DNA of 57,978 nucleotides from a virus, in the IMG/VR virus record IMGVR_UViG_3300005253_000632, positions 1 to 57,978 of that record; one strand, 5' to 3'. Below are positions 1 to 57,978 of the stretch, piece by piece. The number at the start of each line of letters is the position of its first letter. Position 1 is the first letter of the stretch. The notes beneath the pieces are model-generated. The model had not been told where the DNA came from and did not search any database. It was given only the letters and a program-made list of their open reading frames with translations. Made by a program: the position numbers and the translations under genes.

Positions 1-2
1 CG

Positions 3-1745
3 CTTGAGAAGCGTGGGAGTTGGCGTGCCGGCAAGAAGAAGAAGGAGGCCGAAGAAGCACAGAGGATCGCAGTAAAGCCGGAAACGCAAGCCTGCCGGGT
101 CACGCGGAGCAACTTCTCGGACGCCAAGATCGAACGTATCATCCGCAGCAAGATACCGGGCTATGACCCATTTCGCGACGCTGGGGACTGCGTTTTCGAT
201 TTTGATGCCGCCCGCAGCATCATTCGGTTCTTCCACTGCTCTCTCAGGCACTGCAAGGGTCCGATTGCCGGGCAGCCGTTCCTGCTTGAAGAATGGCAGA
301 TCGCCGTGCTCGCCAACGCGTTCGGCTGGAAGCGTCCGAACGGCAGGCGGCGGTATCGCAAGATATTCCTGTTCGTGCCCCGCAAGAATGGGAAGAGCCC
401 GATAGCGGCGGGGGTTGTGCTGTACTTGATCATGGAGGATGGCGAGCGTGGCGCCGAGGTGTACGGTGCCGCCCGCGTATACAAGCAGGCATCCGTCATA
501 TGGTCATACGCCAGCGGCATGGTGAAACAGGACCCGGCGCTGGACGAGAAGTGCAGCATCTTCAAGGGGCAAAGCAGGTCGATTGAGTATGTGGACCCGG
601 ATGGCTTTCAGAGCATCTATCGAGTTCTGGCTGCTGATGCACTGTCGGAGCATGGTCAAAACACGTCCGGATATGTGATTGACGAAGTACATGCTTTGGC
701 CGATGGCGAGATGATCGACGTGCTTGAGACCTCGACCGGAGCGCGCCCGCAACCTCTGGGCTTCTACATCTCGACCTCAGATTTTGAGCGTCCGGTCTCG
801 CCCTGCAATGACATGCACAAATACGCCAGCGGGGTTCGCGATGGGCTGGTCGATAATCCGTATTTCCTGCCGGTGATTTTCGAGGCTGGCCGAGATGACA
901 ATTGGGCTGATCCTGCCGTTTGGGCACGAGCTAATCCGAACCTGGGCATCAGTCTGACGACCGAGTACATGGAAGAGCAGTGCAAGAAGGCACAAGCTAC
1001 CCCGGCCTTTGAAAACACCTTCAAGCGACTCAATCTGAATATCCGCACTGAGCAGGACGTGCGCTGGATCGTCAAAGGGAAATGGGATGCTTGTGTCGGC
1101 GAAGTCGATGCCAAGGCCCTGGAGAAACAAACCTGCTACGGCGGGTTGGATTTGGCGACTACGAGCGATATCACCTGCCTCGTGCTGGCCTTCCCGCAGG
1201 ACAGGGGCATCAAGCTGCTGGCGTTCTATTGGGTTCCCCAAGAGACGGTCGCCATCCGCGACAAGCGCGACAGGACGACATATCAGAAGTGGGTTGACCA
1301 GGGCATCATCCGCACCACGCCCGGCGACATGACCGACTACGGCTTTGTCCGCAAGGACATCAACGAACTCGCAGATACCTATGGAATCAAGCAAATCGCA
1401 GTGGATCGCGTGTTTCAAGGGGCACAGCTGTCCCATGAGCTTGAACAGGACGGCATGGATGTGTTGGCCTTTGGCCAAGGCTTCAGGTCGATGGCGGCAC
1501 CAACCAGCGAGTTCGACCGGCTGATCCGTGCCGGAGAACTGGAGCACGGAGGTTGCCCAGTGCTGTCTTGGCACGCTAGTAACGTCTCAGTAAGGCTCGA
1601 CGATGCAGGTTGCATGAAACCATCGAAGGTGAAATCAACCGAGAAGATCGACGGCATTGTGTCCGCCATCATGGCCGTGGGCCTGTGCATGGCCCACGAA
1701 GAGAAGAAAAGCGTCTACGCGACGCGCGGGGTGATTGCGCTATGA
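3..1745 (+). CDS. terL: Terminase large subunit, 5' partial
   Basis: ATP-driven DNA packaging motor and headful/cos nuclease of a tailed phage. The frame is open from base 3, so the true start lies left of the window; 580 residues are visible. Walker A is PRKNGKS (nt 378-398), preceded by the hydrophobic strand usual in HK97-like terminases. Walker B is IDEVHAL (about nt 675-695). The C-terminal nuclease half has the Asp-bearing strand YGGLDLATTSD (near nt 1138) and a late EKIDGIVSA motif. Portal and head genes follow in the usual order. Identification is firm; the packaging type cannot be told from the sequence. Confidence 0.95.
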   Translation, partial: LEKRGSWRAGKKKKEAEEAQRIAVKPETQACRVTRSNFSDAKIERIIRSKIPGYDPFRDAGDCVFDFDAARSIIRFFHCSLRHCKGPIAGQPFLLEEWQIAVLANAFGWKRPNGRRRYRKIFLFVPRKNGKSPIAAGVVLYLIMEDGERGAEVYGAARVYKQASVIWSYASGMVKQDPALDEKCSIFKGQSRSIEYVDPDGFQSIYRVLAADALSEHGQNTSGYVIDEVHALADGEMIDVLETSTGARPQPLGFYISTSDFERPVSPCNDMHKYASGVRDGLVDNPYFLPVIFEAGRDDNWADPAVWARANPNLGISLTTEYMEEQCKKAQATPAFENTFKRLNLNIRTEQDVRWIVKGKWDACVGEVDAKALEKQTCYGGLDLATTSDITCLVLAFPQDRGIKLLAFYWVPQETVAIRDKRDRTTYQKWVDQGIIRTTPGDMTDYGFVRKDINELADTYGIKQIAVDRVFQGAQLSHELEQDGMDVLAFGQGFRSMAAPTSEFDRLIRAGELEHGGCPVLSWHASNVSVRLDDAGCMKPSKVKSTEKIDGIVSAIMAVGLCMAHEEKKSVYATRGVIAL

Positions 1746-1752
1746 GGAGCCC

Positions 1753-1932
1753 ATGAAGACCGCCATCGAAATCTCATTTCTGATCGGCGCGGGGATATTC
1801 GCCGTTGGACTATGGTGGCTGGCTCCGTGGCTATCGCTTGTCATCACGGGCTTGCTCATCATGCTCGGCGCCGGCGTCGCCTACTTTAACGAACCCGCCA
1901 AGAAGTCCGCCAAGCCTACCAAGACAAGCTGA
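1753..1932 (+). CDS. Small two-segment membrane protein
   Basis: 59 residues with two hydrophobic stretches (about residues 5-21 and 25-43) and a lysine-rich tail ending PAKKSAKPTKTS. The ATG at 1753 follows a GAGG at 1744-1749; a TTG at 1735 would add six residues but has no better ribosome site. It sits between terminase and portal, a common place for small accessory genes. Function unknown. Confidence 0.6.
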   Translation: MKTAIEISFLIGAGIFAVGLWWLAPWLSLVITGLLIMLGAGVAYFNEPAKKSAKPTKTS

Positions 1933-1960
1933 CCGCTGACCCGCCTGGAGGGGTGGATAG

Positions 1961-3667
1961 TTGATACTAGACCGCATTTTGCCGACCAAGTTGGCGGCTA
2001 CGTTCAAGAATCCGCCCGATTGGTTGGTCGGGGCACTTGGCGGCAGCCTGACGACTGCGGGCGTGCGCGTTACGCCTGCGAGCGCTCTCACGCTGGCTGC
2101 CTACTTCGCCGCTATCCGTTGCATCTCTGAAGACGTGGCCAAGGTTCCGTTGATCTTGTATGAGCGCCTTGAGCCGCGCGGGAAGGAGCGCAGGCGGGAC
2201 CATCCCGTCTATCCGCTCCTAAAAGAGCAACCCAACGCCAATATGACCGCAATGACCTTGCGGGAGACGATGACACAGCACGCGCTGGGCTGGGGCAACG
2301 GCTATGCCGAGATCGTTCGCGATCGCGACCTGACCATACAGTCGCTAGAGCTGCTGACGCCGGATCGCGTGACGCCGCGCATCAACGAGAACACCGAGCG
2401 AGTAGTGTACGAAGTGCGCAATCGCCACGGCGAACAGCGCATCTTGCAGGATTTCCAGGTCTTTCACCTTCACGGGCTCGGATATGACGGGCTGACCGGC
2501 TATTCCATTGCGCATCTAGCTCGCGAAGCTATCGGGCTGGGTCTGGCACAAGAGGCCAGCGGTTCAACAGTATTCAGTAACGGTGTTCGCGCGGGTGGCA
2601 TCCTGGAAATGGATGGCGTTCTCGGTGAGGTCGAGCTACAGAATTTCCGCGAATCCTGGACACGGCAATATGCGGGCGTCGAGAACGCGAACAAGACGAT
2701 GCTGTTGGAACACGGCATCAAGTTCAAGCCCATTACGATACCTTTCAAAGAATCGCAGTTCATCGAAGGCCGCAGCTTCAGCGCCGCCGACATTGCCCGA
2801 TTCTTCAGAGTTCCGCCCCACATCATCGGCATAATGGACGCTGCGACGTTCTCGAACATTGAGCAGCAATCTATCGAGTACGTCACGCTCACGTTGATGA
2901 GCTGGTTCGTTCGTTGGGAACAAGAAGTCAAGCGCAAGCTGCTGACCAAAGTGACGGACGAAGACTTGTTCGCAGAGCACCTTGTTGACGCTCTGCTTCG
3001 CGGCGACATTGGAAGCCGCTTCAAGGCTTATGCCACCGCCCGACAGTGGGGCTGGATGAGCGCCAACGATGTGCTGGAGAAGGAAAACAGCAATCCGCTT
3101 CCAGGCGACCAGGGCGATATTTACCTGTCTCCGCTGAACATGGGCGATGCCGAGGACATCGGCGAAGAGCCGGAGCCGGATGAGCCTGCCGGTGATGAGG
3201 ACAATGACGGCGACGATCCATTCTCCGCAACCGTAATCCACGACACCACCGTCGAGTCCATCACCGAGGCCCATGCCGATGTGTTTGGCGAGCGCATTGA
3301 GCGCTTGCTGAAAATCGAGTGCGATCGCGTGCGTCGCATCATGTCCAAGGACGATTCGGGCGAAAAGTTGGCCGAATTCTACTCCGAACATACGCAATTC
3401 ATGCTTGACGGGCTTCGTCCGCCGAGCACCGCGTTGTGCGGTTCGCTGTGGGCAGCGCTGGGCGGCGGCGAAATGTCCAACGTCCTCAAGAGCACTCTGG
3501 AGGCCGGGCTAATTAGTATCGTCAACAACCACGTCAACCACGCTCGGGCGTCGCTTGATGAATCTGCCGAGCAGTTCTACGAGTGCTGGCAGGGCGGCAG
3601 GGCGGCAGAGCTGGCACAAGAAACAACCGAATTCTGCATGGCAGCAGTTCGGACATGGGGGGAATAA
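1961..3667 (+). CDS. Portal protein (HK97 family)
   Basis: 568 residues. Dodecameric ring at the capsid vertex through which DNA enters and to which the tail attaches. The start is TTG at 1961 with a strong CTGGAGGGG 9 nt upstream. The sequence shows family features: N-terminal AYFAAIRCISEDVAKVPL, the GWGNGYAEIVRDR strand, the AADIARFFRVPPHIIG motif and the helix IEYVTLTLMSWFVRWEQ. The C-terminal 170 residues are acidic and longer than in many HK97 portals. It lies directly between terminase and the first structural gene. Confidence 0.93.
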   Translation: MILDRILPTKLAATFKNPPDWLVGALGGSLTTAGVRVTPASALTLAAYFAAIRCISEDVAKVPLILYERLEPRGKERRRDHPVYPLLKEQPNANMTAMTLRETMTQHALGWGNGYAEIVRDRDLTIQSLELLTPDRVTPRINENTERVVYEVRNRHGEQRILQDFQVFHLHGLGYDGLTGYSIAHLAREAIGLGLAQEASGSTVFSNGVRAGGILEMDGVLGEVELQNFRESWTRQYAGVENANKTMLLEHGIKFKPITIPFKESQFIEGRSFSAADIARFFRVPPHIIGIMDAATFSNIEQQSIEYVTLTLMSWFVRWEQEVKRKLLTKVTDEDLFAEHLVDALLRGDIGSRFKAYATARQWGWMSANDVLEKENSNPLPGDQGDIYLSPLNMGDAEDIGEEPEPDEPAGDEDNDGDDPFSATVIHDTTVESITEAHADVFGERIERLLKIECDRVRRIMSKDDSGEKLAEFYSEHTQFMLDGLRPPSTALCGSLWAALGGGEMSNVLKSTLEAGLISIVNNHVNHARASLDESAEQFYECWQGGRAAELAQETTEFCMAAVRTWGE

Positions 3668-4384
3668 ATGGCACTTCCACAGTTTATACAGACCAACGGC
3701 GTGACAACCGGCGTAACGCCGGTAACTGTCGTTCCTGCTCCGACCAATTCCAGCGTTGTGCATCGCTTGAAGTCTTTGGTAGTCACAAACAAAGACACTG
3801 TAGATGTGGTGATCATCGTACAGATGGCAGACGGTGCGACCGATCGGGAGGTGAGCCACACGAGCCATAACGCCGGCGTGGCCGCCACTGGAGTGTTGAC
3901 CTTCAGCGGCAATGCTGCGAACGCCGAAACGATAATCATCGGCGGCAAAACATACACTTGGCAGAATGCGTTGACCGATGTGGACGGCAATATTGATGTC
4001 GGGACACTTCAGGCCGATAGCGAGGACCAACTTACCGCAGCCATCAACCTTGCGGCTGGGGCTGGCACCAAATACGCCGCCTCGATGACGGCCGGCGCGG
4101 TGACCGCCGTAGACGGTGCCGGGATCGTGACGGTGACGGCGAACGTAACAGGAACGGCCGGCAACTTCATTGCCACAACAGAGAGCATGGGTAGTGGAGC
4201 CTGGGGTGCTGGCGTACTCTCCGGCGGCGAAGACCCCGGCCGATTGCTGCTTGTAGACGACATTGTTGTGGACTCTTCCACCAAAAGCATTGAACTGTTG
4301 CTCGGTTGGCCCGTGGTCACTACGGAATGTGACTTTGTTGTCACATATTCGCGCGAGGGAGCACCCGATCTAGCCTCAGTCTAG
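3668..4384 (+). CDS. Putative virion protein with beta-rich module
   Basis: 238 residues, starting directly at the portal stop. Residues about 75-195 carry a Thr/Gly/Ala-rich module with IIIGGKTYTWQNAL followed by AAINLAAGAGTKY, VTVTANVTGTAGNF and a Gly-Gly close. This pattern recurs inserted in phage head and tail proteins and is probably a beta-sandwich. The outer parts (residues 1-75 and 195-238) read as one domain split by it. Likely a head decoration or minor structural protein from its position; the exact role is not shown. Confidence 0.6.
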   Translation: MALPQFIQTNGVTTGVTPVTVVPAPTNSSVVHRLKSLVVTNKDTVDVVIIVQMADGATDREVSHTSHNAGVAATGVLTFSGNAANAETIIIGGKTYTWQNALTDVDGNIDVGTLQADSEDQLTAAINLAAGAGTKYAASMTAGAVTAVDGAGIVTVTANVTGTAGNFIATTESMGSGAWGAGVLSGGEDPGRLLLVDDIVVDSSTKSIELLLGWPVVTTECDFVVTYSREGAPDLASV

Positions 4385-4392
4385 GGGAACGC

Positions 4393-5208
4393 ATGAAAGA
4401 CGCACTTAGAAATCCGTCCAAATGGCAGCGCGGCCCAACGGCCCACGGCTTCGAGAACCTGAAGAGCAACGTCGTGCGCAGCGGCGGCGATAGCGGCGCG
4501 GGGCTCATCTCAAGGTTCAGCGTGATAACGCGCGGCGAGGCGCTGGGGCATGAGATGTGGATTGACCGAGACTTCTTGCAGCAGACTGCGGACGCCATAA
4601 ATGCAAATGGCAGACAGGGCATCAAGAGCCGATTCACGCATCCCGGCCTGTCTGGCGATGGATTGGGCCGTTTTCTAGGCCGGGTTAAGGATGCTCGCGT
4701 CATTGGCACTCAAACCTTTGCCGATTTGCACATTTCCGAGACGGCGCACGACACGCCTGACGGCGACCTGGGTTCCTTCGTCATGGACCTGGCAGAGAAG
4801 GAGCCGGACATGTTCGGCACCTCGATCGTCTTCAGCCGCAGTGAATCTGACGAGGCAGCGTTCATCGCTGACCACAAAGACAAGCGTGGCCGTTTCGTTT
4901 CGCCCGACCGCAACAATGCTCAGAACTTCGTCCACGCGCGGCTGCAAGAGTTGCGGGCCGATGACGTAGTGGACGAACCGGCGGCCAATCCACACGGCAT
5001 GTTCCATCGCGGGGACGAAATCGCTCGCGATGCCGAAGACTTGCTGTGCTATTCGCTCGGGTTGACGGAAACCGTGCCCTCGCTAACAGAACTGGACATC
5101 GACCCCACGCGGGTTGCCGAATATCTCAAGAAGTTCCTAGCCCGCCGCGGACTGCGGATAGTTTCCGCATCCGACTTGCTGGCCCGCTGCGAAGCAGCCA
5201 GAGAATAA
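4393..5208 (+). CDS. Putative head maturation (prohead) protease
   Basis: 271 residues, between portal and capsid where the maturation protease belongs. A histidine in RFTHPG (His83) and a serine in FGTSIVFS (Ser144) match the His and Ser positions and spacing of the herpesvirus/HK97-type prohead protease fold, whose serine lies in a G-x-S-I-x-F strand. It would cleave the scaffold-like N-terminus of the capsid protein. Overall similarity to classic S78 proteases is low, so the family call rests on the motifs and position. Confidence 0.7.
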   Translation: MKDALRNPSKWQRGPTAHGFENLKSNVVRSGGDSGAGLISRFSVITRGEALGHEMWIDRDFLQQTADAINANGRQGIKSRFTHPGLSGDGLGRFLGRVKDARVIGTQTFADLHISETAHDTPDGDLGSFVMDLAEKEPDMFGTSIVFSRSESDEAAFIADHKDKRGRFVSPDRNNAQNFVHARLQELRADDVVDEPAANPHGMFHRGDEIARDAEDLLCYSLGLTETVPSLTELDIDPTRVAEYLKKFLARRGLRIVSASDLLARCEAARE

Positions 5209-5263
5209 TCCCACAATTCAACTACCCATCGTCTCGGCGTGATGCCGGGCACATCGTACAGAA

Positions 5264-5288
5264 CGCTGCGGGCGTGACGCCCGCAGCG
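5264..5288 (+). promoter_or_regulatory. GC-rich hairpin before capsid gene
   Basis: CGCTGCGGGCG and CGCCCGCAGCG form a perfect 11-bp stem with a TGA loop, 43 nt before the capsid start and without a U-tract. It may be an RNA processing or stabilising hairpin, or an attenuator. The function is inferred. Confidence 0.6.
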
Positions 5289-5331
5289 ACCTGCTGACAC
5301 ATCACATAGTCCAATCCTAGGAGGGAGAGGG

Positions 5332-6747
5332 ATGCCGCAAAAGACATCTCTGGAGTTGCTCGAAGAGCGCAACTTCCTAATCAAAACCGCAGAAAACGTC
5401 GCCAAGAAGGCCCAGAAAGAGGGCTTGGCGCTTACTGACGAGGAGGTCAAGGAAACCGATGCGATGCTCGCTGAAGCAGAGTCGCTTACAGCGGACATCG
5501 AGAAAATGCAGCGCGCCGAGAAACAACTCACGCGCATTGAAGACGCTGTTGGTTCGATACAGAATCCCGACGCCGGACGCAAGACGACCACTGCTGAGCC
5601 GGTCGATTCGCTGGCCAACATGACGCCCAGCAAGATTCCCGCACAGTACAACAAAACTTACGGGAAGCTCAAGGCGTTTACCGGCGGAGCTAGTGCCGAG
5701 CAGGACCGCTACGACGCTTTCGAGTCGGGCATGTGGATTCGAGCCACGTTCTTCCGCGATAGCATAGCGCATCGCTGGTGCGAACTCAATGGCGTGTACC
5801 ACAAGCTGGCCGCCGAAGAGGGCTCGGGCACTGCGGGCGGAAATCTCGTGCCGTCACCGCTTCTCGATCGCATTATCGTATTGCGCGATGAGTTCGGCAC
5901 GTTCAGGCGCGAATGCGACCTCGTTCCGATGGGTCGCGACACGCTGTCAATTCCGAAGCTGAGCACAGGTACCACTGCTTCGTTCTTCGCCGAGTCGGCA
6001 ACAATTGGCGAAAGCGATCCTGTATGGCTACAAGTTAATCTCACAGCCAAGAAGCTAGGGATAATTACGCGCATCAGCAACGAGCTTGCAGAGGATGCGG
6101 TAATCAACCTTGCCGACTGGCTTGCGATGGACATGGCGCGAGCGTTTGCGCTGAAGGAAGACGAAGTTGGATTTGCTGGCACGGGCGTAGCGTCTGATGG
6201 CGGCATCATCGGTGTCGCGCAGGCGTTCACCAATGGTCACTCGACATCCGCTTCTCCGTTGGCCGGCGCAGTTAATGCCAGTGCGGCTAACGACGACTTC
6301 GTTGAGCTTGATGCTACCGATATGGCTCTGATTATGGCTGCTTTGCCGGCGTACGCTCGGTCTAATGCCAAATGGTACTGTAGTTCGGTGTGTCAGGACT
6401 TGGTGTTCAATCGCTTGGCAAATGCCGGCGGCGGACAAACTGTTCAGACGTTTAGGGGTGAGCTTGGCCCGTCATTCCTCGGGCACTCCGTTGTGACCAA
6501 TGAACAGCTGCCCAGCACCACGACGGCCGCTGCGTTGAACAACAGCACCATGCTGCTCTTTGGCGATTTGCGCCTGGCTGCGGTAATGGGTGACCGCCGG
6601 GGCATTACTGTTGCTTCAAGCGCAGACCGTTACTTCGAGGTAGATCAGGTCGCCATTCGTGCTACCGAGCGCTTCGACATTGCCATCCACGGCCTAGGCG
6701 ATGCGACCACTGCCGGTCCCATCGTTGCATTGATTGGCCAAACCTAA
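5332..6747 (+). CDS. Major capsid protein, HK97 fold
   Basis: 471 residues. Residues 1-80 are a charged coiled coil (LEERNFLIKTAENV..., rich in Glu/Lys/Ala) like the delta scaffold domain of HK97 gp5. A linker follows, then the capsid fold: VPSPLLDRIIVLRDEFGTFR, a strand ending KKLGIITRISNEL, AFTNGHS, and a C-terminus with YFEVDQVAIRATERFDIAIHG. The protease upstream probably removes the coiled coil. The ATG is set by an excellent AGGAGGGAGAGG. This is the most conserved structural gene here together with the terminase. Confidence 0.93.
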   Translation: MPQKTSLELLEERNFLIKTAENVAKKAQKEGLALTDEEVKETDAMLAEAESLTADIEKMQRAEKQLTRIEDAVGSIQNPDAGRKTTTAEPVDSLANMTPSKIPAQYNKTYGKLKAFTGGASAEQDRYDAFESGMWIRATFFRDSIAHRWCELNGVYHKLAAEEGSGTAGGNLVPSPLLDRIIVLRDEFGTFRRECDLVPMGRDTLSIPKLSTGTTASFFAESATIGESDPVWLQVNLTAKKLGIITRISNELAEDAVINLADWLAMDMARAFALKEDEVGFAGTGVASDGGIIGVAQAFTNGHSTSASPLAGAVNASAANDDFVELDATDMALIMAALPAYARSNAKWYCSSVCQDLVFNRLANAGGGQTVQTFRGELGPSFLGHSVVTNEQLPSTTTAAALNNSTMLLFGDLRLAAVMGDRRGITVASSADRYFEVDQVAIRATERFDIAIHGLGDATTAGPIVALIGQT

Positions 6748-6765
6748 CGAAAGGGGGAAGAGAGA

Positions 6766-7251
6766 ATGGGACTCACTGATAGTTATCAAAATGGCGTTGC
6801 TGAATGTTTTCAGCTCGGCACAATTGCCACAAACGCAACCAGCCTTACGACCGTTGACACCTTGTCGCGCGGCGCGTTTGCGATTGTTGATGTGGTTCAG
6901 AATGTGCCAGCGGCAACGAACACCTCGGCCAAGTGGACTTCGTTGGTTCTGTCGCACGGCACAACCACCGATGCCACGAATCACACGGCGATCACGAACA
7001 TGACGGGCACTACCAACACGACCGCCACTACGGCGCAGTTCGTGTTGCCCACGAACAACGATACGGCCGTGAATCAGATTTGCAGATTCTACATCGACCT
7101 GCGTAACAAGGAGCGCTTTATCGGCGTAACTAAGCAGGCTTCGGCTAACCACCAGAGCACGGCGAATACTGCTACGCTCTTCCGTCGGCCAACCTCGCCA
7201 GTCACGGATGCGGAACGCAATGTCGGCGTATCTGTTGTGAACATCGCTTAA
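6766..7251 (+). CDS. Putative head decoration or stabilising protein
   Basis: 161 residues, downstream of the capsid gene with AGGGGGAAGAGAG as ribosome site. Composition is Thr/Asn/Ala-rich with no charged coil or membrane segment, as in beta-rich virion proteins; it ends VGVSVVNIA. No family recognised. Position right after the major capsid gene suggests a decoration protein. Confidence 0.6.
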   Translation: MGLTDSYQNGVAECFQLGTIATNATSLTTVDTLSRGAFAIVDVVQNVPAATNTSAKWTSLVLSHGTTTDATNHTAITNMTGTTNTTATTAQFVLPTNNDTAVNQICRFYIDLRNKERFIGVTKQASANHQSTANTATLFRRPTSPVTDAERNVGVSVVNIA

Positions 7252-7267
7252 CTCCAACCTGCGGCTT

Positions 7268-7301
7268 GGGGGTGGGTGGGGAACCGTCGCTACCCGCCCC
7301 C
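7268..7301 (+). terminator. Terminator-like hairpin after capsid operon
   Basis: GGGGGTGGGT pairs with ACCCGCCCCC (10 bp with one G-U) around a 14-nt loop, followed by TTGCCCACTTTT. It lies between the capsid-region genes and the accessory transferase gene, and may end or weaken transcription there. Confidence 0.5.
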
Positions 7302-7414
7302 TTGCCCACTTTTGAAGGTGCTTTATTGCCACAAACATCGTCCGAGATGCGGATGCAGTCCCGTCGAGACAAGAACAACTTGACGCCCTGGCTGGAGGCC
7401 GAACGGCGACGCCG

Positions 7415-8578
7415 TTGCGTCTGAACATCGGCGCCGGCGAAGTCAAGTTGTCGGGCTTTGTGCCCGTTGATCGTCGCGTCGGCAAGGAAGCCTACCCGCT
7501 GGAATATGACGATGATTCCGTTGACGAGATTCGTGCCAGCCACGTGCTGGAGCATTTCGCCAGCGGAATGGTCGGCGATGTTCTGGCGAACTGGGTCAGC
7601 AAGCTCAAGCCCGGCGGCGTTATCCGTATCGCCGTACCAGACTTTGAAGTCATTGCCGGCATGGTGGCCAACTCGCCACCGTCACAGCGCGGCCTGGCCT
7701 ATGCATACGCCTTCGGCGGCCAAACGGATGCAAACGATTTCCACCACGCGGCCTTTGACCCCGCCAGCCTCAAGACGCTCATGCGCCATTGCGGGCTGCG
7801 CAAGATCAAAGGATGGCAGTCTACCTTGCAGGACTGCGCCGCCCTGCCTGTGAGCCTGAACCTAGAAGGTGTCAAGCCGCACAAGCACAAGCTGCCCGCG
7901 ATTGTAGCAGCGATGTCTACGTCTCGGCTGGGATTTACCGAGAATATGTTCAGCGCTACGGGCGTGTTTCCACACAGGAACGTCGAGTTGGTCAAGCAGA
8001 CTGGGGCCTATTGGTCACAATGCCTGGATCGCGTGCTGACGCAGTTTCTCGATGCCGGCCATGATGGCTACATTGTAGTGCTCGACTACGATACGGTATT
8101 CAATGGCGACATATTCGACGAACTCTGTTACCTGATGGCTGACAATCCGCAGGCCGATGCTATCGCGCCGTGGCAAGTGAAACGCGAGAGCGACCATGCC
8201 TTAGTGTGGATGACGGATGACGATGGCAAGAAGCGAGATGAGATTACCTACGAAGAGCTTGATCGCGAACTAATGCCGGTCGATTCAGCGCACTTCGGCT
8301 TGACGCTGTTGCGCTCTAGGTGTTTTAAGTCGCTCAGGCGCCCGTGGTTCCTGGAAATCCCCGACCCTAATGGCGCCTGGGGCGATGGTCGCATTGACCC
8401 TGACATCTACTTTTGGAATAACTGGCGTGAATGCGGCAATTCGCTATTCATGGCCAACCACGTATCCATCGGCCATTGCCAACAGTTGGCAACTTGGCCG
8501 GACTGGAATTTGAAACCGATTCATCAGTACCTGCCGGACTATCAAAAGTCCGGCCCACCGAGGGGAGCGAGACTTTGA
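7415..8578 (+). CDS. Methyltransferase-glycosyltransferase fusion
   Basis: 387 residues. Residues 1-150 look like a SAM-dependent class I methyltransferase of the type-11 sort: LNIGAGE at the start, ASHVLEHF, then LKPGGVIRIAVPDFE. Residues 160-387 look like a GT-A-type glycosyltransferase: GYIVVLDYDTVF resembles the strand with the metal-binding DxD, followed by a helix and ADAIAP. It sits as an extra gene between head genes. Start is uncertain: TTG 7415 suits the domain, but a better ribosome site (GAAGGTG) precedes TTG 7326 in another frame, which would encode a 32-residue peptide. Likely acts on a glycan of virion or host. Confidence 0.65.
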   Translation: MRLNIGAGEVKLSGFVPVDRRVGKEAYPLEYDDDSVDEIRASHVLEHFASGMVGDVLANWVSKLKPGGVIRIAVPDFEVIAGMVANSPPSQRGLAYAYAFGGQTDANDFHHAAFDPASLKTLMRHCGLRKIKGWQSTLQDCAALPVSLNLEGVKPHKHKLPAIVAAMSTSRLGFTENMFSATGVFPHRNVELVKQTGAYWSQCLDRVLTQFLDAGHDGYIVVLDYDTVFNGDIFDELCYLMADNPQADAIAPWQVKRESDHALVWMTDDDGKKRDEITYEELDRELMPVDSAHFGLTLLRSRCFKSLRRPWFLEIPDPNGAWGDGRIDPDIYFWNNWRECGNSLFMANHVSIGHCQQLATWPDWNLKPIHQYLPDYQKSGPPRGARL

Positions 8579-8880
8579 CAAACGCAGGAAGAGTATTACA
8601 CAAGATGATCAAGCGCGGCATCGTTGCCGAAGGCACGATACACGTGGTTATCACCATTGATCCCGAGAAGGATCATGTTCAAATCGAAGCCAAGCACGAC
8701 GGATTGGCCACAAGCAGACAAGCACAAGCCGCCGTGGAAGTAATAGCGCATGTCGCTGCTGGGCAGGGCATGAAGAACACGGTCAAGCCTGCCCCGAAAG
8801 CCAAGAAGTCGGAAGCAAGCAAGCCCGACGCAGACCGGCCCGACACAGAGAAGCCCGAGCGTCACCCGTTGAAGGGATAG
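8575..8880 (+). CDS. Hypothetical small protein with charged tail
   Basis: 101 residues from TTG 8575, chosen because AGGGGAGCG lies 7 nt before it; an upstream extension would overlap the previous gene heavily. Residues 1-60 look like a small alpha/beta domain with ITIDPEKDHVQIEAKHDG; residues 65-101 are Lys/Pro/Glu-rich and probably disordered. No family recognised. Confidence 0.55.
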   Translation: MTNAGRVLHKMIKRGIVAEGTIHVVITIDPEKDHVQIEAKHDGLATSRQAQAAVEVIAHVAAGQGMKNTVKPAPKAKKSEASKPDADRPDTEKPERHPLKG

Positions 8881-8883
8881 CAA

Positions 8884-9810
8884 TTGGCCGACCAACCAAT
8901 TCATTACAGCTTGTCCGAGCTGATCGCTCCGGCCGAAGAGCCCGTAACTACGGCGGAGGCCACATCGTGGATGAACGTGAATACGTCGGCAGACGATACC
9001 ACGATAGGCTCGATGATCACTGCTGCCCGGCAGCAGGCCGAGATCTTTACTCGTCGCCGGTTTGTTGCATCCATGTTGCGCATGAGCCTGGATAGATTCC
9101 CCACGGGCAACAATCCCATATTCCTGCGCAGCCCGCCGCTGCTGTATCTGAAACAAATTCAGTACATCGATACAAACGGCACTACTCAGGTCTGGGGCGA
9201 CGTGGCGATGGAAATAAGGGTCACGCCGGCCACCGTCGAAGTGGGCGATGTGTTCGATATCATCGCTGCGGGTGTGACCATTGCTACTTTTACGGCTACG
9301 GACGCCACTGTGGCCAACGTCACTGCCGGACTAGAGACGACGTGGAATGCGTCCACCAGCGACTATGCTACGTACGTCACCGCCACGGATCAGACCACCT
9401 ATTTGGAATTGCTCGGCGACACGGGCCAAGGCTTCGCGGTGACGACTTCCACTACCGATGGCGGCGGAGCCGATACGCAAACGCTGGTAGCCGTTGAACA
9501 AAACGACGAATCGACGGTTTATACCGTTGACGCCACGAGCATCTTGCCTAGAATTGAACCGGCGCGGACAACGGTGACCCTGACTGGGCAGGACTATCCT
9601 GACACCAATCCCGACATAAATGCAGTCCTCATTGATTATGTCGCGGGCTACGGTGCTGCGTCGGCGGTTCCCGAGATCACCAAGGCTGCAATCAAGTTTC
9701 TAGTTGCTGACATGTACGAACACCGCGAGTCGCAGAGCGAGATCAGCCTTCAGGACAATCAGACGGTTAAGGATATGCTGTGGTCACTACGAGTTCCAAC
9801 GGCGGCGTAG
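8884..9810 (+). CDS. Head-tail connector with inserted domain
   Basis: 308 residues from TTG 8884. The ends match the gp6-like head-tail connector family: EPVTTAEATSWMNV and ITAARQQAEIFTRRRF at the N-terminus, then after residue 212 PRIEPARTTVTL, VAGYGAASAVPEITKAAIKFLVADMYEHRES. Connectors are usually 100-200 residues; the surplus is a Thr/Asp/Gly-rich module at about residues 103-210 that interrupts the fold and resembles virion-surface beta domains. The connector binds the portal; the insert would probably point outward. Confidence 0.75.
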   Translation: MADQPIHYSLSELIAPAEEPVTTAEATSWMNVNTSADDTTIGSMITAARQQAEIFTRRRFVASMLRMSLDRFPTGNNPIFLRSPPLLYLKQIQYIDTNGTTQVWGDVAMEIRVTPATVEVGDVFDIIAAGVTIATFTATDATVANVTAGLETTWNASTSDYATYVTATDQTTYLELLGDTGQGFAVTTSTTDGGGADTQTLVAVEQNDESTVYTVDATSILPRIEPARTTVTLTGQDYPDTNPDINAVLIDYVAGYGAASAVPEITKAAIKFLVADMYEHRESQSEISLQDNQTVKDMLWSLRVPTAA

Positions 9811-9811
9811 C

Positions 9812-10216
9812 TTACGGCAATTTGCAGTAATGCGGGGTGTCGACAAGGCGCTGTCGGCCTTGTTGGTCTGCATAGCAGCCGACACCCTTCAAGGAAATGT
9901 TTAAGGTAAGGCTTTTGTCGGGTCCATATTTTGCCCAGCGGTCATTGCTAACACATTCGATAGGATCGCGTTCAAGCGAGAGGGCGACGATATGAGCGTC
10001 AAGCAAACACACCGTTACCGCTGGCGCCGACGGCCATTCGATCTCAATGTCCTGCGGTCCGCCATGAAGCCGGACTTTCCCGGGCACGACGATCTGACGT
10101 TTCGGCAACACGATGGCCCGCTCGGGCATATCAGCCTCTCGCCGCGGAACACGGGCGATGATGGCGCTTGAGATAAACGCCCCGATTGATCCGCCGAGAA
10201 AGTCTCGTCTGTCCAT
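9812..10216 (-). CDS. Exported protein with twin-arginine signal
   Basis: 134 residues, leftward. It begins MDRRDFLGGSIGAFISSAI, a textbook Tat signal (RRDFLG plus hydrophobic stretch). ATG 10216 is preferred to GTG 10225 because GAGGAG then lies 8 nt upstream. The mature part has no recognised domain; it has Cys residues at about 86, 102 and 122 and a VCLLDAHIVAL strand. Opposite strand and export signal mark it as an accessory (moron-type) gene, ending 2 bp from the convergent connector gene. It may act in the host cell envelope. Confidence 0.65.
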   Translation of the reverse strand: MDRRDFLGGSIGAFISSAIIARVPRREADMPERAIVLPKRQIVVPGKVRLHGGPQDIEIEWPSAPAVTVCLLDAHIVALSLERDPIECVSNDRWAKYGPDKSLTLNISLKGVGCYADQQGRQRLVDTPHYCKLP

Positions 10217-10324
10217 GATGGGCACTCCTCAATGAATAGCGTAACAACAAAGAGTACAGAGTCAAGGGGGACAACCGCCGCCGACTTTCCGAGCTGATAT
10301 CACCGCATCGCGCTGCGCCTTTCC

Positions 10325-10675
10325 CTAAGTGCCGGGTAGGCTCCTTGCCGCATGAACAACTTTGCATGCCGGGCACTCGCCAACGAGTACCGTTACGGCG
10401 AATCGCTCCATTCCGATATTCAGGGTGCGCATGTCGGGGATCTGTATTGGTCCTCTCGCTGCAATGAGACTCACAGCCTTTTGGATGTTGCACTTCCCTC
10501 GGCACGGCAACGTGAGATGGTCGTAGTGATGCTGCATAACCGTGTCATCGGCGTACCACCGCACACCGTTTTTGCGCACCGACTCGCCAAACTTGGGGTG
10601 ACAGAGAAATATGTGTTCCAACTCGTGCTGCGAGAGGATACACTCCGTTGGTGCGTGTGTGGCAAGATTGCTCAT
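10325..10675 (-). CDS. Hypothetical protein with Cys pairs
   Basis: 116 residues. Start set at ATG 10675 (MSNLATHAPTE) because GGGGAG lies upstream at the right distance. It contains CRGKC in the middle and ECPACK near the end, possibly one zinc site, and a His-rich segment MQHHYDHLTLP. It is divergent to the methyltransferase gene at 10720, leaving 44 bp between starts. No family recognised. Confidence 0.55.
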   Translation of the reverse strand: MSNLATHAPTECILSQHELEHIFLCHPKFGESVRKNGVRWYADDTVMQHHYDHLTLPCRGKCNIQKAVSLIAARGPIQIPDMRTLNIGMERFAVTVLVGECPACKVVHAARSLPGT

Positions 10676-10719
10676 TGACAAGTGCTCCCCGATCAGCATT
10701 GTAGCATCTAAAGACTCAG

Positions 10720-11529
10720 ATGATAGACAAAACCGTCGCGGATTTCCCATCGTGGTATCATCGCATCAGGTTGCCTGATGGCACTGTCACGCCGGGTTGG
10801 TTCCCGCCGCAAAACATTCCAGACATCGTTGATTGGTACGAACTGCCAGAGGACTTCACCGGCAAGCGCGTGCTGGACGTAGGAGCTTTCGACGGCTTCT
10901 GGACGTTCTTGGCACTCGAGCGCGGCGCCGAACAGGTCGTGGCTATCGAGGACTGGTCGGATCGCATCGGTGAGTATGGCGACGAGCGGCACCGGCCGTG
11001 GGACACGTTTGATTTCTGCCGGGAGGCGCTACGATATGCAAGCCCCGAATGCCAAAGGCACACTATGTCGGTGTACGATGTAGCCACGTACAGCAGCCGG
11101 CAATACCCCGGCGAACCTGATTGGCTAGCATCGTTCGATACGGTCTTCCTGCTCGGCGTGCTGTACCACCTGCGGCATCCGCTGCTGGCCCTCGATGCTA
11201 TCGCCAAAGTCTGCAAGCCCGGCGCGGAGCTGTACGTCGAATCGGCGGTCTGCGATCAATACTCGCCATACAAGCCGGGCACCCCACCGTACGATGGTCG
11301 TTGCGTGATGGAATTCTATCCAACTGACCAGCTTGGCAAGCGCGCAACTAACTGGTGGGCACCGAACCTCAAGTGCTTGATGAACATGGTGGCGGCTGCG
11401 GGCTTTGGCCAGGTGCGATGCAACCTGCTGACCAAAGACCCGCAAGCGCCGGCTCACTGCCGGGCTATGGTTCGTGCGGTCTACACTGGCAAGCCAATGA
11501 AGGCGGGGCAAGTGCTATCCGTGCCGTAA
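10720..11529 (+). CDS. SAM methyltransferase, CmoB/DUF1698-like
   Basis: 269 residues. Class I methyltransferase: motif I is VLDVGAFDGFW (near residue 50), then an acidic loop AIEDW and the post-motif strand FDTVFLLGVLYHLRHP. The N-terminal FPSWYHRIRLPDGTVTPG resembles the CmoB/DUF1698 family, whose founding members modify tRNA wobble uridine. In an island with FkbM methyltransferase and sulfotransferase genes, action on a sugar or lipid is more likely, but the substrate cannot be read from sequence. Followed closely by the FkbM gene. Confidence 0.75.
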   Translation: MIDKTVADFPSWYHRIRLPDGTVTPGWFPPQNIPDIVDWYELPEDFTGKRVLDVGAFDGFWTFLALERGAEQVVAIEDWSDRIGEYGDERHRPWDTFDFCREALRYASPECQRHTMSVYDVATYSSRQYPGEPDWLASFDTVFLLGVLYHLRHPLLALDAIAKVCKPGAELYVESAVCDQYSPYKPGTPPYDGRCVMEFYPTDQLGKRATNWWAPNLKCLMNMVAAAGFGQVRCNLLTKDPQAPAHCRAMVRAVYTGKPMKAGQVLSVP

Positions 11530-11531
11530 AG

Positions 11532-12188
11532 TTGCCATCCCCTGAGTTCGATGAGCGCCGCCCGATCGAAACGCTGTTTCGGCTGTGCCGCCGGCCGCGC
11601 GTCATTCTCGATATCGGGGCGGGTGAGGGTTTCTATGCGATCAATTTCCGCGTCTTCTTTCCCGGCGCGGACATCTATTGCTTCGAGCCCATCGCTACGA
11701 ACTTCGAGAAGCTGGCCCACAATGCACAGGCCCTGTCGGTCACACCGGTCCCGTGGGCGCTGGGCGAACTCGCTGACGACGTAGTGATGTACCGGACAGC
11801 CACTACCGAGTGCAGTTCGGTACGACAGCCCTTGCCGCCGAATGGCGACGGCAACGACGAGCACCGCCGGGTAGTCGGCCGAGAATCGGCGCCTTGTGGT
11901 CGCCTTGACGATTGGCTTGCGGATGCAGGCGTAGATGCCTCAGCAGTTGACATCGTGAAGCTCGACACCCAGGGGTCTGAGTTAGACATCCTACGCGGCG
12001 CTCCCGAACTGCTGAAGCACCACCCGATCGTGATGATCGAGGAAACCATCCCGACATACTATGAAGGCCAGCCGACGCCCGAAGAGACTGCGGCCTTTAT
12101 GGCCGCCGCAGGTTACCGCCTGGAATGCGACCATCCCTCCGACACCATGCCCGACCTATGGCACGACGGCATCTATGTGGCGGCATGA
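11532..12188 (+). CDS. FkbM-family methyltransferase
   Basis: 218 residues from TTG 11532, just past the previous stop; reading further upstream would run antiparallel sense through that gene. Motif I is ILDIGAGEGFYAINF, followed by FEPIATNFEKLA, and the family signature VKLDTQGSELDILRGA lies near residue 145. FkbM enzymes O-methylate sugars and polyketide or peptide hydroxyls. Its stop overlaps the start of the sulfotransferase gene (ATGA), so the two are translationally coupled and probably act on the same product. Confidence 0.8.
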   Translation: MPSPEFDERRPIETLFRLCRRPRVILDIGAGEGFYAINFRVFFPGADIYCFEPIATNFEKLAHNAQALSVTPVPWALGELADDVVMYRTATTECSSVRQPLPPNGDGNDEHRRVVGRESAPCGRLDDWLADAGVDASAVDIVKLDTQGSELDILRGAPELLKHHPIVMIEETIPTYYEGQPTPEETAAFMAAAGYRLECDHPSDTMPDLWHDGIYVAA

Positions 12189-12823
12189 TACGCCGAGAAC
12201 TGGTCATCCCCTCCGACCCGCGAATTTGGCTGGCAAGCTGGCCGCGTTGTGGCAATACGCTACTGCGCCTGATCTTGCACCACTGCTTCGGCATCAAGAG
12301 CGATACGGCCTACGAGAATGATATTACTGGCGAGTTCTCGTCGAATACCTCCAAGCTGGTCAAGACGCACAACAAGCCGCCGAACGACTCGCCTGCTATC
12401 TACATCGTTCGCGACGGGCGTGAAGCCTGCGTGTCTTACATGCACTACATGCGGCAGACCGACCGCGACAAGAATGGCCCGCCGTTGCGATGGGTTATCG
12501 AAGGTCATCATAGCGTATGGTTCGGGACATGGAGTCAACACATTGCTCTGTGGAGTCCGCGGACCCGGACGGACACGTTACTGCTCTCCTACGAGAACAT
12601 GGTAGCATCGCCGGGCCAGGCCGTAGAGCAGATCGCTGAGTTCTTGAATGCCAACCCGACCGGCAACAGTCTACCGACTTTCGCATCATTGCACAAAGCC
12701 CTCCCGACCTTCTTTCGCTCCGGAACGAACGAGACCTGGAAAACAGAAATGATTGGCGACAACCTTGACCTGTTTTGGGCGCTGCACGGGGACGCGATGG
12801 CAGAGTACGGTTATGAACCGTAG
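12185..12823 (+). CDS. PAPS-dependent sulfotransferase
   Basis: 212 residues from ATG 12185, which overlaps the preceding stop. The 5'-phosphosulfate loop is ASWPRCGNTLLR (residues 17-28). The catalytic-type KTH is at 60-62. The 3'-phosphate binding site is YIVRDGREACVSY with Arg76 and Ser84. These are the three hallmarks of carbohydrate-type cytosolic sulfotransferases; length is slightly short. It would transfer sulfate from PAPS to a hydroxyl, probably of a sugar given the neighbouring methyltransferases and GDP-fucose genes. Sulfotransferases are rare in phages. Its end overlaps the convergent gene by 13 bp. Confidence 0.85.
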   Translation: MIRRELVIPSDPRIWLASWPRCGNTLLRLILHHCFGIKSDTAYENDITGEFSSNTSKLVKTHNKPPNDSPAIYIVRDGREACVSYMHYMRQTDRDKNGPPLRWVIEGHHSVWFGTWSQHIALWSPRTRTDTLLLSYENMVASPGQAVEQIAEFLNANPTGNSLPTFASLHKALPTFFRSGTNETWKTEMIGDNLDLFWALHGDAMAEYGYEP

Positions 12824-13284
12824 ACAGTAGACAGCGCGTAGTAGCCCGCCATTCCAAGCAGAAAGATGAGTAATGGCCACAGGAGTTTCCATATTCGTGA
12901 GCCACGCCTCTCCGGCACAAGAAAATCGTCGGTGCTTGTCGGCTGCGACGCTTGACGGAGTTGCTCAAGAAGCTCCTGCTCTTCATCCCATTCGACCGTT
13001 TCGTAGGGAATGTGCAGTGCCACAAACTTGAGGCCTGAGTCAAGGAGATAAAGGCGGAAAAACATGCCCTTGTATCCGCGGCCCTGTGGTCCGCTGGCAT
13101 CGTGCCCGCAGCGCTCCGCCACAGCGTGACCCCACACAGTCCATCTGTCGCGCGATCGAAAACGTGATCGACGAGCCGTAGCCTTGTTTAATGCTCGCCA
13201 ATTAGTCTCGGATGTCTCTGCGGAATAAAGGCCCCACAGCCGATCAAACTCCCCCTCCGTCATGTCCGAATCAATGACTGTCAT
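12811..13284 (-). CDS. Tail-anchored membrane protein, unknown
   Basis: 157 residues from ATG 13284 (MTVIDSDMTEGEF). Residues 1-125 are soluble, with aromatic and basic patches; a single membrane segment LLWPLLIFLLGMAGYYAL ends the chain, leaving few residues outside. A longer reading from 13386 adds an Arg/Cys-rich stretch without ribosome site. Leftward accessory gene; function unknown. Confidence 0.55.
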   Translation of the reverse strand: MTVIDSDMTEGEFDRLWGLYSAETSETNWRALNKATARRSRFRSRDRWTVWGHAVAERCGHDASGPQGRGYKGMFFRLYLLDSGLKFVALHIPYETVEWDEEQELLEQLRQASQPTSTDDFLVPERRGSRIWKLLWPLLIFLLGMAGYYALSTVYGS

Positions 13285-13401
13285 AGAACTGCCCCGAGAA
13301 AAGAGAACGAGCCGCAAGCCAACGAGCCAACATCGCGGCAGTATAGCAGGCCTGGGGCACTTTTCATGCTCACAATGGCGGAGCATGGCTATCGGTAGGC
13401 G

Positions 13402-13713
13402 CTACGGTTGATCGCTCTTCATCTTATCCAGGAGCGCCTTGAACTCGTCGAGCATTGTGCCGATTACGATTCGCGTTTGGACAGCCGCCATGAACCGCGA
13501 ATCTAACACTTGCCTAGCGTGCAACGGCTCAAGATGCGTAATGAATTCTCTGATCCATATCAATCGCTCTTCTTGTGTCGGTATGTGCTCATCGCTGATG
13601 AACTCGCTGTACTCAAACCTGGCATTGGCTGACTGATAGTATTCGGTGACTCCGCCTACGGCCGCATGGGCAGTGAGGATTCGGCGCTCAAGCACTTCTT
13701 CTTTTCTGGGCAT
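13402..13713 (-). CDS. Hypothetical helical protein
   Basis: 103 residues, Glu/Arg/Ala-rich and predicted mostly helical by composition, with no Cys and no membrane segment. Ribosome site is weak (GAAAG 9 nt before ATG). It forms a leftward pair with the gene at 12811-13284. No family recognised. Confidence 0.5.
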   Translation of the reverse strand: MPRKEEVLERRILTAHAAVGGVTEYYQSANARFEYSEFISDEHIPTQEERLIWIREFITHLEPLHARQVLDSRFMAAVQTRIVIGTMLDEFKALLDKMKSDQP

Positions 13714-13797
13714 AGCAATCTTTCATTTGACTCAACTCAAGACGAAACGCAAGCAAAATCCGGCACGTTTGGATTTTCTGCGAAAGGATGAGCGCCG

Positions 13798-14031
13798 ATG
13801 CATGCACTCATAGACAAATGCCAAGTTTGCCTACGTCCTGCAACTCGTTGCGTGCAGGATGTGGCTGCGGTCGGATGGTCAGAGCTTCCCGACGGCACGG
13901 CGGCTCTGCATTTCGAGCGCGCCGGGAAGCATTCGTTTTGCGGCGAACACAAGCGGCTTCCCCGGCAATACAACATGGCAGAAATAGAACGGGCACACGA
14001 TGCAAGCAGGCAAGCTCCGACACCTCGTTGA
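13798..14031 (+). CDS. Small Cys/His protein
   Basis: 77 residues. CQVCLRPATRC near the N-terminus and HSFCGEHK near residue 45 could bind one zinc ion. GAAAGGA precedes ATG 13798 at about 12 nt; another ATG at 13788 belongs to a different, less plausible frame. Overlaps the head-closure gene by 32 bp, resuming the structural operon. Confidence 0.5.
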   Translation: MHALIDKCQVCLRPATRCVQDVAAVGWSELPDGTAALHFERAGKHSFCGEHKRLPRQYNMAEIERAHDASRQAPTPR

Positions 14032-14326
14032 CATTCAAACGAACACTACGGTACGCGACACCACGGGGCAGCCGGTGGCGAGCTGGGGCGATACGTCTAC
14101 CGATCAGCGAGCCTTCATTCGCCCACTGCGCGGGAACGAGCTAATGATCGCTCGGCAGGTCACGCCACAGGTCACCCACGAGATCACCATGCGCAATCCG
14201 ACACTGACCCACGATCAACGACTGCAAGAGGCTGGCGGCTCGCGGACGTTCAACATTCTGTCAATCATCAACGTCAACGAACGGGACCATGAGAAACGAA
14301 TCCTGTGCGTCGAAGAGCCAAGCTGA
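14000..14326 (+). CDS. Head-tail adaptor / head closure protein
   Basis: 108 residues of the phage head-tail joining family: GKLRHLVDIQ at the start, a D-x-x-G-Q-P turn, ASWGD, RPLRGNELMIARQV, and FNILSIINVNERD near the end. It closes the connector and docks the tail. It should directly follow the connector gene; here the 9.8-13.8 kb accessory island separates the two. Confidence 0.85.
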   Translation: MQAGKLRHLVDIQTNTTVRDTTGQPVASWGDTSTDQRAFIRPLRGNELMIARQVTPQVTHEITMRNPTLTHDQRLQEAGGSRTFNILSIINVNERDHEKRILCVEEPS

Positions 14327-14349
14327 TTATGCGGGGGGAGTATCCATAA

Positions 14350-14784
14350 ATGGCATTTGTCGGCGTGGAAAGAGCGGTGCGGCAAATCCTGCAAGACGAT
14401 GCCGATGTTTTTGCCTTAGTGGGCGCTCGCGTGAATCCCGCCAAGGCCGAACAGGGCCCAGCGACACCGTACGTGGTCTACCAGATGATAGCCAATGAGC
14501 ACCACGAGATGTTCGGCGGCTCGGCTGGTTTGGCTAACGCCCTGATTCAAATCAGCGGCTTTAGTACCAGCAAATCGGAGGTTCTTGATCTCAGAGAAAA
14601 GGTGCGGCTGGCGCTCCAGGGACAGACCAGCGTTGTCACGGTGGGCGCAGATACGTTCGACGTGCGAAGCATCCACCTGGAGGGCGACAGAGACATAGAC
14701 GATGACCCGCGAGACGGAAGCGATGCCGCGATATATGGGTGGGCGATGGATTTCCGAGTGGGATACCCGGAGCCGGTTCCATAA
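14350..14784 (+). CDS. Tail completion protein, DUF3168-like
   Basis: 144 residues. ERAVRQILQDDADVFALVG, RVNPAKAEQGPATPYVVYQ and a final YGWAMDFRVGYPEP match the layout of DUF3168 tail-terminator proteins, which cap the tail tube at the head end. Its stop overlaps the next start (TAATG). Confidence 0.75.
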   Translation: MAFVGVERAVRQILQDDADVFALVGARVNPAKAEQGPATPYVVYQMIANEHHEMFGGSAGLANALIQISGFSTSKSEVLDLREKVRLALQGQTSVVTVGADTFDVRSIHLEGDRDIDDDPRDGSDAAIYGWAMDFRVGYPEPVP

Positions 14785-15239
14785 TGGCAATAACTTTCAG
14801 CCTAAAAGGACTTGGCGGCACGAAAGCTGGCGCCTTCCACGTAGACGAAATCATCCACTGGGATGACAAGCTGATCATGGGGTTAGTCGAAGCTGACGTC
14901 GTGCGCGGCATCAGAAAAGCGACCCTAGAGGTCGAGCGAGACGCCAAGGCGCTGATCAGAGAGCGCGGCGCGGAGGTCCACACAGTCAGTGCGGGCGAAG
15001 GTGTTCGCGAGCCTTCCTTGCCGGGCCATCCGCCGCACCAAGTTACCGGATCGCTGTTTCGGGATGTTTCGCACGAATTCAGAAACGACGGACTGACCGG
15101 CGTTGTCGGTACAGACCTGCCCCACGGCAGGTGGCTAGAGTTCGGCACCAGCAAGATGATGGCCCGCCCGTGGCTGCGGCCTGCTTTAAGCGGGGTCATG
15201 TCTCGGGCCGAAACGTTCTTCGGCAACAGCAAATTCTGA
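14784..15239 (+). CDS. HK97 gp10-like tail completion protein
   Basis: 151 residues. The family signature is clear in the second half: HPPHQVTGSLFRDV, GVVGTDLPHGRWLEFGT, then MMARPWLRPAL. These proteins act in head-tail joining or tail assembly. Start at ATG 14784 overlaps the previous stop. Order with DUF3168 and head-closure genes is canonical, although gp10 and DUF3168 genes may swap between phages. Confidence 0.85.
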   Translation: MAITFSLKGLGGTKAGAFHVDEIIHWDDKLIMGLVEADVVRGIRKATLEVERDAKALIRERGAEVHTVSAGEGVREPSLPGHPPHQVTGSLFRDVSHEFRNDGLTGVVGTDLPHGRWLEFGTSKMMARPWLRPALSGVMSRAETFFGNSKF

Positions 15240-15248
15240 CGCACACGC

Positions 15249-15265
15249 GCCGGCGCAATGCCGGC
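15249..15265 (+). promoter_or_regulatory. Hairpin before tail tube gene
   Basis: GCCGGC-GCAAT-GCCGGC can form a 6-bp GC stem 14 nt before the tail tube start, just upstream of the AAGGGGG ribosome site. It resembles in placement the larger hairpin before the capsid gene. Confidence 0.4.
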
Positions 15266-15279
15266 ACCAAGGGGGAAAC

Positions 15280-15657
15280 ATGGCAGCATTTTACGGGGTC
15301 ACGGGCATCGTCTCGCTCGGCACCAATGACAGCAACATCAAAGGCTGGAAGCTAACGGTAACGCGCAGCACTCACGATACCACTGTATTCGAGACAGGCG
15401 GGGCGCAGAAATTCAAGACCTTCATTGGCGGACACACAGAGTGGTCGGGCTCATTCGAGGCGCTGGCGGATGATACCAATCTGCTCACGTTGGCAGATTT
15501 TGACGGCGTGGCCGCAGCTCTTTCGCTGACGGACGGGGACGGCAACACCTACACGGGCAATGTCATCCTATCCAACACTGCGATGGAAAACGATCACAAC
15601 GACGTGGCCAAGTTCACTTCCGATTTCCAGGGCACCGGCACGCTCGCTGTGAGCTAA
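15280..15657 (+). CDS. Major tail (tube) protein
   Basis: 125 residues. The pattern KGWKLTVTRSTHDTTVFETGG, then EWSGSFEALADDTN and a C-terminal VAKFTSDFQGTGTLAVS is that of small siphovirus tube proteins, in which beta strands end with an alternating, added-value type strand. The position before the chaperone and tape measure genes agrees. Ribosome site AAGGGGG is strong, as expected for an abundant protein. Confidence 0.75.
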   Translation: MAAFYGVTGIVSLGTNDSNIKGWKLTVTRSTHDTTVFETGGAQKFKTFIGGHTEWSGSFEALADDTNLLTLADFDGVAAALSLTDGDGNTYTGNVILSNTAMENDHNDVAKFTSDFQGTGTLAVS

Positions 15658-15667
15658 GGAGAAATCC

Positions 15668-15982
15668 GTGATCGAAGTAACCGCAACAATCGAGAAGCGT
15701 CAGATATCAGAGCTCGGCAAGCTCAAGGGCAAGGCCAACGCACAGAAGATCACGCTTGGCGGCGAGGAGCACGATCCCGGCCACTTGCAATTTTGTGGAT
15801 TCGCCGGGCGGCGCGGGCCGGACAAGCGCTGGCACGGTGCGTTCCGTTTTGAACCCTGCGCGGGCGGCAGTTGCCCCGTCATCGCATTTGATTTCTTGAC
15901 GCCAGCCAAGCCGCGCGCGCAGGCAGCGAAGCCGCAGACGACCAAGCCAGAGAAGGGGAGAACACGCGATGAGCATAGATAA
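15668..15982 (+). CDS. Hypothetical protein in tail operon
   Basis: 104 residues from GTG 15668 behind AAGGAGA. Residues 1-75 hold a possible beta domain with FCGFAGRR and FEPCAGGSCPVIAFDF (three Cys); the tail is Ala/Lys/Pro-rich. It overlaps the next gene by 14 bp. No family recognised; its place between tube and chaperone genes suggests a tail-associated role. Confidence 0.55.
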   Translation: MIEVTATIEKRQISELGKLKGKANAQKITLGGEEHDPGHLQFCGFAGRRGPDKRWHGAFRFEPCAGGSCPVIAFDFLTPAKPRAQAAKPQTTKPEKGRTRDEHR

Positions 15983-16373
15983 CCTACTGAGAATCAGCAC
16001 TTCCGGCGCCGGCACGGCAATCAACAAAACGATAACGATTACGGATGAAGCCATTCTCGATCTGTCGTTCGATGTTGCGGATGGCCAGACGGACGAAGAA
16101 CACATCATTGCCGTCGATGTGTCCGAAGCCAAAAGTGTATACATCGTTTCCGACCAAGCGATTGCAATGGAATGGAATGACGGTGCGGGCACGCAGGGCG
16201 ATATGTCTTTGCTTGCAGGCGAGCCCGTGGTCTGGTGGTCTACGCAGGTTACCGATGGCGGCAACACGCTAAACCCGCTGGGCGCCACTGATATTACCTC
16301 CACTTTTTGGACAAACGCCAGCGGCTCTACTGCCAACATTAACTTCCAAGTCGTTTCAGACGCATCGCCGTAA
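15969..16373 (+). CDS. Putative virion protein
   Basis: 134 residues, acidic, Thr/Ser/Asp-rich with alternating hydrophobic strands (AKSVYIVSDQAIAMEWND). Overlaps the upstream gene. It reads like a beta-sandwich minor tail protein; no family recognised. Confidence 0.55.
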   Translation: MSIDNLLRISTSGAGTAINKTITITDEAILDLSFDVADGQTDEEHIIAVDVSEAKSVYIVSDQAIAMEWNDGAGTQGDMSLLAGEPVVWWSTQVTDGGNTLNPLGATDITSTFWTNASGSTANINFQVVSDASP

Positions 16374-16411
16374 GCGAGCTTCCCCTACATTCCAACGAAA
16401 GGCCCTCCCTC

Positions 16412-16861
16412 ATGCCCGAACAAGTAATCGCCCATTCTCTGGATCAAGTGCAGGGCAAGCCTGTCGAGATCGAAATCGGCGGCAAACAGTACAAGGCATC
16501 GCCGCTCACTTTATCGGACTTCGGCGAAATCAAGGTCCTCATTCGCAAGGGCTGGCTATTGGCTCTCAACGATTGCGGTATTGACCAGGTGGAGTTGCGG
16601 CACATTCGGGCGCTTACCGCCTCGCGGCCTGTTGATATGGACGTGATCGCCGCGGAAATGAGTTCCCCGGACATCGTTCCCTACGTGATTTGGCTGGCGC
16701 TGCGCAAGCACAACAAGATCACGCTCAAGGAAATCACGGAAGCGACGGACGATATCGGCGAGCTGGCCAACGTGGTGGCTGCTGTTAGCGGCATGTACGC
16801 CGAGGGCAATGGCGAAAACCCTACACCGCTATCGACTGGGGTTACGTCTACGGCCTCTTGA
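16412..16861 (+). CDS. Tail assembly chaperone, short form
   Basis: 149 residues, helical C-terminus. Equivalent by position to lambda gpG: the unshifted product of a two-product chaperone gene that coats the tape measure protein. The N-terminal half (VEIEIGGKQYKASPLTLSDFGEIK) resembles such chaperones. The last 12 residues after Pro137 lie past the predicted slip site and appear only in this form. Confidence 0.75.
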   Translation: MPEQVIAHSLDQVQGKPVEIEIGGKQYKASPLTLSDFGEIKVLIRKGWLLALNDCGIDQVELRHIRALTASRPVDMDVIAAEMSSPDIVPYVIWLALRKHNKITLKEITEATDDIGELANVVAAVSGMYAEGNGENPTPLSTGVTSTAS

Positions 16862-16983
16862 TGGTGTTTTACCACATGTCGATTGATGAGATTGGCAATC
16901 TCAGCCTGCCTCAGCTTCAAATCCTGATGAACAAAATGGCCAAAGTCAATAAGACTTTGAACCCAGCACCCAAGGGGATGTAG
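16412..16983 (+). CDS. Tail assembly chaperone, -1 frameshift fusion
   Basis: Predicted 190-residue fusion equivalent to lambda gpGT. The zero frame reads GAA-AAC-CCT at nt 16814-16822; A-AAC-CCT (16816-16822) is a perfect X-XXY-YYZ heptamer. After slipping, reading resumes at TAC 16822 and gives 53 residues: YTAIDWGYVYGLLMVFYHMS, then IDEIGNLSLPQLQ and a Lys-rich end, typical of the T part of such fusions. The -1 frame opens only at 16789, so the slip window is narrow. It ends at TAG 16981-16983, overlapping the tape measure start. Confidence 0.8.
16816..16822 (+). other. Predicted -1 slippery heptamer
   Basis: AAACCCT, in phase A-AAC-CCT. Asn and Pro tRNAs can re-pair on AAA and CCC. It is the only canonical heptamer I see between 16789, where the second frame opens, and the zero-frame stop at 16861. 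Confidence 0.7.
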
Positions 16984-18625
16984 TGGCCCGCAAGCTCGGT
17001 GAAGCATTTGTAGCGATCAAAGCCGATATGTCCGACCTCAAGAAAGGGCTGGACGAGGCGGCTGCTGAGACAAAAAAGGCGGTCAGGACGATACTGCGCA
17101 GCCTGAACTTGGTGGAGCGGGCGCTTGGTGGCTTGATCAAGGTCGGGGCCGGGCTGTCCGTGGGGCTGACGCTCCCGATTGTGTTGGCTTCTCGCAGCTT
17201 TGTGCGTCTAGGCTCTGCCGCAAACGAGCTTGAAAACAGGTTCAGCATATCGTTCGGCAACATGACCGAGGAAATGAACGAATGGGCCAGTCGATTATCC
17301 GACGCCGTTGGCCGTAGCGCCATTGACACTAAGGATTTCGCCGCATCGTTCAATACGATGATTGGTCCGCTCAGGCTGGGCGCAGACGCAGCGTCAGCGA
17401 TGGCCAAAGAGCTTACCAAGCTAACATTCGACTTGGGCTCTATTGCAGATTTGACGCCCGAAGCGTCGTTCAGAAAACTGCAATCGGCCCTCGCGGGGCA
17501 GTTCCGGCCTCTTCAGAGATACGCCGAGTCAATGTCTGCGGCGGCAGTAAAGACGTTTGCGCTTGACAACGGCATTATAGCACTTGGCGAAACGATGAAC
17601 GAGACACAGAAACTTGTGGCTCGTTTTGGTCTTGTTACTGAAACGCTCAAGTTCGCGATGGGGGATGCAATCAGGACCGGCCAGGGCTGGCAGAACCAAT
17701 GGGAGCGGTTGCTAGGGCAGATCAAAGACATGTCCTCCGCGATGGGGCAAATCATGATACCAACGCTGCTGGCGTTGCTGCGCGTAATGAATGTAACCAT
17801 CATCCCCCTGGCGCTGTGGGTCGTCGAGTTCGTCAAGCTACATCCCCTGCTGGGAAACGTGGCCACCGCCGTCGCGCTTCTCGTCGCCGTGCTTGGGCCG
17901 CTTCTTATCATTTCCGCCGGACTGCTGCTAATCTACATTAAAATACGTTTTGCGTTTAAGGCGGCACAGATTACGTTGGGGCTCTTTGGTATCAAAGTCA
18001 AGGGCACCGCGCTCAGCGTGTTACTGTTCACCAAGGCTTTGGGGTTCGCAAGGATAGCAGGCGGGTGGCTCAGGGTAGAGTTCATTAGGATGAGAACTGC
18101 TTTGACTGCGCTTAGTGCCAGATTTAGGCTGGCATCAATCAGCTCGATTTCATTCGCGGCCATATGGACCGGGGCGGCGGGGGTCATCGCGGGTGCGGCT
18201 GCGCTTGTGGCTGGCGCGTTTCGCCTGATGTGGGCGGCGATCCTGGGTCCAGCGGGGTTAGCCATCATAGCCATTACGGCTTTGGCGTTCCTGATTGAGC
18301 ACTTGTTAGCCAAATCGGCAATGAAGGGCCTTGCCGAAGAAACGGACGCCCTCAACAAGGCGCTCAAGGCCTCAAGGGCGGAGCGGCGGGCGGCGCTGGG
18401 GACACGGGCGGCGGGGCCGGGTTTGGGCGCACCGTTAGTACGCCGGTTTTGGGCTTGCTTGCAGGCGGTGGCGAGGGCTTCTCTCGAATCTTCGCCGGAG
18501 CGGCCGGGGCAATAGGCATCAAACCGAAGGGTGACCAACTTGTCGCCGGGAAGCTCGATCGCACCAACGAACTCTTGGCCGAGATTGCGGGCAACGGCAT
18601 GTCTCCGGCATTGGTCCTCGCCTAA
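16983..18625 (+). CDS. Tape measure protein, frame-shifted near the C-terminus
   Basis: GTG start at 16983. The first 459 or so residues are in one frame: a coiled N-terminus (GEAFVAIKADMSDLKKGLDE), helices, and hydrophobic stretches near residues 270-310 and 380-430. That frame runs on to a stop at 18515 with Arg/Ala-rich, unconvincing residues. The natural end is in the -1 frame, open from 18299: a Gly-rich linker, then KPKGDQLVAGKLDRTNELLA and a stop at 18623-18625 that overlaps the next ATG. Full length would be near 547 residues, short for a tape measure. A lost base in a GC-rich run around 18361-18390 is the simplest cause; recoding is possible. Confidence 0.75.
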
Positions 18626-19572
18626 TGGCCATCACGGTTACAGAGCTCGTCCGCACCGGCCCTATCTCCTTGGACCAAAGCCAAGAGGTACGGGTCCGCG
18701 AGTTCAAGGTTGAAACTACCGATGCCGATGGGGACAACCTGTCGTTTGAGTCAGACGTCACATTCGCCGAGAACATTCCGCGAATCGGTGATCTGTGGTC
18801 CGCGCACGGCTACCAGGGCTCGGACGATCTCGAAGGCGAACTAACCCACGCCGAGCCGCGCGACATAGCCACAGAAGGCCAGCTCAGCGTCCACGGCGTT
18901 CGGGTAATCCGCTTGGCCGAATCAAGCTCGGGCGGCCTGAAAACGATTACATTCAAGGTAACGGTTCAATATGGAACCAAGAAGGTATTGTGGACCGCCC
19001 GTAAGCAAGCGGAAATCACGACCAAAACCGAGAAGATATTCTGGGATTTGGATGCAATTGAGGGGCCGCCGTTTCCGACCCCGCCGACCTACCTCGCGCA
19101 ATGTGCTACTTGGTCAAGCATCATTCAGCAGCCCTTGCCGCCGCAGTTTCCAAACTACGGCCATGAATCGGTAATCGAGAACGGCGAGGGAACCGACAAG
19201 CTCGCCCCGCAATTCGTGTTGAGCTTTCAGAAGCTCGTTTATGACCCCGACCTTGCCCAACAGCGAGAACTGTTTGACCTTGCAGCAACAACGAACGAAA
19301 CATCGGGCCAAGAAATCTTTATAGGCGAAAACCACTGGCTGTTCCTGGGCTCACAAGGCTCCGAAGTTAGGGATGACGTATTCGACTTGACCCTCAAGTT
19401 TGCCTATGACAAGTGGGATCACCGATACTTCACGTATACCACTGAGCAGGGTTCAACGTGGCCTGTGATTGCCGGAGCGGGGGCACAGGCTGTCCCGGCG
19501 TGCCGTAGCTACCGAATCTATCCTCGCACGGACTGGAATCCGATTGCAACAATACTTGGTATCACCCTGTAA
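18625..19572 (+). CDS. Putative distal tail protein
   Basis: 315 residues, overlapping the tape measure stop. Beta-rich: REFKVETTDADGDNLSFESD near the start, YGTKKVLWTARKQAEI in the middle, and a second half with repeated Trp/Tyr strands. Position just after the tape measure is that of distal tail/baseplate hub proteins. No specific family recognised, so the call rests on synteny. Confidence 0.6.
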   Translation: MAITVTELVRTGPISLDQSQEVRVREFKVETTDADGDNLSFESDVTFAENIPRIGDLWSAHGYQGSDDLEGELTHAEPRDIATEGQLSVHGVRVIRLAESSSGGLKTITFKVTVQYGTKKVLWTARKQAEITTKTEKIFWDLDAIEGPPFPTPPTYLAQCATWSSIIQQPLPPQFPNYGHESVIENGEGTDKLAPQFVLSFQKLVYDPDLAQQRELFDLAATTNETSGQEIFIGENHWLFLGSQGSEVRDDVFDLTLKFAYDKWDHRYFTYTTEQGSTWPVIAGAGAQAVPACRSYRIYPRTDWNPIATILGITL

Positions 19573-22338
19573 ATGCCTCAACGATTGCCACGTTTCGAGA
19601 AGGGTCAAGCCCTCTCCCACCGCGATCTCAACGCGCTGTCTGAAGCGATCACAGAGCAAGAGCGCGGCGACTTCCAACGCGCCAAGCGTCGCAGGGCTCC
19701 GGATTATGTGTGCAAGATTGTGGCTTTCGGGCCGGGGGGCGAGCCCGACTTCCGTGACTCGCGATACTGGGTCCGCCAAGTGCGGCTCCAGACTACGCTT
19801 CCGCCCGGCCCTGTCCCGTCCGGGATGCAAGAGATCGCATTCGGCACAAGCACGCCGATATGGGCCGAAGCGATCAACTTGTCTGAGGCGATTGGCGGCA
19901 CACATTCGTTGCCGCCCGGTACAATCGTCCGCATTTTCGAGGCCCGCGACTGGGCAGGCCAGACGCACTTCGTCTTCACGATCCAAGCCGGGGTAACGGG
20001 TGCCTGTTGCTTGCCACCGGGACACAAGGACGGACCCTGTGCCGACAACTGGCCAGAAAGCAAGTGTGATGATGAGGATGGCGAATGGGTTGGGCCGAAC
20101 ACCACGTGCGATCCCGATCCGTGCAAAGGCGCCTGCTGCCTCGGGGCAAATAACGCGACTTGTGTCCCGAATCAGACACAGGCTGATTGCGAGGTTGAAG
20201 GCGGGATCTTCGTTGGCGTCGGCACGGGCTGTGTACCCGACCCGTGTGAAACAACGCCCGGAGCGTGCTGTTTCGGCGAGAGTTGCGTACGCGACCAAAC
20301 CCAGGCCGAATGCCAGGGCGAGGGCGGCGTGTGGCAAGGGCCGGGCGTGCCCTGTGACCCCAATCCCTGCCTCGATCCTGATCCTGAACCCGGTGGGGCC
20401 TGTTGCGTTGGCGAGGTATGCCACCCGAACGAGACCGAAGAGAGCTGCTGCCTGCGCGGCGGCGAATGGCAAGGCCCGGCCGTACCGTGCTTTCCCAACC
20501 CGTGCGGCGAAACGGCCGGCTCTTGCTGTACCGGCCCGAACTTCAATACCTGCGTGCCCAATGTCACGCGGGGCAAGTGTTGCGTATTCAACGGCGGGGT
20601 CGGCCACTGGAATGGTCCGGGTTCAACCTGCGGACCGCCCGATCCATGCAATATACCGCCGACGGTGGGAGCGTGCTGCTGCGGTACCACATTCCCGCAG
20701 ACCTGTACGCCCAACCAAACTAGCGAACAATGCCTGGGCGAATCAGATTGCCAATGGTATCCGGGCGAGCCGTGTACGCCACCGCAGTGCCTCGGCGAGC
20801 CGCCCACGGTCGGCGCCTGCTGTGAGCCCGGTTCATTGCCGCAGGCTTGTCACGAAGACTGGACGCAGGTTCAATGTGCGGCAATCGACGGTAGATGGTT
20901 CCCCGGACAGCCCTGCACGCCGCCCGAATGCGAGGGCGAGCCGCCCGAGACGGGAGCTTGCTGCCCGTCGCCCGGCAACGTGCCTTGCATTATAAGTACA
21001 GAAGCGGATTGCGACGGCGGCTACTTAGGCGACGGCACCAATTGCGGGCCGCCCGATCCATGCATTGATCCCACTTCCGGTATCTGTTGCATCGGCCCTG
21101 CGCCACCGGGTGGCCAAGAAACTTGCGTCGAGGCTGATAACGAGGCTTCGTGTATCGGCCAAGACGGTACCTGGCATCCCGGCATTCCCAATTGTGGGCC
21201 GCCGAATCCATGTCCGTCCGCACCCGCGCTTGAGGCGTGTTGTATGACGGGCAGCGGGGCGCCCGGCCAACCGGAAGATTGCTTCGAGTTCACGCCGCAA
21301 GATTGCGAGTTGTTTGATGGTGTCCCGCAGGGACCCGGAAGTACATGCACGCCCAATCTATGTCCGATCCATCCCTTCCACGGCGCGTGTTGCTTCCCTG
21401 AGCCGGTGCCGCCACCGGGCGATCAGCAACAATGCGTAGATGACATTCACGAGCTCGAATGCATTGCCGGCGGTGGAGTGTGGCAGGGCGACAACACAGA
21501 CTGTTTCCCAAACCCGTGTCCATCGACACCGATCGGCGCATGTTGTTTCGGGCAAGAATGCGTCTCGAATCTGACTGAGGAGCAATGCCTGAAACAAGAT
21601 GGGAGATGGATAGGCAACCCGGGAGGCCTGCGAGATCCATGCGATCCGAATCCATGCCCCACAATAGAGCCTACTCCGGGTGCCTGTTGTGCGCCGCCGA
21701 GCATTACGCCGGCGCCGGACATTTGCATTGATAATCTGAGCCGCGAGGAATGCGAGCACGGCGAGCAGGGCACCTGGCAAGGGCCGGGCAGCGTTTGTGC
21801 CATGATCGACTGCAATGAGACCGGGGCCTGTTGCTTCCCATCCGGCTCCTGTATCGACGACCAGACGGAGAGCGACTGCATCGGAGAAGGCGGTCAATGG
21901 ATGGGGCCGGGCACGCTGTGTGCTGAGGTTGTATGCGGCGGAGAGGCCATTGACTGCTGCTTGCCGGATTGCACTTGTCAGATGGTCGGCGACGATGCTG
22001 CCTGCCTTGACCTCGGCGGTGAGCCGCATCCCATTGGCTTCTGTGCTGCCAATATGTGCTGTGTAGCCTGTTGCCGATTTATTCAGCAAGATTGTGTCGA
22101 TGCTCGAACATGTTTTGATTGCGAACAGGACGGATATGCGTGCCTCGGTGAAGGCACGAGCTGCGCAACCCATGAAAACGACTGCGAAATCTGCTGCTGC
22201 TTGGGTGAGACCAATGGCGAACCCTGCGGGCCGATCGTGTGTCCGCAAATAGATTGCGCCTGTACTGGCAGGACATCGCTCGACTGCAACAAGCTCGGAG
22301 GCGTCATCTCCGTCGTCAATTGCTGTATCCTGCCCTGA
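19573..22338 (+). CDS. Cys-rich repeat tail protein
   Basis: 921 residues, starting one base after the previous stop. Residues 1-140 are a head domain without cysteines except one (QRLPRFEKGQALSHRDLNAL, then VRQVRLQTTLPPG). From residue 141 on there are about 17 repeats of 36-48 residues: GACC, a variable loop with Cys, T-x3-C, GG-x-W-x-G-x-G, C, then PNPC. Each has about six cysteines that could pair as disulfides. Such repeats are known to me from secreted planctomycete proteins. Here it lies where tail fibre or receptor-binding genes belong, so it may be an extended, disulfide-stabilised tail appendage. Function is inferred. Confidence 0.75.
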   Translation: MPQRLPRFEKGQALSHRDLNALSEAITEQERGDFQRAKRRRAPDYVCKIVAFGPGGEPDFRDSRYWVRQVRLQTTLPPGPVPSGMQEIAFGTSTPIWAEAINLSEAIGGTHSLPPGTIVRIFEARDWAGQTHFVFTIQAGVTGACCLPPGHKDGPCADNWPESKCDDEDGEWVGPNTTCDPDPCKGACCLGANNATCVPNQTQADCEVEGGIFVGVGTGCVPDPCETTPGACCFGESCVRDQTQAECQGEGGVWQGPGVPCDPNPCLDPDPEPGGACCVGEVCHPNETEESCCLRGGEWQGPAVPCFPNPCGETAGSCCTGPNFNTCVPNVTRGKCCVFNGGVGHWNGPGSTCGPPDPCNIPPTVGACCCGTTFPQTCTPNQTSEQCLGESDCQWYPGEPCTPPQCLGEPPTVGACCEPGSLPQACHEDWTQVQCAAIDGRWFPGQPCTPPECEGEPPETGACCPSPGNVPCIISTEADCDGGYLGDGTNCGPPDPCIDPTSGICCIGPAPPGGQETCVEADNEASCIGQDGTWHPGIPNCGPPNPCPSAPALEACCMTGSGAPGQPEDCFEFTPQDCELFDGVPQGPGSTCTPNLCPIHPFHGACCFPEPVPPPGDQQQCVDDIHELECIAGGGVWQGDNTDCFPNPCPSTPIGACCFGQECVSNLTEEQCLKQDGRWIGNPGGLRDPCDPNPCPTIEPTPGACCAPPSITPAPDICIDNLSREECEHGEQGTWQGPGSVCAMIDCNETGACCFPSGSCIDDQTESDCIGEGGQWMGPGTLCAEVVCGGEAIDCCLPDCTCQMVGDDAACLDLGGEPHPIGFCAANMCCVACCRFIQQDCVDARTCFDCEQDGYACLGEGTSCATHENDCEICCCLGETNGEPCGPIVCPQIDCACTGRTSLDCNKLGGVISVVNCCILP

Positions 22339-22355
22339 CCCCAGAAAGGAATCCC

Positions 22356-22940
22356 ATGTTCACCCTCAAGCAAACCCAGTCATTTCTGCGCGCCGTGCTC
22401 AGCGGCCGGGACAAGACGCTGCAAGCAGAACGCGATGCCGTATGCGACGGCTGCGATCAGTACATCGAGCGGCCCGCGAAAAACATCTGGGGCAAGCTCA
22501 AGATGCAGGGCTTCTGCAAAGCCTGTGGCTGCGGAGCGCGGTCGATGGCCGACATGAAGGGCGGCAAGAACGCCTTCCGAGACATGAAGTGCCCAATGGC
22601 CCGATGGCCGGGCGACGCAGAGAGCATGGGCCTGACACTTAAAGAGGTCAACCTGCTGTTCGGAGCCAAGGACCGGCTCGAATACAACATGGCGTCGGTG
22701 CAGAATCTCATCGACAAACAAAAGCCAATGGACCCGGCGCTGCAGGCCATGATCTTCGGCCAGCCGCTGGCAGGAAAAGCCGCGGCGGGCGTGGCGGATG
22801 CAAGCAGGCCGCAGGCCTTGCCCGCCAAACAATGCCGCCGCCCTACTCCTTGCAAGAGCCGGTCGCCGAAGCCTAAGCCATTGCGCGATCCACAGGACGC
22901 GCTGGCCAACGCGCAACACGAAAACCTCGCAAGCGCCTAA
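22356..22940 (+). CDS. Hypothetical protein with zinc-finger-like cluster
   Basis: 194 residues from ATG 22356 behind AGAAAGGA. Residues 28-60 contain CDGCDQY and CKACGCGA separated by about 18 residues, a likely zinc site. A further Cys lies in DMKCPMARWPGD. The C-terminal 45 residues are Pro/Lys/Arg-rich. Such short Cys-cluster proteins occur in tail operons but I recognise no family. Confidence 0.6.
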   Translation: MFTLKQTQSFLRAVLSGRDKTLQAERDAVCDGCDQYIERPAKNIWGKLKMQGFCKACGCGARSMADMKGGKNAFRDMKCPMARWPGDAESMGLTLKEVNLLFGAKDRLEYNMASVQNLIDKQKPMDPALQAMIFGQPLAGKAAAGVADASRPQALPAKQCRRPTPCKSRSPKPKPLRDPQDALANAQHENLASA

Positions 22941-22970
22941 ACACCAACACAACACCCTGGGGAGGGAATC

Positions 22971-23873
22971 ATGGCCGATACATTTTGGGATAATAACGCC
23001 GGGGCTGGCGACAACACTTGGGATGGCGCAGTAAGTCAATGGAGCACGGGCGCCTTCCCGGTTACTGGCGACGATGCCCTGTTCACCGACGTGCGCTCGT
23101 CTGCAAATCTGAATGGCACCACGGTGATCGAGGCTACCTGGCCCGACAACATTTTCTTCAATCGCTACTCGGGCAATGTGGGATCGACCGGCACACACTT
23201 GATCCTGGACGATGCGGCCGGCAGCGAGACGCTTGACGAGCTGCGCATCGAGAACTGCACCGGCAAGTTTTTCATCGACTTCAATGAGGCGGCGGGTGAC
23301 AACGTAGTCACCGACACCTTTGTGAACGTGTCGGGGCAAGCGCCCGATCAAATCAACTTGGGCGGCGCGGCCGCTTTCACGAATGTCCACCTACTTCGAG
23401 GTAGAACCAACCTCGGGCAAACAGGTGTCATCACCGACCTGTGGGTAGCGCACAGCACGACACCTCGCGACGTTCATGCCGACATTTCGTCGGGCACCAC
23501 GGTCACAAATGTTCGCCAGGGCGGCGGGCGGGTTACGTGTGCGTCAGCCCAAGCCATCACGCTATGGATGCAGCAGGGCGGCACAACGCTGCTCACCGGC
23601 AGCAACACGATCACCGACTATTACGTGATGTCCGGCAACCTGCGAATCGACGGTAGCGGCACAGTGCTGGTCATCAGCAATCTTTACGTCAAATCCGGCA
23701 TGGTCGATCTGACCAGAACGGGGAACCTGCGCACGCTCACCAATATCTATGTCTGGCCGGGTGCGACGATTGACATGCGCGGCGTCGAGCCGTTCATCAC
23801 GAACACGAAGAGAGTTCAATACGGCACCGGCAAGTTTCTCGGCAATCTTCAGCCCACGCAGACCTTCGCATAA
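22971..23873 (+). CDS. Putative beta-helical tail fibre protein
   Basis: 300 residues. Begins ADTFWDNNAGAGDNTWDG, a start common in phage and bacterial surface proteins, and continues with regular short strands at about 20-residue spacing (ITDYYVMSGNLRI, VLVISNLYVKSG, LTNIYVWPGATI), as in a right-handed beta-helix. Probably part of the receptor-binding or glycan-cleaving apparatus; no catalytic residues can be named. Confidence 0.65.
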   Translation: MADTFWDNNAGAGDNTWDGAVSQWSTGAFPVTGDDALFTDVRSSANLNGTTVIEATWPDNIFFNRYSGNVGSTGTHLILDDAAGSETLDELRIENCTGKFFIDFNEAAGDNVVTDTFVNVSGQAPDQINLGGAAAFTNVHLLRGRTNLGQTGVITDLWVAHSTTPRDVHADISSGTTVTNVRQGGGRVTCASAQAITLWMQQGGTTLLTGSNTITDYYVMSGNLRIDGSGTVLVISNLYVKSGMVDLTRTGNLRTLTNIYVWPGATIDMRGVEPFITNTKRVQYGTGKFLGNLQPTQTFA

Positions 23874-24205
23874 TGCCTTCACCAACCGATCCAGGTTTTC
23901 AGAAACGAGTCACTGTGTCCGAAGCGGGCAGGCCGAAACAGCTTGCGCCGGACGGGACACCGGCTGGCGTGTTTCGTGTTGTGGCGCTGAGCACCAATAC
24001 GGACAAGATCGGTCTGGGCGGTGAGCCGGACTGGTCGCTCGCCGATGACCGCCGCCTAGTTGACGGACCTATCTCGGCAGCCGCGACGCAAAATGTGCCG
24101 CTCTATGACCCGGGCTACGGCCGGACCATACGCGGCGATCTCAGTAAGTGGTGGGTAGACGTGCGAGTCGCTAACGAAGGCGTGTGCTGGGTTCGGATTG
24201 AATAA
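23873..24205 (+). CDS. Small tail-associated protein
   Basis: 110 residues, overlapping the previous stop (TAATG). Rich in Pro, Asp and Gly with VFRVVALSTNTDKIGLGG and a C-terminal WWVDVRVANEGVCWVRIE. It reads like a small beta domain that attaches to or decorates a fibre. No family recognised. Confidence 0.55.
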   Translation: MPSPTDPGFQKRVTVSEAGRPKQLAPDGTPAGVFRVVALSTNTDKIGLGGEPDWSLADDRRLVDGPISAAATQNVPLYDPGYGRTIRGDLSKWWVDVRVANEGVCWVRIE

Positions 24206-24214
24206 GGGGAGATA

Positions 24215-26281
24215 ATGGCAAAACACATGCAGGAAGAACTGACACCTCTCAATCCGATCAAGATTCAGGGCGATACCATCGGCCTAGACGAGCGGATCGT
24301 CAACCTGCTCAAGTTCTTTAACGGGACATTCTTGGAGTTCTTTGATGCGCTGGTGACCAGCGACGGCGCCACGGTCACTATGTCGCTTGAGAAATCGGGC
24401 GGCGGCGATCTGACCACCGTATTCAGCGACAGGCACCGCAACTTTGATTGCACGCCCGCCGCCACGATTGCGCTGACTCCGGGAACCGATGAAGCCCCGC
24501 AACTCAATTATGTATACATCCTGCAATCTGCGCCGGCTGTGCTGGTCAAGAGCATAAGCGATTGGCCGTCCGCAGAGCACATTCGGGTGGGTATATTCTT
24601 TGTTCCCACGGCAGGGCTGGTCAACACGGGCGCGGCGGGGAACAATTTCCTCCTAATCAACCAAAACATAAATGAGGAGGCCGCGACTGCTGACGGGCAA
24701 GGGCACTTGACACACATCATGGACAGGTTGCGACACGGCGGTGGCATGGGAGGGCTATGGCACACCGGGTGTTTGGGCACAGCCACACAAGACGGTAATG
24801 ATCTTTGGGTTGATATTGCGGCCGGAACCGTAGCACAAGTTCATCATCACGATTTCCCGGCGCTTGATTCTGACACTGCGGGTGCAGGCGATCCGATTGT
24901 CGTAGTCAATGACCCCGACGCAGCCTACGCCATCATCAATAGCCTGAACGCGATTACGAAGCTGTCTACTGGCGTCGCAATCGGGAACAACAAATTTGTG
25001 AAGTTTGTGCTCTCTGCTGTCGCGAACAAGACGGGTGCGGTTAGTCCGATGCTCCTGAAGCTGCCGGGCGGCCTATACAACACGGCCGCCGACGCAGCCA
25101 CAGACGTTGAGGGTTATGCCGACTTCTCAATTCCTGATGAATTTCTCATACAGTCGTCCACGGGTTTTCTCATTGCGTCATTCGTATGCAAGCACACGGC
25201 CACTGGGATGGAGCTTCAGTCTACGGTAGACCTGCGCGGCCAGACCCCTACATCACTGAGTATCGGCGGCTCCATTGCCGGCGGCGGCAACGTGACGGCT
25301 GCGGCGAACCTGACTGATAACGCCCTCATTCGCGGCGACGGCGGGGCCAAGGGCATCCAGGACAGCGGCTGGCTGCTGGACGATAGCGATAATATGCTGA
25401 TCCCGGCTGGAGGCAGTATTGCTTTTACGGACGTCAGTACCTCCATTTCTGCGGTCACCGGGAATCTCAATTCGTTGGTCGCCGGGGGAAATAGTTTCAT
25501 TTGGGGAATCGGGTTCACTGACGAGTTAATACTGTTTGAGAATCGCCTGGAGTTCAAGCAGGTTTTCCAGGACGTTGGATTTGGATGGGCAACCGCTTCT
25601 GAGCTTGACGTAGAAATCGACGGCGTACCCCAAGTCACCTTCACCGATGGCACGTTCGAGCCGGTGACGACGAACGATATCGACATCGGCTCGCTAACGG
25701 TGCTGTTCAAAGATGGGCACCTCGCTGGCTCGCTGTTTTTCCGCGATGCCGCCATTCACATTTCTTCGGACAACGACGGCGATCTTGACCTTGAGGCTGA
25801 CGTAAGCATCGACTTCGAGATCGGCGGCACGGAGGAAATGACGCTGACCAGTGCCGGCCTTGACGTGACGAACCTTTGTAAAGCAGAGACCTTTGAAAGC
25901 GACGTGGCGGGTGGCACGGCTCCGATCGTGGTCGCAAGCACCACAGTGGTTCCGAACCTCAATGTTGACCAAGTGGACGGCAAGGATTCGACGGACCTGG
26001 TGCTCGTTGACGGCTCGCAGCCGCTGACCGCCGATTGGGATGCGGGGGCGTTCAGCATTCGGGCGGGGGGCTTCCGCGTAGACGGCGATGGGGGCACCGA
26101 GGCGGGCACGATAACTTTCACAAATGTTGAAGCTAATGCAGGAACGGGGGGAGTTCCTACGTTTGCGGCGGGCGTACAAATAGCCACGGGCAAAGAGGCT
26201 TCGCCTGCCGGAGCGGCCCCAACAGATTGGCTGAAAATTCGCACGCCGGCCGGCGCGAAGTGGTTGTTACTGTGGACCTAA
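24215..26281 (+). CDS. Large tail fibre protein
   Basis: 688 residues. N-terminal 160 residues resemble a fibre base (IGLDERIVNLLKFFNG). A His-rich segment HHHDF at about 210 follows. The second half is repetitive and Asp/Gly/Thr-rich (NLTDNALIRGDGGAKGIQDS, DGDLDLEADVSIDFEIGG), as in trimeric fibres read out after a phage collar. The end LKIRTPAGAKWLLLWT is typical of a fibre tip strand. Likely receptor binding. Confidence 0.7.
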   Translation: MAKHMQEELTPLNPIKIQGDTIGLDERIVNLLKFFNGTFLEFFDALVTSDGATVTMSLEKSGGGDLTTVFSDRHRNFDCTPAATIALTPGTDEAPQLNYVYILQSAPAVLVKSISDWPSAEHIRVGIFFVPTAGLVNTGAAGNNFLLINQNINEEAATADGQGHLTHIMDRLRHGGGMGGLWHTGCLGTATQDGNDLWVDIAAGTVAQVHHHDFPALDSDTAGAGDPIVVVNDPDAAYAIINSLNAITKLSTGVAIGNNKFVKFVLSAVANKTGAVSPMLLKLPGGLYNTAADAATDVEGYADFSIPDEFLIQSSTGFLIASFVCKHTATGMELQSTVDLRGQTPTSLSIGGSIAGGGNVTAAANLTDNALIRGDGGAKGIQDSGWLLDDSDNMLIPAGGSIAFTDVSTSISAVTGNLNSLVAGGNSFIWGIGFTDELILFENRLEFKQVFQDVGFGWATASELDVEIDGVPQVTFTDGTFEPVTTNDIDIGSLTVLFKDGHLAGSLFFRDAAIHISSDNDGDLDLEADVSIDFEIGGTEEMTLTSAGLDVTNLCKAETFESDVAGGTAPIVVASTTVVPNLNVDQVDGKDSTDLVLVDGSQPLTADWDAGAFSIRAGGFRVDGDGGTEAGTITFTNVEANAGTGGVPTFAAGVQIATGKEASPAGAAPTDWLKIRTPAGAKWLLLWT

Positions 26282-26505
26282 AGAGAACCGGCAAGTGCTG
26301 CCACAACGGCGCCTGCTGCAAATGGGAAACGGCCAAGGGGCTGGAGATGTTCAAAGACAGGCGAGACGAAAAACGCGAGTGGTGCCCGCACTATGACCCG
26401 ACAGTGAAGGTGAACCATTGTACGATTTACGATGACCGACCCGAAGGATGCCGAATGTTCCCCCGCGTGGCCGCGCACCTACTCCCCGGCTGCGGATTCC
26501 ACTGA
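26272..26505 (+). CDS. YkgJ-like metal-binding protein
   Basis: 77 residues from GTG 26272, overlapping the fibre gene by 10 bp. Cysteines CCHNGACC near the start, WCPHYD, and then CTIYDDRPEGCRMFP match the layout of the YkgJ/CxxCxxCC family, whose members are thought to chelate Zn or Fe-S, with the Cys-x-Y-x2-R-P-x2-C-R segment conserved. Shorter than chromosomal relatives. Role in the phage unknown. Confidence 0.6.
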   Translation: MDLKRTGKCCHNGACCKWETAKGLEMFKDRRDEKREWCPHYDPTVKVNHCTIYDDRPEGCRMFPRVAAHLLPGCGFH

Positions 26506-26542
26506 TTACTGATTACCGACTACCGACTACTGGAGCCCCCCA

Positions 26543-26716
26543 ATGACACCCGATCAAGCAATCGAATTGTTGTACTCAGCGAGCACGCTGGCCAAGCTGA
26601 CAAAAGAAGATCACGTCAAATGTGAACAGGCCAGAGCGACGCTGCTCAACGCGCTGCGCACGCCGGACCAGGCCGACCAAAAGGAGCTACGAATTGTGCC
26701 CCCCGACGAAAGCTAA
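26543..26716 (+). CDS. Small helical protein
   Basis: 57 residues, MTPDQAIELLYSAS..., charged and helical, without Cys pair or membrane segment. Upstream of it (26502-26532) lies a short GATTAC/GACTAC repeat stretch. Its end overlaps the TTG start of the next gene by 23 bp in another frame. Confidence 0.5.
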   Translation: MTPDQAIELLYSASTLAKLTKEDHVKCEQARATLLNALRTPDQADQKELRIVPPDES

Positions 26717-26897
26717 CGCCGCTGCCTGGCTCCCGATCATCCTAGCGTTCGGCGGCATCATTGCGTGGGGCGCGCAGACCAACAACAAAGTGGAGCGGCT
26801 GGAAACCGACATGGCCGCAGTGGCCAACGCTCTGCCCGAAATACAGGAATCGCTTACTCGAATCGAAACCGTTTTAGACATCAGGAGAACACCATGA
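26694..26897 (+). CDS. Small membrane protein with coiled coil
   Basis: 67 residues from TTG 26694, supported by AAGGAG seven nt upstream. N-terminal membrane segment (WLPIILAFGGIIAWGA) followed by a heptad-like helix NNKVERLETDMAAVANALPE. This layout resembles inner-membrane spanins and small holins, and the next gene overlaps by ATGA. A lysis role is possible but unproven. Confidence 0.5.
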   Translation: MCPPTKANAAAWLPIILAFGGIIAWGAQTNNKVERLETDMAAVANALPEIQESLTRIETVLDIRRTP

Positions 26898-26992
26898 GCA
26901 CAGAGAAACTGATCGCACTTGCATTGAGCCTGTTGGGGCCGGCGTTGGCAGCAGCGGGATGCAGTATGGACCTACCGAACCTTCTACTTTGA
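26894..26992 (+). CDS. Tiny hydrophobic peptide
   Basis: 32 residues: one hydrophobic stretch ending LAAAGC and a short polar tail. The Cys is placed like a lipoprotein Cys although position -3 is not ideal (Ala). Overlaps the preceding gene by 4 bp, so the pair may be made together. Function unknown. Confidence 0.45.
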   Translation: MSTEKLIALALSLLGPALAAAGCSMDLPNLLL

Positions 26993-27006
26993 AAGGAGCA
27001 TGAGCA

Positions 27007-27444
27007 ATGCCAAAGAATCAACCGAGTGCAGACAGCGATAGCGAACAGGCCGGGGCCGCAACGCGCGGAACAGAAGCGGGCGGGGCGGCGGAAGTCGTTG
27101 CAGCCGGAGCGGGAGCGGGCGTAGCACAGTCCGGCGCGGGCGCGCAGTACGGTGTTGCGGGCGCCGAAGGCGTATCCGATATCGGGCAAGCCGAAGCCCA
27201 GATCAGAGAAAGCGTCCGAGCTTCCCAGAACAGCGGCGATCTCGATCAGTTCGTCCGGGCACACTATGCGCGGCAACTGTCCAACGCTGAGGACTACGAC
27301 AAGACGCTCAACAGCCTCAATCAGACTCAGCGCGAAATCACTGTCAAGCATGACGACGCCACCGACACCATCACGCTGGCCCAGCTTGCCAATGCGCTCA
27401 CCGTGCTGGGGCTCAAGCTATCAACGGAGGCACTCAAGAAATGA
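27007..27444 (+). CDS. Hypothetical Ala/Gly-rich protein
   Basis: 145 residues, first half Ala/Gly-rich and low complexity, second half helical with NSGDLDQFVRAHYARQL. GAAAGGAG upstream. Stop overlaps the next start (ATGA). No family recognised. Confidence 0.5.
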   Translation: MPKNQPSADSDSEQAGAATRGTEAGGAAEVVAAGAGAGVAQSGAGAQYGVAGAEGVSDIGQAEAQIRESVRASQNSGDLDQFVRAHYARQLSNAEDYDKTLNSLNQTQREITVKHDDATDTITLAQLANALTVLGLKLSTEALKK

Positions 27445-27704
27445 TGAAACGATTTTCAGCAATTCTGGCGGCCGGCCTTGTGACCTTGGCCTGCCTGGGC
27501 TGCCATACGCGCAATACAGGCGACGGCAGTTTCGCGATGACGTTCGGCACAACGCTGACGTTCTCGCACAATGGGCCGGAAGAGGGCGAATCGCAAGTGG
27601 GCATAGACGTGGAAGAGTGGATGCGACGCCCGGTAATTGAATGGCTCGTTGACGATGAGCAGTCCATCGACGACGAGCAGTCCATCGAAACGGACGTCGA
27701 ATGA
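27441..27704 (+). CDS. Putative lipoprotein
   Basis: 87 residues. MKRFSAILAAGLVTLACLGC is a signal with basic start, hydrophobic core and a Cys pair fitting a lipobox. Mature part is acidic and contains a tandem duplication DDEQSI-DDEQSI encoded by an 18-bp direct repeat near 27652-27687. Probably exported to the host envelope; may be superinfection exclusion or lysis-related, not shown. Confidence 0.55.
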   Translation: MMKRFSAILAAGLVTLACLGCHTRNTGDGSFAMTFGTTLTFSHNGPEEGESQVGIDVEEWMRRPVIEWLVDDEQSIDDEQSIETDVE

Positions 27705-27707
27705 AAA

Positions 27708-27741
27708 CGGGTGCCGGGCCGGACAGTCATAGCCCGACACC
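27708..27741 (+). terminator. Hairpin after lipoprotein gene
   Basis: GGGTGCCGGGC and GCCCGACACCC pair over 11 positions with one mismatch around a 12-nt loop, just past the stop. No clear U-tract. It faces the leftward gene that ends at 27866, so it may act as terminator or RNA end. Confidence 0.45.
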
Positions 27742-27865
27742 CTCGGAGGGGAGAGACTCTATTTCTGAATGAAACCTCGTTGCGATCACCAACTGCGCGG
27801 CTAACGACAGGACTTATAGCGTGACTAACAGCTCCGGGGGGCCGATGGTCGGCCAAGGTGCTTAA

Positions 27866-28108
27866 CTAGGCCCCCGTGTTGAGACTGACTGCACGACTGA
27901 TCGCCTGACTAACTGCACGACTGATGTCTTGATCGCTTCCCGTGAACTCTTCTTTGGGAATCTTCAGGGTCATTACATATGGCATTTTGATTATCACCTC
28001 CTTTCCTGTTATCTCAAGGTTGTCATACTGGACTCGGAGGTCGGTTGTGAACCCCGCTTCTCGCATATGGTCATTCACCAGTTGTAGCATCTCAAAGAGT
28101 TTTTCCAT
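27866..28108 (-). CDS. Hypothetical small acidic protein
   Basis: 80 residues, leftward, with GAAAGGA before ATG 28108. MEKLFEMLQLVNDHMREAGF suggests an N-terminal helix; the C-terminus repeats SRAVSQAISRAVS, from a short tandem DNA repeat. CGACACCCTCGGAGGGG occurs on both sides of the gene (27736 and 28128), as if the gene were a cassette. Confidence 0.5.
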   Translation of the reverse strand: MEKLFEMLQLVNDHMREAGFTTDLRVQYDNLEITGKEVIIKMPYVMTLKIPKEEFTGSDQDISRAVSQAISRAVSLNTGA

Positions 28109-28150
28109 GTGATATCCTTTCAGTTTCCGACACCCTCGGAGGGGGGAAGC

Positions 28151-28807
28151 CTAATAGTGCGGGCCGCGCCAACGTCCTACCCACACCCAATCATGGATAT
28201 GCTGCCATTGCGGCAAGCCCACCTCTAAAATGTCGCCGTCAAAATGTTCCCAAAAGGACGCCGGGGCATTGCAGCCGCCGTCGCCTTCCCCGATGTAAAC
28301 GAGCGGGCGTGGCCCATGCCACCTGCAAGCCTCGACTATGGCGTCGCATTCATAGGGCGGCCACGAAACGATCAGCACGTCTGCCCGATAGCGCTTGACC
28401 GCCTTGACGGCGGGCACCTTGCGAACGGGGAACACTGGCGGCGTTGGCCAGTCCTGTTCTCGATTGTCCGTGGCGATACACCGCACGCCATGCAGGCCCA
28501 GCGCCTTGCACAGCCAGCCGTTGCCGGCCATGATTTCCAGCACCGTTCGGCGGCCGATCCAATCGGCAAGCCGCGAGGTCCATTGCATGTCTACCAGCGC
28601 CCACATGCCGAAGCGAAGCGTCGCAAGGTCGCGAGCATCACAGTCGCGCATCAATATGGAGCGTTCCTCTGTGTCGAATCTTGACAAGAAGTCCGCCCGC
28701 AAACAGCCAAACTCATCGGTAGTGATCGGAATCCGATCTGGAACCCGCCGACATTCTAAGTCGTTCAAGAAGCGGGCCGTCTGGGGGCTGCGGAGCCTGC
28801 CTGTCAT
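28151..28807 (-). CDS. Class I methyltransferase-like protein
   Basis: 218 residues from ATG 28807 (start uncertain; 28819 also possible). Motif I is VLEIMAGNGWLCKAL, then CIATDNREQDW in place of the acidic motif II; the later VLIVSWPPYECDA has the PPY-like core seen in some nucleic-acid methyltransferases. The C-terminal 50 residues are Trp/His-rich. Substrate unknown. It runs divergent from the small lipoprotein gene at 28806 with no intergenic room. Confidence 0.6.
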   Translation of the reverse strand: MTGRLRSPQTARFLNDLECRRVPDRIPITTDEFGCLRADFLSRFDTEERSILMRDCDARDLATLRFGMWALVDMQWTSRLADWIGRRTVLEIMAGNGWLCKALGLHGVRCIATDNREQDWPTPPVFPVRKVPAVKAVKRYRADVLIVSWPPYECDAIVEACRWHGPRPLVYIGEGDGGCNAPASFWEHFDGDILEVGLPQWQHIHDWVWVGRWRGPHY

Positions 28808-29069
28808 GTTGCTCACCATTTTCTCAGGCTGCCTGGGCGGCGCGCGCGCCAACCCGGAAAACACGCAAGAGCTGCGCGACATTGTTGCCGAAACCGTCGA
28901 GACTACCACCAACACCATCTACGGCGACGCCAAATGGGTGGTGCTGGGGATGTTGGGGCTCGTGCTCTTGGCAGCGCTGGCATGGATCGCAGAGCGCGTT
29001 CTCGCTCGGCGCCACAAGCGCGAGACGACCAGGATGCTGCAACAAATAGCGGGCGATCAACGGGGCTAA
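28806..29069 (+). CDS. Small lipoprotein with coiled coil and membrane segment
   Basis: 87 residues from ATG 28806; GTG 28722 would add a basic stretch giving a more classic signal. Begins LLTIFSGCLGG with a lipobox-like FSGC, then a polar helix (ENTQELRDIVAETVETTTN), a membrane segment WVVLGMLGLVLLAALAWI and a basic end. The layout suits a spanin or envelope-spanning peptide. Ends 10 bp from the leftward gene at 29080. Confidence 0.55.
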   Translation: MLLTIFSGCLGGARANPENTQELRDIVAETVETTTNTIYGDAKWVVLGMLGLVLLAALAWIAERVLARRHKRETTRMLQQIAGDQRG

Positions 29070-29079
29070 TGCCACGCAA

Positions 29080-29172
29080 CTACCTCCGCCTAAACGATAA
29101 ACAGAATATCGCCGCCGCAAGCAACACGATGCAGAGCGAGTTCGCGTCCACTTGGCTCAGGCTACTCAGCAT
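29080..29172 (-). CDS. Tiny membrane peptide after csrA
   Basis: 30 residues, MLSSLSQVDANSLCIVLLAA then a hydrophobic run and FRRR end: one membrane segment with basic C-terminus. Its ATG overlaps the end of the csrA frame by 11 bp. Holin-like in size; function unknown. Confidence 0.45.
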   Translation of the reverse strand: MLSSLSQVDANSLCIVLLAAAIFCLSFRRR

Positions 29173-29395
29173 CGGGCATGTTACTTCTTCTCTTCATGTG
29201 TCCATCGTTATCCGGCACATTGAATATCGCCTGCTGAAACTTGACGGGCGGCGGCTCATCTTCGCGGACTATGCCAATTTCCGGAGGGGCCACGATGCAC
29301 AAGCGAACGCTCTGGCCGCGAATGCGCCCGATCGTAACGATGATATCGGGCCCGATTTTGATTGACTGTCCCGGCTCACGCGTGATTACGAGCAT
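29162..29395 (-). CDS. csrA: CsrA-family RNA-binding regulator
   Basis: 77 residues. MLVITREPGQSIKIG, IRGQSVRLCIVAP and IVREDEPP follow CsrA from the first residue; Arg6 and Arg44, the RNA contacts of the family, are present. CsrA dimers bind GGA motifs near ribosome sites to control translation and RNA stability. The C-terminal 27 residues are an extra tail with MKRR. Its start overlaps the stop of the upstream gene (TAATG). Targets could be host or phage mRNAs, many of which here carry GGA in the ribosome site. Confidence 0.85.
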   Translation of the reverse strand: MLVITREPGQSIKIGPDIIVTIGRIRGQSVRLCIVAPPEIGIVREDEPPPVKFQQAIFNVPDNDGHMKRRSNMPDAE

Positions 29396-29655
29396 TAGTG
29401 GGGCTCCTCGGCCACGAACAGCCCGGCCGTGCGGGCCGCCTCTTCAAGCTGCTGGTCGTCTTTCAGCACGTGCCAGTTCGGTTTGTGCGTGACCAGAAAT
29501 TCGGCCATGTCCTCGCAGGCTTCGTCAACCAATTTCGGAAGTCCGGCCTTGTGACCTTCAAGCCCAGCCATTGCATTGCCTAGCTTGGCGAGCAAGTCCA
29601 GCGCCTGACTTCCGGGATCATCTAATGCGTCCCGACAATTCTGGCAAAGACTCAT
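29395..29655 (-). CDS. Small helical protein upstream of csrA
   Basis: 86 residues from ATG 29655 with GGAGG six nt before. CQNCRDALDD at the N-terminus carries a Cys pair; the rest is helical (MAGLEGHKAGLPKLVDEACE). Overlaps csrA by TAATG, so it is the first gene of the leftward csrA operon. Unknown function. Confidence 0.55.
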   Translation of the reverse strand: MSLCQNCRDALDDPGSQALDLLAKLGNAMAGLEGHKAGLPKLVDEACEDMAEFLVTHKPNWHVLKDDQQLEEAARTAGLFVAEEPH

Positions 29656-29733
29656 CACAGCCTCCAATCAAAAGCCGACGCGCCGCAGGTACAGCAGAGA
29701 ACCCACGGCGCGCCGGGAAAGCGGCCCGCGAAT

Positions 29734-29822
29734 GTGGTTAGGTCACGGTGCCCCTGGAGAGAGATAGGGGTCGCGATCTGTCGCAGGCCGTTGGCATTCA
29801 ATTGATGATATGACCTAACCAC
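29734..29822. promoter_or_regulatory. 12-bp inverted repeat between divergent genes
   Basis: GTGGTTAGGTCA (29734-29745) and TGACCTAACCAC (29811-29822) are perfect complements 65 nt apart, in the 187-bp gap between the leftward csrA operon and the rightward metallopeptidase gene. The placement suits paired operators bound by one regulator, perhaps with looping. No other copy seen. Confidence 0.6.
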
Positions 29823-29842
29823 GCTGAAAGACTACAACACAA

Positions 29843-30172
29843 ATGACCCGCCGTCAACTGCAAAAACGAGCACGCGACATAATTGGTCTGCACTTGGCAA
29901 TGTGCGGGCTCAGTTGGAAATGCCTGCGAATCTTTGTACGCGAGGGATTGTCAACAGATCGTGGGGCGTGCTGGGCAGCCGTGCGGGTGCTGCGTGGCGC
30001 GACTTTCACCCTATACCTTGACTCAGAGCTATTGAACGGCGAAGGCCCGCCATTGGATTCGCTGATCGGGCACGAGGTTGGCCATATCGTACTAAATGGG
30101 TGCCAATTAAAATACGGGGCCGAGGAGCGGGCCTGCGACGTAATCGGTCGCATATTGGCCCGCACGAAATAG
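29843..30172 (+). CDS. Zinc metallopeptidase-like protein (HExxH)
   Basis: 109 residues. HEVGH at residues 77-81 is a zinc-protease motif, and AEERACDVIGR further on offers a Glu as third ligand, as in ImmA/IrrE-type peptidases. These cleave or inactivate phage repressors, fitting its place next to operator-like repeats. Too short for a full enzyme with regulatory domain. A DNA-binding partner gene was not recognised. Confidence 0.65.
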   Translation: MTRRQLQKRARDIIGLHLAMCGLSWKCLRIFVREGLSTDRGACWAAVRVLRGATFTLYLDSELLNGEGPPLDSLIGHEVGHIVLNGCQLKYGAEERACDVIGRILARTK

Positions 30173-30199
30173 GGACACTACATATTGGACGCCACTTGG

Positions 30200-30223
30200 C
30201 CTGCCACATCGGCAGGTTTTTTT
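30200..30223 (+). terminator. Rho-independent terminator
   Basis: CCTGCC-ACATC-GGCAGG followed by seven T. Textbook terminator 27 nt after the metallopeptidase stop, insulating the recombination operon that has its own promoter just downstream. Confidence 0.85.
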
Positions 30224-30247
30224 GTGCGCATTCATCTTGAATAGTGC

Positions 30248-30275
30248 TTGACAATCAAGTGGGATGTGGTAGATT
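30248..30275 (+). promoter_or_regulatory. Sigma70-type promoter, recombination operon
   Basis: TTGACA (30248-30253), 16-nt spacer, TAGATT (30270-30275). Lies 20 nt before the ATPase start and right after a terminator, so it should drive the recombination operon. Confidence 0.75.
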
Positions 30276-30294
30276 GAGGGAAAGGAGAAACCCA

Positions 30295-31587
30295 ATGAGC
30301 AACACGAATGGCAGGCGTATTACGCAATTGACGGCGGAGAACGTCAAGAGGATTCACGCCGTCAACATCACGCCGGACGGCGCAATCGTGCAAATCACCG
30401 GGCAAAACGGCGCGGGCAAATCCAGCGTGCTCGACAGTATCGCCTACTGCCTAGGCGGCAAGGACGAGATTCCATCGAGACCTATTCGCGAGGGCGCGGA
30501 CGAGGCCCGGGTGGTCATTGAGTTGGACGATCTTGTGGTCACGCGGCGGTGGAAGGGGGACAAGACCTACCTCACCGTCGAGTCCAAAGACGGGGCCAAG
30601 TTCCCTAGCCCGCAAGCGATGCTCGATAAGATGGTTGGGGATTTGTCGTTCGATCCGCTGGCCTTTAGCCGCATGTCGGCCAAGGATCAGGTGGCCACGC
30701 TCAAGAGCGTCGCCGGCCTGGACTTCAGCGAACTCGATCGCAAGCGACTGTACGCCTATGATGAGCGCACCATCGTGAACCGCAAGCTGAAAGACGCCAA
30801 CGGAGCGCTGGCCAACACGCCGGCAGTCGAAGCGCCGGCCGAGGCCGTGAGCATGGCCGAACTGATCGAGCAACAGAACACGGCCATCAAACAGGACGCG
30901 ACGAATAACAAGGTTCGAGCGGATCACAAGTTATGGAAGACAGAGGCCGACAGGCTTGCCAAGGCTCGCAAGCAGGCCGCAATCGCGCTCGCTGAACTCG
31001 ACGAGGATATCCGAGAAGCGCACGCCAGTTGTACCACACTAGATAAGCAGGTCGAATCGCTTCGCGACCCCGACCTCGACGCCATCGCAACTAAGATCGC
31101 AGGCGCGGAAGAGGCACAAGAGAAGGTCCGCGCCGCCGCGCAGCGCGCCGAACTCGTGGCCCAACGCGAACAGCACGGGGAGGCCTCTGACGCACTGACC
31201 AACAGGATTGACGGGATCGACCAGAAGAAACTCCAGATGGTTCGCGACGCGAACCTGCCGGTCGAGGGCCTGGGTTTCGACGAGGACGGCATTTCATTCA
31301 ACGGTCTGCCGTTTGATCAAGCCTCGTCTGCCGAGCAGCTTCGCGTGTCCGTTGCGATGGGCACGGCGTTGAATCCCAAGCTGCGCGTGATGCTGATCCG
31401 GGACGGCTCGCTGCTGGACAAGGACAGCCTCACAGTGCTGGAGGAGATGGCCGAGAAGAGCGACACTCAAGTGTGGCTTGAGCGCGTCAGCGACGGTGAG
31501 GACGTAGGGATTGTGATCGAGGATGGTTATGTGCGCGGGGCCGAAGTCGCGTCGGAGAATCCCGAAGCGGCCGCGAAAGCGAAATGA
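30295..31587 (+). CDS. SMC/RecF-like AAA ATPase
   Basis: 430 residues from ATG 30295 with AAAGGAG. Walker A is GQNGAGKSS (residues 36-44) after the N-terminal strand typical of SMC-like ABC ATPases; a coiled coil covers about residues 180-330 (LWKTEADRLAKARKQAA); the C-terminal part has SAEQLRVSVAMGTALN and VMLIRDGSLLD, signature and Walker B. Related ATPases sit beside RecT/exonuclease genes in many phages and probably help in DNA end processing or recombination. First gene of the operon. Confidence 0.85.
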   Translation: MSNTNGRRITQLTAENVKRIHAVNITPDGAIVQITGQNGAGKSSVLDSIAYCLGGKDEIPSRPIREGADEARVVIELDDLVVTRRWKGDKTYLTVESKDGAKFPSPQAMLDKMVGDLSFDPLAFSRMSAKDQVATLKSVAGLDFSELDRKRLYAYDERTIVNRKLKDANGALANTPAVEAPAEAVSMAELIEQQNTAIKQDATNNKVRADHKLWKTEADRLAKARKQAAIALAELDEDIREAHASCTTLDKQVESLRDPDLDAIATKIAGAEEAQEKVRAAAQRAELVAQREQHGEASDALTNRIDGIDQKKLQMVRDANLPVEGLGFDEDGISFNGLPFDQASSAEQLRVSVAMGTALNPKLRVMLIRDGSLLDKDSLTVLEEMAEKSDTQVWLERVSDGEDVGIVIEDGYVRGAEVASENPEAAAKAK

Positions 31588-31832
31588 AACAATCGCAAGC
31601 ACAGCAAATCCTCGAAGCCCTGAAACGTGGCGAAAGCATCACGGCGCTGGACGCTCTCAATTGGTTCGGTTGCTTCCGGCTCGCGGCGCGGGTTCACGAC
31701 TTGCGGCAGGCCGGACACCACATCAAAAGCGGAATCCGGGTGGGCAGCGGCAAGCCGGTGATGACCTATTACATGCACATAATGCTGAGAACGCCGCAGG
31801 TCCAAAGCGAGGTGCAGAATGTCCAAGGCTGA
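31584..31832 (+). CDS. Small helix-turn-helix protein
   Basis: 82 residues. QILEALKRGESITALDALNW and RLAARVHDLRQAGHHI match the helix-turn-helix domain often found in small phage proteins. Overlaps the ATPase gene by 4 bp. Probably DNA-binding within the recombination operon, role unknown. Confidence 0.65.
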   Translation: MKQSQAQQILEALKRGESITALDALNWFGCFRLAARVHDLRQAGHHIKSGIRVGSGKPVMTYYMHIMLRTPQVQSEVQNVQG

Positions 31833-32010
31833 TCCAACCTGGGGCGGGGCTCGCGAAGGCGCGGGACGCAAGCCGACCTATCCCGAATCGTCGCGCAGCC
31901 AAGTGTTCTGCCTGCCCGAGCGCCTGATCGACAAGCTCGCGCGGCTGGCCAAGCGAGAGGGCGAAACTGTCAACCGGTATTTGGCGCAGACAATTGAGGG
32001 CCTGAAATGA
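31819..32010 (+). CDS. Small DNA-binding-like protein
   Basis: 63 residues. WGGAREGAGRKP at the N-terminus is the GGAREGAGRK signature of short phage proteins, followed by FCLPERLIDKLARLAKREG, like a ribbon-helix-helix core. Overlaps both neighbours. Confidence 0.55.
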   Translation: MSKADPTWGGAREGAGRKPTYPESSRSQVFCLPERLIDKLARLAKREGETVNRYLAQTIEGLK

Positions 32011-32273
32011 ATGCTGCGGACCGCATGAAAGCGTTAGGGGCCTCGCTAGAAGCAATGCTAGAGGCGGCGACGGATCACGTTCTAAACGAACGAAAGATGA
32101 GCGCAAATGATCTGCTAGAGCTGTCGAAGCGGCTGCGAACCGAGTCAGTCCAATACGCCCGCGACTCCGAAGAGCAGCTCGTTCTAATGTTGGCGGCGGC
32201 CGGCTCCTCAGTATTGCTCATGCGAATCTTCGCAGCGAGCGAACAAGAAAACAAGGGAGGACCGACACAATGA
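32007..32273 (+). CDS. Hypothetical helical protein
   Basis: 88 residues, mainly helical with a hydrophobic stretch LVLMLAAAGSSVLLMRIF that may contact the membrane. Overlaps by ATGA on both sides in the operon. No family recognised. Confidence 0.5.
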   Translation: MNAADRMKALGASLEAMLEAATDHVLNERKMSANDLLELSKRLRTESVQYARDSEEQLVLMLAAAGSSVLLMRIFAASEQENKGGPTQ

Positions 32274-32497
32274 ACGGGTTCCCAGTGCAAGTACTCCGGA
32301 ACATGGGTCTGCGGTGTGTCGCAATGCGATACTATTGGTGGTTCAAGCATTTCCTTGAAGTTGGCCCGCTGGAAAATGCCGCGTATTTCCTATTGCTGCT
32401 CCGGAATCGAGATAAGCAATTGCCGGAGCCGTGGCAGCATTTGCGTCGCCAGTACGCACGCAAACGAATCACTGTTGCCAAAGGAGAAACGCAATGA
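32270..32497 (+). CDS. Hypothetical basic protein
   Basis: 75 residues, Tyr/Trp/Arg-rich, with YYWWFKHFLEVG and a basic end. Overlaps neighbours by 4 bp. Function unknown. Confidence 0.45.
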   Translation: MNGFPVQVLRNMGLRCVAMRYYWWFKHFLEVGPLENAAYFLLLLRNRDKQLPEPWQHLRRQYARKRITVAKGETQ

Positions 32498-32751
32498 GCG
32501 ACACGAGTCTCAAATGGATACAGGGTGACGAACCGGCCGTGCCGGCCAAGTGCGGGTGCGAGTTGCGCGGGCTGGCCGTGGTGCTGTGCCCATTGCACGC
32601 CGCAGCCCCGGACCTGCTCGCGGCGTGTGAGGATGCCGACATTTGGTTCGATCAGAACATGGCCTGCGAAACCAGTGCATCGTTTCAACGATTGCGGCAC
32701 AAGTTCACCGCCGCCATCGCCAAAGCCAAAGGAGAAACCAATGCCTCCTGA
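32494..32751 (+). CDS. Small modular phage protein, copy 1
   Basis: 85 residues from ATG 32494. N-terminus MSDTSLKWIQGDEPAVP, a CxC pair, then the module LLAACEDADIWFDQ ... AAIAKAKG. The 3' half is identical over about 101 nt to the gene at 38823-39083. Such short proteins with the LLAAxE...AIAKAK tail are common in phages; function unknown. Confidence 0.6.
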   Translation: MSDTSLKWIQGDEPAVPAKCGCELRGLAVVLCPLHAAAPDLLAACEDADIWFDQNMACETSASFQRLRHKFTAAIAKAKGETNAS

Positions 32752-33595
32752 GAACAGCATCACAATCGGCGCCTCGGAGTCGCCCGCGTTGTTCGGCCAC
32801 GGCAGCCCGATGGCCTTGTACGTACGCAAGCTGAACGGCCCGCCGCAGCACGATGGCCCAACGCCCGAGTGGCTGGAATGGGGGCTCAGGAATCAGCCCG
32901 CGATCATTGAAAAATACCGGGACGAGCACCCATTGCTCCAGGTGCGCCCAAATCACGAGCAGACGTTTCATCCGACCTGTCGCTGTATGCACGCCACGCC
33001 GGACGGGCTGATCAACGGCCACGATCGCGGGCTTGGGGTCCTGGAGGTCAAGAATGTGGCCGCATGGTTCGCGTCCGATTGGGATGACGGCGTGCCTGAG
33101 CGATATGTGATCCAGGTACAGCATCAAATGGCCTGCACCGGCCACAGGTGGGGGGCCGTCGCCGTGCTGATCGGCGGGTCACAGTATCGAGAGGGCGAGA
33201 TCGAACGAGACGAGCACCTGATCGCAGAGATTCAGAGCCGCTGCTGCACGATGGTCAAGCGTGTCGAGGCCAAGGACCCGCCGCCCGCGGACGCGAGTAC
33301 CGACTGCGGCATGGCCTTGGCCCGGCTGTACCCGCTCGAATCGGAGGACGTGATCCAGCTTCCCGGCGAAGCGATAGACTTGACGGCTCGGCTGGACGAG
33401 CTGGCGGCGGCGAAGACGGCAGGCGAAGCCGAAACCGAGGGGCTCCGCAACAAGATTAAGGCCATGCTGGGCAACTCGATTGCCGGCATTTTGCCGGACG
33501 GCCGGGCCTGGCGCTGGAAAACCGTGGACCGCAAGGCGTACAGCGTGGACGCGGGCTCGTCCCGCCAACTGCGGCTGCTGAAAGGGCTAAAATGA
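32741..33595 (+). CDS. YqaJ-type viral recombinase/exonuclease
   Basis: 284 residues from ATG 32741. IGASESPALFGHGSPMALYVRK at the start, LEVKNVAAW with the catalytic Glu-x-Lys, then VPERYVIQVQHQMACTG, all hallmarks of the YqaJ lambda-exonuclease-like fold. The 90-residue C-terminus with LTARLDELAAAKTAGEAE is the usual coiled extension. It resects DNA ends to give single strands for RecT, encoded 360 bp downstream. Confidence 0.88.
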   Translation: MPPENSITIGASESPALFGHGSPMALYVRKLNGPPQHDGPTPEWLEWGLRNQPAIIEKYRDEHPLLQVRPNHEQTFHPTCRCMHATPDGLINGHDRGLGVLEVKNVAAWFASDWDDGVPERYVIQVQHQMACTGHRWGAVAVLIGGSQYREGEIERDEHLIAEIQSRCCTMVKRVEAKDPPPADASTDCGMALARLYPLESEDVIQLPGEAIDLTARLDELAAAKTAGEAETEGLRNKIKAMLGNSIAGILPDGRAWRWKTVDRKAYSVDAGSSRQLRLLKGLK

Positions 33596-33780
33596 GCGAC
33601 ACGAAACACACGCCGGACATTCTGCAAACTATCAATGCCGATCAGGCCGCTGCGCTTGACACCCTGTGTGCCTATCTCAGCGACAAAACGTGTAGCCAGT
33701 GCGGCAAGCCGTTTTCTGCTCGTGCCTGTGGCCCGACACACGCCGCCATCGCCATCGCCAAGGCCAAGGGGGCGGAGTAA
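33592..33780 (+). CDS. Small Cys protein with AIAKAKG tail
   Basis: 62 residues, MSDTKHTPDILQTI..., CSQCGKPFSARAC in the middle and THAAIAIAKAKGAE at the end. Relative of the other short modular proteins. Between nuclease and RecT genes; role unknown. Confidence 0.55.
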   Translation: MSDTKHTPDILQTINADQAAALDTLCAYLSDKTCSQCGKPFSARACGPTHAAIAIAKAKGAE

Positions 33781-33956
33781 TGCAACTCGTTGCCCCGCTC
33801 ATTTTGTGGTTTGGCGAGCGCGAGTGGCTGATTCAGCAGCGCGTGATTCAGGCCGATATCTTCTGGCCTTCCAAGCGCCTACTCGGTGTCCAATGCCAAT
33901 TGAATCCTTTGCTGGGCTTCACTGACCGTTTTCTCTATTTGCGAGGTGAATCATAA
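33780..33956 (+). CDS. Hypothetical small protein
   Basis: 58 residues from ATG 33780, overlapping the previous stop (TAATG) and the RecT start. Hydrophobic and basic, with LVAPLILWFGEREWLI. No family recognised. Confidence 0.45.
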   Translation: MQLVAPLILWFGEREWLIQQRVIQADIFWPSKRLLGVQCQLNPLLGFTDRFLYLRGES

Positions 33957-34759
33957 TGACCACCCAACTGAGCACCACACAACAGCGCATGGGCGAATTC
34001 CGCAAGGCGTTGGAGCTCACTTATGGTGAGCAGATCAAAGCGTCACTGCCCTCGCCGCGCGACTTCAATCGCTTCTGCCAAGCCATGTTGACCTGCGCCG
34101 GCGTCAATCCCAAGCTGCTGGACACGACGCTGGAGAGCCGGATTGCCTGCGCAATCCAATGCGCACACCTGGGCCTGTTTCCCGACACGGTGATCGGCTA
34201 CGCATATTTGGTGCCGTTCTACAACAAGAGGAAGGGTGCGAGCGAATGCCACTTGATCCCCGGCTACAAAGGTCTAATGCAACTGGCCCGGCGCTCGGGC
34301 GAGATTAGCGTAATACAGGCACGCGCAGTCTACAGGGATGACGAGTTCAGGGTTGTGCTCGGCACGTCGGACCATCTGACCCACACGCCCGGCCCGAATT
34401 ATGACGGCGACGCGAGCCTGATTACTCATGTCTACGCTATCGCGGCCTACACATCCGGCGGAATGCAGTTTGAAACAATGACCCGCGAGCGGGTTGAGAC
34501 CTATCGAGCCCGAAGCCGGGCCGGCCAGTCCGGTCCGTGGGTGACAGATTGGCTGCCAATGGCCCTCAAGACCGTCATTAAGCGGCTGATCCCGTTTCTG
34601 CCGAGTGCGACGGCTGCCATTCATGCTGCCCAACTCGACGATATGGACGAGCGCGGCGTGCCACAAAACCTGCATGCGCATGGCGTTAATATCATTGACG
34701 CCGCAACCGAACCGCCCGACAATGGCGATCAGGCACCTGCGGATGGTGCCGATAACTGA
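33956..34759 (+). CDS. recT: RecT-family single-strand annealing protein
   Basis: 267 residues. PRDFNRFCQAMLTCAGVNPKL, SIACAIQCAHLGLFPDTVIG-like helix, AYLVPFYNK and CHLIPGYKGLMQLARRSG are the RecT core, followed by TREEVE-like MTRERVETYRARS and VTDWLPMALKTVIKRL. It anneals the single strands made by the YqaJ nuclease, for recombination and probably replication restart. The C-terminal 50 residues are Pro/Asp-rich and flexible. Confident call. Confidence 0.9.
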   Translation: MTTQLSTTQQRMGEFRKALELTYGEQIKASLPSPRDFNRFCQAMLTCAGVNPKLLDTTLESRIACAIQCAHLGLFPDTVIGYAYLVPFYNKRKGASECHLIPGYKGLMQLARRSGEISVIQARAVYRDDEFRVVLGTSDHLTHTPGPNYDGDASLITHVYAIAAYTSGGMQFETMTRERVETYRARSRAGQSGPWVTDWLPMALKTVIKRLIPFLPSATAAIHAAQLDDMDERGVPQNLHAHGVNIIDAATEPPDNGDQAPADGADN

Positions 34760-34782
34760 AACGCCATTTGCGAGGATTCGAC

Positions 34783-35067
34783 ATGGCAGCACGAACGAGA
34801 GTGATCTTGAACGATGCACAACGGAAAGAGGTCAAGAGCATGTGGGCGAAGGGCAAGGGCATGTCCAAGAAGGACCTGGCGACGAAGTTCACTGTCAGCA
34901 CGAGCACGATCGCCAACATTCTGGGGCCGGCTCCGGGCTCTATGAGCGGCAAGCGAAGGCGGGCAGCGGCGACTCCCGTAACCAAGCTGCACCCGATGAT
35001 CACGCTCTTCGACGAACACGGGAGGCTCTTTGTCCCGGCCAACAGGGTCGCGACCTATCTGGTTTGA
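34783..35067 (+). CDS. Small helix-turn-helix regulator
   Basis: 94 residues from ATG 34783 with CGAGGA. WAKGKGMSKKDLATKFTVS then TSTIANIL is a classic helix-turn-helix of the transposase/resolvase type; a basic RRRAAA linker follows. Ends 8 bp before structured element A, so it may be co-transcribed with that RNA. Target unknown. Confidence 0.65.
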   Translation: MAARTRVILNDAQRKEVKSMWAKGKGMSKKDLATKFTVSTSTIANILGPAPGSMSGKRRRAAATPVTKLHPMITLFDEHGRLFVPANRVATYLV

Positions 35068-35075
35068 CGGACATT

Positions 35076-35271
35076 GTGCGTCGGCCGGCGGCGTGGCAGC
35101 GTCGGGTAAGAGTGTTGGAGTAGCAGCCAGGTGTGAAAACTCCAGCAGTGTGGCCGCGAACCTGAGGAACAGAGAGGGCCACGAAACGGGGCAACCCGTG
35201 CTCTCGCAAGAACTGTCAAGCGAACGAGAGTGTTGGTGCCGGGTGGGGAATCCGGCCCGGCTGACGCGCAT
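35076..35271 (+). ncRNA. Structured repeat element, copy A
   Basis: 196 nt between genes. First 13 nt GTGCGTCGGCCGG can pair with the last ones (CCGGCTGACGCGCAT, one bulge). Inside are ACGGG-GCAA-CCCGT with a GNRA loop, CTCTCG...CGAGAG, GTGGCC...GGCCAC and GGAG...CTCC stems. The first 31 nt from 35077 match copy B exactly; the end GGAATCCGGCCCGGC matches copy C. No convincing reading frame. Called as putative structured RNA; it could instead be a mobile element remnant. Confidence 0.55.
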
Positions 35272-35365
35272 AAAACGAGCCGCAGTCCGTCACGTAGCTG
35301 CGGCCCGCCTATGGAAAACAAGCAACATGCACCCTAGCAACCTCATTGCTGCACGTCAAGGCCGA

Positions 35366-35380
35366 ATCTCCGCGGGAGAT
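35366..35380 (+). promoter_or_regulatory. Hairpin hiding a ribosome binding site
   Basis: ATCTCC-GCG-GGAGAT forms a perfect stem in which GGAGAT is the ribosome site of the gene at 35386, 5 nt from its ATG. Translation would depend on opening of the stem, for instance by a protein; CsrA binds GGA in such loops or stems. Inferred. Confidence 0.5.
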
Positions 35381-35385
35381 CCCCG

Positions 35386-35580
35386 ATGAGCGACACTAAA
35401 CCGTGCCCTGAATGCAACGGGAAGATGATTCAATGGCCCACGGGCGTCGTGTTGTGCTGTTATCCTCCCAAAACGCCGTGGATATGGAAGTGCGGTTGCG
35501 GCCATACCGAAAAGGGTGGCAAGTGGGTAGGCCAAACGGACGAACAGAGCTTTCAGGACGAATGGAAGGCAAGGCAATGA
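35386..35580 (+). CDS. Small zinc-ribbon protein, copy 1
   Basis: 64 residues: CPECNGKMIQWPTG ... WKCGCGHTEKGG. Two Cys pairs make a zinc ribbon. A close paralog is encoded leftward at 57378-57584. Its ribosome site lies in a hairpin. Confidence 0.65.
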   Translation: MSDTKPCPECNGKMIQWPTGVVLCCYPPKTPWIWKCGCGHTEKGGKWVGQTDEQSFQDEWKARQ

Positions 35581-35957
35581 GCGACACTGTTGGCCGGTTC
35601 GCCTGGCATTGCCACCACGATATGTTGCTCGAAATCCTGGTTGAGCCCCACGAAACACGTGTGGCACACATCACGGGCTGGAAGCGGGTGAGCGAGATTG
35701 CGACCCGCCTGCGGCTATTCGAGTTGGTTCAGGGTAAACTGCCGGATGAAGTAATTGCTGCTGGCAAGAACTACATCGCCGCGCGGGAGAACTGGGTCGT
35801 CATGCAGAAGAGAGGCAAGGCTGCGCTGGAGAGATACGTCGTTGCGCGGGAGAAGTGCGCCACCGCGATTGCCGGCCACGCCGACGAGATCAACGCCCTG
35901 CACGCTGCCGAGTGCCCGGACTGCCCGTGGAATGGTGTGACGATATTCCCTGAATGA
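35577..35957 (+). CDS. Hypothetical protein
   Basis: 126 residues from ATG 35577, overlapping the previous stop by 4 bp. FAWHCHHDMLLEILVEP and a helical middle; ends CPDCPWNGVTIFPE. No family recognised. Confidence 0.5.
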   Translation: MSDTVGRFAWHCHHDMLLEILVEPHETRVAHITGWKRVSEIATRLRLFELVQGKLPDEVIAAGKNYIAARENWVVMQKRGKAALERYVVAREKCATAIAGHADEINALHAAECPDCPWNGVTIFPE

Positions 35958-36090
35958 ATGACTCAAACGGCCGCAATGTGCGTAGATTTTACCTTGAAGT
36001 TTGCCAAAATGGCAGTCCGGGCGGCGGGTAGTTGGCGCTTGCACTTGGCGTGCGGTCCGACTACAATGCCTGCGTTCGGGAAACCGTACA

Positions 36091-36142
36091 GCCGCCCTGC
36101 GTCGCCTTTCTAGCCATTGGATCTCGCGGGGCGGTTTTTTGC
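36091..36142 (+). terminator. Terminator before the replication-like operon
   Basis: CCGCCCTGCG and CGCGGGGCGG pair over 10 positions with one mismatch around a 23-nt loop, followed by six T (36135-36140). A promoter begins 3-5 nt further on, so this is a terminator-promoter junction. Confidence 0.7.
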
Positions 36143-36144
36143 GC

Positions 36145-36172
36145 TTGACGGGGGCAGCGGGCGCAGTAGGAT
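36145..36172 (+). promoter_or_regulatory. Sigma70-type promoter
   Basis: TTGACG (36145-36150), 16-nt spacer, TAGGAT (36167-36172). Same spacing and -10 as promoters at 30248, 46510 and 57086. It drives the operon starting at 36243; a 29-residue leader frame (ATG 36180) also follows it. Confidence 0.65.
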
Positions 36173-36242
36173 ATGTGAATGATTCAATGGCGTTCATCAA
36201 ACCAATTCAACCCTACAGACAGCCAAATAGACTGGGGGCGAC

Positions 36243-37031
36243 ATGGCAGTGGCAACCGCAACCAATAAGAAGATGACCGAAGCCGACTACCGGGTGCGGC
36301 GCACACAGATCGACGAACAGGTCGAAGCCAAAGAAGAGCGCGTCAAGGCCTACGGCGATCAGGAGTTGGCAAAGTTGTTCTGGGCTTCCGGCTGGCTGCA
36401 AAAGGAGCTTGCGTCGCAGGAAGGCAAGTCAGAGCCGTGGGTGTGCTGTCGTCTGAGATTCGGATCGTTCCTAAACTGGCTCGAATCAGAGAAATTTACG
36501 GCGCGTAAATTTCAGCAAGTCGTATCCAAGAACCTGACTGAATTCCGCTTCCGCTCCTACTGGGAGCAGACCTCCGGTACCAAGGACACCGCCCGGTTTC
36601 GCAATGTGTGGAAGATGATGCAGGACGAAACGCAGTTGGTTCATCCCCGCGAAAAGACCCGCGACATCATCACCAAGAAATGCGACCCGCACGAGTGGTA
36701 CGCCGGGCAAGAGATACAAGAATTGACTGGCCTGACCGAGAAACAGGTCGCGAACGCAACCCAGCGAATGTATGACCTCGGGCTTTGCGAAACGAAACAA
36801 ACAGCGCACGGGCTTGCCTATCGCATTCGCAAAGGTGAAGGCCGCACCAAGATTGATACTGCCTGGCTCAAACAACTCCGCAAAGATGCGGACGCACTGA
36901 TCCGCAGTATCATCAAAAGCGCTACGGGCGACGAGGCGCGCTACAGCGCGACCGGCGTGGCCATCGACGCCGGGAAACTGAAAGACCTTATGAACGAACT
37001 CAAGGAACGAATCACGCCCAGCTCTGCATAG
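36243..37031 (+). CDS. Putative replication or partition-type DNA-binding protein
   Basis: 262 residues, ATG behind TGGGGGCG. ELAKLFWASGWLQKELASQE and EWYAGQEIQELTGLTEKQVA look like two winged-helix units; a long charged helix follows. The second unit resembles phage replication initiators. First gene after a strong promoter, next to a ParB-like gene and CCCAAT repeats. Function inferred from context only. Confidence 0.5.
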   Translation: MAVATATNKKMTEADYRVRRTQIDEQVEAKEERVKAYGDQELAKLFWASGWLQKELASQEGKSEPWVCCRLRFGSFLNWLESEKFTARKFQQVVSKNLTEFRFRSYWEQTSGTKDTARFRNVWKMMQDETQLVHPREKTRDIITKKCDPHEWYAGQEIQELTGLTEKQVANATQRMYDLGLCETKQTAHGLAYRIRKGEGRTKIDTAWLKQLRKDADALIRSIIKSATGDEARYSATGVAIDAGKLKDLMNELKERITPSSA

Positions 37032-37085
37032 GCCGTTGTTGGCCAAACGCATCCGGGCAACCTCTGCGTTTTTAGGAGTTTTGTT

Positions 37086-37946
37086 ATGGAATTGGTGAAA
37101 TCAGAAACAGTGGACCTCACCCCACGGTTGGCTCAGGAGTTTGCGTCAATGGCGCCCTCTCCAACCGAGCGGGAGTCGAGTGCCAAGAGGAAGAAGTTTC
37201 TGGAGAAGGAACACATGAGCGGACGGTTCAAGGCCGTCCACTGGGTCAAGGCCCAACTGAACGGGACAATATACCGCATGAATGGCCAGCACTCGGCGGG
37301 TATGTTGGTCGATCTCGACGGCACATTTCCGCAAGGAGCCAAGGCGCACATCGACACCTACAGCGTCGAGACGCCCAGCGAGTTGGCTCTGCTGTTCCGA
37401 ACCTTCGACTCGCGAAACTCGGCGCGGTCGGCACTCGACGTGTCCGGCGCGTACCAAGGGCTGAGTGAAGTGGCCGATGTGGATCGTCGTCTCGCCAAAA
37501 TGGCGCTAACTGGCATCGCATGGTTCAGCAAGACCATCGACAAGCAAGCCTTGCCAAGCGGGGACGATCTGTTTGATCTGTTTAGCAATGCAGATTACAA
37601 GGAGTTCATTGTCTTCTATGGGCAGGTGTGTTCGCCGCGAACCAAGACGCAAGAGCTGCAAACGGCTCCGGTGGTCGCCGCGATGTACGGGACGTTCCTC
37701 AGGAACGAGGAGCAGGCACGGGTCTTCTGGCCGGCTGTGGCCTTGAACAACGCAGCCGATGACAGCGACCCGGCCCAACTCCTCAGCACCCAACTGGTCG
37801 AGGTCCGCGAGAGCCTTGACGTTCGCTGGGGGCCGAAGACATACTACGCGAAATGTATCAAGGCGTGGAATGCTTTTCTGGGAGGCAAGCAGATCAACAG
37901 TCTCAAGGTCAACACCAAGAAGGAGCTGATCGGGATTCTGGCCTAA
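37086..37946 (+). CDS. ParB-like (DGQHR-type) protein
   Basis: 286 residues. TIYRMNGQHSAGMLVDL near residue 62 resembles the N-G-Q-H motif of ParB/Srx-fold CTP-binding or nuclease proteins; DSRNSARSALDVSGAY follows as a helical part. The rest is helical. Could act in partition, replication or as a nuclease. Begins 55 bp after the previous gene. Confidence moderate because the family border is loose. Confidence 0.55.
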   Translation: MELVKSETVDLTPRLAQEFASMAPSPTERESSAKRKKFLEKEHMSGRFKAVHWVKAQLNGTIYRMNGQHSAGMLVDLDGTFPQGAKAHIDTYSVETPSELALLFRTFDSRNSARSALDVSGAYQGLSEVADVDRRLAKMALTGIAWFSKTIDKQALPSGDDLFDLFSNADYKEFIVFYGQVCSPRTKTQELQTAPVVAAMYGTFLRNEEQARVFWPAVALNNAADDSDPAQLLSTQLVEVRESLDVRWGPKTYYAKCIKAWNAFLGGKQINSLKVNTKKELIGILA

Positions 37947-37994
37947 ACCGCTCGCCGATGCGCCCTGCGGGGCGTATCCGCCAGGAGTTTAGAC

Positions 37995-38144
37995 GTGAGC
38001 GAGACCTGCAAATTCCCCCAATGCCGCAGCCGAGAGATCGAGCTGATCTATCTCGGCAAGCCTTTATGCTTGAAGCATTGGCGAATGTTGTGCCGCAAGT
38101 ACGATGAGCCGCAGGACATCAAGAAGGTGCTGAAGATCCAATGA
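37995..38144 (+). CDS. Small Cys protein
   Basis: 49 residues from GTG 37995 with AGGAG eight nt upstream. CKFPQC then LCLKHWRMLC: four Cys and one His, probably one zinc finger. Ends at TGA 38142-38144. Confidence 0.55.
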   Translation: MSETCKFPQCRSREIELIYLGKPLCLKHWRMLCRKYDEPQDIKKVLKIQ

Positions 38145-38182
38145 GTGTCAGCCAATCCCGCCGCGAAGATTCGCAGATTTCT

Positions 38183-38222
38183 GCCAGCCGGCGGCGGGCA
38201 CAACATGCGGTGTCCGGCTGGC
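38183..38222 (+). terminator. Stem-loop in the intergenic gap
   Basis: GCCAGCCGG and CCGGCTGGC are perfect complements around 22 nt. It stands between the Cys protein gene and the repeat-rich gene; possibly a terminator though without U-tract. Confidence 0.4.
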
Positions 38223-38256
38223 GACGGCCGCCAAGGTCTAGTACGTCTGCCATGTG

Positions 38257-38271
38257 GGACTAGCCTAGTCC
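38257..38271. promoter_or_regulatory. Palindromic operator-like site
   Basis: GGACTAG-C-CTAGTCC, a perfect 15-nt palindrome about 35 bp upstream of the -35 of a strong promoter. Placement suits an activator or repressor site. Confidence 0.5.
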
Positions 38272-38305
38272 TATTTGTGAGTAAAAACGCCAGCACGGTA
38301 TGTTC

Positions 38306-38332
38306 TTGACATGTTTTGTGGTGCCGTATAAT
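38306..38332 (+). promoter_or_regulatory. Strong promoter with consensus boxes
   Basis: TTGACA (38306-38311), 15-nt spacer, TATAAT (38327-38332), both consensus. The first ATG is 14 nt past the -10, so the leader is very short. Confidence 0.75.
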
Positions 38333-38334
38333 AG

Positions 38335-38499
38335 CCCAATAACCCAATGGCTTTCCCAATACCCAATCCGAAACCTGTCCATAGGACACCCAATAACCAA
38401 TACCCAATGGCCAATAAGCCCAATACCCAAGTCAGCAATCCGAGCCGCGACGGTAGCCGATTGGGTATTGGGTGTTCTGTCGAACACAAGAGAATTGGG
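38335..38499. repeat. CCCAAT repeat cluster (iteron-like)
   Basis: Seven exact CCCAAT units at 38335, 38343, 38355, 38362, 38389, 38403 and 38419, with variants CCAAT at 38397 and 38411 and CCCAA at 38426. Three inverted copies ATTGGG lie at 38460, 38467 and 38494. Spacing is irregular (7-27 bp). The array begins at the transcription start and runs into the next gene. Dense repeats like this mark replication origins or multi-copy operators. Confidence 0.6.
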
Positions 38500-38826
38500 T
38501 TGGAGTTCAGGTCAAACGGCTGGCCGCATATCACCAATGCCATGTTGCGCGATGACTTCGCGCTCGTCGGCCTGTATGATTACTACGTCAGCGCGGGGTT
38601 CATGCCTGATACTGAGGAGGGACTTCTAATCTTATTCGAGGCTGCCCAGAACGCCATTGAGCACGGCAAACGCAACAAGCCCGGCCTGTTTGTTGCACGG
38701 CTGTGTGATTGGCGAACCCACAGACTGCACAGGATCAAGCACGCGACCTGCGACCGCGCTCATGCACGGCTGAAGCGTGCGCGTGGCCATGATGCCGTTG
38801 CGCCACGGGCAAAGGAGGCGAGATGA
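38347..38826 (+). CDS. Putative replication-associated protein over repeats
   Basis: 159 residues. The first 45 residues (PIPNPKPVHRTPNNQYP...) are encoded by the CCCAAT repeat DNA. Residues 55-159 form a helical domain: NGWPHITNAMLRDDFALVGL, then a basic end rich in Arg/His. A start at ATG 38407 would leave out part of the repeats. No family recognised; context suggests origin recognition. Confidence 0.45.
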   Translation: MAFPIPNPKPVHRTPNNQYPMANKPNTQVSNPSRDGSRLGIGCSVEHKRIGLEFRSNGWPHITNAMLRDDFALVGLYDYYVSAGFMPDTEEGLLILFEAAQNAIEHGKRNKPGLFVARLCDWRTHRLHRIKHATCDRAHARLKRARGHDAVAPRAKEAR

Positions 38827-39083
38827 GCGAGCCAGGCTGTACGGTCTGTACCCATCACATTAAGCCAATGAAGTTGTCCACTTGCAACAGTTGCAATCCT
38901 AGTGGTCGCTGTTCTTGTACGATCTGTGGGCTGCAAGCCGAGAACGCCGCCCTGCTCGCGGCGTGTGAGGATGCCGACATTTGGTTCGATCAGAACATGG
39001 CCTGCGAAACCAGTGCATCGTTTCAACGATTGCGGCACAAGTTCACCGCCGCAATCGCCAAGGCAAAGGAGGCCGAACGGTGA
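38823..39083 (+). CDS. Small modular phage protein, mosaic copy
   Basis: 86 residues. The first half (GCTVCTHHIKPMKL, CNSCNPSGRCSCTICG) matches the leftward gene at 56813-57079; the second half from nt 38952 to 39052 is identical to the gene at 32494-32751. So it joins two modules found apart elsewhere in the phage. Six or more Cys suggest zinc binding. Confidence 0.6.
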   Translation: MSEPGCTVCTHHIKPMKLSTCNSCNPSGRCSCTICGLQAENAALLAACEDADIWFDQNMACETSASFQRLRHKFTAAIAKAKEAER

Positions 39084-39322
39084 GCTACACTGATAACCGC
39101 AAACCGTGGACGTATCGAGGCTGGAACATCAGGCCCACGACGACAATCGGGTGGATGCGCGGACCCTATCAAGCCGATCGCCTTCTGCGGCAATGGGAAA
39201 TCGCGCGACCCGGACGTGGAACACGCAAGTATTCTCGCACCAAAGCGGGTGCGAGGGCTTACATCGACAAGGCCTGCGAACGCTCGGCCTGTCCTGAGCG
39301 CAGCCGAAGGGAGGCGACATGA
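39080..39322 (+). CDS. Small protein with chromosomal repeat tail
   Basis: 80 residues from GTG 39080. DNRKPWTYRGWNIRP and YSRTKAGARAYIDKA are shared with the leftward gene at 46292-46486. The last residues SACPERSRREAT come from CCTGAGCGCAGCCGAAGGG, a sequence common between genes in many bacterial chromosomes, apparently inserted at the 3' end. Confidence 0.55.
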   Translation: MSYTDNRKPWTYRGWNIRPTTTIGWMRGPYQADRLLRQWEIARPGRGTRKYSRTKAGARAYIDKACERSACPERSRREAT

Positions 39323-39347
39323 CCGCGACCAAACTGAAAGGACGAAC

Positions 39348-39650
39348 ATGAAGTATTCAATCAAGCCAATCACAATTGCCCCGAAGGTGTGGCTGGGCGT
39401 GGATGGAGATGGCGAGTGGCGTCTTTTTTATGCGAGCCGCAAGCCAGAGGATGAGTGGCACGTGTCTTCGGGCCGGCAGTGCTTGCTGGACTTCGCAGCA
39501 CTTGTTCTCCGAAACACAGAAGCGGTTGAACTTCTGATCATTTACCAACTGTATGGTTTGCTGCCCAGTATAGAGCAGTTCGACGACCGCGCCGTGCAGA
39601 AGCTCATCGACCGCGCGAACGAGCTGTGGACATTCGAGGTGGAGAAATGA
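39348..39650 (+). CDS. Hypothetical protein
   Basis: 100 residues from ATG 39348. Balanced composition, LRNTEAVELLIIYQLYGLLP helical. Just upstream, a 10-residue frame (ATG 39319) repeats the first codons of the gene at 39647, a trace of duplication. Confidence 0.5.
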   Translation: MKYSIKPITIAPKVWLGVDGDGEWRLFYASRKPEDEWHVSSGRQCLLDFAALVLRNTEAVELLIIYQLYGLLPSIEQFDDRAVQKLIDRANELWTFEVEK

Positions 39651-40282
39651 CCGCGACCAAGATGAAATCCTTGTGCCTGACCGGCCCGGAGGTCCGCACG
39701 CTGCTCAAGACCGGCAAGCTCGTGCAGTTTGTGGTGATGGAAGATGGGCCGACTGGCCCGTGCCGAGTTCAGTGGGATCAGGATGCGCTAGAGTTCTCGC
39801 ATTGGGATACCGGATACGAAGAGGATGGCGTTACAGTTGCCTGCCCCTTCGCCCCCGGCGAGCGGCGCTGGGTGAGGGAGGCGTGGGCAATTGTGTGGAC
39901 CAAGCATGAGCCGGACGAAGGTCAGACGATTTGGGATGTGCCGCACCGCATTGAATACAAGGCGGACAGCGACGCAAAATACCCCGGCAACTGGCCGGAT
40001 GATTGCGGGGATGATGAGGAATGCCCACGCTGGCAATCTCCGATGCACATGCCCCGCCGCGCATCCCGCCTCACCGTCGAGGTCGTCGCTGTCGAGGCGA
40101 TGCAGATTCAAGAGGCGAGCGAGACAGATGTCAGGCAAATGGGCCTAGCGATTTTACCGGAGACGGTCCACGATCGACCGGAACTGTGGGCGGTGTTGGG
40201 AGAGTCCTGGGACGCCGCCCACGCCAAGCCGGAAGAGAAGTGGGACGCGAACCCGTGGTGCTGGAAGGTGACGCATGACTGA
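39647..40282 (+). CDS. ASCH-like phage protein
   Basis: 211 residues. CPFAPGERRWVREAWAI, RIEYKADSD, SPMHMPRRASRLTVEVVAVE and a final WDANPWCWKVT match a widespread phage family with an ASCH-like fold, in which WVRE and NPW-x-W-V are fixed. Probably binds RNA or modified nucleotides. Adjacent genes are unrelated small ones. Confidence 0.75.
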   Translation: MTATKMKSLCLTGPEVRTLLKTGKLVQFVVMEDGPTGPCRVQWDQDALEFSHWDTGYEEDGVTVACPFAPGERRWVREAWAIVWTKHEPDEGQTIWDVPHRIEYKADSDAKYPGNWPDDCGDDEECPRWQSPMHMPRRASRLTVEVVAVEAMQIQEASETDVRQMGLAILPETVHDRPELWAVLGESWDAAHAKPEEKWDANPWCWKVTHD

Positions 40283-40646
40283 CAAGGTGGCGAAGCCAAT
40301 TCCGCCGAAAACAGAAGATGAGCTGAAGCAACTTGTGCGCGATCTGGTAAGCGGGAGGGTGTTCGTCAACAGCATGATTCCCGAAGGCGAGACACGTGCT
40401 CTGGGCATGGTTTTCATGGTCCTCAGCCTGGGCGGGCTGGAAGGCATTGACACGTCCACGATTGGACAGATTTGCGAATATTACCACAAGGCCGGGCTAG
40501 GTAGCATCAACGGCTTCCCGATGTTCTATTCGGCGCAACTAATCAACGTCGAAGACTGGGCCAAGGTGATATCAATGGCTAATGCGATCGAGGCTGCGAC
40601 GACGGCAGTCTTGAAAGGCAATGCCCAAGGCGTGCTGAAAGGGTGA
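40275..40646 (+). CDS. Hypothetical helical protein
   Basis: 123 residues, ATG 40275 overlapping the ASCH-like gene. Helical with MVFMVLSLGGLEGIDTS and a Gly-rich end. No family recognised. Confidence 0.5.
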   Translation: MTDKVAKPIPPKTEDELKQLVRDLVSGRVFVNSMIPEGETRALGMVFMVLSLGGLEGIDTSTIGQICEYYHKAGLGSINGFPMFYSAQLINVEDWAKVISMANAIEAATTAVLKGNAQGVLKG

Positions 40647-40649
40647 GTG

Positions 40650-40862
40650 ATGGACAAGGCTGGTTGTTGGTTAGCGGGCGTGGTCTGTGGCTTGTTGGCG
40701 TGCTTTGTGTTCTATGCTTTTGGGCTGCGGCCAGAAGCGAGAGGAATAGGCTATCGCAATGGGCAGATAGATGCGGCAAACGGCGTGATGAAGTACGAGC
40801 TACGCGAACAGGACGACGGGACGACAAGCTGGGAGCGGAAAGGCGATGATGCGAATGACTGA
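40650..40862 (+). CDS. Small membrane protein
   Basis: 70 residues from ATG 40650. One membrane segment near residues 6-24 (CWLAGVVCGLLACFVFYAF), then RNGQIDAANG, a motif of small phage membrane proteins, and a polar end. Confidence 0.55.
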   Translation: MDKAGCWLAGVVCGLLACFVFYAFGLRPEARGIGYRNGQIDAANGVMKYELREQDDGTTSWERKGDDAND

Positions 40863-40980
40863 ATTGTGGGCGTCAATCCCCGAGTGGTTGCAAGTGATGC
40901 TACTGTTGGCCGTCGTAGTGCCATTCGTTATGTTCGTCGTTTGCGAAGGGTTCTTTCGGTTTTTCGCTGGGAGGCGGTGA
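40846..40980 (+). CDS. Tiny membrane protein
   Basis: 44 residues, MMRMTELWASIPEWLQVMLL then a second hydrophobic run (VVVPFVMFVV) and a basic end. Overlaps the previous gene by 17 bp and the next by one base. Confidence 0.5.
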   Translation: MMRMTELWASIPEWLQVMLLLAVVVPFVMFVVCEGFFRFFAGRR

Positions 40981-41141
40981 TGCGAAATGAAACGTGCGAA
41001 TGGAATGGTGCCAGTTGGGCAACGTGGAACGTACGGACAACTAATGTAACCCCGCCCCGTCTGCTGTCGTGCTGGCACTCCTGTGTGGAGGATGACTCCC
41101 ACAAGAGGCTATTCCAGTTACGGCAGCGGCGGGGCGGATGA
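40980..41141 (+). CDS. Small Trp/Cys protein
   Basis: 53 residues, beginning RNETCEWNGASWATWNV and containing CWHSCVEDD. The start overlaps the previous stop (TGATG). No family recognised. Confidence 0.45.
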   Translation: MRNETCEWNGASWATWNVRTTNVTPPRLLSCWHSCVEDDSHKRLFQLRQRRGG

Positions 41142-41156
41142 TTCGAGGACAGTGAA

Positions 41157-41453
41157 ATGAAAACGATAACAGTAACGGAGTTCAAAGGACACAAGGAGAA
41201 AATTACAATGATTCTATGCGACAAGTGCAAAGAGAAAAACGTAGAGACTCCAATCGAAACAACCGGCGTGCCGAATGTCGATGTTGCGAGTCGCCACAAA
41301 GCCACCCTGTTTGTGACTTTCATGGTTGCTGAGGGCGACATTTGCGAAGTAAGCGATTCTGAGATGTTTGCCAAAGAATTCGAGGGCGATTGGTGCCAGA
41401 GTTGTGTTTGCGAGAAGTTGCTGGAGCTGTTAAGCGCGACCAAGGGCGGATGA
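41157..41453 (+). CDS. Small Cys-pair protein
   Basis: 98 residues. CDKCKEKN near residue 21 and CQSCVCEKLLELL near the end are likely zinc ligands. ATG 41208 would be an alternative start (MILCDKC). Confidence 0.5.
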   Translation: MKTITVTEFKGHKEKITMILCDKCKEKNVETPIETTGVPNVDVASRHKATLFVTFMVAEGDICEVSDSEMFAKEFEGDWCQSCVCEKLLELLSATKGG

Positions 41454-41487
41454 TTCGAGCGGGCGCGGCCCGTGAAAGGTGATGGTG

Positions 41488-41670
41488 ATGGCGAACAAAG
41501 ACCTGAAACTCCGTCCACATCGTATTCGTGGGCGCGATGATGTGTGGTGGTACGAGGACCCCAAAGGTATTGATATCTGTTACAAGCGGAATCACTTTGT
41601 CGTTCCGTGGCGAGCGATACGCAGTGCGCTTGCCCGAAAAGACAGCCACACAACGAAGAAGGCCAAGTGA
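41488..41670 (+). CDS. Hypothetical basic protein
   Basis: 60 residues from ATG 41488 (GAAAGG upstream). Basic and aromatic: RGRDDVWWYEDPKGIDICYK. Ends 5 bp before structured element B. Confidence 0.5.
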   Translation: MANKDLKLRPHRIRGRDDVWWYEDPKGIDICYKRNHFVVPWRAIRSALARKDSHTTKKAK

Positions 41671-41674
41671 AATG

Positions 41675-41843
41675 ATGCGTCGGCCGGCGGCGTGGCAGCG
41701 TCGGGTTCGGGCTTGACGGGAGCGGGCCTTGCCAACCCGTGCGGGGCTGTAATGGACATGCGTCTTTGATTGATCACATTGGCGTGAGGGTCCGTTCTTC
41801 GCCTTAACAAGGTACAGCGGGAAGCCCGGCCCGGCCGATGCGT
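41675..41843 (+). ncRNA. Structured repeat element, copy B
   Basis: 169 nt. ATGCGTCGGCCGG at the start pairs fully (two G-U) with CCGGCCGATGCGT at the end, followed by TTTTT. ACGGG...CCCGT lies inside. Its 5' 31 nt equal copy A. A GAAAGG ribosome site of the next gene stands right after, as in copy C, so it may be a structured leader. Confidence 0.55.
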
Positions 41844-41863
41844 TTTTTGAAAGGTAGATGACG

Positions 41864-42472
41864 ATGAGCAGCAGCAAGCCGGAAGCGAAACATGAGCCAC
41901 TAACGAATGCAGAGCTAGTTATTCTGGCCAATAGAGAATACGACGTTGAGCACATCGGCGAACGCGCCGTCGCCGAAATCCGCGAGCTAGGGAGCGAGAA
42001 GGCCGCCCTGCTCGCGGCGCTGGAGACGTACGGGGTACACTATGAAAGTTGCCCACACCTGATGCACAACGTCGTCCCGGCCGATGTGCCAGAAGGGACG
42101 CTTTGCACCTGTGGCCTCGACGCCGAGCTCGCGTCGGGCGGGAAAGCTGATAGCCATCAGCGATCAGCGGTCAGCGATCAGCCGGAAGGGGAGATAATAA
42201 ATCCCCCGGACGTGGTGACGGCCGTATATCAGATATTGGCCCGTGTGGCTGGCGATTCAGAGGGGCCTTACGGGACCGACGAATTAGTGGTCGATCTGAA
42301 CGCAATCTTAGCCGCCGTCGAACCGGCGGCTTCGGATGTGCAGGCGCAGTGCGAGAGTGAACCTGGGCCACCTTACGTTGACCCGTTCAAAGAGCCGTAT
42401 GGAGCCGAACCGGCTAGGGATGAGATGCCCGAAGCCACTCAGCCGGAGGCCCCGGCGAAGGAGAAAACATGA
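41864..42472 (+). CDS. Hypothetical protein with KAALLAAL module
   Basis: 202 residues from ATG 41864, behind element B. LTNAELVILANREYDVEHIG, then SEKAALLAALETYG as in small modular phage proteins, CPHL and CTCG pairs, and a Pro/Glu-rich end. Nt 42150-42181 carry a GATCAGC-type simple repeat (residues SHQRSAVSDQ), a sequence frequent in bacterial chromosomes. Confidence 0.5.
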   Translation: MSSSKPEAKHEPLTNAELVILANREYDVEHIGERAVAEIRELGSEKAALLAALETYGVHYESCPHLMHNVVPADVPEGTLCTCGLDAELASGGKADSHQRSAVSDQPEGEIINPPDVVTAVYQILARVAGDSEGPYGTDELVVDLNAILAAVEPAASDVQAQCESEPGPPYVDPFKEPYGAEPARDEMPEATQPEAPAKEKT

Positions 42473-42885
42473 GCACCACATTTGTTGCCAACACAACGCT
42501 GTTTGTAGAGCACTGTTCTCAATGCGGTCTAACCTTTGCAATGCCGGAGAGTCTCGAAAGGGAACTAAGGCAGAATCACAAGATTTTCTATTGTCCCGTG
42601 GGGCACGGTATGCATTACTCAGGCGAATCCGACCTAGAGCGAGAGTGCCGGCATCGTCAAGAGATACAGAATCGCTTGACGAACGAGCTGTCATACCACG
42701 ACCAAACGCGTGCCCAACTTCGGGACACCGAGCGGAGTCGCAATGCCCACAAAGGCGCGGTTACCCGCATCAAGAACCGCGTTGCCAGCGGCGTGTGTCC
42801 ATGCTGCAAGCGAACGTTCAAGCAGCTCGCCGCGCACATGAAGACGAAGCATCCGACATGGAACAAGAGCGAGGCCCTCGCGTGA
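42469..42885 (+). CDS. Zinc-finger protein
   Basis: 138 residues. CSQCGLTFAMPESLEREL, FYCPVGHGMHYSGES and CPCCKRTFKQLAAHMKTKH: two to three zinc fingers, the last of C2H2 type. A coiled segment between them (ELSYHDQTRAQLRDTER). Similar layouts occur in phage proteins of unknown role. Confidence 0.65.
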   Translation: MSTTFVANTTLFVEHCSQCGLTFAMPESLERELRQNHKIFYCPVGHGMHYSGESDLERECRHRQEIQNRLTNELSYHDQTRAQLRDTERSRNAHKGAVTRIKNRVASGVCPCCKRTFKQLAAHMKTKHPTWNKSEALA

Positions 42886-43088
42886 CCCGCAGATTTGTCT
42901 ACGCATGGACTGGCCCGTGGCCGCAATGGATGCGGATCATTCGCGCCCCATGGTTCTTCGTTCAGCAAACGCTCTACTGGCACCGGCACGGCGGGCGGTG
43001 GCTAGCGTCGGCCGCGCTGGCGTGGGCAATGGTTGTTGCACAGTGCGACGACTCGGACATTCGGCAAGATAAGAGGCGAAACGCGTGA
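42882..43088 (+). CDS. Small membrane protein
   Basis: 68 residues from GTG 42882, overlapping the zinc-finger gene. Trp-rich start (WTGPWPQWMRIIRAPW) and a segment SAALAWAMVVAQ. Function unknown. Confidence 0.5.
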   Translation: MTRRFVYAWTGPWPQWMRIIRAPWFFVQQTLYWHRHGGRWLASAALAWAMVVAQCDDSDIRQDKRRNA

Positions 43089-43255
43089 CCCGCCTGGAGA
43101 CGACAGCCGGAGGCCGCCGAGTTGTGATCCTGAGCCAATGTCCGCGAAATGAAAGGAACGCCTATGGCCAAGTGATCCTTCGGGCTGCCGGTTCCCACAA
43201 CATTTTGACCCGGCAGCCCCATTTTCACGATATAATACAGCATGGCCCGCAATAA
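43085..43255 (+). CDS. Possible small protein over a promoter
   Basis: 56 residues from GTG 43085, coupled (GTGA) to the previous stop. GRRVVILSQCPRNERNAYG looks coding, but a strong stem and a TATAAT box lie inside. Kept with low confidence. Confidence 0.35.
   Translation: MTRLETTAGGRRVVILSQCPRNERNAYGQVILRAAGSHNILTRQPHFHDIIQHGPQ
43182..43219 (+). terminator. Strong stem-loop before a leaderless gene
   Basis: GGGCTGCCGG and CCGGCAGCCC are perfect complements around 18 nt, followed by CCATTTT. Possibly a terminator in front of the promoter at 43231. Confidence 0.45.
43231..43236 (+). promoter_or_regulatory. TATAAT box with leaderless start
   Basis: Consensus -10 five nt before ATG 43242. 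No clear -35 at normal distance (TTGACC is 20 nt away). The mRNA would start at or near the start codon. Confidence 0.45.
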
Positions 43256-43460
43256 GTTCAGCCTGCCTGAACTCCTAGATTACCTCGTTTCGTACATCCA
43301 CGCCCACGGATCGCCCACGGGCATGAAGCAGGCCGCCGCAGCCCATTTTGACTGTGATCGCCGGACGATAACTCGAGCGCTGGATGAGCTTCGCCGCCAG
43401 AAGCGGCTCGGCCGCGACGCATACCGCAAATGGCGCAACTCCACCGACGCTGCAGATTGA
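43242..43460 (+). CDS. Small helix-turn-helix protein
   Basis: 72 residues. MARNKFSLPELLDYLVSYIH, then TGMKQAAAAHFDCDRRTITRA, a clear helix-turn-helix with recognition helix. Possible regulator; expressed from a near leaderless promoter. Confidence 0.6.
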   Translation: MARNKFSLPELLDYLVSYIHAHGSPTGMKQAAAAHFDCDRRTITRALDELRRQKRLGRDAYRKWRNSTDAAD

Positions 43461-43509
43461 TGTCCCATTTCAGGCCCCCAGCACCCCCTTATAAGGTAGG
43501 GAGCGTGCT

Positions 43510-43794
43510 TTGGCCACATCCGACGAGCTACCACAATTAGATGAAGCAACGCGGAGGGCCATTGCTCGGCTGCCCCGCGATCTCCGCGAGGACGGCCGGC
43601 AGGAGGCATATTTAGCGATCCTTGATGGCCGCAGCCCTTCGGCAGCGGTGCGCGAGTTTCGCCGCCGAGAGCAATTCCGCCAAGACCGCGAAGAGGTTGG
43701 GCTGCCCCGGGACCCGGCGTCCGACAACTCGCTTCCACCATCACCATCGAATCGCCGCGTGTCAGATTGGAGATCGGATGCGCGGTCTTGTTAG
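43510..43794 (+). CDS. Sigma-like or DNA-associated small protein
   Basis: 94 residues from TTG 43510. LPRDLREDGRQEAYLAILDG resembles the D-x2-QE helix of sigma region 2, followed by VREFRRREQFRQDREEVG. The end is Pro/Ser-rich. Similarity is short, so the call is weak. Confidence 0.45.
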   Translation: MATSDELPQLDEATRRAIARLPRDLREDGRQEAYLAILDGRSPSAAVREFRRREQFRQDREEVGLPRDPASDNSLPPSPSNRRVSDWRSDARSC

Positions 43795-44117
43795 CGGCGA
43801 TCATCCCGCTGCGCGGCCTAGAGATCCATCCAACCGCGTGGCTTTGCCGCGGTCAATTCGCGGATCGCCGGTTGCGGCGGGGTGCAATGCCTCGTCGCCC
43901 CGGCGGGGCCTTACGATATTTCGTGCCGATCGGCGGCGTGGCGGGTAGCGGGAATAGGCCGGTACCAGGCCGAATACCGACGGATGCCACGGCAGGGACG
44001 CCTGAAATGGGAACGGTAGTTGGGTTCGACTCCCACACCATTCGTGCCGGTGATGCAAACCCGGCCCGATTTGTACGGATTGACGCCGGCGGGGCCTTAA
44101 TCCTCTGCCATGTCTAA
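43767..44117 (+). CDS. Possible protein or non-coding stretch
   Basis: 116 residues from TTG 43767, overlapping the previous gene by 28 bp and the leftward gene at 44097 by 21 bp. The C-terminal half (TPEMGTVVGFDSHTIRAGD) reads like a protein; the first half is Arg/Pro-rich. The stretch from 43795 to 44096 otherwise holds a T-arm-like GGTTCGACTCCCAC without cloverleaf. Uncertain. Confidence 0.35.
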   Translation: MEIGCAVLLAAIIPLRGLEIHPTAWLCRGQFADRRLRRGAMPRRPGGALRYFVPIGGVAGSGNRPVPGRIPTDATAGTPEMGTVVGFDSHTIRAGDANPARFVRIDAGGALILCHV

Positions 44118-44240
44118 CTTTTGTGGTGGCTTCGGGCTTGGCGGTGTTGGCTCGTCATCGTCTGCGTCCACGGGCGGGGCGGGCTTGAATCCGAAGCCCT
44201 TGAGTGGCTCTTCCACGATGTTGATTTTGCCAAGGTCCAT
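44097..44240 (-). CDS. Small Pro-rich acidic protein
   Basis: 47 residues, MDLGKINIVEEPLKGFGFKP followed by a Pro/Asp-rich tail ending KLDMAED. The TACAAT box ends 6 nt before its ATG (promoter at hairpin H1), so translation is leaderless. Last gene of the leftward cluster. Confidence 0.5.
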   Translation of the reverse strand: MDLGKINIVEEPLKGFGFKPAPPVDADDDEPTPPSPKPPQKLDMAED

Positions 44241-44246
44241 CGTGAC

Positions 44247-44275
44247 ATTGTATCACAGTGTCGCTTATTCATCAA
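44247..44275 (-). promoter_or_regulatory. Hairpin-promoter unit H1
   Basis: Leftward: TTGATG (44275-44270), 17-nt spacer, TACAAT (44252-44247). The -35 falls at the loop of the hairpin TGTCGCTT ... AAGCGACA (44259-44282), which directly follows the cytosine methyltransferase stop. Confidence 0.5.
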
Positions 44276-44282
44276 AGCGACA

Positions 44283-45179
44283 TCATGGATGCGCAGCTAC
44301 GATTCGTCTCCCGATCCATTCGGCGACTTGCGGGACGACGGCGTTGGCGAGCCCTCTAAGTCGGTCCACCCTTCGGGGAACCCCATGAGCCACTCGATCC
44401 ACGTCGGGTTCAGTTGACCACCAAGGGTCTCTGATAATCCCATTGCTCCCCGTCGCGGCGAAACATTTCCGCCCTTGATCGCGTCGGTGCTGGTTGGAGT
44501 CGGGAACCTCGCTACCGCAGTCGCCAGATCGTCGCTGCCCGTGCCCGGACGGCTGGCCCTGGCAAAGTCCGGTCCGCTGGGGCTGCTCTTGGGAATGGGC
44601 CATCGTTTGGGAATAATCCCCGCCTCGCGAAATTTTCGTATGGTATCGTGATTCGTTGTTTGTTCGTTGTAGACTTCGCCCATTGACGCTGTTGCGGTGG
44701 GCAAGAATGAAAACCCGATATCGGATATGCGGGGCACCAACGGCTGCTGCCGGAATACAATCCCATTCCGCATCGTACCCGCCATCGGCCAAGTTTCCGA
44801 GAACTCGATCCATCCCCCGAACAAGCAAAGCTGCGACGTTTTCCACGAGCACGTATCGGGGTCGTAGCTCGCAAATGATTCTGTAGAACTCAGACCACAA
44901 CCCGCTTCGCTGGCCTTCGATTCCTGCCCGCTTGCCGGCGCTGCTGATGTCTTGACAGGGGAAGCCCCCACAAATGAGATCAACGGATTCCAGATTGCGG
45001 ATACCGACTGTTCTAACATCTTCGTATCGCTCCACGGTTGGCCAGTGTTTCGCTAGGACCTGACAGCAGTAATCATCAATTTCGACCTGCCATCGACACG
45101 CCATGCCGGCTCGCTCAAGGCCAAGATCGAGCCCGCCGATGCCAGCGAATAGGCTACCAAATGTGATGGGCTGTGGCAT
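44283..45179 (-). CDS. dcm: DNA C5-cytosine methyltransferase
   Basis: 298 residues from ATG 45179. Motif I FAGIGGLDLGLERAG; catalytic PCQ in GGFPCQDISSAGKR; motif VI ENVAALL; motif VIII IRYRVFILA; a variable region with Gln/Ser-rich residues; motif X LANAVVPQVAEWIG. Complete enzyme of usual length. No partner nuclease is adjacent, so it is an orphan that probably protects phage DNA. TACAAT (45192-45187) 7 nt upstream gives a leaderless start. Confidence 0.9.
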   Translation of the reverse strand: MPQPITFGSLFAGIGGLDLGLERAGMACRWQVEIDDYCCQVLAKHWPTVERYEDVRTVGIRNLESVDLICGGFPCQDISSAGKRAGIEGQRSGLWSEFYRIICELRPRYVLVENVAALLVRGMDRVLGNLADGGYDAEWDCIPAAAVGAPHIRYRVFILAHRNSVNGRSLQRTNNESRYHTKISRGGDYSQTMAHSQEQPQRTGLCQGQPSGHGQRRSGDCGSEVPDSNQHRRDQGRKCFAATGSNGIIRDPWWSTEPDVDRVAHGVPRRVDRLRGLANAVVPQVAEWIGRRIVAAHP

Positions 45180-45186
45180 GGTGACC

Positions 45187-45220
45187 ATTGTACCAAGAAT
45201 GTCGCTTTTCATCCAAAGCG
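45187..45220 (-). promoter_or_regulatory. Hairpin-promoter unit H2
   Basis: Leftward: TGGATG-like -35 in the loop of CGCTTT ... AAAGCG (45203-45220), 17-nt spacer, TACAAT (45192-45187). It follows the stop of the gene at 45221 and precedes the methyltransferase. Confidence 0.45.
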
Positions 45221-45520
45221 CTACTCTAACGAGATACGCTCTTCGTGCTTGAATATGTGCCCGAAGCGGCAGACAGAACAATGGCACGTATAGTGTGCCG
45301 TGAACAGTCCTGCCCGGCTCAGAAAAAACTCATAGTCTTCGCGCAGGCTTTCCTCTTGGTTGTCGGCCGTTGGTTCTGCGCCTAGGGCTTTTCGCTTTTC
45401 GTCGAACTCTGCGACAGGAATCTTCCCATAGGTATCGGCAACCTCCCGTTTGGCGGCTTCATGTTTGGCCTGAGCCGCCAGAAGGCATTTGGGGCATACT
45501 GACCAATTGTCGGCGGACAT
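45221..45520 (-). CDS. Hypothetical protein with Cys pairs
   Basis: 99 residues. VCPKCLLAAQ at the start and HYTCHCSVCRFGH near the end probably share a zinc ion; a helical acidic middle. AAGGAAG before ATG. Stop TAG is the first part of hairpin H2. Confidence 0.55.
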   Translation of the reverse strand: MSADNWSVCPKCLLAAQAKHEAAKREVADTYGKIPVAEFDEKRKALGAEPTADNQEESLREDYEFFLSRAGLFTAHYTCHCSVCRFGHIFKHEERISLE

Positions 45521-45542
45521 TCGATCTTCCTTTCAATGGTGT

Positions 45543-45559
45543 CGCTTTCAGCCAAAGCG
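45543..45559 (-). repeat. Gene-end hairpin H3
   Basis: CGCTTT-CAGCC-AAAGCG. The end of the gene at 45548 lies inside it. No -10 follows; the next gene has a ribosome site right after. Confidence 0.5.
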
Positions 45560-45946
45560 CTGCTGCTTATCGGCCCATGCTTTGTGTGTCCGCGTGTAGG
45601 CGAGTCGGCGGGCCTTTCGCTGTGAACTCGCATTACCATAGAACACCGCACGCCCGTCTTGCTGAACCACATACGCCACCCATTCGCCGCGCTTGATATG
45701 GATCAAGATTGGAGCGCTGCACCACCCGTGGCCATGACGCCGACCATCGTACGGCCCGCCAACAAAGACGTACTTCTCCCGCTGGCCTCGCGCGGACAGC
45801 TCTTTCGATACTTCGGCCTTGTGGTCAGCAATCCATGATGAAACTAGGCCGGGCTTAATAGACTCCGGCTGCTGCATGATTAGTTCGCCGTCCCAATCCA
45901 GTCCGAGCTTGAAGCCGAGAGCTTCGAGGACGTCAATAACGAACAT
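45548..45946 (-). CDS. Hypothetical protein
   Basis: 132 residues. FVIDVLEALGFKLGLDWDGE is the start of a phage protein type; YVFVGGPYDGRRHGHGW in the middle and a basic end. SD AAGGAGA. Its last codons lie in hairpin H3. Confidence 0.55.
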   Translation of the reverse strand: MFVIDVLEALGFKLGLDWDGELIMQQPESIKPGLVSSWIADHKAEVSKELSARGQREKYVFVGGPYDGRRHGHGWCSAPILIHIKRGEWVAYVVQQDGRAVFYGNASSQRKARRLAYTRTHKAWADKQQRFG

Positions 45947-45964
45947 CGTTTCTCCTTAGAGTGT

Positions 45965-45980
45965 CGCTTTGTGCAAAGCG
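45965..45980 (-). repeat. Gene-end hairpin H4
   Basis: CGCTTT-GTGC-AAAGCG between the stop TAG of 45981 and the ribosome site of 45946. Confidence 0.5.
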
Positions 45981-46253
45981 CTACTCTGCTCCAGCGGGCG
46001 GCTTCTCTTCGGCCTTGGCTCTCGCCAGTGCCATATCGTGCTCAAACAGGTCCTCTTCGTTCATCTCGTACAGTGACGGCTTACAGTCCACGCCCCACGT
46101 TCGATCACAGATGCGACAGAACGACTCCGTTCCTTCGTCTACGCTGTCTCTGAGTATCCACACGCTCCGGTGGTTCAGTTCGCAGTGACGCACACGGCTG
46201 CGCTCCGCCGCGATACGCCGTTCTTGTGCATCCGGCTTTGTGGTTTTTGGCAT
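45981..46253 (-). CDS. Hypothetical protein with Cys pair
   Basis: 90 residues from ATG 46253 (MPKTTKPDAQERR) with AAAGGAGA. FCRICDRTWGVDC is a probable zinc site; end AKAEEKPPAGAE is like other modular phage proteins. Confidence 0.55.
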   Translation of the reverse strand: MPKTTKPDAQERRIAAERSRVRHCELNHRSVWILRDSVDEGTESFCRICDRTWGVDCKPSLYEMNEEDLFEHDMALARAKAEEKPPAGAE

Positions 46254-46273
46254 TGAGTCTCCTTTCGGAGTGT

Positions 46274-46291
46274 CGCTTTCATCCAAAAGCG
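46274..46291 (-). repeat. Gene-end hairpin H5
   Basis: CGCTTT-CATCCA-AAAGCG directly after the stop TAG of the gene at 46292. Confidence 0.5.
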
Positions 46292-46486
46292 CTATTCGGG
46301 TTTGTTGGCCTCGTCGATGTAGGCCCTGACCCCGGCTTTAGTGCGGGAGCTTATGGATGGCCGGCACACCAAGCGGAATTGCCATTGCAAGAAGCGTCTG
46401 TGGCCATCCCGAATCACGATTGGTGTTATCAGGTTGCCCCGGTATTCCCACGATTTGCGATTGTCGCATTGCTGTGCGTTGCTCAT
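46292..46486 (-). CDS. Small protein, paralog of 39080
   Basis: 64 residues from ATG 46486 with AGGAGG. DNRKSWEYRGNLITP and SSRTKAGVRAYIDEANKPE are homologous to the rightward gene at 39080. First gene of the leftward cluster, under the H6 promoter. Confidence 0.6.
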   Translation of the reverse strand: MSNAQQCDNRKSWEYRGNLITPIVIRDGHRRFLQWQFRLVCRPSISSRTKAGVRAYIDEANKPE

Positions 46487-46509
46487 TGCAGGGCCTCCTA
46501 TTCTGCCCA

Positions 46510-46547
46510 ATCCTACCACAGGGTGTCGCTTTTGCAAGAAAGCGACA
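46510..46547 (-). promoter_or_regulatory. Hairpin-promoter unit H6
   Basis: TGTCGCTTT ... AAAGCGACA (46524-46547), a perfect 9-bp stem. Leftward -35 TTGCAA (46537-46532), 16-nt spacer, -10 TAGGAT (46515-46510). Same design as H8. Confidence 0.6.
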
Positions 46548-46931
46548 TTCAAAACGACGGGCTGCAGGCTTTTACTGCGGCACGCCGCAAGGCGCAAAGG
46601 CAGGACACCCGTTCGTGTCCATCGCCGCTTGCATCCAGCAGATTGTCTATAGCCGCTCCGCTGGCATCCAATGACACTATACCACATTCGCAACGAGCGA
46701 CAAGCAATAATAGTGTGATGGCAACTGCCATTGTGGCAGACAAGAACGAAACACGCTCCGAGCGGAGCTTCGGCGAATAGCCGGCCCTCTGCGTTGACGA
46801 GCGAATAGGGCGATTGGCGCAAACCTCAGGCGCGACGTACACCCGCCCGGCCGGTGCATCGGCGAAATGATGGGGTTCGCATATTGAGCCCCGGGGGTGA
46901 CTTGGCCGGGAGAGACCGGCCTCCATTTGAT
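46548..46931. other. Gap with a leftward promoter, no sure gene
   Basis: No convincing gene. Leftward TTGTCG (46703-46698), 16-nt spacer and TATAGT (46681-46676) look like a promoter for the leftward cluster. Short frames such as a 16-residue MDTNGCPAFAPCGVPQ follow. Rightward only shadow frames are seen. Confidence 0.45.
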
Positions 46932-47090
46932 ATGCAGCTAAATACGGACACAACTGCATGCGACCCTGGATCAGCAAGAGCGTTCTTGCACAGGCCAGAC
47001 GCGCAGGAACTGCTGACTCGACATTCCGCCAAATGCTGCTCGCACGGGGCCATCAGCACAACCTACGCTCCCTGTAATTGCGGGGCCTAA
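46932..47090 (+). CDS. Small Cys protein, tandem paralog 1
   Basis: 52 residues from ATG 46932. FLHRPDAQELLTRHSAKCCS and CNCGA match the next gene (FLMRPGIRRMLTEHSLLCCS, CDCGA). Ribosome site weak. Confidence 0.5.
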   Translation: MQLNTDTTACDPGSARAFLHRPDAQELLTRHSAKCCSHGAISTTYAPCNCGA

Positions 47091-47122
47091 GAGAGGGCAC
47101 GGGCGCTGCTTGCCATTTTGAC

Positions 47123-47326
47123 ATGAGCCACACCAACGGATGCGAATGCCTAACTTGCAGATTGCAGGCGTTTCTCATGCGCCCGGGAATCAGACGAATG
47201 CTCACCGAACACAGTCTATTGTGTTGCTCCTATGAGGAAGCCCCAGCGGCTGAGCACTCATCGGCCCGATTGTGCGATTGCGGCGCATCCCAACGGGCCG
47301 CAGACCTAGAAGCCCTGTTCGTATGA
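47123..47326 (+). CDS. Small Cys protein, tandem paralog 2
   Basis: 67 residues from ATG 47123. CECLTCRLQAFLMRPGIR then CCSYEE and CDCGA. Tandem copy of the previous gene with an added N-terminal Cys pair. Confidence 0.55.
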   Translation: MSHTNGCECLTCRLQAFLMRPGIRRMLTEHSLLCCSYEEAPAAEHSSARLCDCGASQRAADLEALFV

Positions 47327-47694
47327 TGTTCCAACTCCTGCTCAAACCAGTGCCCGCCGGCCGCGACGGCGACGGCCGCGATCCCATTTACCGCTTGCGC
47401 GGGGCGCTCAAGGTGGCGTTGCGACGGTTCGGTTTGCGGTGCATAAGCTGTGAAACACTCGAAATTTCCGCCCCAGGTCTACACGAAAGACGAGCTCAAT
47501 CGCATTCTGATGGCCTGCGGCGGTCACCCAAACGGGCTGCGAAATCGGGCGATCATAATGATGGGCTACCGCTGTGGGTTGCGATGCGCAGAGGCGCTGG
47601 CGCTCCACCGATCGGACATCGCTCTGGACCAAGGCCACGTGCTGATTCAGAGGGGCAAGGGCGGGAAGTCGCGGCGAATCGGGCTGCCGGATGA
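47323..47694 (+). CDS. Small phage protein overlapping the integrase
   Basis: 123 residues from ATG 47323. Only the first 50 residues (FQLLLKPVPAGRDGDGRDPI, YRLRGALKVALRRFGLRC) resemble a common small phage protein; the rest is read through 245 bp of the integrase gene in another frame. Probably a truncated gene whose original end was lost. Confidence 0.45.
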   Translation: MMFQLLLKPVPAGRDGDGRDPIYRLRGALKVALRRFGLRCISCETLEISAPGLHERRAQSHSDGLRRSPKRAAKSGDHNDGLPLWVAMRRGAGAPPIGHRSGPRPRADSEGQGREVAANRAAG

Positions 47695-48013
47695 CGCTGC
47701 GGCTGCCGTTCGTTCCACGTGGAACGCGGAGCCCATGCGGGGCGAGTGGGCGTTCCCCACCTCGAGCGCAGGAAAGCTGTGTACCTCATACGTTCGAACC
47801 CTGTTGCCGCGGCTGGCCCGGCGGGCGAACATCGCTAAGCGCCTGCACTTCCACGGCTTACGCCACACCTTCGCCTGGGAGCTGTCACAAGAGGGGGTGC
47901 CGATGCCGATCATTCAACGGGCCTTGGGCCACAGCAGCTTGAACACCACGGCGGTCTATTTAGACCATCTGGCCCCCCATGATGTGATCAACGCGACGCG
48001 GAACCGCGCATAA
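47450..48013 (+). CDS. int: Tyrosine recombinase (integrase), catalytic domain
   Basis: 187 residues from GTG 47450. GYRCGLRCAEALAL holds the first catalytic Arg, HGLRHTFAW the His-x2-Arg, and LGHSSLNTTAVYLDH the His and tyrosine nucleophile. The catalytic domain is full, but there is almost no N-terminal DNA-binding arm; most integrases have 300 or more residues. Shorter Xer-like enzymes exist. Could catalyse integration, or resolve multimers. Confidence 0.85.
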   Translation: MKHSKFPPQVYTKDELNRILMACGGHPNGLRNRAIIMMGYRCGLRCAEALALHRSDIALDQGHVLIQRGKGGKSRRIGLPDDAAAAVRSTWNAEPMRGEWAFPTSSAGKLCTSYVRTLLPRLARRANIAKRLHFHGLRHTFAWELSQEGVPMPIIQRALGHSSLNTTAVYLDHLAPHDVINATRNRA

Positions 48014-48018
48014 AACGA

Positions 48019-48044
48019 CCGCCGACACATCCGTGTCCCGGCGG
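48019..48044 (+). terminator. Hairpin after integrase
   Basis: CCGCC-GACAC ... GTGTC-(CC)-GGCGG, a 10-bp stem with a two-base bulge, 6 nt past the stop. Likely terminator or RNA end. Confidence 0.5.
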
Positions 48045-48093
48045 CCGGGTCCATGATCAACCGCGAGCATACATCCCTATGCCATCCTGTCAA

Positions 48094-48129
48094 GCAACAA
48101 ATGCTGCAACAAAATACCGAATTTGTTGC
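48094..48129. promoter_or_regulatory. Inverted repeat near integrase (attP or operator candidate)
   Basis: GCAACAAAT (48094-48102), GCAACAAAAT (48106-48115) and the complement ATTTGTTGC (48121-48129) lie 80-115 nt after int. AT-rich compared with its surroundings; may hold integrase arm or core sites. Confidence 0.4.
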
Positions 48130-48170
48130 AAGGTCGCAGGTCAAACCAAGCAGAAACCAGCGAGAAACCA

Positions 48171-48386
48171 ATGGCCGAGCTTCCCGCCAGCCACTCCAAG
48201 GCGCTGAACAAGGGCCGCACCAAGAAGCTCCAGCGCCGCCTCACGTCGATCGACGCACAGCTCCGCACCCGCCGGGCAGCGATCAGCGAACAGCAGACGA
48301 TCATCCATGGCCTGCTCAAGACGCGGGAACGCCTGGACAAGCAACTGTACGAGGTGGCCAAGCGAGGTGGCCAAGCGAAAGGATGA
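48171..48386 (+). CDS. Small coiled-coil protein
   Basis: 71 residues from ATG 48171; basic helices KKLQRRLTSIDAQLRTRRA and LLKTRERLDKQLYEVAKRGG. Unknown role. Confidence 0.5.
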   Translation: MAELPASHSKALNKGRTKKLQRRLTSIDAQLRTRRAAISEQQTIIHGLLKTRERLDKQLYEVAKRGGQAKG

Positions 48387-48388
48387 AT

Positions 48389-48595
48389 ATGTCCGCAACT
48401 CGACTGGATTTCAGCTTCAACATCGGTCAACAACTTCTGATTAACGCAAATGGCAGGGGGGGCAAGGTGGGCAAGGTAATCGGGCTCTATATGAATCGTG
48501 ACGGTATCCACTTCGCTGAAGTCGAGTACTTCACGGATCAGAATGATCGTCGCGAGCAAATGTTCCGGGAAGAGGATGTGAGACCCATTGGCTGA
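48389..48595 (+). CDS. Small protein, tandem paralog 1
   Basis: 68 residues from ATG 48389 (GAAAGGA six nt before). VGKVIGLYMNRDGIHFAEVE and REEDVRPIG are shared with the gene at 48699. Beta-rich, perhaps an SH3-like fold. Confidence 0.55.
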   Translation: MSATRLDFSFNIGQQLLINANGRGGKVGKVIGLYMNRDGIHFAEVEYFTDQNDRREQMFREEDVRPIG

Positions 48596-48680
48596 CACCG
48601 CCACACTCAACAACTGGATCACGTTTCTCGGCCTGTTGGCCTACCCCGCCGCAGTGATGGGGGGTTGTCTCGTTGGATGA
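48588..48680 (+). CDS. Tiny membrane peptide
   Basis: 30 residues from TTG 48588: ADTATLNNWITFLGLLAYPA, one membrane segment. It overlaps the previous gene end; the same ATTGGCTGA/GTTGGCTGA junction follows the paralog at 48896. Confidence 0.45.
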   Translation: MADTATLNNWITFLGLLAYPAAVMGGCLVG

Positions 48681-48698
48681 TTGACTGAAAGGATGAAA

Positions 48699-48896
48699 AT
48701 GGCACACGTGCGCGTTGAATTCAAGTTCCCCCTCCTCAGCCAAGTGAAGATCAAGGCTACGGGCGCCGTGGGCAAGGTGATTGGCCTTTTCATTGATCGG
48801 GACTCGATCACCTTCGCACTCGTCGAGTGGTTCGACAAGACCGCGCAACAGCATCGGACATACTTCCGCGAAGAGGACCTCGAATCCGTTGGCTGA
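48699..48896 (+). CDS. Small protein, tandem paralog 2
   Basis: 65 residues from ATG 48699. VGKVIGLFIDRDSITFALVE and REEDLESVG repeat the pattern of the gene at 48389. Each paralog is followed by a TTG-started gene overlapping its end, so the unit was duplicated as a pair. Confidence 0.55.
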   Translation: MAHVRVEFKFPLLSQVKIKATGAVGKVIGLFIDRDSITFALVEWFDKTAQQHRTYFREEDLESVG

Positions 48897-49230
48897 CCCC
48901 ACCGCCAATCTCGGCGAACTCGCGATCACGGGCGGCCCCGGGCGTCCGAAGGGCTCCAAGAACAAGGCCACGCGATACCGCGCCTTGATCGACGAGGCCA
49001 TGAGCCAGGATGACGAGCGGGCGATCTGGCAGGCCCTGATTGGGTTGGCCAAGGGCTGTTCCGAAGTGCCCGCCGACGTGATTGCGGCCCGCCTCATTAT
49101 GGAGTATCGTTACGGCAAGCCGCGACAGGTCATCGAGGCCGACGTGAATATCGGCCTGCAAGAGCTTGTGTTTACGGTCGTTCCGATGTCTAATGAGAGC
49201 GAGACGAACGATGGCGATCCTGACCCATGA
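48889..49230 (+). CDS. DUF5681-like phage protein
   Basis: 113 residues from TTG 48889. GGPGRPKGSKNKATRYRALI is a basic lead typical of small phage proteins, then RAIWQALIGLAKG and YGKPRQVIEADVN helices. In some phages such genes lie near packaging genes, but small terminase status is not supported. Confidence 0.5.
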   Translation: MADPTANLGELAITGGPGRPKGSKNKATRYRALIDEAMSQDDERAIWQALIGLAKGCSEVPADVIAARLIMEYRYGKPRQVIEADVNIGLQELVFTVVPMSNESETNDGDPDP

Positions 49231-49918
49231 AAGCTTTGGCCGCAAACAGGGGCGGACAGCGAGGTTGCGAGCGCGGCAAGCGGAATTGGCCGTGGCCCAG
49301 GCACTCAAGCCTGAAGCGAGCGACAGGCCCTGCGGGTGCTCGCCGGGCACCGTGTGCACTAAGTGTTTTGGCAAGCCGGCGCCCGCAAAGCCCAGGCCGA
49401 TCGCCCGCGAGCACCCCGAATGGGCCTATGCCGCCGATTGCGCCTGCTCGGTATGCAATGAGTTTTGGACCGCATTCAAAGAGAACCACGACGGAGCCGA
49501 TCCGCCGCCCAAGGTGCCAGCCAAGGTTGAATGCCTCGTGTGCGGGGCTGGCCTGGCAGCTCCACCCGGCGAACCTCTTGAGCACAATCTGTGTGCCGTT
49601 CATGCTTCGGCTACGCCTGACCCAATCGTCAACGAAGCCAAGGCTGCTACGCAGACCATCGAACAAATCACCGAGCGGGTCGTGACGACGTTTCGAGAGC
49701 ACAACGAGTGGTATCCTACGGGCCAACGCTACGACACAACATGCGCGTGCGATTTCTGCCTAGCCGTGCGCAACGATCCAATGTTCCCCGGCGAACCGCA
49801 TGGCGCGTTCGCGCCTGTCGGTGTTGGTTCCGTAGTCCCAGCAACGCAAAAGCAGCCCGACGCCGACGCCTTCATCCGCAAGCAACTGAACGCCAACCTG
49901 CGCGGGGTGTTCACATGA
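49211..49918 (+). CDS. Multi-Cys hypothetical protein
   Basis: 235 residues from ATG 49211. CGCSPGTVCTKC, CACSVC, CLVCGAGL and CACDFC form several likely zinc sites. Middle and end are helical with a Pro-rich linker. Basic start RKQGRTARLRARQ. Function unknown. Confidence 0.5.
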   Translation: MAILTHESFGRKQGRTARLRARQAELAVAQALKPEASDRPCGCSPGTVCTKCFGKPAPAKPRPIAREHPEWAYAADCACSVCNEFWTAFKENHDGADPPPKVPAKVECLVCGAGLAAPPGEPLEHNLCAVHASATPDPIVNEAKAATQTIEQITERVVTTFREHNEWYPTGQRYDTTCACDFCLAVRNDPMFPGEPHGAFAPVGVGSVVPATQKQPDADAFIRKQLNANLRGVFT

Positions 49919-50007
49919 GCGACGAATGGCGATTGGCACTGAACGTGTACGCCATCGTGATATCGGCGGTGGCGATCATTCTCGCATTGCGGCGGTCCAG
50001 AAAATGA
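49915..50007 (+). CDS. Tiny membrane peptide
   Basis: 30 residues, MSDEWRLALNVYAIVISAVA then basic RRSRK; one membrane segment. ATGA overlaps on both sides. Confidence 0.5.
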   Translation: MSDEWRLALNVYAIVISAVAIILALRRSRK

Positions 50008-50330
50008 CCGAACTCGCCTCCATCAACGCCAAGATCGACCGGCTGAACCGCAAGCTCAAGGCGGACCCAATAGCATTCACCCTCAAGCTTCCGGCAACCA
50101 AGGCAAACATAAACCAATTGGGCTGGCAACTAGATTGTACAGCTCGCCAGAACGGGACCATCTATGAAGGCTCGATTGCGTTTCGGTTTGATCGTCTTGG
50201 TGACTGTCTCGTGCTGTGGGATGAGGCAGAAGCCCTATTTGGCGACGAACACGCCGAGCATGTGCCATCGGATATCAAACTCTTCGCCCGCAAGATACAG
50301 CTCGCCATACTGGAGCGGCTGACGGGATGA
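50004..50330 (+). CDS. Hypothetical protein
   Basis: 108 residues from ATG 50004: a helix INAKIDRLNRKLKAD and an alpha/beta part AFRFDRLGDCLVLWDEAE. Overlaps both tiny membrane genes. Confidence 0.5.
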   Translation: MTELASINAKIDRLNRKLKADPIAFTLKLPATKANINQLGWQLDCTARQNGTIYEGSIAFRFDRLGDCLVLWDEAEALFGDEHAEHVPSDIKLFARKIQLAILERLTG

Positions 50331-50431
50331 AAGACAACGACGGCTATATCGCGCTTCTGCTGGTAGCTATTGTGGTTGTCTGCATCTGCGCGATAGCACA
50401 CATCGCCGACACTACTGCACACGGGCTTTGA
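50327..50431 (+). CDS. Tiny membrane peptide
   Basis: 34 residues, MKDNDGYIALLLVAIVVVCI with polar end. ATG overlaps the previous stop, its TGA overlaps the TTG of the next. Confidence 0.5.
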   Translation: MKDNDGYIALLLVAIVVVCICAIAHIADTTAHGL

Positions 50432-50667
50432 TCGATGGCGATAGCACGAATCGGCCACAACCCATTTCTGAGGTTGCATCCAACATCTTTAGTGAATGGT
50501 GCCGCATTGGGCATTTGCCCAAGCTCTTCATTTCTCGGCTTGTGGTTGGCGATCCAGATTGCATCCGAGCGTGGCAACTGATTGACGCTCACCACGGGAT
50601 CAAGTGGACGCCACCGCCCCATCTATGCAAGGCATCACCGCCGTCGCCTGACCCGGTTTTCGCCTGA
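50428..50667 (+). CDS. Hypothetical protein, FxEW family 1
   Basis: 79 residues from TTG 50428. ASNIFSEWCRIGHLPKLFIS resembles the next gene (FQEWSKTCDLPKEC), so the two are probably paralogs. Confidence 0.45.
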   Translation: MIDGDSTNRPQPISEVASNIFSEWCRIGHLPKLFISRLVVGDPDCIRAWQLIDAHHGIKWTPPPHLCKASPPSPDPVFA

Positions 50668-50678
50668 AAGGAACAATC

Positions 50679-50939
50679 ATGGCATTCCTCGCGGATGGGC
50701 TGTCGAGCCCCTTATTTCAAGAATGGTCTAAAACCTGCGATCTGCCGAAAGAGTGTCGCCGCATGGCAATAGACGTGGCAGTCGATGATGTTGTCATCGT
50801 GTACTACGAATGCTTTGGTGACGAAGAAACGCTCGCCAAAATGCCATCCCTCAAGGGCGCCAAGGTTGTTCACGTCGCAAGCCTGCGCCCGAACTGGCTG
50901 GGCCGGGCCTTGCGTTGGTTCGGCCAAAAGCCCAGTTGA
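50679..50939 (+). CDS. Hypothetical protein, FxEW family 2
   Basis: 86 residues from ATG 50679 with GAAAGGAAC. SPLFQEWSKTCDLPKECRRM and VVIVYYECFGDEE; ends with a basic helix WLGRALRWFGQ. Confidence 0.5.
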   Translation: MAFLADGLSSPLFQEWSKTCDLPKECRRMAIDVAVDDVVIVYYECFGDEETLAKMPSLKGAKVVHVASLRPNWLGRALRWFGQKPS

Positions 50940-50970
50940 ACCAAGTCTAAATTTACACCAAGGACTCATT

Positions 50971-51231
50971 ATGTCATTGTGCCGACCGGGCTGTTGCCAG
51001 TCCGCCAGGAAGACGGGAGCTGCGTGGATCGACCGCACGCTTGCTAATCTGTGTGTTTCCGAGCGACTGCGCCGTAAGCTGATCGACCAAGCAAGCCTGT
51101 TTCTGCTGAATGGTTTCTCCGCCGCCGACTTGAATGTGCGAGTGAGCTGTGGTGGGCGGGCAGAAGTAGTGGGCCTCGTTGGTGTGGCGCTCCGCATCGT
51201 GCCGCTGAGCATTCTGAGCGGCGGGGAATAG
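50971..51231 (+). CDS. Small hypothetical protein
   Basis: 86 residues from ATG 50971. CRPGCCQSARKTG at the N-terminus is Cys-rich; then RKLIDQASLFLLNGFSA helical and a hydrophobic end. No family recognised. Confidence 0.45.
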   Translation: MSLCRPGCCQSARKTGAAWIDRTLANLCVSERLRRKLIDQASLFLLNGFSAADLNVRVSCGGRAEVVGLVGVALRIVPLSILSGGE

Positions 51232-51244
51232 CCCGCAACCGGAT

Positions 51245-51472
51245 TCAAAGAATTCGGATTTTATCCTCGCAGCGCGCTATTCCAACATCAGCCCCAATTA
51301 CAAAGCACTTAAATCCATGTTCGGTGAGCCTCCCCAGAATAACCGGGCCTAGCCCATTCAGCCGGACCTCTAAAATTAGGCCGTCACGGCTGTCACGGGG
51401 TTGGCGCAAATTCGCCTCTATGGTATTGTCTGTGGGCGATTCTTGCTCTCCCTTGACTTTCCATTTAGTCAT
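51245..51472 (-). CDS. Hypothetical protein behind element C
   Basis: 75 residues, leftward. MTKWKVKGEQESPTDNTIE start and LNGLGPVILGRLTEHGFKC core, beta-rich. AAAGGA follows element C directly, so the RNA would be its leader. Confidence 0.5.
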   Translation of the reverse strand: MTKWKVKGEQESPTDNTIEANLRQPRDSRDGLILEVRLNGLGPVILGRLTEHGFKCFVIGADVGIARCEDKIRIL

Positions 51473-51490
51473 AGCCTTATCCTTTCAATA

Positions 51491-51665
51491 ATGCGTCGGC
51501 CGGGCCGGATTCCAGCGACATCCACTGCGGGCCTTTGCCGCTGCCAACTAAACCGCGAAAGTCGTACCGGCCGAGAGGTTTGATGTCTCGCCGCAGGCCC
51601 AATCGTGGTCGGGCGTTTGCCCTGCGGCGCGCGGTTCACTCACGCCACGACGCCGGCCGACGCGT
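51491..51665 (-). ncRNA. Structured repeat element, copy C
   Basis: 175 nt, leftward. ACGCGTCGGCCGG at its 5' end pairs with CCGGCCGACGCAT at its 3' end (G-U allowed). Internal stems CGCCGCAGG ... CCTGCGGCG (9 bp) and AACCGCG ... CGCGGTT (7 bp). The end GGAATCCGGCCCGGC is shared with copy A. Followed by TTGAAAGGA and the gene at 51472. Confidence 0.55.
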
Positions 51666-51677
51666 CAATAGCATATC

Positions 51678-52673
51678 ATGTCCACCCCACTGAGTCTACA
51701 GCATATTCTCGTGACCGGCGGCAGCGGATTTCTAGGCACGGCTGTGCTGCAAAAGCTCGATGCCGCAGGGTGTCGCCATGTGTGGTCGCCGAGTAGCGGC
51801 ACGCTGAACCTGCTTGATGAGGACCTCTGTAGGAAGTGTGTTGTTGAGTTCGCGCCCGATACCATAATCCACTGCGCGGCGATATGCGGCGGCATTGGAG
51901 CCAACCAAGGCACAGAGGCCGAGTTTTGTCAGGGCAACCTGCGAATGGGGCTGAACGTGCTGCATGGTGCCCATGTGGCTCATGCCCGGCTCATCAACAT
52001 CGGCTCCGTATGCGCCTATCCCCTTGATTGCCCACAGCCCATGCGCGAAGACGACCTGTGGGCAGGCTGGCCCGAGCCTACGAATGCCTATTACGGCATT
52101 GCCAAGCGCACTATCATGGCGGCGGCCGACGCCTACAACAAACAGTACGGCCTCGAGCGCTTGAATCTGGTGCTTACGAACCTCTACGGGCCGGGCGACA
52201 ACTTCGACCTGAAGACCTCCCACGTTATCCCGGCCCTGATGCGCAGGATGGCAGAATGCGGGCCGTGCGATACGGTTGACTTGTGGGGCGACGGCACGCC
52301 GACCCGCGATTTGTTGTATGTCCAGGATGCCGCCGAAGCCATCGTTGTGGCTGCCGTCTCGCCAAGCGCGGGCGGCACGATCAACATTGCGTCAGGGCAG
52401 AGCCATAGCATTGCCAAGCTCGCTCGCATGGTCGCTGATGTTGTTGGGTTTCACGGTCAAGTAGAATGGGACAGGGCAAAGCCGAACGGTCAGCCAGCGC
52501 GGCTATTGGATATTTCGCGTGGCGCACGCTCGCTCGGCTGGAAAGCAACGACTAGCATCCAAGACGGCCTTCGGCGAACGTATGAATGGTACAAGGCGTC
52601 AACCGAGCTCTGTGGCATGAGGCTTTGTGGTACACCAGTAGAAGAGGGCGGCAAACAGCGCCATGGCCGTTAA
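51678..52673 (+). CDS. fcl: GDP-L-fucose synthase-like epimerase/reductase
   Basis: 331 residues. NAD(P) loop VTGGSGFLGTAVL; SDR-type GSVCAYP with the Ser and the Cys position of GDP-L-fucose synthase; YYGIAK with Tyr-x3-Lys; TNLYGPGDNF and SHVIPALMRRM with the histidine of the family. It converts GDP-4-keto-6-deoxymannose to GDP-L-fucose; the enzyme for the previous step is encoded at 54891. C-terminus has 15 extra residues over the usual end, overlapping a leftward gene. Confidence 0.85.
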   Translation: MSTPLSLQHILVTGGSGFLGTAVLQKLDAAGCRHVWSPSSGTLNLLDEDLCRKCVVEFAPDTIIHCAAICGGIGANQGTEAEFCQGNLRMGLNVLHGAHVAHARLINIGSVCAYPLDCPQPMREDDLWAGWPEPTNAYYGIAKRTIMAAADAYNKQYGLERLNLVLTNLYGPGDNFDLKTSHVIPALMRRMAECGPCDTVDLWGDGTPTRDLLYVQDAAEAIVVAAVSPSAGGTINIASGQSHSIAKLARMVADVVGFHGQVEWDRAKPNGQPARLLDISRGARSLGWKATTSIQDGLRRTYEWYKASTELCGMRLCGTPVEEGGKQRHGR

Positions 52674-52886
52674 GCCGAATATGCTAATCATCGCGTCTCG
52701 GAACCCCTTTTCTCGCAACGCCGATGCCGACGGCAGCCCCGGCCCGTACCGGTGCGGCTGGTCCAGTGAGCCGCATCTAAACCACCGCCTGCCCCGCGCA
52801 TAAACACAAGGCCAGAATCGCCGGTGATTGTCATAGTGAATGAACGCCACGGCGAACGGGATTGAGATGTAGAGCGGGATGTCCAT
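52599..52886 (-). CDS. Membrane protein overlapping fcl
   Basis: 95 residues from ATG 52886 (TAATG overlap with the upstream stop). Hydrophobic segments at residues 3-15 and near 70-88 (FGLTAMALFAALFYW). Overlaps the end of fcl by 75 bp on the other strand. Confidence 0.5.
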   Translation of the reverse strand: MDIPLYISIPFAVAFIHYDNHRRFWPCVYARGRRWFRCGSLDQPHRYGPGLPSASALREKGFRDAMISIFGLTAMALFAALFYWCTTKPHATELG

Positions 52887-53743
52887 TACACGCAACCTTC
52901 GAGTTTCAACATGATGCAGACCCAGATAAACACTCCAAACACGGCTGCGCAATTCCATAGTCCGTGCAACAGCTGAGACCACCACGAACGTGTCGGCTTC
53001 AGGAACGGGCGGAGCTTGGGCTTGGGCAATGCGCCAATGGAATAGGACGGAAGGTCGAGCAGTATGTGCAAAGGCGTGAGGCTGGATGGATCAACCTCCG
53101 GCTTGACCCTTAAATCCTTGATCTTGATCTCCGGCTCGTCCGGCGCCTCGGCTTCGGCGACCACTTTGGCAATGACCACGCGCATCTCTTTGAGCCTCCC
53201 TGAATTTGGGTGGCGTGAAAGCCGCAAGCGGTCCTCGCGAGCAGGACCTACGGCATCACCAAAAGAGGCAAAGAGCCATTTGGAGTCAGGGCAAATGTTC
53301 ACAACGACATACTCAGCGGAAGTGGACATATCGACCTCCTGCGTCTTCGTGACAACGAACTTCCCGCGGCACGCGGCGCACAGTGAAAGAGGCCCGCAGC
53401 TATCGCAGCCGCGTATGTGCGTTCGGCGTTTGCACTTGCTTGCACACAAGCCACCCCTGAGCAACAAGCCGCACGTCGAACAGTACAGTTTATTTGTATC
53501 AGCCTCCGCGAGAAGCATCCAAGGAAGCATGTCGCCTTTACCGTCGCCGCGCACAACGTCTTCCGGCACGTAAGGGGCACGGCTGACCGGATCGTATAGG
53601 ACGAGCTTCGCGTGACAGATCGGGCATAAATGGTCTGCATAGCAAGACTCGCAACCCGGAACATGCAGCGTGTACCCGCGGCACAGGCAACCATTGGGGC
53701 ACGCGCCATCAGCAAGTCTTCGGCCGCAAATGCCACAGTACAC
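52886..53743 (-). CDS. Tandem zinc-finger fusion protein with membrane anchor
   Basis: 285 residues from GTG 53743. Two copies of a zinc-rich unit, residues about 1-48 (YCGICGRRLADGACPNG ... LCPICHAKL) and 88-135 (YCSTCGLLLRGGLCASKC ... LCAACRGKF), then a soluble domain from MSTSAEYVVV and a C-terminal membrane helix. Before each part lies GGAGGCTGATA or GGAGGTCGATATG, the ribosome site used by neighbours, so the gene looks fused from smaller ones. Confidence 0.55.
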   Translation of the reverse strand: MYCGICGRRLADGACPNGCLCRGYTLHVPGCESCYADHLCPICHAKLVLYDPVSRAPYVPEDVVRGDGKGDMLPWMLLAEADTNKLYCSTCGLLLRGGLCASKCKRRTHIRGCDSCGPLSLCAACRGKFVVTKTQEVDMSTSAEYVVVNICPDSKWLFASFGDAVGPAREDRLRLSRHPNSGRLKEMRVVIAKVVAEAEAPDEPEIKIKDLRVKPEVDPSSLTPLHILLDLPSYSIGALPKPKLRPFLKPTRSWWSQLLHGLWNCAAVFGVFIWVCIMLKLEGCV

Positions 53744-53747
53744 GCTA

Positions 53748-53906
53748 TCAGCCTCCGACCAAGCAACACGCGGCGGCGCAAGCGAAACCCCAAGCAACGG
53801 CCAAGATGCTCAGTTCAACCAGAAATCGCACCGTCCGCACGCGGCGCCATCGCCACGATCCGAAGGCGAAACCTACAACGAATCCGGGCAAATAGTCAAT
53901 CCACAT
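53748..53906 (-). CDS. Small membrane protein
   Basis: 52 residues from ATG 53906 with GGGAGGCTGAT. Two hydrophobic stretches (LPGFVVGFAFGSW; LVELSILAVAWGFACAAACC). Ends in the ribosome site of the next gene. Confidence 0.55.
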   Translation of the reverse strand: MWIDYLPGFVVGFAFGSWRWRRVRTVRFLVELSILAVAWGFACAAACCLVGG

Positions 53907-53907
53907 A

Positions 53908-54261
53908 TCAGCCTCCCGGGCAAACCGCGCTATCACGAGAAGGCGCATCGGGGCGTGACGTATTGACGCCTTTCCACCTTTGCAGGAATGCCGTGCGCTT
54001 GATGGCGCATTGCGGATCGGGGTCCATAACCCGCGTGCCTTCCGGAGCGCAACCCGGCGGGAAGAGGTGTATTGCATGGCATCGCTTTGCAGCGTCGCTG
54101 GTCATCTTGTCATCGTGGTTGCGGGCACATAGAACATGCGCGATCGCCTCTTCGTCGGTGACCGCGCCACCTAGGTTGCTCATGTGCAGTACTCCCGGCA
54201 GATTGCCGTATGGAATGTCGTCAATCGTCTCATGTCGCACAACTTTGATCGCATGATTCAT
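53908..54261 (-). CDS. Hypothetical soluble protein
   Basis: 117 residues. NHAIKVVRHETIDDIPYGNL start, VLCARNHDD, and CAPEGTRVMDPDPQC. Overlaps no neighbour but is separated by only a base from the next gene. No family recognised. Confidence 0.5.
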   Translation of the reverse strand: MNHAIKVVRHETIDDIPYGNLPGVLHMSNLGGAVTDEEAIAHVLCARNHDDKMTSDAAKRCHAIHLFPPGCAPEGTRVMDPDPQCAIKRTAFLQRWKGVNTSRPDAPSRDSAVCPGG

Positions 54262-54264
54262 GGT

Positions 54265-54363
54265 TCACCTCGATTTTAGTACCAGCCATAGCAAGAAAAC
54301 GCACAGGCAAAAGAGTGCGCCAATCGCGATTGCGGCCTGTGTCCAAGAGTGTACTTCAATCAT
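54265..54363 (-). CDS. Tiny membrane peptide
   Basis: 32 residues, MIEVHSWTQAAIAIGALFCL, one membrane segment then SR end. GAGGAGGCT before ATG; overlaps the previous stop by 4 bp. Confidence 0.5.
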   Translation of the reverse strand: MIEVHSWTQAAIAIGALFCLCVFLLWLVLKSR

Positions 54364-54497
54364 AGCCTCCTCAGCACTTCGATAAAGATCGCCAGGAAAA
54401 TCGCCACTACTGCGTAGACCGAAACGACAATCACCATTCCAATCCTCGCACAGCGGGAACGGTTGCGGATAATCACCGATGAGTTGTAGCGGATCAT
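54360..54497 (-). CDS. Tiny membrane peptide
   Basis: 45 residues from ATG 54497 with GAGAGGAA. Basic start (NSSVIIRNRSRCAR), membrane segment VIVVSVYAVVAIFLAIFI, basic end. Confidence 0.5.
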   Translation of the reverse strand: MIRYNSSVIIRNRSRCARIGMVIVVSVYAVVAIFLAIFIEVLRRL

Positions 54498-54610
54498 TGC
54501 GTTCCTCTCAGCGCATAGACGATTGCCATAATGGCTACGCTATTGACGATTGTCCAGCTCGCAATCAAGCAAATACAGAGGACCAACCAGCCCTGATTCC
54601 TATTATCCAT
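54494..54610 (-). CDS. Tiny membrane peptide
   Basis: 38 residues from ATG 54610 with GGTGGGG. MDNRNQGWLVLCICLIASWT then a second hydrophobic half. First of four to five overlapping tiny membrane genes. Confidence 0.5.
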   Translation of the reverse strand: MDNRNQGWLVLCICLIASWTIVNSVAIMAIVYALRGTQ

Positions 54611-54651
54611 TGCCCCACCCTACCCTAGCCCATGTCGGCCCGCAAGAGAAA

Positions 54652-54894
54652 ATGACCACCGCAAGCCTCGATAGCAGCACAATCCTGGAATGCCGCAAGC
54701 AGTTTTGCAACTACTGCCGAGAGGGCCACGCCCTTATCCCCGGTACATACCGGCATCGGTTCAGAGCGAGAGTCTTCGGCATTCCGCAAACGGTTGAGCC
54801 TGGGTGCCATGCATGGCAGTTGGTGAAGCTGGAACATCCCAAGAGTCGACGTGACCCGCCGCCGAACTTTCAAACCGTCATTGGGCACGCATGA
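54652..54894 (+). CDS. Small Cys/His protein
   Basis: 80 residues from ATG 54652. [14 protein letters not shown] suggests a zinc site; the end is Pro/Arg-rich. Overlaps gmd by 4 bp. Confidence 0.5.
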
Positions 54895-55871
54895 CCACCG
54901 CCCTCATCACAGGCATCACCGGCCAGGACGGCTCATATCTTGCCGAGCTGTTGCTCGGCAAAGGCTACACGGTCCACGGCATCATCCGCCGCAGTAGCTC
55001 GATTAACACCGAACGAATTGACCACCTGTACGAAGAGCCGCATTCCGAGAGCCGAAACCTCTACCTGCACTATGGTGACCTGGCCGACGCTGCAAATATC
55101 GCCCGGCTCGTGGCCGAAATCCGGCCCGATGAAGTGTACAACCTAGGCGCGCAGTCACACGTCCGCGTCTCGTTTGACATCCCCGAATATACCGCCGACG
55201 TAATAGCATTGGGCACCCTACGGCTGCTCGAAGCTGTCAAGACGCACGCTCCAGCGGCACGGTTCTATCAGGCATCAAGCAGCGAGCTATTCGGTGCATC
55301 ACCCCCGCCGCAGAATGAACAAACGCCGTTCCACCCGCGAAGTCCGTATGCGATTGCCAAGCTGCACGCGTACTGGACAACGATCAACTACCGCGAAGCA
55401 TATGGGATGCACTGCTCGAACGGCATCCTGTTTAACCATGAATCGCCCCGGCGTGGCGAGACGTTCGTCACACAGAAGATCGCCAAGGCCGCAGTACGCA
55501 TATCCCGCGGCCTACAGCAACATGTCTATCTCGGCAACCTTGACGCGCAACGAGATTGGGGCTATGCTGGCGATTACGTTGAAGCCATGTGGCTCATGTG
55601 CCAGCAGGACGAGCCAGACGATTACGTGATCGCCACGGGCGAGATGCACAGCGTACGAGAGTTTGCCGAGCGAGCCTTCGGCTGTGTTGGCCTGGATTGG
55701 CGAAAGCATGTGCGGATAGATGAGCGATACATGCGGCCCGCCGAAGTCGATGCGCTGTGTGGCGACGCCAGCAAGGCGCGCGAGCGGCTGGGCTGGAAGC
55801 CCCACGTTGCTTTTGACGAACTGGTCAAGATGATGGTGGGCGCAGGAAGCAGATGGGATGGTGCGACATGA
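54891..55871 (+). CDS. gmd: GDP-mannose 4,6-dehydratase
   Basis: 326 residues. [18 protein letters not shown] is the NADP loop of [49 protein letters not shown] and [14 protein letters not shown] follow in family order. Ser, Glu, Tyr and Lys of the catalytic set are in place. Makes GDP-4-keto-6-deoxymannose, the substrate of the epimerase/reductase at 51678. Slightly shorter than usual (about 345-370). Very confident. Confidence 0.93.
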
Positions 55872-56101
55872 CACAGGCTGCATACGACCGGATCGTTGAC
55901 GCCATCCAAAATAAGCCTTTGCGTAAGGCCGCACGGGCGTGCAAAGAAACGCATGATCGGCTTGCCGATCATCAAAAAACCTTTGCTCCACCCGACTACA
56001 CAGATGGCGTTGACGCGCTTTGGGACGAGCTTAGGCCCCACATCCTCAAGCTGATCGCATTCGCTGAGGCGCGGGAGGCAGATGGCATGCAAGCCCAATG
56101 A
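55868..56101 (+). CDS. Hypothetical helical protein
   Basis: 77 residues from ATG 55868, overlapping gmd by 4 bp. [20 protein letters not shown] and [13 protein letters not shown] helices. No family recognised. Confidence 0.5.
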
Positions 56102-56472
56102 GCACAGATTATCAATTCACTTGCGATGACTGCAAAGAATCTGGGGGATTCTTTTCTGAGCAGGCGTGGGGCTGGGGCAACTGCGACATCTTTACGAACT
56201 TCAAGTTCCTGGTCGCCCATGTCCACTGTGCCGGCTATCGGGTGATATCCGAGCATGAAGAGATTTACGGGGATGGGCCAAGGGAAGAGAAGTTCCACAG
56301 GCGGCTATGCACAGATCAGCACCTGCGCGAAGACGTTTGGCCGCGCGCAAACGAATGGGAGTGGGCCAGAGTGGGTGATTCTGCGAAGTGTCATGATGAG
56401 TGGCTTAAACATGAAGGCTTAGACGCGCCTAAACCCAAGGCGCCCGAGGCAATAGTGGCGGCAGCCAAATAG
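56098..56472 (+). CDS. Hypothetical protein with Cys/Trp
   Basis: 124 residues. FTCDDCKESGGFF start with Cys pair, HVHCAGYRV and WPRANEWEWARVG; Ala-rich end. Near HNH gene; unknown role. Confidence 0.5.
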   Translation: MSTDYQFTCDDCKESGGFFSEQAWGWGNCDIFTNFKFLVAHVHCAGYRVISEHEEIYGDGPREEKFHRRLCTDQHLREDVWPRANEWEWARVGDSAKCHDEWLKHEGLDAPKPKAPEAIVAAAK

Positions 56473-56484
56473 GGCGGGCAGGCA

Positions 56485-56781
56485 GTGGCACGCAAGCCCA
56501 AGCGATTCAGCCTTAGCGGGCCAAGCCCCCAACGCGACACCCGGCCAAGCTCAGCGAAGCGCGGATACGGCGGACGCTGGCAACGATATCGAAGATGGTA
56601 TCTGAAGCGTAACCCAATTTGCGTGCATTGCAAGAAGGCAGCCGCCACAGACGTTGACCATATCAAGCGCGTTGCCGGCCCAAGCGATCCGCTGTTCTGG
56701 AAGCCGAGCAACCATCAAGCGCTGTGCCATTCGTGCCACAGTCGGAAGACGGGACGCGAAACTGGGGGGAGGATGCATTGA
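56485..56781 (+). CDS. HNH endonuclease
   Basis: 98 residues from GTG 56485. RGYGGRWQRYRRWYLKRNP, CVHCKKAAATDVDHIKRV, then WKPSNHQALCHSCHSRKT: zinc-stabilised HNH fold with DHI and N-x-Q-x-L-C. Such nucleases stand next to small terminase genes in cos phages and cut at packaging; this suggests the missing terminase segment lies just right of the window or circularly adjoins the left end. Confidence 0.88.
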   Translation: MARKPKRFSLSGPSPQRDTRPSSAKRGYGGRWQRYRRWYLKRNPICVHCKKAAATDVDHIKRVAGPSDPLFWKPSNHQALCHSCHSRKTGRETGGRMH

Positions 56782-56794
56782 GAATGAGCAATGT

Positions 56795-56812
56795 CGCTTT
56801 TACCTAAAAGCG
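56795..56812. repeat. Gene-end hairpin H7
   Basis: CGCTTTT-ACCT-AAAAGCG between convergent ends of the HNH gene and the gene at 56813. Suits a two-way terminator. Confidence 0.5.
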
Positions 56813-57079
56813 CTACTCCATGCGGCACGTAATGAACGCCCCCTTGACAGCGCCCTTGGCAATTTCAGGCAGCGGGCTTTCGTCGCCCATCAATATCCAA
56901 TAGGATTCCTGCATGGATGCAATCTCGGCCCGCAGCTTGGCCTTGTCGGCTTGTAGCCCACAGATCGTACAAGTACAGCAGCCACTAGGATTGCAGGTGT
57001 TGCAAGTAGATAACTTCATTGGCTTAATGTGATGGGTACAGACGGTGCAGCCGGGCTCATCTGTCGCTGGCTCGCTCAT
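56813..57079 (-). CDS. Small zinc-binding modular protein
   Basis: 88 residues. First half GCTVCTHHIKPMKLS ... CTCTICG is nearly identical to the first half of the gene at 38823; second half is different. Leaderless start behind promoter H8. Confidence 0.6.
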   Translation of the reverse strand: MSEPATDEPGCTVCTHHIKPMKLSTCNTCNPSGCCTCTICGLQADKAKLRAEIASMQESYWILMGDESPLPEIAKGAVKGAFITCRME

Positions 57080-57085
57080 GTCATC

Positions 57086-57117
57086 ATCCTACCACAGAGT
57101 GTCGCCTTTGCAAGGCG
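57086..57117 (-). promoter_or_regulatory. Hairpin-promoter unit H8
   Basis: CGCCTT-(TGC)-AAGGCG stem (57103-57117), with the compensated base pair C-G in place of the T-A of the others. Leftward -35 TTGCAA (57113-57108), 16-nt spacer, -10 TAGGAT (57091-57086), ATG 6 nt further. Confidence 0.6.
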
Positions 57118-57381
57118 CTACTCCGGTTTGGCCTTGGCGAGGGCGGCGTGCGTCTTGTTGTGCCAATCCCCAAACAGGAATTCTAGTTCATCGCTGCCCT
57201 CGACAGCCCCAACAGTTCCGGCCTCCTGATGTTTCTTGAGTGCATTTGAATACCGCCCGCCCGCCTCGCACGCCGCGAGCAGGTCTTTGAATGCGTCGCA
57301 ACGAGGACACAGGTTTTCGTCCAACGAAACGCCCTCTGGCACCACAAAGTCTATGTTGCACTGGTAGCACGCGATCTTCAT
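57118..57381 (-). CDS. Small Cys protein with modular tail
   Basis: 87 residues from ATG 57381 with GGAGG. CYQCNIDFVVPEG and CPRCDAFKDLLAACEAGG; end AALAKAKPE. Same LLAACE ... AKAK scheme as copies at 32494 and 38823. Confidence 0.6.
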   Translation of the reverse strand: MKIACYQCNIDFVVPEGVSLDENLCPRCDAFKDLLAACEAGGRYSNALKKHQEAGTVGAVEGSDELEFLFGDWHNKTHAALAKAKPE

Positions 57382-57584
57382 TGCGTGGCCTCCTGTTGTT
57401 GTTCCCATTCAGCCTGAAAGCGCTGCTCTTCTGTCTGTCCTGTTCTAGCCCCGCCCTTTTCGCTGTGGCCGCATCCGCACCGCCAGTTCCAGGGATATTT
57501 CGCTGGCTCGGTAAGGATGACGGCGCCGGTATCCCACTGGATCATCTTTGCTGAGCATTTGGGGCATTGCTTGTTGTCGGGCAT
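57378..57584 (-). CDS. Small zinc-ribbon protein, copy 2
   Basis: 68 residues from ATG 57584 with AGGAGA. CPKCSAKMIQWDTG and WRCGCGHSEKGG: zinc ribbon, paralog of the gene at 35386. Overlaps the next leftward gene by ATGA. Confidence 0.65.
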   Translation of the reverse strand: MPDNKQCPKCSAKMIQWDTGAVILTEPAKYPWNWRCGCGHSEKGGARTGQTEEQRFQAEWEQQQEATQ

Positions 57585-57625
57585 TGGGTTCTCCTGTTCA
57601 TAAAAGCCACCACTCATCATACCAC

Positions 57626-57978
57626 ATGTCCAAGAAATGGCAAACCCGCGACGGACAGATCACGCTGTACTGCGGGGATTGTCTCGACATCCTGCCCACG
57701 CTGGAGGATGGCTCGGCAGACTTCATCTTCACAGACCCGCCCTACGGGCACAACAACAACAACGGAGACCTGATCGCCAACCGGGAGGCAGCGCTCGGGC
57801 GGGGCAAGCCCGGCAAGCCGCGTCCGATCTCCAACGATGGCCACGAGGCTGCGAGCAAGCTGTTCAAGTTTCTTGTCCATGAATCTGATCGCCTGTTGAA
57901 CCGTGGAGGCTGCTGCTGCTGCTGCTGCGGCGGCGGCGGCGGCCCAGACCCGCAATTTGCACGCTGGGCTTTGTGGAT
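57626..57978 (+). CDS. DNA methyltransferase (DPPY), 3' partial
   Basis: 117 residues seen, running off the right edge. KKWQTRDGQITLYCGDCLDI start; DPPY in FIFTDPPYGHNNNNGD is the amino-methyltransferase motif IV, so it methylates adenine N6 or cytosine N4. LLNRGG is followed by six Cys (TGC repeat) and five Gly (GGC repeat), then PDPQFARW, a pattern also seen in other phage DNA methylases. Confidence 0.8.
   Translation, partial: MSKKWQTRDGQITLYCGDCLDILPTLEDGSADFIFTDPPYGHNNNNGDLIANREAALGRGKPGKPRPISNDGHEAASKLFKFLVHESDRLLNRGGCCCCCCGGGGGPDPQFARWALW

Follow-up and report, generated by a model that had tools for sequence, protein, structure and literature searches.

The window, by which we mean the whole 57,978-nucleotide stretch of DNA analyzed (IMG/VR record IMGVR_UViG_3300005253_000632), carries in its tail operon a gene for a 921-residue protein with 115 cysteines, much of which is a tandem array of a repeat that we call the GACC repeat. 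The explanation that we favor, and consider probable as a whole, is that the protein is a tail-associated virion protein, a modular appendage or adhesin made of disulfide beads that come from a planctomycete-type pool of repeats and are oxidized after lysis. The gene (19573..22338) starts with an ATG at 19573 and is open to the stop codon at 22338; it, its parts and its operon neighbors described below are all on the plus strand. The first 142 residues form an N-terminal head (19573..19998). Residues 143–792 are 14 regular GACC repeats of 41–51 residues each: repeat 1 (19999..20127), repeat 2 (20128..20259), repeat 3 (20260..20394) and repeat 4 (20395..20517), these last two being the pair modeled together, repeat 5 (20518..20667), repeat 6 (20668..20811), repeat 7 (20812..20952), repeat 8 (20953..21078), repeat 9 (21079..21231), repeat 10 (21232..21381, an EACC version), repeat 11 (21382..21534), repeat 12 (21535..21678), repeat 13 (21679..21822) and repeat 14 (21823..21948). 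By direct reading of the sequence, residues 793–921 (21949..22335) comprise a degenerate fifteenth copy, at residues 793–836, and an irregular Cys-rich tail from there to the end. The original prediction had about 17 repeats of 36–48 residues, with about six Cys each, behind a head of about 140 residues; it was right about the head and the cysteines and slightly off in the number and length of the repeats.

Each repeat has six invariant Cys in the arrangement CC-x(4-13)-C-x(7-8)-C-x(~13)-C-x(4-5)-C. G1 and G23 hardly vary, and no His is conserved. The protein fits the family pattern GACC-x-C-x8-C-xxxGGxW/F/YxGxGTxC-x4-C, and the tandem array that goes with that pattern is present in 14 copies. 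That the array is real, as had been claimed, is borne out by a profile of the 14 repeats, which gives no match of 15 bits or more in 500 composition-preserving shuffles of residues 143–792. With the same profile, host loci give 332 domains and viral loci 158; these loci are a selected sample, fetched by DNA patterns designed on the repeat, and the profile scoring is a separate step. Mean amino acid identity among the repeats of the window is 43%, and Tandem Repeats Finder detects no DNA-level array in the gene. The repeats are thus conserved at the protein level, as they would be in a real gene, and they appear to be old and maintained at that level. The codon usage of the gene follows the phage's own preferences. 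With diverged repeats and phage-like codons, nothing indicates that the repeat was captured recently, and a recent capture was rejected for want of a codon or DNA-repeat signature.

No match to the protein appears in Pfam, PHROG or NCBIfam, and no convincing one in PDB. Neither the whole protein nor its head matches a known tail fiber or tailspike family in PHROG or Pfam, and a search of NCBIfam found no GC-type dockerin (NF041540) at its C-terminus. We found no published description of the repeat in the literature searched. The GACC repeat is real and has been without a name, and without a model in Pfam, PHROG or NCBIfam, until now.

In keeping with the tail protein that had been predicted, the gene lies in the tail operon, downstream of the tape measure and before a beta-solenoid-like gene. 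The tape-measure-like protein (16983..18515) matches PHROG tape-measure families with E down to 5.7e-14. It is followed by a 315-residue protein (18625..19572), which has no PHROG or Pfam match and is not assigned to a family, and whose TAA directly touches the ATG of the GACC gene. Directly 3' of the GACC gene comes a zinc-ribbon-like protein (22353..22940; 28% over 68 residues, E 1e-6, to positions 1921–2520 of a contig that we call L219). The next protein (22971..23873; phmmer 1.7e-14 against L163; 26%; z 8.4 against L211) is a putative tail protein with what may be a beta-solenoid-like fold, and it is conserved both in a related virus and in L211, a prophage-like locus of the Phycisphaerae. 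L219, a related viral contig (IMGVR_UViG_3300022539_000168), shows the gene order tape measure (PHROG E 8e-42), 319-residue protein, 314-residue protein, GACC protein (671 residues, 80 Cys), zinc-ribbon-like protein, beta-solenoid-like protein. This synteny is common to the window and L219; it is likewise found in L211, but without the GACC array. The slot in L211 (6616–7302), next to a clear relative of the beta-solenoid-like protein, holds a 229-residue protein that resembles the window head, the local alignment between the two beating 99.4% of 1000 shuffles (z 3.5). Most simply, the window protein would be the fusion of a tail-slot protein with a GACC array, although the head match is no more than suggestive. 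The window head gave no significant result when compared directly with the 314-residue protein of L219 or searched against IMG/VR, phage records, PHROG and Pfam, and BLAST of the 315-residue protein against its L219 or L003 counterparts was also not significant. A putative family of tail-slot heads starting with LPxFxxGqxLSxxxMNxL takes in L219 (4529–5473), L211 (6616–7302) and the window (19573–19998); PHROG and Pfam hold no model of it. Also near the tail genes, positions 26227–26505 of the window encode a small protein that matches the putative metal-chelating domain CxxCxxCC (PF03692) weakly and below its cut-off.

The terminase, portal and capsid encoded in the genome are of the HK97 type. 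The genome also encodes a connector resembling gp6, a tail completion protein resembling gp17, the tape measure, an integrase and the recombination proteins YqaJ and RecT; a tail-tube-like protein matches below the family cut-off. Judging by this gene content, the phage is a temperate HK97-type virus of the siphophage type. In a single search, with identities that are moderate, the portal is 52% identical over residues 12–397 to the portal of a Phycisphaerae contig (G827), and the best portals elsewhere are at 45% in phage records and 39% among 299 Pseudomonadota genomes. That Phycisphaerae contig also encodes an exported GACC protein. A relative of the capsid, at 38%, is on another Phycisphaerae contig (G521), which encodes a portal and a terminase as well. 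Since these structural genes are nearest to Phycisphaerae contigs, at moderate identities, the phage most likely infects a Phycisphaerae planctomycete, an assignment that is supported, not proven.

The head-to-tail morphogenesis region also contains cargo genes, which are unusual inside a phage structural block. These are a sulfotransferase (PF00685; 12125–12823), an FkbM methyltransferase (PF05050; 11355–12188), a Methyltransf_9-type gene (10720–11529) and a weak methyltransferase match (7415–8578). At the right end of the window, an NAD-dependent epimerase and a GDP-mannose 4,6-dehydratase (51678–52673 and 54891–55871) suggest that the phage may encode nucleotide-sugar synthesis.

The GACC repeat is strongly enriched in the phylum Planctomycetota, class Phycisphaerae. 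The original prediction had called the repeat planctomycete-like, and a profile search of bacterial genomes agrees: at E 0.001, the profile of the window repeats matches 23 of 120 Phycisphaerae genomes and none of 119 Actinomycetota genomes. None of 200 Pseudomonadota genomes matches at the stricter E of 1e-6. Single Phycisphaerae genomes give up to 59 matches, some of them having more than 50 copies, and host reading frames hold up to 14–15 repeats each. A Planctomycetota-wide scan at E 1e-6, a cut-off that is too strict, matches 5 of 294 genomes. Within the Planctomycetota, the repeat is a feature of some members and is not universal. A second view comes from searching one genome per GTDB species with a DNA pattern of the exact Cys spacing, which returned at least 120 stretches. 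Profile-confirmed repeats are present in 94 of the 120 listed, and among the matches listed, 87 of these have Phycisphaer- or Planctomycet- in their titles. Seven others come from metagenome bins, whose titles are Myxococcales, Gemmatimonadetes, Bacteroidetes, Proteobacteria, Eisenbacteria (two) and 'bacterium', and their arrays may represent real transfer or the mis-binning of planctomycete contigs. Loci L022, L035, L047, L103 and L105 are GACC arrays in bins of this kind, with titles naming Myxococcales, Bacteroidetes, Proteobacteria or Eisenbacteria. Chance matches to the pattern (L008, L137 and Streptomyces loci) failed the profile and were discarded. The first Cys-spacing pattern misses the window itself, so the locus counts are lower bounds.

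The host proteins share the six-Cys plan of the window protein, having been found with a profile built solely from the window repeats, and many of them appear to be secreted, as had been supposed. Among host GACC reading frames whose 5' side is complete, simple rules detect a signal-peptide-like N-terminus in 33 of 86, versus none of 50 viral ones (Fisher p 1.7e-8). Similar rules detect a dockerin-like loop in 31 of 85 host proteins versus none of 65 viral ones, and three host examples match NF041540, one of them above the cut-off. The exported Phycisphaerae proteins therefore often have a signal-peptide-like N-terminus and a dockerin-like C-terminus, whereas the phage protein has neither and has its own head instead. 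Its N-terminus, MPQRLPRFEKGQALSHRD, lacks a hydrophobic stretch, and no signal peptide is apparent.

The window is not alone among viruses. Three pattern scans recovered at least 53 IMG/VR contigs with profile-confirmed GACC repeats. The viral GACC genes adjoin T4-like baseplate genes or lie in siphophage tail operons, and they recur next to baseplate, tape measure and collagen-like fiber genes. The proteins reach 2082 residues or 284 Cys, and the giant genes are often two or three in tandem, with collagen-like or Thr/Ser-run segments. In L140, giant GACC genes adjoin gp6- and gp25-like baseplate wedge genes, with look-alikes in L133 and L145. In L182, GACC genes are near head-closure and terminase genes, the terminase being about 60% identical to pelagiphage/cyanophage proteins. 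Like L165, L225, L140, L145 and L156, L182 is a T4-like contig whose giant GACC genes are in tandem and adjoin baseplate or neck genes; many of the proteins of these contigs begin with collagen-like GPTG segments. In L002, L003, L007, L184 and L190, the repeats are mixed with other Cys-rich modules and with long Thr or Ser runs that look like linkers or glycosylation targets. Viral arrays such as those of L219, L165, L145 and L003 are like that of the window in placing the same repeat in tail or baseplate neighborhoods, and L219 shares its gene order as well. They differ from it in their heads, which are collagen-like GPTG segments, Thr/Ser runs or, in L219, a separate head gene, and some of the proteins are far larger than the window protein and encoded in tandem genes. 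Isolated-phage records gave no tblastn match to GACC proteins, a negative weakened by the low-complexity filter, and a direct protein search of IMG/VR and phage records with the window protein and its head returned nothing, at a sensitivity limited by such filters. The suggestion that the phage had captured a host surface scaffold thus stands as to the host-like character of the repeat; a single capture does not agree with at least 53 viral contigs, T4-like phages included, that carry it. Viruses seem to make wide use of a host building block on their tails.

We propose that the GACC protein would be part of the virion and associated with the tail, where the head (residues 1–142) would serve to dock it. 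The 14 beads, with three disulfides each and joined by Pro-rich linkers, would form a projecting, protease-resistant string. The repeat would have been drawn from the pool common to exported planctomycete proteins, and the array might engage the surface partners of the host's own GACC proteins, or like repeats, and hold the virion on the cell ahead of irreversible binding. To our knowledge, no binding partner has been described for the host GACC proteins, and so we infer the adhesion step. Adhesion through shared partners would be reasonable given that planctomycete walls contain other Cys-rich proteins (PMC8567305). These are the YTV-domain proteins of Planctomycetales walls, Cys-rich planctomycete envelope proteins that are not reported in early-diverging planctomycetes (PMC8567305). 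Both their domain and their order differ from those of the GACC proteins.

An array without host mimicry is unlikely, in our estimation. It would be a spacer or shield of the virion, a rod of protease-resistant modules that holds other receptor-binding parts in position or protects the particles, and its likeness to the host repeats would be due to shared ancestry alone. The fusion of many viral versions to collagen-like or Thr/Ser-run stalks suits a rod of this kind, the giant forms look architectural, and the disulfides of phage Milano serve particle stability (PMC10811340). However, the copies in the window vary strongly, beyond the needs of a plain spacer, and the recurrence of a repeat in which a single host clade is enriched suggests that its role is directed at the host.

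We also doubt, rather strongly, that the repeat flowed from phage to host, with phages originating or spreading it and planctomycetes recruiting it into secreted proteins. The number of viral contigs, the distance between the phage types that they represent and the Cys content of their proteins would fit that direction, and the viral copies are as diverse as the host copies. Against it is the abundance of matches within single host genomes, across much of a class. The repeats of the window also match host copies slightly more often than viral ones, host copies filling 114 of their 140 top-ten places versus 68% expected, the places not being independent.

Returning to the virion adhesin that we favor, its location needs to be weighed against that of lysogenic-conversion cargo, a host surface or secreted protein expressed from the prophage and found outside the virion. 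The phage has an integrase and the host GACC proteins are exported, but we think such cargo very improbable, as neither the window protein nor any of the 50 viral reading frames has a signal-like N-terminus, the start codon touches the stop of the preceding tail-operon gene, and the T4-like relatives carry their GACC genes beside baseplate genes.

A model of repeats 3 and 4 together, from a 79-row alignment, has a mean pLDDT of 92.9 and a pTM of 0.52. In this confident model, each repeat is predicted to be beta-beta-alpha-beta, and the loose orientation between the repeats would fit beads on Pro-rich linkers. Fold searches found no PDB or viral match to the model. The repeat-pair profile gives weak or borderline matches, at E 0.004–0.1, to the extracellular domain of inactive rhomboids (PDB 9xy4, 9q7y, 8snl, 9o58). 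This metazoan domain has two stretches with GACC-like Cys spacing, and the spacing CC-x6-C-x7-C-x13-C-x4-C in iRhom1/2 (9xy4, 8snl) agrees with the plan of the GACC repeat. Because iRhom is a metazoan membrane protein, the score is borderline and there is no fold match, we treat this as a lead and not as a claim of homology.

The six Cys of each repeat probably pair as three disulfides. We think it very improbable that they instead remain reduced, with zinc or some other metal bound, as synthesis in the reducing cytoplasm and the adjoining zinc-ribbon-like protein might suggest, since the same repeat is in host proteins that are exported and have signal-peptide-like N-termini, and three disulfides suit a repeat that has six invariant Cys but no conserved His. 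On the reading that we prefer, the adhesin would be synthesized reduced in the cytoplasm, with no signal peptide, and oxidized at or after lysis. No disulfide-forming enzyme was recognized among the window genes scanned. The original prediction thought so many disulfides odd in a virion protein made in the cytoplasm. That was overstated, since there is a solved precedent in the tail of Agrobacterium phage Milano, in which sheath and baseplate are cross-linked by disulfides (PMC10811340). Like the protein proposed here, it is a disulfide-rich phage tail made in the bacterial cytoplasm. It differs in that its disulfides join conventional sheath, baseplate and receptor-binding subunits, whereas those of the window protein are proposed to lie within an array of host-type repeats (PMC10811340).

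A wider generalization is that several unrelated phage types have time and again built tail adhesins from a planctomycete export repeat and that their virions attach through contacts of like with like or with shared partners. We offer it tentatively, as a possibility that has the odds against it. If it is true, it would mean adhesion by surface mimicry and a pool of repeats that a bacterial class and its viruses share and still exchange. Naming the GACC repeat would explain very large Cys-rich proteins of environmental phages, and the repeat might flag probable planctomycete viruses, for which a host is seldom known. Two subjects become testable as well: the maturation of heavily disulfide-bonded virion parts without export, and the reuse by phages of host surface modules for attachment.
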